Part shown: one piece after another, positions 1-35,684 of the stretch | Layout of the letters: every line of letters starts with the position of its first letter | How positions within the stretch are numbered: the first letter of the stretch is position 1 | Origin: Chromobacterium piscinae | GTDB taxonomy: Bacteria > Pseudomonadota > Gammaproteobacteria > Burkholderiales > Chromobacteriaceae | Assembly (NCBI RefSeq): GCF_021129175.1 | Contig: NZ_JAJOHV010000062.1 | Location: forward strand, 1 to 35,684 | Direction of reading: 5' to 3' | Length of the DNA: 35,684 bases | The notes under the pieces: generated by a model | What the model was told of the DNA's origin: nothing | The model's input: only the letters and a program-made list of their open reading frames with translations | Database searches by the model: none | Position numbers and translations under genes: made by a program

Positions 1-15
1 GTAGGACACCGCCAG
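1..15 (+). rRNA. rrf: 3' end of an upstream 5S rRNA gene (partial)
   Basis: The first 15 bases (gtaggacaccgccag) match the 3' end of the complete 5S gene that follows (gtaggacatcgccag, 205-219) with one T-to-C change. The window therefore opens inside a second 5S gene lying about 90 bases upstream of the complete copy. The rest of the rRNA operon lies outside. Confidence 0.75.
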
Positions 16-75
16 ACGCCCAATACGATAGCGCCGAGTCCATGCGACTGGGCGTTTCGCTTCGAGAGAAGCGAA
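16..75 (+). other. Spacer between tandem 5S genes with two stem-loops
   Basis: Bases 16-22 (acgccca) pair with 49-55 (tgggcgt), enclosing a smaller agtc/gact stem (37-40 with 46-49). Directly after, ttcgcttc (56-63) pairs perfectly with gaagcgaa (68-75) around a GAGA tetraloop of the GNRA type. These are probably rRNA processing or maturation stems, though the first could be a weak terminator; there is no U-run after either one. Confidence 0.5.
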
Positions 76-107
76 TCCAGAATTACGCGACAGCGTTCAC
101 GTTTTTT

Positions 108-219
108 CTGGCGACCATAGCGAGATGGTCCCACGCCTTCCCATCCCGAACAGGACCGTGAAACATCTTAGCGCCGATGATAGTGTGGCATTCGCCATGT
201 GAAAGTAGGACATCGCCAG
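108..219 (+). rRNA. rrf: 5S ribosomal RNA
   Basis: This is a typical bacterial 5S rRNA of about 112 bases. The 5' end tggcga pairs with the 3' end tcgcca as helix I. The internal block cccatcccgaacagg and the 3' block gaaagtagg are hallmark 5S segments. A strong rho-independent terminator follows ten bases later, so this copy ends the rRNA transcript. Exact mature ends were judged from helix I only. Confidence 0.95.
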
Positions 220-228
220 ATTCCCGAT

Positions 229-260
229 AAAAAGCCCCAGGCATTGGCCTGGGGCTTTTT
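229..260 (+). terminator. Rho-independent terminator of the rRNA operon
   Basis: A perfect 14-base inverted repeat, aaaaagccccaggc (229-242) with gcctggggcttttt (247-260), encloses a 4-base loop. The GC core plus T-run on one strand and A-run on the other makes it a potentially bidirectional terminator. Confidence 0.93.
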
Positions 261-626
261 GCGTTTCTTGCTCCGGGCTGCACCGGAGGTGAAATTTTTT
301 GTCGCATCCTGCCGCTGTATATTAATCTGATCTATGAAATGCAGACAGTATTCGATTGCTATCAAATCTGAAATCCGTGTCGGTTTGGCGCGATATCGGT
401 GCGGTAAATCGGGAGGGGCTGCGGGCGAGAGGTTGGTTTGATCATGCCTTTGGGGTGGAGGCGCGCGTGGTTTGATCCGCTTGGAAAGCCTTGCGCTGAC
501 TGATTTTGATAGCGTTTAAGTGCTAAAGAATATTTTATATTGTCAAACAAAACTGCCATCTCTTGTATACAATAGACGGTTCACCCGGACGCGAGGCCGG
601 GGCTGCAAACAATATCGGAGAAACCC
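261..626 (+). promoter_or_regulatory. putA upstream region with a direct repeat and candidate promoter
   Basis: No gene was recognised in these 366 bases. TGGTTTGATC occurs twice in direct orientation at 434-443 and 468-477, 34 bases apart (about three helical turns), as expected for paired binding sites. Further down, TTGATA (506-511) and AATATT (529-534) are spaced 17 bases and form a weak sigma-70-like promoter. The putA ribosome site is CGGAG, seven bases before the ATG at 627. Promoter and repeats are predictions; no known operator sequence was matched. Confidence 0.35.
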
Positions 627-3600
627 ATGCAATTCGAATCCTTTGCTCATCAGCAGTCCGCTCTGCGCGACGCCATCACCGCCGCTTATCGGCGCGATGA
701 ACGCGAATGCGTACAGGCGCTGTTGTCGCAGGCGGCGATGAGTCCCGAGCAGGTCGCATCAGTACAGGACTTGGCACGCAGGCTGGTGACCGAGGTGCGC
801 CGCGAGCGCACCCGCTCCAGCGGCGTGGACGCGCTGATGCACGAGTTCTCGTTGGACAGCAGCGAAGGGATCGCCCTGATGTGTCTGGCGGAGGCGCTGC
901 TGCGCATCCCGGACCGCGAGACGGCTGACAAGCTGATCCGCGACAAGATTTCCCGCGGCGACTGGAAGGCCCACCTGGGCAACAGTTCGTCGTTGTTCGT
1001 CAACGCCGCGGCCTGGGGCCTGCTGGTGACCGGCAAGCTGGTTTCCTCGCACAGCGCTAATGGCCTGTCGGCCGCGATGACGCGCCTGATCGCCAAGGGC
1101 GGCGAGCCGCTGATCCGCAAGGGCGTCGATATGGCGATGCGCATGCTGGGCAAGCAGTTCGTCACCGGCGAAACCATTGAAGAGGCGCTGGCCAACGGCC
1201 GCGAGCGCGAAGCGCGCGGCTACCGCTTCAGCTACGACATGCTGGGCGAGGCGGCGATGACCGAGGCTGATGCCCAGCGTTACCTGAAGGACTACGTCAC
1301 CGCCATCCATGCGATCGGCAAGGAGTCGAACGGCCGCGGCATCTACGATGGTCCCGGCATCTCGGTGAAGCTGTCCGCCATCCACCCGCGCTACAGCCGC
1401 CTGAAGCACGAGCGGATGATGGCCGAATTGCTGCCGCGGCTGAAGGCGCTGTTCTTGCTGGCCAAGCAGTACAACATCGGTCTGAACATCGACGCGGAAG
1501 AGGCCGACCGCCTGGAAATCTCGATGGATCTGGTCGAGGCGCTGGCCAACGATCCGGATCTGAACGGCTTCGAAGGCATCGGCATCGTGGTGCAGGCCTA
1601 CCAGAAACGCTGTCCGTTCGTGATCGACTTCCTGATCGACCTCGCGCGCCGCACCGGCCATCGCTTCATGGTGCGCCTGGTGAAGGGCGCTTATTGGGAC
1701 GCCGAGATCAAGCGCGCCCAAGTGGATGGTCTGCCGGGCTATCCGGTCTATACCCGCAAGGTGTACACCGACGTGTCCTATCTTGCCTGCGCCAAGAAGT
1801 TGCTGGCCGCCCAGGATGCGATCTATCCGCAGTTCGCCACCCACAACGCCTATAGCCTGTCCGCGGTCTACAATCTGGCCGCCGGCAAGGATTATGAATT
1901 CCAGTGCCTGCACGGCATGGGCGAGACCCTGTACGACCAGGTAGTCGGCAAGGACAAGCTGGGCAAGGCTTGCCGCATCTACGCGCCGGTGGGTTCGCAT
2001 GAGACGCTGTTGGCTTATCTGGTACGCCGCCTGTTGGAAAACGGCGCCAACTCCTCCTTCGTCAACCGCATCGTCGATGAAAGCGTATCCCTTGACGAGC
2101 TGGTGACCGACCCGGTGGCCGAAGCGGCCGCCTCCGCCGGCATGCCGCACAGCAAGATTTCGCTGCCGGAGGCGCTGTACGGCGACGGCCGCCGCAATTC
2201 CAAGGGTCTGGACCTGTCCAGCGAGCACGTGCTGGCAACGCTGCAACTGGGTCTGCAGACGTCGGAGCAGCAGCGTTGGGCGGCGTTCCCGATGCTGGGC
2301 GACGGCGATGTCACCGACGGCGAGCTGCTGGAAGTACGCAATCCGGCCGATCATGGCGATGTGGTCGGCAAGGTGCTGGAAGCCACCGCCGCCGACGTCG
2401 ATCGCGCGCTCGCGCAGTCGGCGGCCATTGCTGCCGCCTGGGCCGCGACGCCGGTGGCCGAACGCGCCGCCAGCATCAAGCGCATGGCCGATCTGATGGA
2501 AGCGAATATGCCGGCTCTGATGGGCCTGGCGGTGCGCGAGGCGGGCAAGACGCTGAACAACGCCATCGCCGAAGTGCGCGAGGCGGTGGACTTCTGCCGC
2601 TATTACGCGGCGCAGATCGTGTCCGAGTTCGACAACGCCAGCCATCAGCCGCTGGGCCCGGTGGTGTGCATCAGCCCGTGGAACTTCCCGCTGGCGATCT
2701 TCATCGGCGAAGTCGTCGCGTCCCTGGCCGCCGGCAACACCGTGCTGGCCAAGCCGGCCGAGCAGACCAGCCTGATCGCCGCCTACGCGATTCGCCTGCT
2801 GCACGAAGCCGGCATTCCGCGCGCCGCGCTGCAACTCCTGCCGGGCCGCGGCGAGGTGGTCGGCGCCGCGCTGACCGGCGACGCGCGCATCCAGGGCGTG
2901 ATCTTCACCGGCTCCACCGAAGTGGCGCAGATCATCAACCGCACGCTGGCCAAGCGCCATGACGATCCGGTGCTGGTGGCGGAAACCGGCGGCATGAACG
3001 CGATGATCGTCGACAGCTCGGCGCTGCCGGAGCAGGTGGTGACCGACGTGCTGAGCTCGGCTTTCGACTCCGCCGGCCAGCGCTGTTCCGCGCTGCGCGT
3101 GCTGTATCTGCAGCACGACATCGCCGACAAGGTGGTCGCGATGATCAAGGGCGCGATGGATGAGCTGGAAGTCGGCAATCCCGCCAAGATCACCACCGAC
3201 GTCGGCCCGGTGATCGACTCCGAAGCCCAGGCTGGCCTGCTGGCCCACATCGCCAGGATGAAGAACTCCGCCCGCGCGATGCACCAGACCAAGCTGTCCG
3301 CCGAGTGCGAGCAGGGCACTTTCGTCGCGCCGACGCTGTTCGAGATCGACAACCTCAGCGAGCTGAAGCGCGAGGTGTTCGGCCCGGTGCTGCATGTGCT
3401 GCGCTATGCCGCGTCGGATCTGGACAAGGTGGTGGCCGAGATCAACGCCACCGGCTACGGCCTGACGCACGGCATCCACAGCCGCATCGACGAAACCATC
3501 GCCGACATCTGCGGCAAGATCAAGGTGGGCAACATCTACGTCAACCGCAACATCGTCGGCGCGGTGGTGGGCGTGCAGCCGTTCGGGGGCGAGGGCAAGT

Positions 3601-4220
3601 CCGGCACCGGCCCCAAGGCCGGCGGTCCGTACTACCTGTACCGTCTGACCCGCGCCGCCTGGCAGCCCAAGCTGGCGGCCGCGCATCAGGCCGCCGATCT
3701 GTCCGCGCTGGATGCGCTGGCCGCCGCGGCGAAGACGCAGGGTCTGTCGCTGGACGGCGCGATCGCCGCCGCGCGCAAGGAAAGCCCGCTGGCACATAAT
3801 GTAATCTTGCCGGGCCCGACCGGCGAGAACAATGTCTTGTCCTTCGCCGGCCGCGGCCGCATCGGCTGCGTCGCCGACGACGCTCAGGCGCTGGCCGAGC
3901 AATTGGCTGCTGTCTTCGCCGCGGGCAACCGCGCGGTGCTGGCCGATGGCGAACTGGGCCGTCGATTCGCCTCTGCCTTGAATGGTCATGTATCTCTTGT
4001 GGCCGATGTGCTGGAAGCAGACGTCGAGGCGGTGTTGTACGCGGGTGCCAAGACTGAGGACGCTCGGCGCGAGCTGGCGGCCCGCGACGGCGCGCTGGTT
4101 CCGCTGATCCTGCGCGGCGAAAATGGCTACAATGTGCATCGGCTGGTGGTGGAGCGCGCGCTCAGCGTCAATACCACGGCGGCAGGCGGCAATGCCAGCC
4201 TGATGAGCATGACCGAATGA
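627..4220 (+). CDS. putA: Bifunctional proline dehydrogenase / L-glutamate-5-semialdehyde dehydrogenase (PutA)
   Basis: The 1197-residue protein oxidises proline to glutamate. FAD-dependent proline dehydrogenase forms P5C, which the NAD-dependent P5C dehydrogenase domain then oxidises. The proline dehydrogenase barrel covers roughly residues 190-480 (SVKLSAIHPRY, RLVKGAYWD with Lys353, QFATHNAYS). The aldehyde dehydrogenase domain covers about 560-1030, with SPWNFPLA, general-base Glu786 in AETGG and catalytic Cys820 in SAGQRCSALR. A C-terminal domain of about 165 residues follows, as in long PutA proteins. The N-terminus shows no ribbon-helix-helix DNA-binding segment, so this PutA is probably not its own repressor. 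The start is chosen for the CGGAG site. A terminator follows, so it is probably monocistronic. Confidence 0.97.
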   Translation: MQFESFAHQQSALRDAITAAYRRDERECVQALLSQAAMSPEQVASVQDLARRLVTEVRRERTRSSGVDALMHEFSLDSSEGIALMCLAEALLRIPDRETADKLIRDKISRGDWKAHLGNSSSLFVNAAAWGLLVTGKLVSSHSANGLSAAMTRLIAKGGEPLIRKGVDMAMRMLGKQFVTGETIEEALANGREREARGYRFSYDMLGEAAMTEADAQRYLKDYVTAIHAIGKESNGRGIYDGPGISVKLSAIHPRYSRLKHERMMAELLPRLKALFLLAKQYNIGLNIDAEEADRLEISMDLVEALANDPDLNGFEGIGIVVQAYQKRCPFVIDFLIDLARRTGHRFMVRLVKGAYWDAEIKRAQVDGLPGYPVYTRKVYTDVSYLACAKKLLAAQDAIYPQFATHNAYSLSAVYNLAAGKDYEFQCLHGMGETLYDQVVGKDKLGKACRIYAPVGSHETLLAYLVRRLLENGANSSFVNRIVDESVSLDELVTDPVAEAAASAGMPHSKISLPEALYGDGRRNSKGLDLSSEHVLATLQLGLQTSEQQRWAAFPMLGDGDVTDGELLEVRNPADHGDVVGKVLEATAADVDRALAQSAAIAAAWAATPVAERAASIKRMADLMEANMPALMGLAVREAGKTLNNAIAEVREAVDFCRYYAAQIVSEFDNASHQPLGPVVCISPWNFPLAIFIGEVVASLAAGNTVLAKPAEQTSLIAAYAIRLLHEAGIPRAALQLLPGRGEVVGAALTGDARIQGVIFTGSTEVAQIINRTLAKRHDDPVLVAETGGMNAMIVDSSALPEQVVTDVLSSAFDSAGQRCSALRVLYLQHDIADKVVAMIKGAMDELEVGNPAKITTDVGPVIDSEAQAGLLAHIARMKNSARAMHQTKLSAECEQGTFVAPTLFEIDNLSELKREVFGPVLHVLRYAASDLDKVVAEINATGYGLTHGIHSRIDETIADICGKIKVGNIYVNRNIVGAVVGVQPFGGEGKSGTGPKAGGPYYLYRLTRAAWQPKLAAAHQAADLSALDALAAAAKTQGLSLDGAIAAARKESPLAHNVILPGPTGENNVLSFAGRGRIGCVADDAQALAEQLAAVFAAGNRAVLADGELGRRFASALNGHVSLVADVLEADVEAVLYAGAKTEDARRELAARDGALVPLILRGENGYNVHRLVVERALSVNTTAAGGNASLMSMTE

Positions 4221-4233
4221 TCAACTTGCCAGC

Positions 4234-4270
4234 CTCTGGCCGCGTTGGAATAATGCGGCCAGAGTTTTTA
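4234..4270 (+). terminator. Rho-independent terminator after putA
   Basis: ctctggccgc (4234-4243) pairs perfectly with gcggccagag (4255-4264) over an 11-base loop, followed by a run of five T. Confidence 0.9.
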
Positions 4271-4353
4271 CTTTAAGAGCAAGACTGGGATCCGGCCCCA
4301 AGCCGGTTGTGTAGAAGCGCGAAGTTGAAGCAACAAGGAAGAGGAACGAAGAG

Positions 4354-5580
4354 ATGCAAATATCCAAGCTGTCCACCCTGACCCTGGCGGTTGCAGCCGC
4401 TGTCGCCCTGTCCGCCTGCGGCAAGAAGGAAGAAGCCGCGCCCGCGGCCGGCGCCTCAGCTCCGGCCCAGGCCAGCGCCGGCGGCGACGTGATCAAGATC
4501 GGCTTTGCCGCTCCGCTCACCGGCCCGCAATCGCACTACGGCGAGGAATACAAGAATGGCGTGACCCTGGCCATCGAAGACGCCAACGCCGCCAAGCCGA
4601 CCATCGCCGGCAAGCCGGTGACCTTCGAGCTCAATGCCCAGGACGACCAGGCTGATCCGAAAACCGCCACCCAGCTGGCGCAGAAGTTCGTCGACGAGAA
4701 AGTCGCCGGCATCATCGGCCACTTCAACTCCGGCACCGCCATTCCGGCCTCCAAGATCTACTCCGACGCCGGCATCCCGATGATCGCGATGGCCACCTCG
4801 CCGGTGTTCACCGCCCAAGGCTTCAAGAACACCTTCCGCTCGATGACCTCCGACACCCAGCAGGGCAGCGTGATGGGCAAGTTCGCGGTTGAGAAGCTGC
4901 ACGCGAAGAAGATCGTCATCGTCGACGACCGCACCGCTTACGGCCAGGGTCTGGCCGACGAGTTCGAAAAGGCGGCCCGCGCTTCCGGCGGCGACGTGGT
5001 GAAGCGCGAGTTCACCAACGACAAGGCCACCGACTTCACCGCCATTCTGACTTCGATCAAGGGCGCGAATCCGGACGTGGTGTTCTACGGCGGCGCCGAC
5101 GCGCAGTCCGCGCCGATGGTCAAGCAGATGAAGCGCCTGGGCCTGAAGGCTCCGCTGATCTCCGGCGAGATGACCAAGACCCCGACTTTCCTGCAACTGG
5201 CAGGCAAGGAAGCCGACGGCACCATCGCCTCGCTGGCGGGCCTGCCGCTGGAGCAGATGCCGGGCGGCAAGGACTACGAAACCCGCTACAAGGCCCGCTT
5301 CAAGGCCGACGTGGCCACTTACTCGCCGTACGGCTACGACGCCACCCGCGCGCTGATCCAGGCGATGGAGCAAGCCAACTCGGCCGATCCGAAGGCCTAC
5401 CTGCCGGTGCTGGCCAAGATCACTCACCAGGGCGTGACGTCCAGCAACTGGACTTACGACGACAAGGGCGATCTGAAGGATGGCGGCATCACCGTCTACA
5501 AGGTGCAGAACGGCCAGTGGACCGTGATGGAAACCGTGGGAGGCGGCGCGGCGGCCAAGGATGCTTCCGCAGCCAAGTAA
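4354..5580 (+). CDS. Branched-chain amino acid ABC transporter substrate-binding lipoprotein (LivJ/LivK type)
   Basis: The 408-residue protein is a periplasmic type-1 binding protein of the Leu/Ile/Val family. The N-terminal signal ends in the lipobox LSAC, giving an acylated Cys22, followed by an Ala/Pro-rich tether of about 20 residues. Family landmarks include IKIGFAAPLTGPQSHYGEEY, the ligand-side segment IIGHFNSGTAIPAS and IPMIAMATSP. Lipid anchoring is less usual for Gram-negative LivK-type proteins. No permease or ATPase genes (livHMGF) lie next to it, so it must serve a transporter encoded elsewhere. Position after putA suggests an amino acid ligand, but the exact ligand cannot be read from sequence. 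The start is supported by a GAGGA/GAAGAG purine stretch just upstream. Confidence 0.9.
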   Translation: MQISKLSTLTLAVAAAVALSACGKKEEAAPAAGASAPAQASAGGDVIKIGFAAPLTGPQSHYGEEYKNGVTLAIEDANAAKPTIAGKPVTFELNAQDDQADPKTATQLAQKFVDEKVAGIIGHFNSGTAIPASKIYSDAGIPMIAMATSPVFTAQGFKNTFRSMTSDTQQGSVMGKFAVEKLHAKKIVIVDDRTAYGQGLADEFEKAARASGGDVVKREFTNDKATDFTAILTSIKGANPDVVFYGGADAQSAPMVKQMKRLGLKAPLISGEMTKTPTFLQLAGKEADGTIASLAGLPLEQMPGGKDYETRYKARFKADVATYSPYGYDATRALIQAMEQANSADPKAYLPVLAKITHQGVTSSNWTYDDKGDLKDGGITVYKVQNGQWTVMETVGGGAAAKDASAAK

Positions 5581-5602
5581 ACCAATTTGTCTTATTTAAA
5601 CG

Positions 5603-5630
5603 AACGGCGCGGATATCCGCGCCGTTTTTG
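5603..5630 (+). terminator. Rho-independent terminator after the binding-protein gene
   Basis: aacggcgcgga (5603-5613) pairs with tccgcgccgtt (5616-5626) and runs into TTTTTG and a second T-run. The stem is perfect with a tiny loop. Confidence 0.92.
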
Positions 5631-5639
5631 TTTTTGTGG

Positions 5640-6065
5640 GGAAATTGGAGAGAAAGAATTAATCTAATAAGTAATATTTTATCAAGTATATTATTTTAGG
5701 ATATGGTTTTATTGAGGATTGGTTTTTCGCAACGGAGCCAATCTAATTATCTTTTTATCGAACATGTCGGTTGGAAATATATTTACAACATTTCTGAGGT
5801 ATTGTAATTTCTATATGTCATGTTTTTGACTCTGGACAAACCAATTACGTCCGGTTTCATGAGCTGCTGTTGAGATTGTTTTGATTTTGACAGTCTGCGG
5901 TTTGGTAAAGCTTTTCCGCATCGGCTGCTTCAAACCCTCCCGGTTTTTATTTCATGGTTTTATTGTTTACTTAATGCGATTTGCTTCGTAGGGGATGTTT
6001 TTGCTTTTTTATAGCTTGGGATTTGTGACTTTTTAATTAATTTAGATCTGCAACAAGGGAATGTC
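5640..6065 (+). promoter_or_regulatory. AT-rich leader of the ketosynthase-diiron oxygenase operon
   Basis: This gene-free stretch of about 425 bases is strikingly AT-rich (for example 5655-5712 and 6000-6050) against GC-rich surroundings. It contains short inverted repeats, gattgg (5717-5722) with ccaatc (5738-5743) and ggacaaacc (5834-5842) with ggttt at 5853-5857. Several TTGACT- and TAATT-like hexamers occur, but none form a convincing pair. AAGGGA lies shortly before the ATG at 6066 as ribosome site. It most likely holds the promoter and regulatory sites of the operon. I saw no convincing LuxR-type box. Confidence 0.45.
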
Positions 6066-7316
6066 ATGGCAAATCGTAGAGTGGTAGTAACCGGATATGG
6101 TTCTTTGACCTCTCTGGGGGAGAACTCTGCCGAGGCGTGGGAAGCCATTATGAATGGCAAGCTGGGCTATCGAAAATTCGAGTTGGAGAACCAGCAAATT
6201 AAAGCCAAGTTCTTTTCCTTCCTAGATGAGAATAAAGCGCGCTATCGAGGCATTCCCAAAGCGATTTCCCGCGCGTTGCCGGCATTCGCCAAAAATGCGG
6301 TTGTGGCGGCCAGAGAGGCGATCGATATGGCGTTCGGCAGCCCAGAGGCAATTGCGGAGCATTATCCGGCGCATGAGTGCGGCGTCATCATCGGTACGGG
6401 ATGGGGCGGCCTCGATGAAGCCTACGACATCCGCGACGCTTACCGCGATACCGGATTCGGCAGTCCTTTGGGCAGCCTGATCTCCATGCCCAGCATCGCC
6501 ACTGGTGCTTGCACACTGATGTGGAATCTGCGTGGTTATCAGAATACGGTGATCGCAGCTTGCGCCACAGGCACTATCGCGATAGGCGACGCGTACGAGG
6601 CGATTCGGCAAGGGCGCGCCAGCATGATGCTGGCGGGAGGCTCCGAAACGCTGCGTAATGAAACCAATATCTGGAATATCGACGTTCTCAATGCTTTGAG
6701 CAAAGAGCAGCAGGATGCGGAGCGGGCCTGCTGCCCGTTTGATCGCCGTCGATCCGGCTTCGTGCTCGCCGAAGGCGCTGCGGTTTTGTGTCTGGAGGAG
6801 TTGGAGCATGCTCAGCACCGCGGTGCGACGATATTGGGGGAGATCAAAGGCTATGGCAGCTTTTCCGACGCCCGCGATTTCACCGCTCCGGCCGAGGACA
6901 TGCTGGCTCGCGTCAAGTCGATCGAATTCGCGCTCAAACAAGCCGGCAAGCGGCCGGAGGACATCGACTACATCAATGCCCACGGCACTTCGACGCCATT
7001 GAATGACTTGAATGAATCCAACGCCATCAAGGCCGCCTTGGGGGGATATGCGAAGCATGTTCCGGCGTCCAGCACCAAGTCTTACAGCGGCCACCTGATT
7101 TCTGCTGCGGGCAGTTTCGAATCCATTATCTGCTTGAAGGCCATCGAGACCGGCATCCTGCCAGGCACCGCCAATCTGTTGGAATCCGATCCCGAGTGCG
7201 ATCTTAACTATCTGCCGAACGGGCATCTGCATGGACAGACGGTGGATACGACTCTCAACCTCAGCTTCGGCTTCGGCGGCGCAAACGCGGCGCTGGTGAT
7301 AGAAAGGGCGCGTTGA
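6066..7316 (+). CDS. FabF-like beta-ketoacyl-ACP synthase (first gene of the novel operon)
   Basis: The 416-residue protein is a complete type-II ketosynthase, which extends an acyl chain by decarboxylative Claisen condensation with malonyl-ACP. The catalytic triad is intact: Cys166 in AACATGT, His306 in NAHGTSTPLND and His343 in KSYSGH. The C-terminal FGFGGANAALV motif is also typical. It is unlikely to be the housekeeping FabF because it sits with a dedicated ACP, dehydratase, reductase and oxidases rather than with fabD/fabG/acpP. No acyltransferase or chain-length-factor partner is next to it, so it presumably borrows malonyl-ACP made by the cell's FabD. Its stop overlaps the next gene's ATG (TGATG). 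Confidence 0.93.
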   Translation: MANRRVVVTGYGSLTSLGENSAEAWEAIMNGKLGYRKFELENQQIKAKFFSFLDENKARYRGIPKAISRALPAFAKNAVVAAREAIDMAFGSPEAIAEHYPAHECGVIIGTGWGGLDEAYDIRDAYRDTGFGSPLGSLISMPSIATGACTLMWNLRGYQNTVIAACATGTIAIGDAYEAIRQGRASMMLAGGSETLRNETNIWNIDVLNALSKEQQDAERACCPFDRRRSGFVLAEGAAVLCLEELEHAQHRGATILGEIKGYGSFSDARDFTAPAEDMLARVKSIEFALKQAGKRPEDIDYINAHGTSTPLNDLNESNAIKAALGGYAKHVPASSTKSYSGHLISAAGSFESIICLKAIETGILPGTANLLESDPECDLNYLPNGHLHGQTVDTTLNLSFGFGGANAALVIERAR

Positions 7317-8113
7317 TGCTGCTCAGTTTCGATAACAAGGCGATCGCGGACTGGGCGAAGCTGTCCGGAGATTACAACCCTATCCATTTCGAAGTGGAGC
7401 GGGCTAGGGAAACCGGCGCCAACGACATCATCGTGCACGGCATGCTGCCGCTTTTGCATATCAAACAGCGGCTGAGCTCGGCGTTGCCCTCCGATTCCAG
7501 CAGGGATTGGGTATCGGTCAAGGCCATGTTCCGCTCGCCCGTGCTTCGCCAATTGCCGCATGCGCTGGAAATTCAACCAGGCAAGCAGCGCAGCCGCTTT
7601 TCCCTGCGAGCGACACATGACGCTTCCGAGGTGATGGCGGGCAGCGTATATCGCTCCGTACCGGCGGAGTCGCCGGAGCAATCGGCAAGCTTTTCGATAG
7701 ACCGGCAGTTGTTCCGGGAGAAAAGAGCGGTGTTTGCGGAGGCTTTTCCGGATTTTGACCGTGCTTGGCTATTGGTGGACGCGCTGACTTTTTCCCAATT
7801 CCTGTCCAGCGAAGTACCGTTTTCCATCGTCAGCGATCTAGCGAAGATGAGCGGCATTTCAAGCCAGCATGAATTGATGGATGCCGCCCTGACGGTGCAG
7901 ACGGCCCATACGGTGATGGTCGAGCCGGAGCTGTTCCGCATGCCGCTGAGCCAGCTGAAGGATCCGGGGGAAATCCGTTGCGAGCTGCACCCTCCGGTGA
8001 CCGTGCCCAATAACAAGGACACCTTGTCTGGTCTGAGCCAATTTACCGTGCGGCTGGATGGCCGTCCGGTCATGCAATCGGAAGTGGGCCTGCTGGTTCG
8101 CTTCAAACCTTGA
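7316..8113 (+). CDS. MaoC-like 3-hydroxyacyl-ACP dehydratase
   Basis: The 265-residue protein carries the MaoC/hydratase-2 signature near its N-terminus (SGDYNPIHFEVERA, residues about 18-31), with the Asp and His that form the catalytic pair of R-specific hydratases/dehydratases, followed by VHGML. It probably removes water from the 3-hydroxyacyl-ACP made by the ketoreductase of this operon. The C-terminal half (from about residue 125) has no motif I recognise and could be a degenerate second hotdog fold. The start codon ATG overlaps the ketosynthase stop; a TTG one codon earlier is less likely. Translational coupling places it firmly in the operon. Confidence 0.85.
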   Translation: MLLSFDNKAIADWAKLSGDYNPIHFEVERARETGANDIIVHGMLPLLHIKQRLSSALPSDSSRDWVSVKAMFRSPVLRQLPHALEIQPGKQRSRFSLRATHDASEVMAGSVYRSVPAESPEQSASFSIDRQLFREKRAVFAEAFPDFDRAWLLVDALTFSQFLSSEVPFSIVSDLAKMSGISSQHELMDAALTVQTAHTVMVEPELFRMPLSQLKDPGEIRCELHPPVTVPNNKDTLSGLSQFTVRLDGRPVMQSEVGLLVRFKP

Positions 8114-8141
8114 GTCTTGTCCCTTCGCTAAAGGAAGCATC

Positions 8142-8411
8142 ATGTTGAACGAAACCCAAATCTTTGACGAACTGAAAACGCTGATTCTGGACATGAAAGA
8201 GATCGAGGAGGACCAAGTGCAACTTTCCTCCAGCTTCGAGGCGCTCGAACTGGACAGCCTGGATTTCGTAGAGGTTCAAGTGTCGGTGAAGAAGCGCTAC
8301 GGCGTTGATTTGGTCTCCGATTTGTTCGCCTCTGGCAAGATCGTGGATATGGGACAGCTGGTCGGCTATATCGCCGTAGAGACTGCCCAGAAGAACGTAG
8401 CAGAAGCCTGA
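8142..8411 (+). CDS. Acyl carrier protein
   Basis: This 89-residue acidic protein has the phosphopantetheine attachment site LELDSLDFVEV with Ser39 as the modified residue. A good ribosome site (AAAGGAAG) precedes the ATG at 8142. It is the carrier on which the neighbouring ketosynthase, dehydratase and reductase would work, and probably the platform for the diiron oxygenase. No phosphopantetheinyl transferase is encoded in the cluster, so activation must come from a general enzyme. It differs from housekeeping AcpP, which typically has the GADSLDTVE-type site. Confidence 0.93.
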   Translation: MLNETQIFDELKTLILDMKEIEEDQVQLSSSFEALELDSLDFVEVQVSVKKRYGVDLVSDLFASGKIVDMGQLVGYIAVETAQKNVAEA

Positions 8412-8424
8412 TCGGAGAAACCGC

Positions 8425-9327
8425 ATGGAAACGTCCACTGTTGTGCGCGACCCGCTAGGCCTGTCCGACGAGAGCCGACGCAAGGTGCAAACGCTAATCC
8501 GCGCTTCGCACCGCAAGACCATGGAGTTGGAGAGCGTATTGCCATGGGAAAACGGCATCAATCTGAGCCTGCCGCCGAAAATGGAAACCGGCAGTTGGAT
8601 CTACGGCACGCCTTATTGGGATGCAATGACTCCGGAGCAGCGCCATGAAACCCTGTGGAAGGAAACTGCCCGCGATGTGTCGATGTTCATCTGGCTGGAG
8701 CAGACGCTGCCGCCGTTGTATGTCGGCTATATCAACCGCTTCCGTTTCGACCTGTCGCCTGAGGTGTATGAGTATCTGATGATCTTCTCGCGCGAGGAAA
8801 TCACCCATACGCTGATGTTCCGGCGCTACATGAAGATGGCGGGACTGGAGCTGTTCCAGCCGCCAGGCGGCGCTTACGGGAGCTTTGTCGAGAAACTGCC
8901 GATGATGAACCCGGTGATCGGCATATTGTGGACGCTGATGATCGAGTGGGCCGCGGAGCTGAGCGCGATGTATCTGACCCAGTCGGCGGAGGTCGAGCCT
9001 CTGACCAAGATGATGTTTCATGAGCATCATATCGAGGAGGTGCGTCATATCGCGTTCGGCAAACGTATCGTCGAGCATTTCTTCGATACTGCCCCGGAGG
9101 CGGAGCTGGCTGCGATGCGAGCGCAAATGGGCCAGTTGCTGCGCCACTTCAAGGCGGAGATGACTTTCAACAGCGAAATATCCAAGCACACCTCGTTTGT
9201 CTTCCCGATACAGCCGGGCGATGAAGAAGCGATCGCGCTGGTGAGAGGCTCGGCTAACAACCAGCGTCTGAACAGCGAGCGTTTCGCAGAGTTGGATCAG
9301 TGGTTCGCAGAACTGGGGATTGTATGA
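8425..9327 (+). CDS. AurF-family diiron oxygenase
   Basis: The 300-residue protein matches the pattern of the AurF (p-aminobenzoate N-oxygenase) family. All seven metal-ligand positions can be placed by AurF spacing: Glu92, Glu125 and His128 (EITH), Glu174, then His201, Glu205 and His208 (HxxxExxH). Characterised members oxidise amines to nitro groups or hydroxylate carrier-bound substrates. Here it lies directly after an ACP gene and before a flavoprotein and a ferredoxin, so an ACP-tethered acyl or amino-acyl substrate is plausible; that is inference. The FAD-protein ATG overlaps its stop (ATGA). The ribosome site CGGAGAAA supports the start. Confidence 0.88.
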   Translation: METSTVVRDPLGLSDESRRKVQTLIRASHRKTMELESVLPWENGINLSLPPKMETGSWIYGTPYWDAMTPEQRHETLWKETARDVSMFIWLEQTLPPLYVGYINRFRFDLSPEVYEYLMIFSREEITHTLMFRRYMKMAGLELFQPPGGAYGSFVEKLPMMNPVIGILWTLMIEWAAELSAMYLTQSAEVEPLTKMMFHEHHIEEVRHIAFGKRIVEHFFDTAPEAELAAMRAQMGQLLRHFKAEMTFNSEISKHTSFVFPIQPGDEEAIALVRGSANNQRLNSERFAELDQWFAELGIV

Positions 9328-10859
9328 GCGAGGCGGTCTGGGACATCGTTTGTGTCGGCTCCGGCATTGCTGCGCTGACTTATGCGGCGGCCCTGACCGC
9401 GCAGCGCCCGGGCTTGCGGGTTTTGTTGCTGGAGCAGCATACGGTGCCAGGGGGATATTCGAGCGAGTTTGTGCGTCCCAAGCAAGACGCACGGTTCGAT
9501 TGCAGCTTGCACAAGCTGTCCGGCATGGGCGAGCAAGGCAACCTGCGGCAGGTGTTTCGCGCGCTGGGGCTGGAAGAGCAGATCAATCTGCACTTTTCGC
9601 CGGTATTGTTCCAGGCGGCCGGACCGATATGGCTGGAAGTGTCGGAGTCGCCGGAACAGGCGTTGGATGGCTTGCTCCAGGCATTTCCCAGCCAGCGCGA
9701 AGGCCTGCTGCGGTTTTTCGACGACATCGCGGTGCATGGAAAGAACGGCTATCTGCAGTTCGAAATGTTGCAGGGGCGATACGAGCCGGATTTCGCCGCG
9801 ATGCGGTATGCCCGCAAGCATCTTAAGAACATCACTGTACGCGATGCATTGCTGGGGATGTTCGACGATCTGCAACTGTGCGAGCTGCTGGCGCTGCCGT
9901 CGATCTATGTCGGCTCATTCCCGGAGCAGTGCAGCTATCTGTACTTCCTGCACGTGGTTTATGCCAATCTGTACATGCGCAGCGCCTACATGGACGGCGG
10001 TTCGCAACGGTTGTCCAATCTGCTGGTGGAGCAGATACGGGCGCGGGGCGGAGACGTGGTGCTAAACGTTAACGTTGAGCGCATTCTGGTGGATAAGAGC
10101 ACTATGCGCGCGACCGGCGTGGCGACCGATCGAGGAGAGTTTATGGCGCGGGAGGTCCTGGTCAACGCCTCTCCGGTCTATGCGCTGGAGCAGCTGTTCG
10201 AATCCATGCCGGAGTTGGAGGCCCCGCGGCAGCTTGTGTCTAGGATACGGCCAGCCAATGCCACCAGTACGCTTTACTTGGTGCTGGACGAGGATCCTGC
10301 CCTGCTGGGGCTGCCGCATGCGGAAACCATGCTGCTGGCTGATGATCCGGATGCCGCGTGGAGCGCGCGCGAACGCTCTCGCGCCGATCCCATGAGCGAA
10401 GCGTTGGCTGAGGAGGCCTATTGGCAGCGCTCGTCTTTGGAAATCACCAACTATCACGCGCTGGACGCGAGCGGCGGCAGGGTGGTCATCGTCAATGCGC
10501 TGGATGATCCGCGTCATTGGCCGCGGCGGAAAACGCCCGAATACCGAGCCAAGAAAAAACGCGGCCAGCAAGCGCTGCTGGAGCGCGTGGGCAAGCACTT
10601 CCCGGATTTGTCGGACCATATCGTTTATGCGGAGCTGTCCAGTCCGCATACCTACCAGCGATACACCAATAATACCGCGGGGTCTGGCTATGGCGCGCTG
10701 GTTGCGCCGGATGCCGCGCCGGCTTTGATTAACCACCGCTTTCCTGTGGCCGGCGTCAGTTTTCTCAGCGCCTGGGTGGCGGGATCGGGCTACGAGGCCG
10801 CAATGGGGTATTCGATGTTCAAGGCCAGCACGGCGGCTCCCGCCGCGGCAGGCGTTTGA
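9324..10859 (+). CDS. FAD-dependent oxidoreductase of the phytoene desaturase / carotenoid isomerase type
   Basis: The 511-residue flavoprotein has an N-terminal Rossmann motif (VCVGSGIAALTYAAAL, residues about 10-25) and an acidic residue ending the second strand (LLLEQH, Glu37). The C-terminal segment GSGYEAAMGYSMF is a flavin-contact region typical of CrtI/CrtISO-like enzymes. Family members desaturate or isomerise polyene chains. In this operon it may introduce or rearrange double bonds in the ACP-bound chain, or act with the diiron oxygenase. No carotenoid genes such as crtB or crtE lie nearby, so carotenoid synthesis is unlikely. The ATG at 9324 overlaps the previous stop. Confidence 0.85.
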   Translation: MSEAVWDIVCVGSGIAALTYAAALTAQRPGLRVLLLEQHTVPGGYSSEFVRPKQDARFDCSLHKLSGMGEQGNLRQVFRALGLEEQINLHFSPVLFQAAGPIWLEVSESPEQALDGLLQAFPSQREGLLRFFDDIAVHGKNGYLQFEMLQGRYEPDFAAMRYARKHLKNITVRDALLGMFDDLQLCELLALPSIYVGSFPEQCSYLYFLHVVYANLYMRSAYMDGGSQRLSNLLVEQIRARGGDVVLNVNVERILVDKSTMRATGVATDRGEFMAREVLVNASPVYALEQLFESMPELEAPRQLVSRIRPANATSTLYLVLDEDPALLGLPHAETMLLADDPDAAWSARERSRADPMSEALAEEAYWQRSSLEITNYHALDASGGRVVIVNALDDPRHWPRRKTPEYRAKKKRGQQALLERVGKHFPDLSDHIVYAELSSPHTYQRYTNNTAGSGYGALVAPDAAPALINHRFPVAGVSFLSAWVAGSGYEAAMGYSMFKASTAAPAAAGV

Positions 10860-10883
10860 ACGACATCAATTGAAGGAGCGGCA

Positions 10884-11630
10884 ATGCAAGACGAAATCAT
10901 GCAACCCTGGGTGTTGGTGACTGGTGGCAGCCGAGGCATAGGCAAGGGCCTGGTGTTAGAGCTGGCGAAAGACTACCGGGTTGTTTTCACCTACAAGAGC
11001 AACGCGGAGCAGGCGCGCGCAGTGGAGGAGTCTGTCCTGAGAATGGGTGGAGAGGCTTATGCGGTCCAGTGCGACGGCAGCGATCCCGAGGCCGCGAAGC
11101 GCTTGGCGACGCAGTGCCTGGAGCGTTTCGGCCCGCCGTACGCCGTCATCAACAATGCCGGCGTGACCCGGGATGGCTTGATGATCTCCATGCCGCTGGG
11201 GGCATGGCGCGACGTGATGTCAGCTAATCTGGACGCGGTGTTCCATATCACGCAGGCGTTCTTGCCCGCGATGTGCGGTGAAAAACGGGGCGCGGTGCTG
11301 CTGATGTCTTCCGTCACCGCGATCAAGGGCAATATGGGCCAAGCCAACTACGCGGCGACCAAGGCGGCCATGGCGGGGCTGGCCCGCACCTTGGCGCTGG
11401 AGACCGCCCGTTTCAAGATCCGAGTCAACGCGATCGCGCCGGGTTTGATCGACACGGACATGGCGGACGATATTTCGGATAAGGCGCGGCAACAGCTGGA
11501 GAGGAACATCCCCTTGCGTCGCTTGGGCACGGTTGGGGAGGTGGCGGGCTTAGTGAGGTACTTATTGTCCGATGCCGCGGCTTACATCACCGGACAAACC
11601 ATCGTGATGGATGGCGGACTCAGCAGCTGA
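10884..11630 (+). CDS. 3-oxoacyl-ACP reductase, short-chain dehydrogenase (FabG-like)
   Basis: The 248-residue protein is a classical short-chain dehydrogenase. The cofactor loop is TGGSRGIG (residues 13-20), followed by NNAG (90-93) and the catalytic Ser142/Ser143, Tyr156 and Lys160 in the YxxxK pattern. The closing VMDGG motif is typical of FabG. It would reduce the 3-ketoacyl-ACP made by the operon's ketosynthase to the 3-hydroxy form used by the MaoC-like dehydratase. A strong GAAGGAG ribosome site precedes the start; a second Met (residue 6) is a less likely start. Confidence 0.92.
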   Translation: MQDEIMQPWVLVTGGSRGIGKGLVLELAKDYRVVFTYKSNAEQARAVEESVLRMGGEAYAVQCDGSDPEAAKRLATQCLERFGPPYAVINNAGVTRDGLMISMPLGAWRDVMSANLDAVFHITQAFLPAMCGEKRGAVLLMSSVTAIKGNMGQANYAATKAAMAGLARTLALETARFKIRVNAIAPGLIDTDMADDISDKARQQLERNIPLRRLGTVGEVAGLVRYLLSDAAAYITGQTIVMDGGLSS

Positions 11631-11672
11631 GGCGGATACGGCGCGGAGGGGCCGCGCCGATAGGAGAGCATC

Positions 11673-12011
11673 ATGACTTATGTTGTTTTAAGCGACTGCA
11701 TAGGCTGTAAGCATTCGGATTGCGTGGATGTCTGTCCGACCGACAGTTTTCACGAAGGTCCAAACATGTTGGCCATCAATCCCGATGACTGCATCGACTG
11801 CGGCCTGTGCGTGCCGGAATGTCCAATCGATGCGATCCGGGAGGACAAGGCTGTGCCGTCCCACGAGAGCGATATGATCGCGCTTAATGCCGACTTGGCG
11901 CAGCGGTGGCCCAATATAACCAAGAGCAAGCCGGCTTTACCGGAGGCCGAGGCCTGGAGGGGAAGGCCAGACAAGCTGCAATATTTGGAGGATTATTCCG
12001 AAACCGTCTGA
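11673..12011 (+). CDS. 7Fe ferredoxin ([3Fe-4S][4Fe-4S], FdxA type)
   Basis: The 112-residue protein closely follows the FdxA/Azotobacter ferredoxin I pattern. Cys9, Cys17 and Cys50 would hold the [3Fe-4S] cluster, and Cys21, Cys40, Cys43 and Cys46 the [4Fe-4S] cluster. The C-terminal helix region with RWPNITKSK is also typical. It lies inside the operon behind a good ribosome site, so it is likely the dedicated electron donor of the AurF-like diiron enzyme, which needs two electrons per turnover. A reductase for the ferredoxin is not encoded in the cluster unless the flavoprotein fills this role. Confidence 0.93.
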   Translation: MTYVVLSDCIGCKHSDCVDVCPTDSFHEGPNMLAINPDDCIDCGLCVPECPIDAIREDKAVPSHESDMIALNADLAQRWPNITKSKPALPEAEAWRGRPDKLQYLEDYSETV

Positions 12012-12023
12012 TGGAGCCAAAAC

Positions 12024-12437
12024 ATGCTGAGTTTGACGCTGTGTCTGGTTTTTGCGCTGATTAGCGCGATACATTTCTATTGGGCGCTGGGGGGGCGGGT
12101 CGGGTTTTCCTCCGCCATTCCGGAGGTGGATGGTCGGAAGCTATTCCAACCGTCGGCGATCGGAACGGCCATTGTCGCCTTGCTGCTTGCTCTGTCTGCG
12201 GTGGCAATCGCTTTGCATGAGGGAAGGTTTTTCCCGGAAACAAGCTGGTTGGCGCGCTTGTTGAAATGGGGATTGTTGGCGTTGAGCGCTGGCATGTTGC
12301 TGCGAGGCGTCGGCGAGTTCCGCTATGTCGGCCTGTTCAAGCGGGTCAAGGGAAGCCGCTTCGCCCGCAACGACACGCGTTTCTATTCCCCGCTGTGTCT
12401 GATGTTGGCTGCTGGGCTATTCTACCTCGCGTGGTAA
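12024..12437 (+). CDS. DUF3995-type small integral membrane protein
   Basis: The 137-residue protein has about four hydrophobic helices (residues about 3-22, 48-66, 80-96, 118-136) and the conserved DUF3995-like opening with IHFYWALGG. The function of the family is unknown. It starts 12 bases after the ferredoxin stop with a GGAG ribosome site, so it appears to be the last gene of the operon. It could anchor or protect the pathway, or handle a hydrophobic product, but nothing in the sequence proves this. A 26-base palindrome follows and probably marks the end of the transcript. Confidence 0.75.
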   Translation: MLSLTLCLVFALISAIHFYWALGGRVGFSSAIPEVDGRKLFQPSAIGTAIVALLLALSAVAIALHEGRFFPETSWLARLLKWGLLALSAGMLLRGVGEFRYVGLFKRVKGSRFARNDTRFYSPLCLMLAAGLFYLAW

Positions 12438-12447
12438 GACGGCTGTG

Positions 12448-12473
12448 TATGGACGGGCAGGCCCGTCCATACT
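12448..12473 (+). terminator. Perfect 26-base palindrome, probable operon terminator
   Basis: gtatggacgggc (12448-12459) is followed after two bases by its exact reverse complement (12462-12473). It lies 10 bases after the DUF3995 stop, where an operon terminator is expected. The following bases (ttctcata) are only mildly T-rich, so an operator or a dispersed repeat is an alternative. Confidence 0.6.
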
Positions 12474-12522
12474 TCTCATATCCGGTTTCGACAGCCATCT
12501 TGGGAAGAGATAGCATGCGGAT

Positions 12523-12888
12523 ATGAACAAAGTCAGCGGTAACAAGATGGCAAAAACCGAGCTTTCGCCTTGCATTGGCATATGCAGGCTGGACGATAGC
12601 GGACAGATCTGCATCGGCTGCCGCCGCACGCTGGATGAAATCGCGGGGTGGTCCCGCTACGGCGAGGAGCAGAAGGCGCAGGTCTGGCGGCGGCTGTTGG
12701 CGCTGCCGTTGCCGGTGCAAGCGAAGACCTGCCCTCAATGCGGCAGCGGCTTCGCCTGTGGCGCTGGAGGTGAGAGTGGCGGTTGCTGGTGCGCGGATCT
12801 GCCGCTCGAGCTGTCGCCGAGCGAGGCCGACAGCGACTGTTTGTGCCCCGCCTGCTTGCAGAAGCGGCTAAGTCTCCGGGATGAATAA
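12523..12888 (+). CDS. DUF1289 and cysteine-rich CWC-type protein
   Basis: The protein has up to 121 residues. The first half is a DUF1289 domain (SPCIGICRLDD, CIGCRRTLDEIAGW), with four cysteines that could bind a metal. The second half has paired cysteines (CPQCGSGFACG, CWC, CLCPACL) of the small cysteine-rich CWC type. Together they suggest two zinc or iron-sulfur binding modules fused in one protein; no enzymatic role is known to me. An alternative start is the ATG at 12547, close to where DUF1289 begins; neither has a strong ribosome site. It is separated from the upstream operon by a palindrome. Confidence 0.75.
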   Translation: MNKVSGNKMAKTELSPCIGICRLDDSGQICIGCRRTLDEIAGWSRYGEEQKAQVWRRLLALPLPVQAKTCPQCGSGFACGAGGESGGCWCADLPLELSPSEADSDCLCPACLQKRLSLRDE

Positions 12889-12929
12889 GAAGGCAAGCCG
12901 GCAGACGTATCCATCTCCATGTCAATGGA

Positions 12930-13685
12930 ATGGAATGGAATAATAAGATTTCTTATCTAAAACACCTGTCCATGCAAGAAAACATCAAGACGGCCCATCC
13001 GTATCTGCGCGTTTTTCCCGAGCCCGAACAAGTATTCGCCGATCCCGTCGCCCGGCACGCCAAACATTTGCTGCCCTGCGTGTCCATCGAATTGTCTGCA
13101 GTTAATCCCTCCTGGGAAGGCTGGATACACATGGTATTGCCTGCGGAGCCGCTGGGTGGCTATGTCGGCGACTATGGCGCGGATTACCACAATGAGTATC
13201 TGGCGCCAAACTGGCTGGCTTTCCGGCTAACCGAGTCTGGGCATTACCAGCTGTTGGGCGATTTTCGTTTCTTCGAGTTGGAAAACATAGCGGAAGATGG
13301 GGCGGATGGTATCAGGAGTGAGGTAGCGAAGCACTGCGAGACGCAGCATCGTGTGTTCAAGGAGACGCGGGACATTTATCGCCGCACTGGCTTATTGCAT
13401 TCGGCGCTTTCCCGCGACGAAGCACGCGATGTCGCTTCCGAAGAGCCGGCAAACATCCTGACGCGACTGGGAGGAGGCGCGTTCAATGGCAATTGGTGTG
13501 ACAGCGAAGGCGTGGGAGTGGATGAGAGCGACCCTGACTCCGCGGTCCCTATCGGACCCAACGGCGAGCGTTTTGAGTTCATCGCTAGCCTGGAAGGCCA
13601 TGACTATCTTGCGAGCGGCGCCACCACGCTGCTGTTCTACCATCCAGAGACCCGCGTAGCGCTGCTGACTTTCGATTGGAGCTGA
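12930..13685 (+). CDS. Hypothetical protein, 251 residues
   Basis: I do not recognise this family. The protein is soluble, with no signal peptide or membrane helix, and rich in Asp/Glu and aromatic residues, including a run YVGDYGADYHNEYLAP near residue 75. The C-terminal half has GGGAFNGNWCDSEG and an acidic stretch DESDPDS, and the protein ends in a hydrophobic TLLFYHPETRVALLTFDWS-like strand. The length and style recall small DUF1963/SMI1-like proteins, but I cannot place it. The start is uncertain: ATG 12930 has no clear ribosome site and ATG 12972 is an alternative. The upstream bases contain a short ggaat repeat. Confidence 0.65.
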   Translation: MEWNNKISYLKHLSMQENIKTAHPYLRVFPEPEQVFADPVARHAKHLLPCVSIELSAVNPSWEGWIHMVLPAEPLGGYVGDYGADYHNEYLAPNWLAFRLTESGHYQLLGDFRFFELENIAEDGADGIRSEVAKHCETQHRVFKETRDIYRRTGLLHSALSRDEARDVASEEPANILTRLGGGAFNGNWCDSEGVGVDESDPDSAVPIGPNGERFEFIASLEGHDYLASGATTLLFYHPETRVALLTFDWS

Positions 13686-13762
13686 CGCAAATAGCAATTC
13701 CAAGGCATGCGGGGCCATGGCTGCCACTGACATGCTTGGCATCGCCGTATTCTGCCAGTCTA

Positions 13763-13796
13763 AATGTCATTGACATTGTTGTCGTTTCTAATGACA
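13763..13796 (+). promoter_or_regulatory. Operator-like palindrome over a consensus -35 element
   Basis: aatgtca (13763-13769) and tgacatt (13771-13777) form a 15-base palindrome, and a third half-site aatgaca lies at 13790-13796. The palindrome contains TTGACA (13770-13775), an exact sigma-70 -35 hexamer. The best downstream -10 (catgat, 13795-13800) is weak with a 19-base spacer. Together these suggest a regulated promoter for the two-gene unit starting at 13827. Confidence 0.4.
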
Positions 13797-13826
13797 TGAT
13801 GCGTAGATCACTGCGGAGATATCGCC

Positions 13827-14270
13827 ATGAGAGAACGTAACGCAGAAGTTTGGCCGCCCAGCCTGAGTCGGGCTCTGGATGACAAGTTGGACGTTCTGAA
13901 ACAGCAGATCCGGGACCGAGCCGGAGAAATCGCCCGTTACCGGAGCGAGGACGATGCCGCCGGAGTCCAGGTCGACGTTGGTTCGCTGGGTCTGGCGGTG
14001 GACGAGCTGCTGCAAGGGCGCTCGGTGGCGGAGCGGCCTGGCTTTTTTGACCTGTTTCCCCCTTTTACCTGCGTATGCGCGTTGCTGTGCCTGGCTTTCG
14101 CCGGCTTCGGCCTGTTGTTTCCGCTGTTCGCCGATTCGGTGGCCGGCGCAGGCAAGGGCTCGGCGCTGGTGGCCGGTTTCCTGGACATCGCCAAGATTTT
14201 CGCCGGCGCGATCGTCGGCTCCACTTCTTCCGTCGTGCTTGCGGCGTCCCGGACGCGCCGGCAGGGCTGA
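13827..14270 (+). CDS. Hypothetical small membrane protein with two TM helices
   Basis: The 147-residue protein has an N-terminal soluble part of about 70 residues with a charged, possibly coiled-coil stretch (LDDKLDVLKQQIRDRAGEIARY). A hydrophobic helix follows at about 77-103, then a second segment at about 115-138, and a basic tail RTRRQG. I cannot assign a family. CGGAGATATCGCC precedes the ATG and gives a ribosome site. It ends 17 bases before the DUF4180-like gene, so the two are probably co-transcribed from the promoter near 13770. Confidence 0.65.
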   Translation: MRERNAEVWPPSLSRALDDKLDVLKQQIRDRAGEIARYRSEDDAAGVQVDVGSLGLAVDELLQGRSVAERPGFFDLFPPFTCVCALLCLAFAGFGLLFPLFADSVAGAGKGSALVAGFLDIAKIFAGAIVGSTSSVVLAASRTRRQG

Positions 14271-14287
14271 TTTCGCTTGGAAAAAAT

Positions 14288-14641
14288 ATGGCTTATCAAG
14301 TGTTGGTTTCGGGCGAGCACCGCGCGCTGGAATGGCGTGGCGAGTTGAGCGACGCGTCCCAGGCGGTCGAGCTGGTTTCCGCCTGCATCGGCGAAGACTG
14401 CGCGCGCTTGCTGATTTCGCATGAGGTTTTGCCGGCATCTTTTTTCCAGCTGGGCAGCCACTTCGCCGGTGAATTCCTGCAGAAGCTGCAGAATTATCGG
14501 CTGCAGACCGCGGTGGTGATAGACGCGGAGCGGGACTATGGCGAGCGCTTCGGCGAATACTTGCGCGAAGCGAGGCGCGGGCGCTTCTCGCGGCTGTTCC
14601 TGAGCCGGGAGGAGGCGCTGGACTGGCTGGCGGCGCGCTGA
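14288..14641 (+). CDS. DUF4180-like protein
   Basis: The 117-residue protein resembles the DUF4180 family: a short N-terminal strand region, then RLLISHEVLPASFFQLGSHF, AGEFLQKLQNYRLQTAVVID and a C-terminal helix ending in EEALDWLAAR. The pattern of a leading hydrophobic strand, the FFxL turn, and then a QKxxNYR segment is what I rely on. The family's function is not established. The reading frame is open further upstream, but the ATG at 14288 fits the family length and comes 17 bases after the preceding gene. Confidence 0.7.
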   Translation: MAYQVLVSGEHRALEWRGELSDASQAVELVSACIGEDCARLLISHEVLPASFFQLGSHFAGEFLQKLQNYRLQTAVVIDAERDYGERFGEYLREARRGRFSRLFLSREEALDWLAAR

Positions 14642-14772
14642 CAGTAGCGGCCGCGCTGTCGATAGATTGGCGCGGGCGCCCGCAAGCCTTGCCGGCTGCT
14701 GATGCGAGGCGCGCTGCGCCTGTTCGGCGTGAACGAGCCCGGCCGTTCTGAGGGCTCGATCTTACAACTTGA

Positions 14773-14795
14773 TGCCGCGCCTTGGCGGCGCGGCA
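14773..14795 (+). other. GC-rich hairpin before the enoyl-CoA hydratase gene
   Basis: tgccgcgcc (14773-14781) pairs perfectly with ggcgcggca (14787-14795) over a 5-base loop, 14 bases before the next ATG and just ahead of its GGAGG site. It may be a terminator stem for the preceding unit without a T-run, or a 5'-UTR structure. The rest of the gap 14642-14772 shows nothing recognisable. Confidence 0.5.
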
Positions 14796-14809
14796 GGCAT
14801 GGAGGCGGG

Positions 14810-15592
14810 ATGCTGGAACGGGACGTGGTGCGCAGCAAGGCGGAGGGCGGCATCGCGCGGCTGGAGCTGAACCGGCCGGACTGCCTGAACGCGATGAACC
14901 GCCAGCTGCTGCGGCAGTTACTGGCCGCGCTGGAGTGGGCGGCGGCCGACGACGCGGTGAGGGCGGTGATCATCACCGGCCATGGCCGGGTGTTTTCCGC
15001 AGGAGCCGACATCCGCTATCTGAACCGGGCGCCGGCGGCCGAAGTGCGGGAGCTGGCCAGGCTGGCGGTGGCGGTCACCGGCCGGATCGAGACGCTGGGC
15101 AAGCCAGTGCTGGCCGCGATCAACGGCGACGCGCTGGGTGGCGGCTTGGAGATTGCCGAGGCATGCGCTCTGCGAGTGGCGGCCTCGCACGCCCGCTTCG
15201 GCCATCCGGAAGTGAAGATAGGCGCGGTGGCCGGTTTCGGCGGCACCACCCGCTTGCCCAGGCTGATCGGCAAGGGCAGGGCGGCGGAGATGTTGCTGAC
15301 CGGCAGGCTGATAGACGCCGACGAGGCGTGTCGGCTGGGCCTGGTCAACCGGGTGGTGGCGGCCGAAGCGCTGATGGCCGAGTCGGAGGCGCTGCTGGGC
15401 GAAGTGCTGGCCCAATCGCCGCTGGCGGTGAGGCTGAGCTGGGAGGCGATGCATCGCGGCTTGTCCTTGTCCGAGGACGAATCGGCGCGGTTGGGCGCAG
15501 ACTACTTCGGCCTGGCGGCGCAGAGCGAGGATTTCCGCGTCGGCACCCGCGCTTTTCTGGACAAACGGGCGCCCAAGTTCAAGGGGCGCTGA
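14810..15592 (+). CDS. Enoyl-CoA hydratase/isomerase family protein
   Basis: The 260-residue crotonase-fold protein has the first oxyanion-hole segment FSAGADIRYL, the second in INGDALGGGLEIAEAC, and HPEVKIGAVAGFGGTTRLPRLIG. Both glutamates used by true hydratases (in GGGLE and HPE) are present, so hydratase activity is plausible. It would hydrate trans-2-enoyl-CoA in beta-oxidation or a related route; the exact substrate is unknown. The start is the ATG behind GGAGG at 14801-14805, although the frame is open further upstream. The next gene follows after 10 bases, so the two are likely an operon. Confidence 0.92.
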   Translation: MLERDVVRSKAEGGIARLELNRPDCLNAMNRQLLRQLLAALEWAAADDAVRAVIITGHGRVFSAGADIRYLNRAPAAEVRELARLAVAVTGRIETLGKPVLAAINGDALGGGLEIAEACALRVAASHARFGHPEVKIGAVAGFGGTTRLPRLIGKGRAAEMLLTGRLIDADEACRLGLVNRVVAAEALMAESEALLGEVLAQSPLAVRLSWEAMHRGLSLSEDESARLGADYFGLAAQSEDFRVGTRAFLDKRAPKFKGR

Positions 15593-15602
15593 GGAGGCGA
15601 TC

Positions 15603-16025
15603 ATGAGGCCGCGCATCACCTTGCTGACGCTGGGCGTCGATGATCTGGAACGTTCGCTGGCCTTTTACCGCGACGGGCTGGGATTGGCGAGCGAGGGCAT
15701 CATCGGCGCCGAGTTTGAGCACGGCGCCGTCGCTTTTTTCGAGCTGGAAGGCGGACTGAGGCTAGCGCTGTTTCCGCGGGAGAGCCTGGCTCTCGACGCC
15801 GGCCTGCCGCAGCAGCCGGCCAGCGCCACCGAGTTGACGATAGGTCACAACGTCGCTTCCCGCGCGGAGGTGGACGCGGTAATGGCGCAGGCCAGCATGG
15901 CCGGCGCGGCCATCGTCAAATCTGCCCAGGATACGTTCTGGGGCGGCTACGCCGGTTATTTCCAGGACCCGGACGGCCATTTGTGGGAGGTGGCCTGGAA
16001 TCCTCAATGGGAAATGCCGGAGTAG
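15603..16025 (+). CDS. VOC-superfamily protein (glyoxalase/bleomycin-resistance fold)
   Basis: The 140-residue protein has the paired beta-alpha-beta-beta-beta layout of VOC proteins. It begins ITLLTLGVDDLERSLAFYRDGLGL and ends YFQDPDGHLWEVAWNP, with the usual metal-ligand Glu in the last strand. Such proteins include glyoxalases, dioxygenases and antibiotic-binding proteins. Nothing here decides the substrate. It is probably co-transcribed with the enoyl-CoA hydratase. Confidence 0.88.
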   Translation: MRPRITLLTLGVDDLERSLAFYRDGLGLASEGIIGAEFEHGAVAFFELEGGLRLALFPRESLALDAGLPQQPASATELTIGHNVASRAEVDAVMAQASMAGAAIVKSAQDTFWGGYAGYFQDPDGHLWEVAWNPQWEMPE

Positions 16026-16295
16026 AGCCGGACGCAGCCGCGTAAGCAATGCTACGCATATCCAACGCGCGCTTTCTCCACTATCACTGATGGGCGGTTG
16101 ACTGTCATTCGGGACGGTTTCCGTTTACCTTTCCATTCGCAGGGGCGGCCGCCGGCCGCGCACGCAATCCATCCCAAGTTCAAGCCATTGGCTTCTTTGT
16201 CGGGTCCCATCCCGGCTTTTTCCATCGATCCCTGATCGCGCCGCCGGCCTGGCGGCCACGCCTCCATGCGGAAGACTCACTAGGGAGTACTGAAG

Positions 16296-19200
16296 ATGGC
16301 ACACCAATGGCAAGCCCCATTCGATCCCCAAGCCGGGGAGGCTGACGACAACAAGAAGGCACTGGCCGTGCATATCGGGCTTCTGCCGATAGGCGCGCAG
16401 GGCGCGCTGGTCTATTTTTCCGGCAATCGCTGGGATGGCGGCAATCACCGGGCCGGCCGGGTAGACCACACCGTGTTGTTCGATTACGCGGCTCGGACGG
16501 CGTTGCGGCCGGGATCGCCGGTCGGCGCGGGGGGACTCGCGCCGGACGATTATCTGGACGTGTTCTGCAGCGGGCACGCGCTGCTGGCGGATGGCCGCTT
16601 GCTGGTGGCCGGCGGCACCAGCGCGATGCAGGTGGACGCGGCCAATCCCCACAACGGCCACTGGGGAGGCCTGCGCGAGGCAACGGTGTTCGATCCCGCC
16701 GCCATTCCGTCCTGGCAACCGGTCGCGCAGATGAACACCTGTCCGGTCGCGGGCTTCGCCGGCAAGGGCGGCGGCCGCTGGTACCCCAGCCTGGTCACGC
16801 TGGCGGACGGCTCGGTGCTGGCGCTGTGCGGCCACCCGCGCATTTTCCCCGCCAGCTATGACGAGGCGGATCCCGCCGCCTATCCGGCCACCGAGGACGA
16901 TCCGCGCCACAACAACAACTCGCCGGAGCGTTTCATCCCGGCGGAAAACCGCTGGCAGCTGCTCAATCCTGACGGGCTGGGCGAAGGGTTCCTGCACGAT
17001 TTCGCGGTGTTCTATCCGCGGGCCCACCAGCTGCCGGACGGCAAGCTGCTGATCGTGCAGCCGTTGTACACCTCGCCGCCGGATTCTATCGACTCGACCG
17101 GCCGCTGGGCCGGCAAGACCCTGCTTTACGATCCGCAGGCCCAGTCGGTGAGCGCGGCCTTCTCCGGGCCGCAGACGCTGGAAGGCGTGTACCTGAATCC
17201 GGGCTATGCGGCGCAATTCACCACCTCGGTATTGCTGCCGCTGCTGCCGGAGAACGGCTATCTGCCGACTGTGATGCTGTGCGGCGGCGTCAAGGCGATG
17301 AAGGCGACCATCGCCACCGGCGGCGAGGCGGGGTCGGAGTGGGGGCAGACCGGCGCGCGGCAGGCCTTCTTCAACCAGGACGGCCACATGGCGGTGCCGC
17401 CGCGCGCCAATGCGCTGGCGACGCTGCTGCCTACAGGGGATGTCTTCGTTTCCGGCGGCACCAATGCGTACAAGACTCTTACGGACGGCAGCCAGTACGA
17501 CGAGCTGTTCGGGGTCAGGGTGCCGGAGATCTACCACCCGCAGACCGATAGCTGGACCGCGTTGACCGATGCGCCGGCCGCGGTGACGCGCGGCTACCAT
17601 TCGGTGGCGCTGCTGATGAGCGACGGCCGGGTGCTGACTGCCGGATCGGAGCGGAACAACCAGTTTGGCGCGGCCAGCGCGGAATACCGGATGGAGATTT
17701 TCGAGCCCGACTACATCGCCGCCGGCAACCGCCCGGCGATAGACCACGCGCCGCCCGCCATCGCCTACGGCGAATCGTTCCAGGTCCGGTACGCGCTCGC
17801 CGCGGGCACGCCCTTCGGCTCGATCTCGCGGGTGGCGCTGACCCGTTACGGCTCGGCTACCCATGGGTTCGACTACGACCAGCGCTATGTCGGCCTGACA
17901 TTCAGCCAAGGCGATGGCGGCGCGTTGCGGGTGGATGGTCCGCCTAATGGTAGCGTCGCGCCTCCCGGATACTACATGCTATGGCTGATAGACAGCGGCG
18001 GCCGGCCCTGCGCGCAGGCGGCGACGGTGCGGGTGGGGGGACAGCGCTTGTACGCGGTGCTGGACCGCTCGGTGTTCAGCGTCTACGAGGTTCATGCCAG
18101 GGCCGGAGCCGGCGGCGCCGGCGTGTTCTCCGCCGCCTTTTACGCGGTGTTCGACGGCTTTATCCCCAATGAGGTGATGGGTCTGACGCCGATGGCCGCC
18201 TTTTCCCAGGCGGGCCTGTCCGCCACGCCGACGCCGTCCGGCAGCGTGTCCAATCCGGCGCTGGAACTGCCGGGCAGCCCGCAGCTGATCCAGCGCACGG
18301 TCTTCTCTTTCGACTTGTCCATCGATGCGGCATCGGCCTTCGCCGGCATGAGCGGCGGGGACGCCGAGCGCCTGGTCACGCTGACCGTCAGCGCCGGCGA
18401 CTGGCGCTGCCAGGCACAGATCGAGCTGGTGATGGAGCCCAGCCCCTTCATGCTGGACGGCCAGCCGCCCTGGCTCAGCGAGGATCTGAGAGTGTTCCAG
18501 GTGACGCCCCTCACCGCGTCGCGCTGGCTGCCCGGCCACAGCTGGGTGGACCCCAACGATTACATCCAGCACCTGATCGCCTGGCTGAACGCCGATTCCG
18601 CGCGCGGCCAGGCCTTGTTCGCCGAGCTGCCGACCGACGAGCAGGCGGCGGCTCTCAGCTTGCTGCCGACCGAGGACGGCACGCCGGGCGGCATCCCCCT
18701 GTTCAGTTTCGCGCTGGCCAGGGCGCGGCTGGACAGCACTGTGTCCGCCGATTACGCCAGGGTGATGTTCCGGCTGTTCCGGACCATGCGGCCATCGCTG
18801 GTCTACGATACCGCTACCCTTTACCGCCGGGTGGTGAATCCGGTGATGGCCGGCGGCGGAGAAGTGACCGAGGACGCGATTCCGCTGCTGGGCGTGGAGG
18901 GCGGCGACATCGTCTCCATTCCGTTCTTCGCCGAGCCCCGGGTGACGCCGTCGCATGACATGAAACAGCAGACCGACGGCGCGAACCGGATGACGTTGCC
19001 GGCGGGACCGGGCGAGGCGCTGCGCTTCTTCGGCTGCTGGCTGGACATCAACCAGCCGGGCGACAGGCGCTTCCCCCGCCATCCAGGGGATGCCACCCGT
19101 TTCGACAACCCAGCGGCCTTCCCTGGCGGCCTGGCCTCCATCCAGGAACTGATCGCTTGCTTCCACCAGTGCCTGGTCGCGGAGCTGCACTACAAGCTGG

Positions 19201-20063
19201 ACCCGGCGGCGCCCGACCTGCCCCGGGCGGGAGACACGCCGTTCACCAGCGACAAGCTGTCGCAGCGCAATCTGGCGCTGACGTCCTGCGCCAATCCGGG
19301 CAACGCCGCCACCCGAGTGGTGCAGCACAGCTTCGAGCTGAAGAATACGCAAACCAAGGACGCGCCCCGGCAATCGATTGCCGCCGTGGCCCGCGGCGGC
19401 GGCATGGAGGCGTTGGTGTTGTGGTGGGACACGCTGCCGCGCAGCGCAGCGGCGGAGATCTACCTGCCCGGCGTCCGCGCCGAAGACGTGCTGGCATTGT
19501 TGCCGCCGGCCCAGGCGCCGGTCTGGCGGGCGACTGACGAGTTCACGCTGCGCATCGAATCGCTGGGCGATTGCGCCTTCCTGCCGCTGCCGCCCTCGCT
19601 GGATGGGCGCTCGCTCGCTGGCCTGTTGACCGTCATCCTGCCGGCGGGCGTCAGGGACGGCCAGCGCTTCCGCCTGTTCGGCCAGCACTTCGCCCGCGCG
19701 CAGCGGGTGGTCGGCGCGTTTGACCTGCAGGTGCGCGTCAGCGCCGACCACGCAGCGCTGCTGGCGGAGGACCGCGACCAGTTGGCTATCCTGAAGCACA
19801 TCCTGGCGGCGACGCCGATGAGCGACAAGTGGTGGCCGGTGCTGCGCAGGCAGGCGCAGCAGTTGGGCGACCGGGTGGCGGGCTTCGGCGCGGACCCGGG
19901 CGCGGTGGCGCCTTCGCCGTGGGGCGCGGGCCCGCACCCGTCGACGCTGCCGACCGAGTGCGATGTCCCGCGTGCCGGACCCTGCGGCGACGGCGAATCC
20001 GAGGAGGTGGAGATAGACATCTCCGGCCGCCTGCGGCTGAGACTGACACGCAGGCCGGAATGA
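16296..20063 (+). CDS. Copper-radical oxidase (galactose/glyoxal oxidase family) with a large C-terminal extension
   Basis: This is a 1255-residue protein. Residues 1 to about 585 form the kelch propeller plus the DUF1929 C-terminal domain of galactose/glyoxal oxidases, which oxidise alcohols or aldehydes with O2 and release H2O2. The active-site set is complete: Cys91 (FCSG) for the Cys-Tyr cofactor with Tyr163 (RWYPS), axial Tyr434 with His435 (RGYHS), and His523 (ATHGFDYDQR). About 670 residues follow that I cannot assign. They include SADYARVMFRLFRTM, IVSIPFFAEPR and a Cys-rich tail. There is no signal peptide, odd for an enzyme class usually secreted. AGGGAG precedes the ATG. A convergent terminator separates it from the B12 operon. 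Confidence 0.88.
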   Translation: MAHQWQAPFDPQAGEADDNKKALAVHIGLLPIGAQGALVYFSGNRWDGGNHRAGRVDHTVLFDYAARTALRPGSPVGAGGLAPDDYLDVFCSGHALLADGRLLVAGGTSAMQVDAANPHNGHWGGLREATVFDPAAIPSWQPVAQMNTCPVAGFAGKGGGRWYPSLVTLADGSVLALCGHPRIFPASYDEADPAAYPATEDDPRHNNNSPERFIPAENRWQLLNPDGLGEGFLHDFAVFYPRAHQLPDGKLLIVQPLYTSPPDSIDSTGRWAGKTLLYDPQAQSVSAAFSGPQTLEGVYLNPGYAAQFTTSVLLPLLPENGYLPTVMLCGGVKAMKATIATGGEAGSEWGQTGARQAFFNQDGHMAVPPRANALATLLPTGDVFVSGGTNAYKTLTDGSQYDELFGVRVPEIYHPQTDSWTALTDAPAAVTRGYHSVALLMSDGRVLTAGSERNNQFGAASAEYRMEIFEPDYIAAGNRPAIDHAPPAIAYGESFQVRYALAAGTPFGSISRVALTRYGSATHGFDYDQRYVGLTFSQGDGGALRVDGPPNGSVAPPGYYMLWLIDSGGRPCAQAATVRVGGQRLYAVLDRSVFSVYEVHARAGAGGAGVFSAAFYAVFDGFIPNEVMGLTPMAAFSQAGLSATPTPSGSVSNPALELPGSPQLIQRTVFSFDLSIDAASAFAGMSGGDAERLVTLTVSAGDWRCQAQIELVMEPSPFMLDGQPPWLSEDLRVFQVTPLTASRWLPGHSWVDPNDYIQHLIAWLNADSARGQALFAELPTDEQAAALSLLPTEDGTPGGIPLFSFALARARLDSTVSADYARVMFRLFRTMRPSLVYDTATLYRRVVNPVMAGGGEVTEDAIPLLGVEGGDIVSIPFFAEPRVTPSHDMKQQTDGANRMTLPAGPGEALRFFGCWLDINQPGDRRFPRHPGDATRFDNPAAFPGGLASIQELIACFHQCLVAELHYKLDPAAPDLPRAGDTPFTSDKLSQRNLALTSCANPGNAATRVVQHSFELKNTQTKDAPRQSIAAVARGGGMEALVLWWDTLPRSAAAEIYLPGVRAEDVLALLPPAQAPVWRATDEFTLRIESLGDCAFLPLPPSLDGRSLAGLLTVILPAGVRDGQRFRLFGQHFARAQRVVGAFDLQVRVSADHAALLAEDRDQLAILKHILAATPMSDKWWPVLRRQAQQLGDRVAGFGADPGAVAPSPWGAGPHPSTLPTECDVPRAGPCGDGESEEVEIDISGRLRLRLTRRPE

Positions 20064-20070
20064 TCCCGCG

Positions 20071-20097
20071 CCCGCCCGGCCATCGAGGCCGGGCGGG
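20071..20097. terminator. Convergent terminator between the oxidase gene and bluB
   Basis: cccgcccggcc (20071-20081) pairs perfectly with ggccgggcggg (20087-20097) over a 5-base loop. It lies between the stops of two converging genes, so it can serve both directions. There is no T-run, so the call rests on position and stem strength. Confidence 0.7.
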
Positions 20098-20100
20098 GCA

Positions 20101-20745
20101 TCATTCGATGTCCGGCCAGCGGTCCTGGTAAACCAGATCGGCCAGGTTCTGCCGCCGCGCCCAGTTTTCCTGTTCCAGCATCGGTTTCTGGTAAAAAGCC
20201 TCGACGTGGCCGATGCACAGGATCGCCACCGGCCGCGCGCCGGCGGGCATCGCCAGCAGCGAGGCGAGCTTGGCGGGATCGAAGATGGATACCCAGCCCA
20301 GGCCCAGACCCTCGGCGCGAGCCGCCAGCCACATGTTCTGGATCGCGCAGGCCACCGAGGCCAAGTCCATCTCCGGCAGCGTGCGGCGGCCGAACACGTG
20401 CCGCTCGCGGCCGTCCATCAGCGCCGCCACCAGTACTTCGCCGCATTCCCGCAACCCTTCCACCTTCAGCTTCATGAATTCTTCTTCGCGCTCGCCCAGC
20501 GCGCGGGCGGTCTGGATGCGCTCTTCCTCCACCAGCGCGTGCAGGCGATGGCGCAAATCCATGTCGCGGATGCGGATGAAACGCCATGGCTGCATGAAGC
20601 CGACGCTGGGCGCGCAGTGGGCGGCGGCCAACAGCCGCTGCAGGGTGTCGGGATCGACCGGGTCCGGCTTGAAGTGGCGCATGTCGCGGCGTTCGCGGAT
20701 GGCGCGGTAGACGGCGTCGATGTCGGATTGCGGGTAACGGCTCAT
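20101..20745 (-). CDS. bluB: 5,6-dimethylbenzimidazole synthase BluB
   Basis: The 214-residue nitroreductase-fold flavoprotein converts FMNH2 and O2 into dimethylbenzimidazole, the lower ligand of B12. Landmarks are RERRDMRHF near the N-terminus, APSVGFMQPWRFI and GLGWVSIFDP, which fit BluB rather than a general nitroreductase. It is the last gene of the B12 operon. Its ATG overlaps the cobB stop by four bases (ATGA), so translation is coupled. Its use of oxygen contrasts with the oxygen-independent ring-building genes upstream. The frame is open upstream to 21075, but the start at 20745 gives the family's length. Confidence 0.93.
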   Translation of the reverse strand: MSRYPQSDIDAVYRAIRERRDMRHFKPDPVDPDTLQRLLAAAHCAPSVGFMQPWRFIRIRDMDLRHRLHALVEEERIQTARALGEREEEFMKLKVEGLRECGEVLVAALMDGRERHVFGRRTLPEMDLASVACAIQNMWLAARAEGLGLGWVSIFDPAKLASLLAMPAGARPVAILCIGHVEAFYQKPMLEQENWARRQNLADLVYQDRWPDIE

Positions 20746-22034
20746 TTCAGGAACAACCTTGCTGCGGCGATCGGGTTCGAAGGGAAATAGGCGTGGAAAT
20801 AGCTGGCCAGCAGGCTGCCGCGGCGATACAGCGCCTCGCCGGTTCCCGCGCCGCTGGCGCGCGCGGCGCGGGCAATCGGCTCCAGCGCCGTTTCCAGCCG
20901 GGTGTAGTGGAAAGTATGGCCGCGCAGCGCGCCGCCGGGAAAGTCCATTTGCTGCAGGCCCAGCCCGCATAGCCGCTCTTGCAGCCTGGCGTGGCCGGGC
21001 AGCAGCCCCAGCATCGCCGCGCTGTAGCCGTCGCGATTGCTCAGCCTGTCCAGCAGGTAGAGCATGCCGCCGCACTCGGCGTACAGCGGCTTGCCGGCCT
21101 CGATGTGTTCTTGCAGATCGGCTTTCAGCGCCGAGTTGGCGGATAACGTCTCAAGATGCAGCTCAGGGTAGCCGCCGGGCAGGTAGACGGCGTCGCAGTC
21201 GGGCAGCGCGGCGTTGGCCAGCGGCGAGAAAAAGGCCAGCTCCGCGCCCAGTTGGGCCAGCATCTCAAGATTAGCCGGATAGACGAAGGCGAAGGCGGCG
21301 TCGCGGGCGATGGCGATGCGTTTGCCAGCCAGCAGTTGCGGCCATTCGACCTGCTTCACGGCGGGAAACGCCACAGGCGGCGGCGATTCTGCCAGCGCGG
21401 TGGCGGCGATCTGCGCCGCCGCGCGGTCGAGACGGGCGTCGAGGTCGGCGATTTCCTGCGCCTGCACCAGACCCAGATGGCGTTCCGGCAGCCGCGCAGC
21501 CTCGTCGCGGCGCAGCGCGGCCAGCAGCGGCGGATGGGGGGGCAGCTGCTGCGCCAGCATGTCGGCGTGGCGCTCGCTGGCGACATGGTTGGCGATGAAG
21601 CCGTGAAAAGCCAGGCCGGGACGGAAGCTGGCCAGGCCGTGGGCGACGGCGGCGAAGGTCTGCGCCATGCCGGCGGCGTCTATCACCGCCGCCAGCGGGA
21701 TGCCGAGCAGGGCGGCCAGATCGGCGCTGCTGGGCGTGCCGTCGAACAGGCCCATGCTGCCTTCGATCAGGATCAGGTCGGCTTCGGCGGCGGCCTGATG
21801 CAGGCGGGCGCGGCAATCGTCCTCGCCGTTCATCCACAGGTCCAGGCCATAGACGGTGTGGCCGCTGGCCCGCTCCAGGATGTAGGGATCGAGGAAGTCC
21901 GGCCCGGTTTTGAACACCCGCACCCGGCGTCCCAAGTTGCGGTGGTGGCGGGCCAGCGCCGCCGTCACCGTGGTCTTGCCCTGGTGGGAGGCGGGCGCGG
22001 TCAGGAACAGCGCCGGGCAGGACCGCGGCGTCAT
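20742..22034 (-). CDS. cobB: Cobyrinate a,c-diamide synthase
   Basis: The 430-residue protein (CbiA/CobB) amidates carboxylates a and c of the corrin using ATP and glutamine. The N-terminal synthetase domain has the P-loop variant APASHQGKTTVTAAL; the C-terminal glutamine amidotransferase domain has LPGGYPELH and the nucleophilic cysteine in YAECGGMLYL. The end ASYFHAYFPSNP is characteristic. In an oxygen-independent pathway it would act on cobyrinate, so CbiA-type use is expected here. The start codon abuts the cobO stop: both fall at 22034, where a single base is shared. It overlaps bluB at its end. Confidence 0.95.
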   Translation of the reverse strand: MTPRSCPALFLTAPASHQGKTTVTAALARHHRNLGRRVRVFKTGPDFLDPYILERASGHTVYGLDLWMNGEDDCRARLHQAAAEADLILIEGSMGLFDGTPSSADLAALLGIPLAAVIDAAGMAQTFAAVAHGLASFRPGLAFHGFIANHVASERHADMLAQQLPPHPPLLAALRRDEAARLPERHLGLVQAQEIADLDARLDRAAAQIAATALAESPPPVAFPAVKQVEWPQLLAGKRIAIARDAAFAFVYPANLEMLAQLGAELAFFSPLANAALPDCDAVYLPGGYPELHLETLSANSALKADLQEHIEAGKPLYAECGGMLYLLDRLSNRDGYSAAMLGLLPGHARLQERLCGLGLQQMDFPGGALRGHTFHYTRLETALEPIARAARASGAGTGEALYRRGSLLASYFHAYFPSNPIAAARLFLK

Positions 22035-22636
22035 CAGAATTCCACCCCGCGCTGCGCCTTGATGCCCTGCTCGCGGTAGGGGTGCTTGACCAGCCGCATC
22101 TCGGTGACCAGGTCGGCGGCCTCAAGCAAGGCTTCCGGCGCGTGGCGGCCGGTGACCACCACGTGCTGCATCGCCGGGCGGGCGGCGAAGGCGGCCAGCA
22201 CCTCGTCCAGCGGCAGGTATTCGTATTTCAGCACCACGTTCAATTCGTCCAGGATCACCATCTCGTAAGCCTCGCTTGCCAGCATCGCCAGCGCCTGCTC
22301 CCAGCCCTTGCGCGCGGTGGCGATGTCGGCCTCGCGGTCCTGGGTGTTCCAGGTATAGCCTTCGCCCATGGTGTAAAAATCGCAGTTGTCGAAACCGCCC
22401 AGCAGGTCGCGTTCGGCGGTGTGCAGCGCACCCTTGATGAACTGCACCACGCCCAGGCGCATGCCGTGGCCGACGGCGCGCAGGCCCATGCCGAAGGCGG
22501 CGCTGCTCTTGCCCTTGCCGGTGCCGGTATTGACGATGAGCAGGCCCTTTTCTCCGGTGGCGGCGGCTTTTTTCTTCTCGAAGCCCGCCTTGCGCTTTTC
22601 GGTCATGCGCTGATGGGAGGCCGGATCGGTTTTCAT
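22034..22636 (-). CDS. cobO: Cob(I)yrinic acid a,c-diamide adenosyltransferase (CobO/BtuR)
   Basis: The 200-residue protein transfers the adenosyl group from ATP to cob(I)alamin or its corrinoid precursor. It has the P-loop GTGKGKSSAAFG, then GHGMRLGVVQFIKG, the ILDELN segment and the VVVTGR motif of the CobA/CobO/BtuR family. The N-terminus is a Lys-rich helix of about 25 residues. A strong AAGGACG site precedes the ATG at 22636. It lies 29 bases after btuC. In context it serves both new synthesis and corrinoid imported by the adjacent BtuCDF. Confidence 0.95.
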   Translation of the reverse strand: MKTDPASHQRMTEKRKAGFEKKKAAATGEKGLLIVNTGTGKGKSSAAFGMGLRAVGHGMRLGVVQFIKGALHTAERDLLGGFDNCDFYTMGEGYTWNTQDREADIATARKGWEQALAMLASEAYEMVILDELNVVLKYEYLPLDEVLAAFAARPAMQHVVVTGRHAPEALLEAADLVTEMRLVKHPYREQGIKAQRGVEF

Positions 22637-22665
22637 AGTGTCGTCCTTGTGTGGGGCCGGCGCCG

Positions 22666-23688
22666 TCAACGGCGCAGCAGCCAGATGAAGAAGGCGCCGC
22701 CGACGGCGGCGGTGCCGACGCCGACCGGGATGTCTTCCGGCGCGATCAGCGTGCGGGCGGCGGCGTCCACCCAGATCAGGAACAGCGCGCCCAACAGCGC
22801 GCAGGCCGGCAGCAGGCGGCGGTGGTCGGCGCCGACGCAGCGGCGGGCGATGTGCGGAATCATCAGGCCGATGAAGCCTATCGCGCCGCTGACCGCCACC
22901 ATGGTGCCGGTCAGCAGCGAGGAGGCGGCGAACACCGCCAGCCGCAGCCGGGTCACGCGTATGCCCAGCGTGACCGCGGTCTGCTCGCCGGCCATCAGCG
23001 CGTTCAGCGGCCTGGCGACTGTCAGCAGCGCGGCCAGGCCCAGGCATAGCGCGGCCAACGGCGCCGGCAGCAGCTCCCAGCGCGCCTGGCCCAGGCCGCC
23101 CAGCATCCAGAACAGCACCGCCGAGGCCGAGCGGTGGTCGCCCAGATACAGCATCAGATTGGCCAGCGCCATCAGCAGGAAAGACACGGCCACGCCGGCT
23201 AGCAGCAGCCGTTCGGCTTGCAAGCGGCGCTGGCGCACGGCGATGCCGGTGACCAGCAGGGTAGCCAGCAAGGCGCCGGTGAAGGCGGCCAGCGGCAACG
23301 TGGCGCCGCCCAGCACATTGCCGCTGAACAGCAGCACCGTCACCGCGCCTAGCGTGGCGCCGGAGCTGACGCCCAGCAGGTGCGGATCGGCCAGCTGGTT
23401 GCGGGTGGTGGCCTGCAAGGCCGCGCCCACCAGCGCCAGGCCGGCGCCGACCATGCCGCCCAGCAGCACGCGCGGCAGCCGCAGCTGCCAGATGATCAGG
23501 TCCTGGCCCGGCTGCCAGGCCGGCGCCACCGGCAGGCCCAGCTGGTGCAGCAGCACATTGGAACTGACGGAGAAGGCCACCGGCGCGGCGCCCAGACCGG
23601 AAGCCAGCGGCAGCGACAGAGCGAGCAGGGCCAGCAAGGCGCCCAGCAGCGGCCAGGCCGGCGGACGGTTGACGGCGGCGCGGATCAC
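22666..23688 (-). CDS. btuC: Corrinoid ABC transporter permease (BtuC/FecCD family)
   Basis: The protein has about 340 residues and around ten hydrophobic helices with the FecCD motifs LPRVLLGGMVGAGLALVGAALQ, HLLGVSSGATLGA and GFIGLMIPHIARRCVG, the last being the ATPase-coupling loop. It forms the inner-membrane channel of a corrinoid importer with the adjacent btuF and btuD products. The start is taken as GTG at 23688, which overlaps the btuF stop (GTGA), the usual coupling style in this operon. The frame runs open further upstream, but that part reads as the btuF gene in another phase. Context and family support B12 import over iron-siderophore import. Confidence 0.9.
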   Translation of the reverse strand: MIRAAVNRPPAWPLLGALLALLALSLPLASGLGAAPVAFSVSSNVLLHQLGLPVAPAWQPGQDLIIWQLRLPRVLLGGMVGAGLALVGAALQATTRNQLADPHLLGVSSGATLGAVTVLLFSGNVLGGATLPLAAFTGALLATLLVTGIAVRQRRLQAERLLLAGVAVSFLLMALANLMLYLGDHRSASAVLFWMLGGLGQARWELLPAPLAALCLGLAALLTVARPLNALMAGEQTAVTLGIRVTRLRLAVFAASSLLTGTMVAVSGAIGFIGLMIPHIARRCVGADHRRLLPACALLGALFLIWVDAAARTLIAPEDIPVGVGTAAVGGAFFIWLLRR

Positions 23689-24653
23689 TTGGCGAAGGCC
23701 TCCGGGTGCAGGCCGCGCGCCAGCGCGATGATCGCGTCGGCGTTGGCGATGCCGGGCGTGGCGCTGTCGTAGGGCAGCACGATGAAGCGCTTGTCGCGCA
23801 CCGCCGCCATCTTGTTCAGCGCCGGATGGTTTTGCAGGAAGGCGATCTTCTGCTGGGCGGCGACCTTGCCGTAATCGATGATCACGACGACTTGCGGATT
23901 GCGCGCCACCACGGTTTCCCAGTCGACGCGGGTCCAGCTGGCGTTGACGTCGTTCAGGATGTTGCGGCCGCCGGCGGCGCGGATCAGCGCGTCGGGCATC
24001 GCCAGCCGGCCGGCGCTGAAGGGGCGGTCCTCGCCGCTGTCGTAGACGAAGACCGACGGCGTGGCCTTGCGCTTGGCGACGCGGGCGGCGACGCCGTCCA
24101 CCTTGGCGCGCATGCCGGCCACCACTTTCTGCGCGCGCGGCTCCACGTCGAAGATGCGGCCGAGGTTGCCGATGTCGCGGTAGACGTCGTCCAGGCTGGC
24201 CGCCGGGCGCTTCATCACGTGGGCGCACGATTCGCTGAGCTCGTAGACATTGATGCCCAAGGGCGCCAGCGAGGCCGGCGTCACCGGGCCGCCGACGCGC
24301 AGGCCGTAGTTCCAGCCGGCGAAGAAGAAGTCGGCGTTGCGCGCCAGCAGCGCTTCCGACGACGGATAGTCGCCCGCCAGCTCCGGCAGCTTGCCCAGCG
24401 CCTGCTTCAGCGGCGCGTTCAGCTTGTTCCAGGCGCTGATGCCGGTATAGCCGGCCATGCGGTTCTGCAGGCCCAGCGCCACCATCATCTCGGTCAGGTT
24501 GATGTCGTGGCTGACGGCGCGCTGCGGCGCGCGCTGGAAGGTGACCTTGCGATTGCAGCTGTCTATGGTCAGCGGGTAGGCGGTGGCGTGGGCCTGGGAG
24601 GCCAGCATCGCGGCTAGGCCGCAGGCGATGAGCAAAGGCGGGTTCAGTTTCAT
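23685..24653 (-). CDS. btuF: Corrinoid-binding periplasmic protein (BtuF-like)
   Basis: The 322-residue protein has a signal peptide of about 23 residues (MKLNPPLLIACGLAAMLASQAHA), cut after AHA. It then has a class III binding-protein fold: RAVSHDINLTEMMVALGL, an ALLARNADFFFAGWN segment and NPQVVVIIDYG. These belong to the vitamin B12/siderophore binding family. Its place between the permease and ATPase genes inside a cobalamin operon argues for a corrinoid or cobalamin intermediate as ligand; direct proof is lacking. It overlaps the btuD stop (ATGA). Confidence 0.88.
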   Translation of the reverse strand: MKLNPPLLIACGLAAMLASQAHATAYPLTIDSCNRKVTFQRAPQRAVSHDINLTEMMVALGLQNRMAGYTGISAWNKLNAPLKQALGKLPELAGDYPSSEALLARNADFFFAGWNYGLRVGGPVTPASLAPLGINVYELSESCAHVMKRPAASLDDVYRDIGNLGRIFDVEPRAQKVVAGMRAKVDGVAARVAKRKATPSVFVYDSGEDRPFSAGRLAMPDALIRAAGGRNILNDVNASWTRVDWETVVARNPQVVVIIDYGKVAAQQKIAFLQNHPALNKMAAVRDKRFIVLPYDSATPGIANADAIIALARGLHPEAFAK

Positions 24654-25441
24654 GCGTTTTCTTCTTCCAACAGGGTGATGCGGGGGTGGCCGGCTTGCGG
24701 GTGGCGGTCCACCAGCGCGCGCACGCCGAACACCTCGGCTAAAAGCCGGGGCGTCAATACGGTTTCCGGCGCGCCGCTGGCGACGATGCGGCCGTCCTTG
24801 AGCGCGTACAGCCGGTGGCAGAAGGCGGCGGCCAGGTTGAGGTCGTGCAGCGTGGCGACGGCGGAGATGCCCAGCCGGCGCACCAGGCGCAGCAGCGACA
24901 ATTGGTGGCGCAGGTCCAGATGGTTGGTGGGCTCGTCCAGGATCAGCAGCTCGGGTTGCTGCGCCAGCGCCCGCGCCAGCAGCGCGCGCTGCTTTTCGCC
25001 GCCTGACAGCGTGGCGAAGGGCTGGTGCTGCTGCGCCGCCAGGCCCACCTGGACCAGAGCGTCATCGACGATGGCGTGGTCGGCGGCCGATCCGCCGCGC
25101 AACAGCGACTGGTGCGGGATGCGGCCCATATCGGCCACCTCGCGCACGGTCAGGCCGAAGTCCTCCGGAAACTCCTGCAGCACCACCGCCACGCGGCGGG
25201 CGAAGGAGGCGGCGGACTGGGACCAGATATCGGCGCCGTCCAGCCTGGCCTCGCCGGCCAGCGGCTTGTTGAAGCGGAAGGCGCAGCGCAATGTGCTGGT
25301 CTTGCCGCTGCCGTTGGGGCCGATGACGCCGACGAACTCGCCGGGCCGGACTGTCAGCGCGATGTCGCGCAGCAGCCTGGCTTCGGGCGCCGCAGCCGGG
25401 TCCGGCGACCAGTCGAGGCGATGCAGTTCCAATGCGCTCAC
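24650..25441 (-). CDS. btuD: Corrinoid ABC transporter ATP-binding protein (BtuD-like)
   Basis: The 263-residue ATPase has Walker A GPNGSGKT (residues 41-48), the ABC signature LSGGEKQRALLARAL, Walker B ELLILDEP and the switch His in TLHDLNLA. It powers the importer with the BtuC and BtuF proteins. The start codon is GTG at 25441 (ATG candidates are absent nearby), with GGAG about eight bases before it. It lies three bases after the cobW stop. Confidence 0.92.
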   Translation of the reverse strand: MSALELHRLDWSPDPAAAPEARLLRDIALTVRPGEFVGVIGPNGSGKTSTLRCAFRFNKPLAGEARLDGADIWSQSAASFARRVAVVLQEFPEDFGLTVREVADMGRIPHQSLLRGGSAADHAIVDDALVQVGLAAQQHQPFATLSGGEKQRALLARALAQQPELLILDEPTNHLDLRHQLSLLRLVRRLGISAVATLHDLNLAAAFCHRLYALKDGRIVASGAPETVLTPRLLAEVFGVRALVDRHPQAGHPRITLLEEENA

Positions 25442-25444
25442 CGC

Positions 25445-26551
25445 CTAGCTCCAATGCGCGCCGGTGATGTCGCGCAGCAAGGCCACCACGCGCGGGCGGC
25501 TGGGGTGGTAGCCGATGAAGATAAGTTGGGCTTGGCGCGGCGCGGCCAGCGTGTCGTCGCGGCTGAGCTCGATGCGGCTGCGCACGCCCTGGGCCAGCAG
25601 CCGGCCGGGGCCGTCGGCGCAGGCGGCGAAGCCCTTGATGCGCAGCAGCGGCTCCTCGCGGGCGATGGCCTCCAGCGCGGCGACCAGCTTGTCGGCGCGC
25701 TGCGCCTCTTTGCTGCGGATCATGAACGATTGCCAGCCCGGGTCCTGCTCGTGGAAATGCTTGTGGGTGGACAGCCCGTGGCTGTGCGCGGCCTGGCCGC
25801 CGTGGCTGTGGCCGTCCAGCAGCGTCTGGTTGGCCAGCGGCCGCATCGCGAGGCCCGGCATGCTGGCTACCGGGCCGTAGTGGCGGTGCGCCGCAGGCGC
25901 GGCTTCGTGCAGATGCAGGCCCAGCGTCAGCCGGGTGTCCAGCTTGGCTTGATAAGCCAGCTCGATGAAGCGGATCGACGGCGCCTGGCGGCGCACAGCT
26001 TCCTCCGCCGCCAGCAGTTCGTCGGCGGACAGCGCGTCTATCTTGTTCAGCACCACGATGTCGGCGTGGCCCAGCTGCTGGTCGAACAGCTCTGCAACCG
26101 CGTCGGCCTTGCCCTGGTCTCCCGCCGGCGCGAAATGGCCGGCCAGCAGCAGCGGGGTGTCGACCACCGCCAGCGTGGCGTCCAGCACGAAGTAGGGCGC
26201 CAGCGCCTCGCTTTGCAGCTGGGCCATCACCGCGCTGGGCAGCGCGAGGCCCGAGGTTTCAATCAGCACGTGGTCTATCTGCTGGCGGCGCTGCCACAGC
26301 GCCAGCATGGTGGGCAGGAAGTCGGCGTCGTCGTCGTAGGCGACCAGGCCGTTGGCGAGGTCGTGGATTTCCACGCCGCCGGCGTCGGCGTCGCGCAGCA
26401 GTCCGCCGTCTATCGACACCTCGCCGAACTCGTTGACCAGAATGGCCAGCCGGCGCTGCTTGTTGTTTTCCAGCAGCTTGGACAGCAGCGTGGTCTTGCC
26501 GGCGCCGAGGAAACCGGTCAATACGGTGACGGGAAGCCGCGGAGCGCTCAT
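25445..26551 (-). CDS. cobW: CobW-family GTP-dependent metal chaperone, lacking the CxCC motif
   Basis: The 368-residue G3E-family GTPase has Walker A GFLGAGKTT (13-21), the Glu-containing ETSG segment (98-101) and NKID (169-172). A His-rich stretch (about 247-267: HSHGG, HSHGL, HKHFHE) may bind metal. The canonical CobW signature ANGCxCC is replaced by LANGLVAYDDD at residues 65-75, so the usual metal-binding cysteines are missing. The bases there read cleanly, so this is not an obvious frameshift. CobW supplies cobalt to a cobaltochelatase in the late-insertion route. It overlaps the cbiH-cbiJ stop (ATGA). Confidence 0.93.
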   Translation of the reverse strand: MSAPRLPVTVLTGFLGAGKTTLLSKLLENNKQRRLAILVNEFGEVSIDGGLLRDADAGGVEIHDLANGLVAYDDDADFLPTMLALWQRRQQIDHVLIETSGLALPSAVMAQLQSEALAPYFVLDATLAVVDTPLLLAGHFAPAGDQGKADAVAELFDQQLGHADIVVLNKIDALSADELLAAEEAVRRQAPSIRFIELAYQAKLDTRLTLGLHLHEAAPAAHRHYGPVASMPGLAMRPLANQTLLDGHSHGGQAAHSHGLSTHKHFHEQDPGWQSFMIRSKEAQRADKLVAALEAIAREEPLLRIKGFAACADGPGRLLAQGVRSRIELSRDDTLAAPRQAQLIFIGYHPSRPRVVALLRDITGAHWS

Positions 26552-28092
26552 GGCTGGCCTCCCTGCGGCAGGGCCGCCAGCACGGCGTCAAAGTCGCTGA
26601 AGGTTTGCGGATAGTCCAGCTGAGGCCTATCGATGACGATGAACGGGATGCCCAACGCGGCGGCGGCGGCGGCCTTGGCGTCGAAGCCGCCGGCCTCGCC
26701 GCTGTCCTTGCTGATCACGCAGTCTATGCCCCAGTCGCGCCACAGCGCCTCGTTGGCGGCCTGCGAGAACGGGCCCTGCATCGCGCAGATGCGCGAGCGC
26801 GGGATGCCCAGGTCCAGCGCCCGCTGCAAATGCTGCGGGTCCGGGGCCAGGCGGACGAACCATTGCTGTTGTTTCTCGGTGTCGGCGGCGAGGAAGCGGT
26901 GCAGCTCCTTGCTGCCGGTGGCGAGGAAGACGCGTTTTCCTTTAGCCATCGCCAGCTTGGCGGCCGCGTCGCTGTCGGCGCAGCGGATGACCGGATGCGC
27001 GCTGCCGCTGGCCGGGCGCTCGTAGCGCAGATAGGGCAGGGCCAGCTCCTCGGCCAGCGCCATCAACTGCTGCGACATCTCGCTGGCGTAGGGGTGGGTG
27101 GCGTCGACGATGGCGCTGGCCTGGCTGCCCGACAGCAGCTCGCGGCGGCGCTCCACGCCCAGCCGGCCGCTGACGGTGGCCACGCCGGGCACCGCCTGCT
27201 GAGCCTGCTCGTTGCCATAATCGCTGGCGCTGCTGACCACCACCGCGCGGCCGGTTTCGGCGATGGCGCGGGACAGCGCGTTGCCGTCGCTGGTGCCGGA
27301 AAACACCCAGGCCGCGCCGGCGGGCAGCGCGTCGGCCTTGACCGTGTCGCTGGTGTTGTCCCAGTTGAAGTAGCCGCGCGGGGTGAACATCCAGTTGCGC
27401 TTGCGGCGGGTGAAGCGGTTGCCGATGACGATGCTGGTGAGCATGTCGAAGCGGCGGGTCCGCAGCTCGGCCAGCGTGACTATCTCCACCGCCTGGTCCT
27501 CGCGGTAGGCGTTGCGGACGATGCCGCACAATGTCTCAGGCTTTTTGTGCTCCAGCATGATGTCCAGGATGCGGTAGACGCCTTCCTGGCGCTGGCGGCT
27601 TTGCACGTTGTAGAACACCACCGCCAGGTCGGCCTGGGCGATGTGACGGGCGCGGGTTTCGATCCACTCCCACGGGCACAGCAGGTCGGACAGGCTCAGC
27701 GTGGCGAAGTCGTGCGACAGCGGCGCGCCGAGCAAGGACGCGCAGGAGTTGGCCGAAGTGATGCCAGGAATCAGCTGCACGTCGAAGCCATCGTCCTCGC
27801 GCATGTCCTCGTAGGCCAGCGTGGCCATCGCATAGACGCCGATGTCGCCGCTGGACAGCAGGGCCACGGTCTTGCCGGCGCGGGCTTCTTCCAGCGCCAG
27901 CTGCGCGCGTTCGCGTTCCTGGGTCAGCGGCAGGGTGCGGATGTCTTTGCCGGCTATCCACGGTTGCACCCAGGTCAGGTAGAGATCGTAAGACACGATT
28001 ACGTCGCTTGCGGCCAGCGCCTGGCGGGCGAGGTCGGGGATCAGTTCGGCGCGGCCGGGGCCGACCGAGACGAGGTAGAGTTTGCCGGTCAT
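26548..28092 (-). CDS. CbiH-CbiJ fusion: precorrin-3B/cobalt-precorrin-3 C17-methyltransferase and precorrin-6A reductase
   Basis: The protein has about 514 residues and two enzymes. Residues 1 to about 245 are a CobJ/CbiH tetrapyrrole methylase (KLYLVSVGPG, SSGDIGVYAM, GITSANSCASLLG, CGIVRNAYR) that contracts the ring. Residues about 262-514 are a CobK/CbiJ reductase (WVFSGTSDGNAL, IVDATHPYAS, SKDSGEAGGFDAK), which reduces the macrocycle. The two act at non-adjacent steps, so the fusion is not simple channelling. Start 28092 (MTGKLYLV) fits the family and has GGATGACAG ahead; ATG 28104 is an alternative. It follows a 248-base repeat element, so its translation cannot be coupled to cbiG like its neighbours. 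Confidence 0.93.
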   Translation of the reverse strand: MTGKLYLVSVGPGRAELIPDLARQALAASDVIVSYDLYLTWVQPWIAGKDIRTLPLTQERERAQLALEEARAGKTVALLSSGDIGVYAMATLAYEDMREDDGFDVQLIPGITSANSCASLLGAPLSHDFATLSLSDLLCPWEWIETRARHIAQADLAVVFYNVQSRQRQEGVYRILDIMLEHKKPETLCGIVRNAYREDQAVEIVTLAELRTRRFDMLTSIVIGNRFTRRKRNWMFTPRGYFNWDNTSDTVKADALPAGAAWVFSGTSDGNALSRAIAETGRAVVVSSASDYGNEQAQQAVPGVATVSGRLGVERRRELLSGSQASAIVDATHPYASEMSQQLMALAEELALPYLRYERPASGSAHPVIRCADSDAAAKLAMAKGKRVFLATGSKELHRFLAADTEKQQQWFVRLAPDPQHLQRALDLGIPRSRICAMQGPFSQAANEALWRDWGIDCVISKDSGEAGGFDAKAAAAAALGIPFIVIDRPQLDYPQTFSDFDAVLAALPQGGQP

Positions 28093-28104
28093 TCTGTCAT
28101 CCAT

Positions 28105-28430
28105 TGTTGCGTAGGCGAAAGTTCTGGCTTGGCCGGGGCATTTCGCTTTTTAAAGTCATTTTGCGTGCCTGCTTCGCAGGCGATGTTTTGGGGCGGTTCC
28201 ACCGCTGGGGGCAAGGGGGGCTGCGCGGCCAGCCCCCCTTGCAACCCCCAGGCCGCCCCCGCGTCCCCGAAACCCCGGAGCAAACATGCCCGGCAAGGCG
28301 CTGCCGAACTCGCCGCGCGCTAGCGTCGCGCGGCTCAAACAAGCGGCAGCTTAAAACCTTGCCAAGCATGTTTGCTCCGGCGGGGGCGAAGGGGGGATGG
28401 GTGGCGTCGAAGTCATTTGGGCCTGTGTAT
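28105..28430 (-). repeat. Structured 248-base repeat-like element with 9-base flanking direct repeats
   Basis: The gap between cbiG and cbiH-cbiJ holds no gene. AAGTCATTT stands at 28153-28161 and again at 28410-28418, enclosing 248 bases. Within them are hairpins at 28167-28181 and 28193-28205, a 19-bp stem with a 3-base bulge (28205-28251), and a 24-base inverted repeat, 28275-28298 with 28357-28380. The last has two nested 7-bp stems inside (gctgccg with cggcagc; ccgcgcg with cgcgcgg). The two outer-stem mismatches become G-U pairs only in minus-strand RNA, the operon's sense. This looks like an inserted mobile repeat, or an RNA element. No cobalamin-riboswitch B12 box was seen. Confidence 0.75.
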
Positions 28431-29174
28431 TTAAAAGGCGTTGTCTTCGACAATGGCCACTGTCACACCGTCGACAGCGGTCTTGGGCACGATCAGCCGT
28501 CCCCTGGGGCTGGCGATCAGCGCGCACGGCTCGCACACGCCGTCCACGCCTACGTTCTGCCGCACCCAGTCCGACGGCGCGCCGGTCCAGCCGCGGGCGG
28601 CGACGTCTTCGCGGGAGATGACGCGCAGGGGCAGCGCGTGGCGGGCGCAGAAGGCCAAGAGGCCAAGCTCGTCGGCCTTCAGGTCTATCGTCGCCACTTC
28701 GCGCACGTCGGTCAGCGGCCGGCCGGCCAAGGCGTGCAGCACGGCCTGTTCGATGGCCTCGGCGCTCTTGCCGCGGCGGCAGCCGATGCCCAGCGTCAGC
28801 GGCTTGATCGCCTCCGTCGCGGTGGTGATAGTCGGCACCGCGCCGGTCAGCCGCGCCGCTTCGTAGGCCAGCGCATTGGCGCCGCCTTCGTGGCCGGACA
28901 ACAGCGGGATGGCGAAGCGGGCGGCTTCGTCCATCACCACCACCGCCGGGTCGCTGTACTTGCTTTGCGGCAGGCCGTCCAGATAGCGGACGGCGATGCC
29001 GCTGGCCATTACCAGAATCCAGTGGCTGTGCGCATGAAAGGCGGCGCGGAATTGCTCGCGGCCGCTGGCGCCGGCATCCAGCCACGGCTGGTACAGATGG
29101 GCATCCAGCGCCGCCGCCAGCTTCCGGCCCAAGGGCAGCGCCTCGGCGCGCACCAGCCACACGGCGCGCCTCAT
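28431..29174 (-). CDS. cbiG: Cobalt-precorrin-5A hydrolase CbiG (compact form)
   Basis: The 247-residue protein has the N-terminal CbiG domain (WILVMASGIAVRYL, then PLLSGHEGGAN) and the C-terminal CbiG/CobE domain (LGIGCRRGKSAEAIEQAV). CbiG opens the lactone ring of cobalt-precorrin-5A and releases acetaldehyde in the oxygen-independent route. Typical CbiG proteins have about 350 residues with a mid domain; here only a short link joins the two conserved ends. The start at 29174 overlaps the cbiF stop by four bases. Its stop lies just 12 bases from the flanking repeat of the structured element. Confidence 0.93.
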   Translation of the reverse strand: MRRAVWLVRAEALPLGRKLAAALDAHLYQPWLDAGASGREQFRAAFHAHSHWILVMASGIAVRYLDGLPQSKYSDPAVVVMDEAARFAIPLLSGHEGGANALAYEAARLTGAVPTITTATEAIKPLTLGIGCRRGKSAEAIEQAVLHALAGRPLTDVREVATIDLKADELGLLAFCARHALPLRVISREDVAARGWTGAPSDWVRQNVGVDGVCEPCALIASPRGRLIVPKTAVDGVTVAIVEDNAF

Positions 29175-29974
29175 GCCAGGTTTTCTTTCTGCAGGCTGGC
29201 CCGCTTGGCCTTGCGGTCGTCGCCGTCGCGGAAGATGTGGGTGAAGCCGGCCGCGTACAGGCTGGATTCGACGCCGCCTTCGCGCGACAGCGCCTCGCCG
29301 ACCAAGAGCAGCGTGGTCAGCAGCCAGTCCTTCTGTTTCACCTCGTCCAGCATCTTGCCCAGCGTGCTGCGGTGGACCGATTGGTCCGGCCAGCTGGCGC
29401 GGCGCACCAGCGCCACCGGGGTGGTGGGCGGGTAGTGCAGCGCCAGGTCGGCGACGGTCTGCTTCAGCCGCTGGCCGGACAGGAAAATGCACATCGTCGC
29501 GCGGTGGGCGGCGAAGCTGGCGATGGATTCCGTCTCTGGCACCGCGCTGGCGCGGCCGCTGGTGCGGGTCAGGATGATGGACTGCGACACTTCGGGGCGG
29601 GTCAGTTCGCTGCCCAACGCGGCGGCGGCGGCGGTGAACGAGGACACGCCGGGGACCACTTCGTAGGCGATGCCCAGCGCTTCCAGCCGGCGCATCTGCT
29701 CGTTGGTGGCGCCGTAGATCGCCGGGTCGCCGGAGTGCAGCCGCGCCACGTCCTTGTCTTCGGCCTGGGCGCGGCGGTACAGCGCTTCCTGTTGGTCCAG
29801 GTTCAGCTCGGCGGTGTCGTGGATCTCCGCGTCCGGGCGGCAGTGGCTGAGCATCTCGGCCGGCACCAGCGAGCCGGCGTACAGCACCATGGGGGCCGTG
29901 CCCAACAGGCGGCTGCCGCGCAGCGTGATCAGGTCGGCGGCGCCGGGGCCGGCGCCGATGAAATACACTTTCAT
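29171..29974 (-). CDS. cbiF: Cobalt-precorrin-4 C11-methyltransferase (CbiF/CobM)
   Basis: The 267-residue S-adenosylmethionine-dependent methylase opens with KVYFIGAGPGAADLITLRG. It has the LHSGDPAIYGATNEQ motif and VVPGVSSFTAAAAALG, all standard in CobM/CbiF. It methylates C11 of the contracted ring. The neighbours cbiG and cbiL match its order in the pathway. The ATG at 29974 overlaps the cbiL stop by four bases. It is complete, with the family's normal length. Confidence 0.95.
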   Translation of the reverse strand: MKVYFIGAGPGAADLITLRGSRLLGTAPMVLYAGSLVPAEMLSHCRPDAEIHDTAELNLDQQEALYRRAQAEDKDVARLHSGDPAIYGATNEQMRRLEALGIAYEVVPGVSSFTAAAAALGSELTRPEVSQSIILTRTSGRASAVPETESIASFAAHRATMCIFLSGQRLKQTVADLALHYPPTTPVALVRRASWPDQSVHRSTLGKMLDEVKQKDWLLTTLLLVGEALSREGGVESSLYAAGFTHIFRDGDDRKAKRASLQKENLA

Positions 29975-30699
29975 GAGTGGCGTCTTTCTCTGGCTGTCTT
30001 GCGGATCAGCATGGTGGCGAGGTAGCCGCTGGCGTCGGCGTCCAATTGCGAGACGTCGGCGCACAGCACTTCGCCGGGCAGGCCGATGCGGCGGGCGAAG
30101 GCGCACAACTGGGCGATGCCCATCTGGTTCAATAGCGCCAGCACGTCCGGCAGCCGCTTGCCTATCTTCATCAGCACGATGAGGTCGTGGCTGTCGATGT
30201 CGGCTCTCAGCGCTTCCATATCGTCGGGGCAGGGCAGGATCAGGATGCGTTCCTTGCCTTCGCCCAGCGGCCAGGACAGCGCCGACGCGGTGGCGGCGAA
30301 GCTGGTGACGCCGGGGAAGGTCTGCGTTTCCAGTTCCGGCAGCATTTCGCGCAGCGCCGCCAGCAGGTAGCCGTAAGTGGAGTAGGTCATCGAGTCGCCT
30401 ATGGTCAGGTAGGCGACGTTCCGGCCGGTTTTCAATTCGGCGGCCAGTTGTTCGGCCAGCGCGCCGTAATGGCGCGACAGCGCGCCGCGGTCCGGATTCA
30501 TCTCGAACTCGATCTCGCGGAAGCGGCTTTCGTCCAGCTCCAGCCCGGCTAGGCATTGGCGGGCGACCGACGTGTCGCTGGAGGTGGCGCGCGGCAGGTA
30601 GACGGTATCTGCCTCGCGCAGCGCGGCCAGCGCCGCCATCGGGATCAAGCCGGCCGGGCCGGGGCCTACGCCTATGCCTATCAATCGTCCCAGCCTCAT
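29971..30699 (-). CDS. cbiL: Precorrin-2 / cobalt-factor II C20-methyltransferase (CbiL/CobI)
   Basis: The 242-residue methylase starts RLIGIGVGPGPAGLIPMAAL and includes TIGDSMTYSTYGYLL and FPGVTSFAATASALSWPL. These segments separate CbiL/CobI from the other methylases in the operon. It adds the C20 methyl group, the first committed step after cobalt insertion into sirohydrochlorin in this route. The start at 30699 overlaps the cbiD stop. Confidence 0.95.
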   Translation of the reverse strand: MRLGRLIGIGVGPGPAGLIPMAALAALREADTVYLPRATSSDTSVARQCLAGLELDESRFREIEFEMNPDRGALSRHYGALAEQLAAELKTGRNVAYLTIGDSMTYSTYGYLLAALREMLPELETQTFPGVTSFAATASALSWPLGEGKERILILPCPDDMEALRADIDSHDLIVLMKIGKRLPDVLALLNQMGIAQLCAFARRIGLPGEVLCADVSQLDADASGYLATMLIRKTARERRHS

Positions 30700-31829
30700 G
30701 CGGCCTCTCCCAGCGGGGTGCCATCCATGCTGAACAGCCGCACGGCCACCTGCCGCACGCTGGGCACCTTGCTCGCCATCAGCGCGGCGGTGCGGCGTTC
30801 TATTTCCATCCAGTAGCCGCGCGGGTCCGGCTGGCTGCTCATGATCTGCACTACGTTCTCCACGGTATTCGCTTGTTTGATTTGCGCCACCAATTCGGGC
30901 GGATAGCCCAGATCGGCGGCGACGCCGGCGACGGCGTCCATCGCCATGCCGCTCTTGCCGGAGTGGGTGTCCCAGACGCCGTCCAGCAGCTTGGCGATCT
31001 TGCCCGGGTGGCCCAGCACCCACAGCGTGTCGAGGATGCGGCCTTGCTCGATCAGCACCGATTCGGCGAAGTCCAGCGAATCGCCGACGAAGTTGGCGAT
31101 CTGCACCACCTGCTTTTTTTCCAGCCCCAGCGTGTCGGCGGCGTAGCCGCGGCCTATCTTGCCGGGGGTGAAGGCGATGGCCGGCGGCAGCTCGCCCAGC
31201 GCCACCCGCACATAAACTTCGATCGATGCGATCCACGCCGCCTGCGACATCGGCTCGACGATGCCGCTGGTGCCCAGAATTGAGATGCCGCCGACGATGC
31301 CCAGCATCGGGTTGAAGGTGCGCTTGGCGATCTTGTCGCCGTCGACACAGCCTATCGCCAGGTCGAAGCCGGGGTCGGGCCGGCCGGCCAGCGCTTCCTC
31401 CACCGCCATCCGCATCATCTGCCGCGGCACCGGGTTGATGGCCGGCTCGCCGGGCGGGATGCGCAGGCCGGGCTGGGTGACCATGCCGACGCCGGGCGCG
31501 GCCAGGAAGCGCAGCGCGCCGCTGCCGTTTATCCTCACCTCGGCGAATATCGTCGCGCCGTCGGTGTTGTCCGGGTCGTCGCCGGCGTACTTCAGCACTT
31601 CGGCGCGGACAGTATCTTTGTCCAGCCAGGCCACGCTTTCTACCGGCACCGCCAGGTAAAAATCCGGGTCCGGCAGGCTGATGAAGACCTCGTCGGCGTC
31701 CACGCCGTCCAGCAGCATCAGCAGCGCCGCCTTGGCGGCGGCGGTGGCGCAGCTGCCGGTGGTGCGGCCGCGGCGCATGCCGTTGGGGGCCGGGGCGGCG
31801 AGATCGTAAGGCTGGCGCACCGGGCTCAT
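30696..31829 (-). CDS. cbiD: Cobalt-precorrin-5B C1-methyltransferase CbiD
   Basis: The 377-residue protein has the CbiD hallmark [20 protein letters not shown] near residue 18. Later segments are [40 protein letters not shown] and [12 protein letters not shown]. CbiD is found mostly in oxygen-independent B12 pathways, so it is strong evidence for that route here. Start 31829 overlaps the cbiX-cbiC stop. Confidence 0.96.
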
Positions 31830-33391
31830 TCTTCCCGTTGCTGTTGCTGATGGACGTGTTCGATCGCGTCTATCATCAGCGCGTTGACCACGGTGGCCGC
31901 CCATGGCGAGCCGCCGCGGGTGCCGCGGTTGGTGATGCGCGGCACTTGCAGCAGCGCGCGCAGCTCTTCCTTGCATTCGCGGGTGCCGACGAAGCCCACC
32001 GGCAGGCCCACCACCAGCTGCGGCCGCCAGCCGTGATCGCGCACCAGCCGTACCACTTCGCGGATGGCGGTCGGCGCGTCGCCTATCGCCACCACGCAGT
32101 CGTTGCCGAACTTTTGCCAGGCGCGGCGGATGCCGGCGGCTGAGCGGGTGATGCCGTTGGCCTCGGCCAACAGCCGGGTTTCCTCGTCGTGCACGCCGCA
32201 CCAGGTCTCCACCTCCAGCTGGCGCAGCACTTCGCGCTTGAGGCCGGTTTCCACCATGGTGACGTCGGTGACCACGCGGCGGCAGCGCAGCAGCGCGCGC
32301 ATGCCGGTTTCGCAGGCGCCAGCCGAGAAGAACAGGTCGTCCACGCTGTTGAAGTCGCCGGTGGTGTGCACCAGCCGCATCAGCGCGGTGCGCTGCTCGG
32401 CGGGGAAGGCCGACCAGTCGCGGCCCTCGTCTATGATGCGCATGCTTTCCGCTTCGATAGGATGCGGGGTGTAGCGCTTCCAGGCCGGCGGCTGATTGGC
32501 GGCAGGCTCGCGCTCCAGCAGGCCGCGCACTTTGCCGTGGTGGCTGCGCTGCGGCTCGCCTACCTGCTGTTCGAAGCCGACGATCTGCACCCGGTATTTG
32601 CACAGCGCGCAGTTCATCGCCGCGCGGCCTTCGACGCCTTCCTGCGCGCGCTCCAGGAATACCTCGGCCACTTGCGGGTCCGGGCCCAGATAGTCGGCGC
32701 TGAGCACCTCGATTTCCGGGTGGCGCGCCGCCAGGTCCGCCGCCGCGCCGTAGATGCGCTTGACCAGCACGCCGTCGAACAGGAAGTAGGGCAGCACCAC
32801 GATGCGGCGGTAGCCGAGCATGGCGGCGGCGCGCAGGCCGTCGGCCACCAGCGGCTTGGCGGTGCCGGAATAGCAGACGAAAGACGCGGCGAAGCCCAGG
32901 CCTTCCTCCAGCATCCGCGCGAGCTTGGAGATTTCGGAGTTGGCGTCCGGGTCGGAGGTGCCGCGGCCCACCACCACCAGACAGGTGTCGTTGCGCGACA
33001 CGGTGTGCGGCGACGCGGCTTCGGCCTCGACGATGCGCTGGCGGCACAGCGCCAACAGCCGCGGATGCAGGTCCAACGCCGCGCCGAAGTGGAAAGTTAC
33101 GCCCGGATGCGCCTGCTGCAGCGCCAACAGCTCGCTGGGCATGTCGTTCTTGGCGTGGGTGGCGGCCAACAGCACGCCTGGCACCATCACCACGGTTTTG
33201 GCGCCGGCGGCGATCACCTGATCCACCGCCTCGTCTATGGTCGGGGTGGCGAATTCCAGAAAGCCGTGGGCGACGGGGCACTCGCCGGCGCGCGCCTTCA
33301 GCGCGTCCACCAGCTGCATGAATTCGTTCACCCCGTCCGGGTCGCGGCTGCCGTGGCCGGCCAGCACGATGGCGTAGTCTGGCTGGCTCAT
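31826..33391 (-). CDS. CbiX-CbiC fusion: sirohydrochlorin cobaltochelatase and precorrin-8X methylmutase
   Basis: The 521-residue protein begins with a long-type CbiX of about 290 residues. The first half has [11 protein letters not shown] and ATHAKND, the metal-binding histidines. The second half is degenerate, with [11 protein letters not shown] in place of the GHGS motif. A CxxC segment (MNCALCKYR) follows, like the iron-sulfur tail of long CbiX. The last 200 residues are CbiC (VHTTGDF with catalytic His, [28 protein letters not shown]). The protein thus joins cobalt insertion, an early step, with the methylmutase, a late one. It overlaps cbiD and cbiE by four bases at either end. Confidence 0.93.
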
Positions 33392-34089
33392 TTGTGGGTC
33401 GGCTCGATCTGGCTGTCCATCGGCGCGAGCGTGCGGATCAGCATGATGCTCATGTCGGAGAAGCGCTGCTCGGCGCACTCGGCCAGCGTGCCGCGCCATT
33501 CCGCCTCGTTGCGGGTCAGGTTTTCCCACACCTCCACCGGCTGGCCGGCCGGGATGCCGTTTTCCAGCAGATAGGCGGCGATGTGCCAGGGCATGAAGGA
33601 GCGCGCTTCGTCCCAGGGGCAGGGGATCACGATGGCGTTGCGGCCGTCCTGCAGCACGTGCACCAGGTGGCGTTTGAACGGGGTCAGGTCGCCGCGGCGG
33701 TGGAAGGTGATGAAGCTGGTTTCGTCGAAGCACACCTTGCCGCGCGAGGCCAGGATCTGCGCCGACGAGATGCCCGGTATTGTTTCCACCGGGTGGCCGC
33801 AGGCGCGCTCCACCCGCTCCAGGTACTGGAAGCCGCTGAAGTGGATGTCGCCCATGAACACCACCACGCATTTCTTGCCGGCATGGTGGCGCTCGGCGAC
33901 GATGTCCAGCTGGGCCACCTGGTCGCGGTAGCCCATCTGTATCACTTCGGCGCTGTCCGGGATCAGCGGGCGCACCACGTCCACCACCGCGTTGAAGCCG
34001 GCCACCACGTCGGCCTCGCGTATCAGTTGGGCCGAGCGCTGCGGCAGGTAGCCGATGTCGCCGGGGCCGGCGCCTATGCAGATGATCAT
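33388..34089 (-). CDS. cbiE: Precorrin-6Y C5,15-methyltransferase subunit CbiE
   Basis: The 233-residue methylase begins [16 protein letters not shown] and has [16 protein letters not shown] and [15 protein letters not shown], typical of the CbiE half of CobL. The decarboxylating partner CbiT, which would follow in a CobL fusion, is absent here and was not seen elsewhere in the window. The start at 34089 is chosen for AAAGGA seven bases upstream and family length; the frame stays open back to 34161, across the flank of the cobA insertion. Its stop overlaps cbiX-cbiC. Confidence 0.92.
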
Positions 34090-34128
34090 GCGTATTCCTT
34101 TGGCTGCAATGTAGTCATTCGATTCTGT

Positions 34129-34263
34129 TCTACAGGACCCGGCAAAGCCGGGCCTCTTCACTGTGCGAGTTCAGTCGGCAGCCACTTGGACTCATTCCCA
34201 ATCCCCCCGCCCTTGCCCTGCAAGGGAGCCTCGCTGCGCTCGAGCGCTGAGGGTCTACAGGAC
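34129..34263 (-). repeat. 125-base insertion flanked by 10-base direct repeats at the 3' end of cobA
   Basis: TCTACAGGAC occurs at 34129-34138 and again at 34254-34263 in the same orientation. The 125-base unit contains hairpins cccttgc/gcaaggg (34210-34226) and a gcgctcgagcgc palindrome (about 34238-34249). At its left end are gacccggc (34136-34143) and gccgggcc (34147-34154), which pair fully, with one G-U, only in minus-strand RNA. The unit encodes the last 33 or so residues of CobA and the cobA stop. It looks like a small mobile repeat. Confidence 0.7.
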
Positions 34264-34976
34264 GCCAGCGCCACCGTCGGTCCGATGACGATCAGCGCCG
34301 GGCTGTGGATGCCGGCCGCGCTCATGTCTTGTTCCAAAGCGTCCAGGGTGCTCAGCACCTGGCGCTGCTGCGGCAGGGTGCCGTTTTCTATCGCCGCCGC
34401 CGGGGTGTCGGCTGCGAGGCCGTGGCGCAGCAGCTCGGCGCGGATCAGCGGCAAGCGTTTGACGCCCATATAGATCACCAGCGTCATGCCGCTTTGCGCC
34501 AGCGCCTGCCAGTTGGGCTCGTCGCCGTCCTGGTGCGGGTGGCCGGAGACGAAGGTGACGCCGTGGACGAAGCTGCGGTGGGTCAGCGGAATGCCCAGCG
34601 TGGCCGGCACCGCCAGGCCGGCGCTGAGACCGTTGACGATCTCCACCTCGATGCCGGCCGCTTGCAGCGTCAACATTTCCTCGCCGCCGCGGCCGAAGAC
34701 GAAGGGATCGCCGCCCTTGAGGCGCGCCACTGTTTTGCCGGCGCGGGCTTCGTCTATCATCCGCTGCTCGATGGCGGCCTGCGGCGTCGACGGGCAGCCG
34801 CCGCGCTTGCCCACCGGCACGATTTCGGCGTCCGGCCGCAGCATGGCGCGAATGTCCGGATGCACCAGGTCATCCACAAGCGCCACGTCGGCCAGCTTCA
34901 GGCAGCGCGCGGCCTTCAGCGTCAGCATGTCCAGGTCGCCGGGGCCGGCGCCTATCAGATAAACCTTGCCCGTCAT
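34158..34976 (-). CDS. cobA: Uroporphyrinogen-III C-methyltransferase (SUMT) with a foreign C-terminal tail
   Basis: The 272-residue protein methylates uroporphyrinogen III twice to give precorrin-2. It has [61 protein letters not shown] and HSPALIVIG. The family normally ends soon after the last motif (about residue 235). Here a tail of about 33 residues, from [10 protein letters not shown] to the stop, is encoded by the 125-base inserted unit. The body has all family motifs, so activity is likely kept. Stop and start of the chelatase gene and cobA are one base apart. Confidence 0.94.
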
Positions 34977-34977
34977 C

Positions 34978-35684
34978 TCAGCGGCCCAGTCTTTGTTGTA
35001 TCGTCAATGTCAGCTGCTCGCCGGTCAGGGCGTCGCAAGCCAGGTATTCCGCGCCCAGCGCTTCGGCCAGCTCGCGGGCGCGGCCCAGGCGGACGAAGTC
35101 CTGTTCGGTATCCAGCACCAGCGCCGGCGCGCCGGCCAGCTGGCCGGCCAGGTCCAGCGCCTGCCGCCATGGGTCGCCATCCCCGTCCAGCGCCACATTG
35201 GCGCGGCCGTCGCTGAGGACAACCAACAGCGGCGCGGGGCCGCCTAGCTGGCGGGACAGCGTGTCGGCGGCCAACGCCAAGGCGTGGGCCAGCGGGGTGC
35301 GGCCGCCGGTGGGCAGCTCGCGCAGCGCCAGTTCGGCCTGTTCGACGCGGTTGCACGGCGGCAGCAACAGCTCGGCCTTCTGGCCGCGGAAGGCGATCAG
35401 CGCCACCTGGTCGCGGCGGCGGTAGGCGTCTTCCAGCAGGCTCAGTACTGTGCCCTTGACCTGTTCCATCCGTTGCCGCGCCGCCATCGAGCCCGAGGCG
35501 TCCACCACCAGCAGGATCAAGTTGCCCTGCTTGGCGACGCGGACCTTGTCGTGCAGATCGGCGCGGGTGACGGCGAAATGGTCCGGATCGCGCAAGATCG
35601 CGTGGCGCAGCGTGGCGTCCACCGCCAGCTGGGCCGGTTGCGGATTGGCCTCGGCGCGCACGTAATGGCCGCGCTGGCGACTGG
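34978..35684 (-). CDS. Magnesium/cobalt chelatase ChlD/BchD-like subunit, C-terminal part (partial)
   Basis: The gene runs off the right edge, so only the C-terminal 235 residues are seen. They begin RQRGHYVRAEANPQPAQ and carry a von Willebrand A domain with the MIDAS motif VDASGSMAARQRM, then TGGRTPLAHAL and VVLSDGRAN. This fits the ATPase-linked D subunit of Mg/Co chelatases. In B12 gene clusters, ChlI/ChlD-like proteins often pair with CobN for late cobalt insertion. The stop is one base from the cobA start. Frame is open to the edge, so a GTG at 35661 is unlikely to be the real start. Confidence 0.9.
   Translation of the reverse strand, partial: SRQRGHYVRAEANPQPAQLAVDATLRHAILRDPDHFAVTRADLHDKVRVAKQGNLILLVVDASGSMAARQRMEQVKGTVLSLLEDAYRRRDQVALIAFRGQKAELLLPPCNRVEQAELALRELPTGGRTPLAHALALAADTLSRQLGGPAPLLVVLSDGRANVALDGDGDPWRQALDLAGQLAGAPALVLDTEQDFVRLGRARELAEALGAEYLACDALTGEQLTLTIQQRLGR

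Follow-up and report, generated by a model that had tools for sequence, protein, structure and literature searches.

The window, a stretch of 35,684 nucleotides of Chromobacterium piscinae DNA, carries eight open reading frames, all on the + strand, between positions 6066 and 12437. The original prediction had read them as an eight-gene set with these enzyme types, and this assignment held for every gene: all open reading frames lie at the expected positions and each of the eight protein sequences scores above its Pfam cut-off. The features are as follows.

5634-12564, no strand assigned: gained or lost unit of about 6.9 kb between livK-like and DUF1289 genes (empty site compared in five relatives)
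5634-6065, + strand: A+T-rich upstream region with a 20-bp palindrome at 5770-5789
6066-7316, + strand: FabF-like beta-ketoacyl-ACP synthase (KS; Pfam ketoacyl-synt, NCBIfam), Cys166-His306-His343 intact
7316-8113, + strand: MaoC-type (hot dog) hydratase/dehydratase (Pfam MaoC, 36.1 versus a cut-off of 27 bits), Asp20/His25 motif
8142-8411, + strand: free acyl carrier protein (ACP; Pfam PP-binding, 30.1 versus 20.8), phosphopantetheine Ser39
8425-9327, + strand: AurF-type diiron protein (Pfam AurF, PF11583, 72.4 versus 29.6 bits)
9324-10859, + strand: CrtI/CrtD-fold FAD oxidoreductase (Pfam NAD_binding_8 and Amino_oxidase), signature FDCSLHK
10884-11630, + strand: FabG-like ketoreductase (Pfam adh_short_C2; NCBIfam NF009466), Ser142-Tyr156-Lys160
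11673-12011, + strand: FdxA-type 7Fe ferredoxin (Pfam Fer4 and DUF3470; NCBIfam NF045490)
12024-12437, + strand: DUF3995 small membrane-like protein (Pfam DUF3995)

The genes are consecutive, as predicted, although the description of several as overlapping was slightly generous because only two of the seven junctions overlap (KS/MaoC by 1 nt and AurF/CrtI by 4 nt), while the other five have gaps of 12-42 nt. The MaoC gene has an ATG start at 7316, and a TTG lies at 7313. Across three genomes, all eight genes are under purifying selection (dN/dS of 0.012-0.115) and contain no internal stops.

Within the genus, the operon is present in 3 of 19 genomes, and the livK-like and DUF1289 genes are directly adjacent in 10 of the 16 genomes without it. 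The GC content of the unit is 58.6%, compared with 65.5% and 68% in its flanks. The eight genes came or went as one unit at one site in the genus, and the operon has apparently spread horizontally. Plasmid carriage of the module is possible: plasmid records gave 2 diverged matches to the diiron protein and 22 to the flavoprotein, and one second-clade copy, that of Photobacterium GJ3, is carried by a plasmid of 1.69 Mb. A viral origin was discarded, as viral contigs yielded no confirmed relative of the diiron protein. The upstream region contains a conserved palindrome, GTTGGAAATATATTTACAAC (10 of 11 pairs per arm), that is unchanged in all three operon-bearing genomes; a + strand promoter match was not found in 5634-6065.

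The new result is that the operon represents a module found repeatedly, in two clades, a recurrence that the original prediction had missed. Scanning with the flavoprotein gave 24 loci, all of which carry a KS, an ACP, an AurF-type protein and a FabG, ruling out a one-off assemblage. Seven core genes keep one order and one strand in 19 of the 21 window-like loci, and therefore the grouping is not due to chance. AurF-type and CrtI-like genes occur in all 21 (the CrtI-like gene by selection). The second clade, with six loci, retains the partners while replacing MaoC with FabZ/FabA and, in five loci, the ferredoxin with a flavodoxin. Named isolates of Pseudomonas, Massilia, Stenotrophomonas and Pseudoalteromonas carry the core. 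The gene map was built by tblastn with queries from the window and loci L029, L033, L035 and L036, with rough gene calls in GC-rich loci, and consequently genes unlike these queries are uncounted.

The surroundings of the core vary. An alpha/beta hydrolase is found in 14 of 19 loci, and the hydrolase query had no match in L033, L042, L044, L047 and L048. The Lysobacter copy has an aminotransferase-like gene and adjoins an NRPS fragment; in L048 an NRPS fragment lies beside the module. The Verminephrobacter copy has an AMP-ligase and a PLP decarboxylase, and neighbours an autoinducer-synthase and a LuxR-type gene. In 8 of 19 loci (L036 included), an upstream LuxR-type gene shares at least 51% identity with the L036 gene. 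Efflux genes are of the RND type in L035 and, by similarity, L043, and of the MFS type in L033. Loading and release, which had been called unexplained, remain so for the window; in its relatives release is variable (hydrolase, NRPS fragment or AMP-ligase).

The Cys-His-His triad of the KS, predicted to be intact, is invariant in all 22 window-like copies, as are the MaoC residues D20, N22 and H25, Ser39 of the ACP and the eight cysteines of the ferredoxin. The KS (dN/dS of 0.022-0.033) falls below the NCBIfam FabF equivalog cut-off (378.6 versus 493.75 bits) and forms a 100/100 clade, separate from the two FabF-like rows that are its nearest neighbours (96/92). This separate clade and the patchy presence in the genus rule out a duplicate of housekeeping type II FAS. 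The FabG-like protein scores just above the FabG subfamily cut-off NF009466 (223.8 versus 222) and under several FabG equivalog cut-offs. The Pfam title of adh_short_C2 is 'enoyl-ACP reductase'; we prefer a FabG-like ketoreductase because of the NF009466 score and the Tyr156-x3-Lys160 spacing, which suits a ketoreductase. With Pfam and NCBIfam, no dedicated enoyl reductase was read among the eight genes.

The ferredoxin exceeds the NCBIfam cut-off for proteobacterial FdxA (NF045490, 146.5 versus 135 bits), and the genome contains another FdxA-like gene (55%) at a different location. The DUF3995 protein looks membrane-like when its sequence is judged by eye. A protein of about 143 aa in the equal slot of the relatives is possibly its remote homologue (hhalign probability 84%, E 7.9e-6, 75 columns). 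DUF3995 is also found in other genomes of the genus, next to unrelated genes.

In the diiron protein (dN/dS of 0.012-0.017), the predicted metal ligands E92, E125, H128, E174, H201, E205 and H208 are invariant in 31 of 31 aligned rows; they appear to be the equivalents of the AurF ligands, an apparent 4-Glu/3-His set. Its AF2 model has a pLDDT of 90.7, and AurF and CmlI hold the top Foldseek ranks (best PDB match AurF 2jcd, E 5.4e-4, TM 0.62). A sequence search of the PDB returned R2-like oxidases and other weak matches, with AurF at E 0.35.

The flavoprotein has the fold of the CrtI/CrtD carotenoid desaturases but lies far under all listed NCBIfam carotenoid cut-offs (CrtD 93.1 versus 549.7 bits, isomerase 88.8 versus 586.9, crtI_fam 66 versus 238.1). 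It is distinguished from the CrtI/CrtD desaturases and CRTISO by these far lower scores, and no second carotenoid gene accompanies it among the eight. Of 398 genomes sampled in the phylum, 4 others matched its profile (E up to 1e-60), with proteins closest to the relatives' CrtI2; around these 4 the cluster queries gave nothing beyond weak matches of ferredoxin, ligase or RND type. At class level, 6 other genomes in a sample of 369 had matches (E up to 1e-20); of three loci examined, one (G158) is a second-clade cluster and two are without partner genes. PADLOC returned just one weak desaturase-like match, to this flavoprotein, and a defence system was discarded. In skyllamycin-type cinnamoyl clusters a phytoene-dehydrogenase-like enzyme has a role; the word 'phytoene' was absent from the searched passages of two cinnamoyl papers.

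We consider it probable that the operon encodes a self-contained aerobic oxidative acyl-ACP module, in which a chain is extended and then oxidised on the ACP, with loading and release differing between copies. The ACP would take an acyl chain from the host fatty-acid synthase, as the eight genes include no KASIII or ligase. The KS would add C2 units, and the FabG-like reductase and MaoC enzyme would generate a 2-enoyl-ACP whose unsaturation, with no dedicated enoyl reductase, would be kept. The diiron enzyme of AurF fold, supplied by the dedicated ferredoxin, and the CrtD-fold flavoprotein would desaturate, oxygenate or isomerise the chain before it leaves the ACP. Release would be lineage-specific and, in the window, supplied by a gene outside the operon. 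The idea of one functional unit with ACP-based chain building and oxidative tailoring survives from the original prediction; a polyene product and an iterative KS are conjectural.

An N-oxygenating pathway, in which the AurF-type enzyme oxidises a chain-borne or chain-joined amine to a nitro, azoxy or hydroxylamine group like AurF and CmlI, is unlikely. The Foldseek ranking and a Pfam family named for the N-oxygenase favour it, as do the nitrogen genes of the Verminephrobacter and Lysobacter copies. However, the eight genes include no amine supplier, with neither an aminotransferase nor an amino-acid ligase by Pfam or NCBIfam, and sister AurF-type genes adjoin AMP-ligase and enoyl-CoA-hydratase-family genes. 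We also regard as improbable that the module supplies a membrane lipid or an acyl signal with an unusual acyl group instead of making a secreted metabolite. The absence of a transporter or ligase from the window operon, its terminal membrane-like gene and the autoinducer-synthase and LuxR-type neighbours would fit; yet efflux genes (L035, L043 and L033) and the NRPS fragment (L048) lie beside copies as in metabolite clusters, and the LuxI/LuxR genes are possibly regulatory only.

A cluster for a plain conjugated polyene pigment, aryl-polyene-like or otherwise, with accessory redox genes would account for the KS, KR, DH and ACP without an enoyl reductase, but is very improbable given one KS-family protein, one PP-binding protein (Pfam), no aryl-starter gene and AurF-type and CrtI-like genes at every window-like locus. 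A decayed remnant of a larger cluster, making no product any more, is scarcely credible and was discarded on dN/dS, even though ligase, KASIII, thioesterase and exporter are all absent among the eight (Pfam) and many relatives carry more genes, since catalytic residues and reading frames are intact and the hydrolase query is also blank at five other loci.

Beyond the oxidative acyl-ACP module itself, we suggest more tentatively a new class of aerobic, ACP-tethered acyl oxidation, in which acyl-ACP carbon is oxidised jointly by a diiron enzyme of the AurF family and a flavoprotein with the carotenoid-desaturase fold, within a portable cassette variously paired with hydrolases, ligases or NRPS parts, whose metabolite family may have no known member. 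Clusters with a common core and differing release genes are a promising set in which to search for new metabolites.

In the full-text literature searched (few subscription journals), the matches listed included no description of the eight-gene set, in agreement with the earlier statement that no pathway with this exact set was known; no paper named DUF3995 and no product of the module was found. The diiron protein shares with the N-oxygenases AurF and CmlI its Pfam family, fold and apparent ligand set, but is only 14-17% identical to them and is tied here to ACP, KS and CrtI-like genes in an operon without an amine source. Like the cispentacin type II PKS-like system (AmcB, AmcF-AmcG; PMC10698177), the module has a free ACP and a FabF-like KS; both NCBIfam models matched, with scores under the AmcF and AmcB equivalog cut-offs (173.7 versus 325 and 27 versus 80 bits). 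In contrast, the window's eight genes lack an aminotransferase, and 'diiron', 'phytoene' and 'flavin' are absent from the main text of that paper. Aryl polyene clusters share ACP-bound KS/KR/DH chemistry. In excerpts of PMC8358021, they comprise ApeO-ApeC plus ApeR, with two ACPs and a KS-chain-length-factor (CLF) heterodimer plus a second KS, whereas the eight genes include neither a KS-CLF pair nor a second KS, a second ACP or an aryl starter, bearing out the predicted absence of the hallmarks tested. A CLF-like query from L029, a single diverged sequence that itself matches ketoacyl-synt only in part, had no hit in the 21 window-like loci.

Judged on excerpts of PMC2649909 and PMC4790861, the nearest described precedent is the ladderane or polyunsaturated-hydrocarbon type FASII clusters (anammox, Desulfotalea), in which CrtI-like proteins are suspected acyl-ACP desaturases. 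By gene types, both have a FabF-like KS, an ACP, a dehydratase, a FabG and a phytoene-desaturase-like flavoprotein. The excerpts of PMC4790861 report no CrtI activity for the anammox proteins in an E. coli lycopene assay. CrtI-like action on ACP-held fatty acyl chains has so far been a suspicion drawn from anammox ladderane clusters. There, radical SAM enzymes accompany the phytoene-desaturase-like proteins (PMC2649909, excerpts); the window's eight genes have none, and carry a diiron protein and ferredoxin instead. Unlike the anammox clusters, the module described here occurs in Pseudomonas, Massilia and others. It presents the same CrtI-like/FASII partnership as a compact seven-gene core, joined to an N-oxygenase-like diiron protein, and therefore the roles of the flavoprotein and the substrate of the diiron protein are both testable with one small operon.

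Eight genes had been read in the operon at 6066..12437 (+), encoding in order a ketosynthase (KS), a MaoC dehydratase, an ACP, an AurF-type diiron protein, a CrtI-like flavoprotein, a FabG-like reductase, an FdxA-type ferredoxin and a DUF3995 protein. All eight open reading frames were confirmed as real, closely packed and in one orientation, and each product exceeds a Pfam cut-off. By NCBIfam, the ferredoxin scores above the FdxA cut-off and the reductase narrowly above a FabG subfamily cut-off, the KS is under the FabF equivalog cut-off, and the flavoprotein is far under all listed carotenoid-enzyme cut-offs.

The operon is evidently functional. Across 22 aligned copies from window-like loci, those carrying the seven core genes (all but DUF3995), the invariant residues include KS Cys166, His306, Lys338 and His343, MaoC Asp20 and His25, ACP Ser39, FabG Ser142, Tyr156 and Lys160, and eight ferredoxin cysteines. 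For the diiron protein, all 31 aligned rows keep the seven predicted metal ligands; six of these rows come from a second clade of loci and two (L020, L021) from genes that lie outside the module. Against the two other same-genus copies, all eight genes give dN/dS values of 0.012-0.115, the lowest being those of the diiron protein (0.012-0.017) and of the KS (0.022-0.033), and none of the three copies contains an internal stop.

Five aligned flavoproteins (motifs FDCSLHK[LMI] and I[TS]NYH[AE]LD) served as the query for a scan of genome contigs. Of the 49 stretches matched, 24 encode relatives, one being L053, identical to record L030 and itself part of the query. KS, ACP, AurF-type and FabG genes are present in all 24 loci, and 19 are window-like, from Verminephrobacter, two isolates labelled Pantoea, six Pseudomonas, four Massilia, two Stenotrophomonas, Lysobacter telluris, Pseudoalteromonas rubra and two MAGs. 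When the two same-genus copies are added, all seven core genes occur in 21 of 21 loci, collinear and on a single strand in 19; the exceptions are L044 and L048, the latter with FabG and ferredoxin genes on the opposite strand. In the former, a Burkholderiaceae MAG, two tandem AurF-type genes precede the KS and module (L044:677-2760). Pairwise distances among the seven core proteins correlate at 0.83-0.97, which is consistent with joint inheritance, as it would be with shared host descent.

The window has the leanest form, core plus DUF3995. The 19 window-like scan loci variously add an alpha/beta hydrolase encoded after the flavoprotein and before FabG (14), two additional CrtI-like proteins (9), a terminal ~143-aa protein with no Pfam match (12) and an upstream LuxR-type gene with 51% or more identity to the L036 protein (8, counting L036). 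A profile comparison of the ~143-aa protein with DUF3995 (probability 84%, 75 columns) is only suggestive of relatedness. The relatives' hydrolase has only weak matches in the window's own genome (best E 1.8e-8 across ~96 residues). Two loci are richer:

L033: autoinducer synthase, PLP decarboxylase, two fatty-acid-desaturase-family proteins, AMP-ligase, MFS protein
L048:6-15455 (Lysobacter telluris): adjoins an NRPS fragment, ABC transporter, sulfotransferase-SCP2 protein, 4HPPD-like gene, aminotransferase-like gene, FMN-dependent dehydrogenase and phosphopantetheinyl transferase, which we take to resemble hydroxyphenylglycine supply

Within the genus, the operon is present in 3 of 19 genomes. 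Among the 16 operon-free genomes, a livK-like gene is directly followed by a DUF1289 gene in 10, another livK-like gene occupies the site in 5, and neither arrangement was seen in 1. In blastn comparisons with five of the ten empty-site genomes, similarity to the window ends at ~5629-5633 and restarts at ~12561-12565, which marks out ~6.9 kb as a block gained or lost together. The operon has 58.6% GC, its upstream flank 65.5% and its downstream flank 68%, and the region 5581-6065, conserved among the three carriers, has 35%. From its patchy presence, deviating composition and wide range of hosts, we infer that the operon has spread horizontally; within the genus, the pattern would fit gain as well as loss. 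A 20-bp palindrome in the A+T-rich upstream region (GTTGGAAATATATTTACAAC, window 5770-5789), identical in the three carriers, is possibly a regulator site.

The second clade, a larger cluster type, comprises six loci:

L029:6462-18889, Photobacterium GJ3
L051, L052, L053 (= L030), L054 and L055

Their proteins share 24-27% (AurF-type), 30-33% (CrtI-like), 39-46% (FabG) and 31-33% (KS) identity with the window's, and an ACP is also common. They carry a FabA/FabZ-type dehydratase instead of MaoC, an AMP-ligase (the L029 copy nearest benzoate-CoA ligases), one or two KASIII genes, an SCP2 protein and a metallo-beta-lactamase-fold protein. A KS-related gene, with a partial ketoacyl-synt match and no NCBIfam match, reads as CLF-like. 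Flavodoxin occurs in all but L051, DUF3995 was seen in two, and the ferredoxin query matched in none of the six. The strongest case for an action of AurF-type and CrtI-like proteins in the ACP pathway is that two clades built from different parts keep the same roles.

Two further relatives of the diiron protein, 54% and 50% identical, come from other genomes of the order:

L020:9440-10345 (-), AurF-type gene outside the module
L021:9971-10876 (+), AurF-type gene outside the module

Each is flanked by an AMP-ligase gene on one side and an enoyl-CoA-hydratase-family gene on the other, and an HxlR-type regulator gene adjoins the ligase (by Pfam at L020, by sequence reading at L021). In the tree, an eight-row clade (97/99) unites their proteins with those of the window, Verminephrobacter and L044, and they stand beside the two L044 proteins (86/81); some branches are long. 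These neighbours and this placement are moderate evidence that the window's subfamily would meet acyl thioesters. The window's own genome has two more AurF-family matches (G000:C32:41654-42460 and G000:C35:86897-87391), one above the Pfam cut-off; an open reading frame within the C32 stretch appears to encode an adenylating enzyme. Elsewhere in that genome, contigs C12 and C58 hold 17 more ketosynthase matches in open frames up to 3,611 aa, suggesting large modular PKS genes.

We favour, with some confidence, reading the operon as an oxidative acyl-ACP module, in which the ACP would be loaded from host FAS. Membership in the aryl polyene or cispentacin families fails on the features tested. 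The original statement that no described pathway is known with this exact gene set agrees with the open-licence full-text literature, where none was found among the matches listed; within the same extent of search, no description of the second-clade cluster type was found. The operon is real, recurring and, to that extent, undescribed, and its compactness makes testable both CrtI-like action on ACP-held acyl chains and the role of the AurF-type protein. Among described arrangements, the ladderane-type FASII cluster comes closest (PMC2649909, PMC4790861): the KS-ACP-CrtI-like logic is common to both, but the window operon has a diiron protein and ferredoxin where ladderane-type clusters have radical SAM enzymes.
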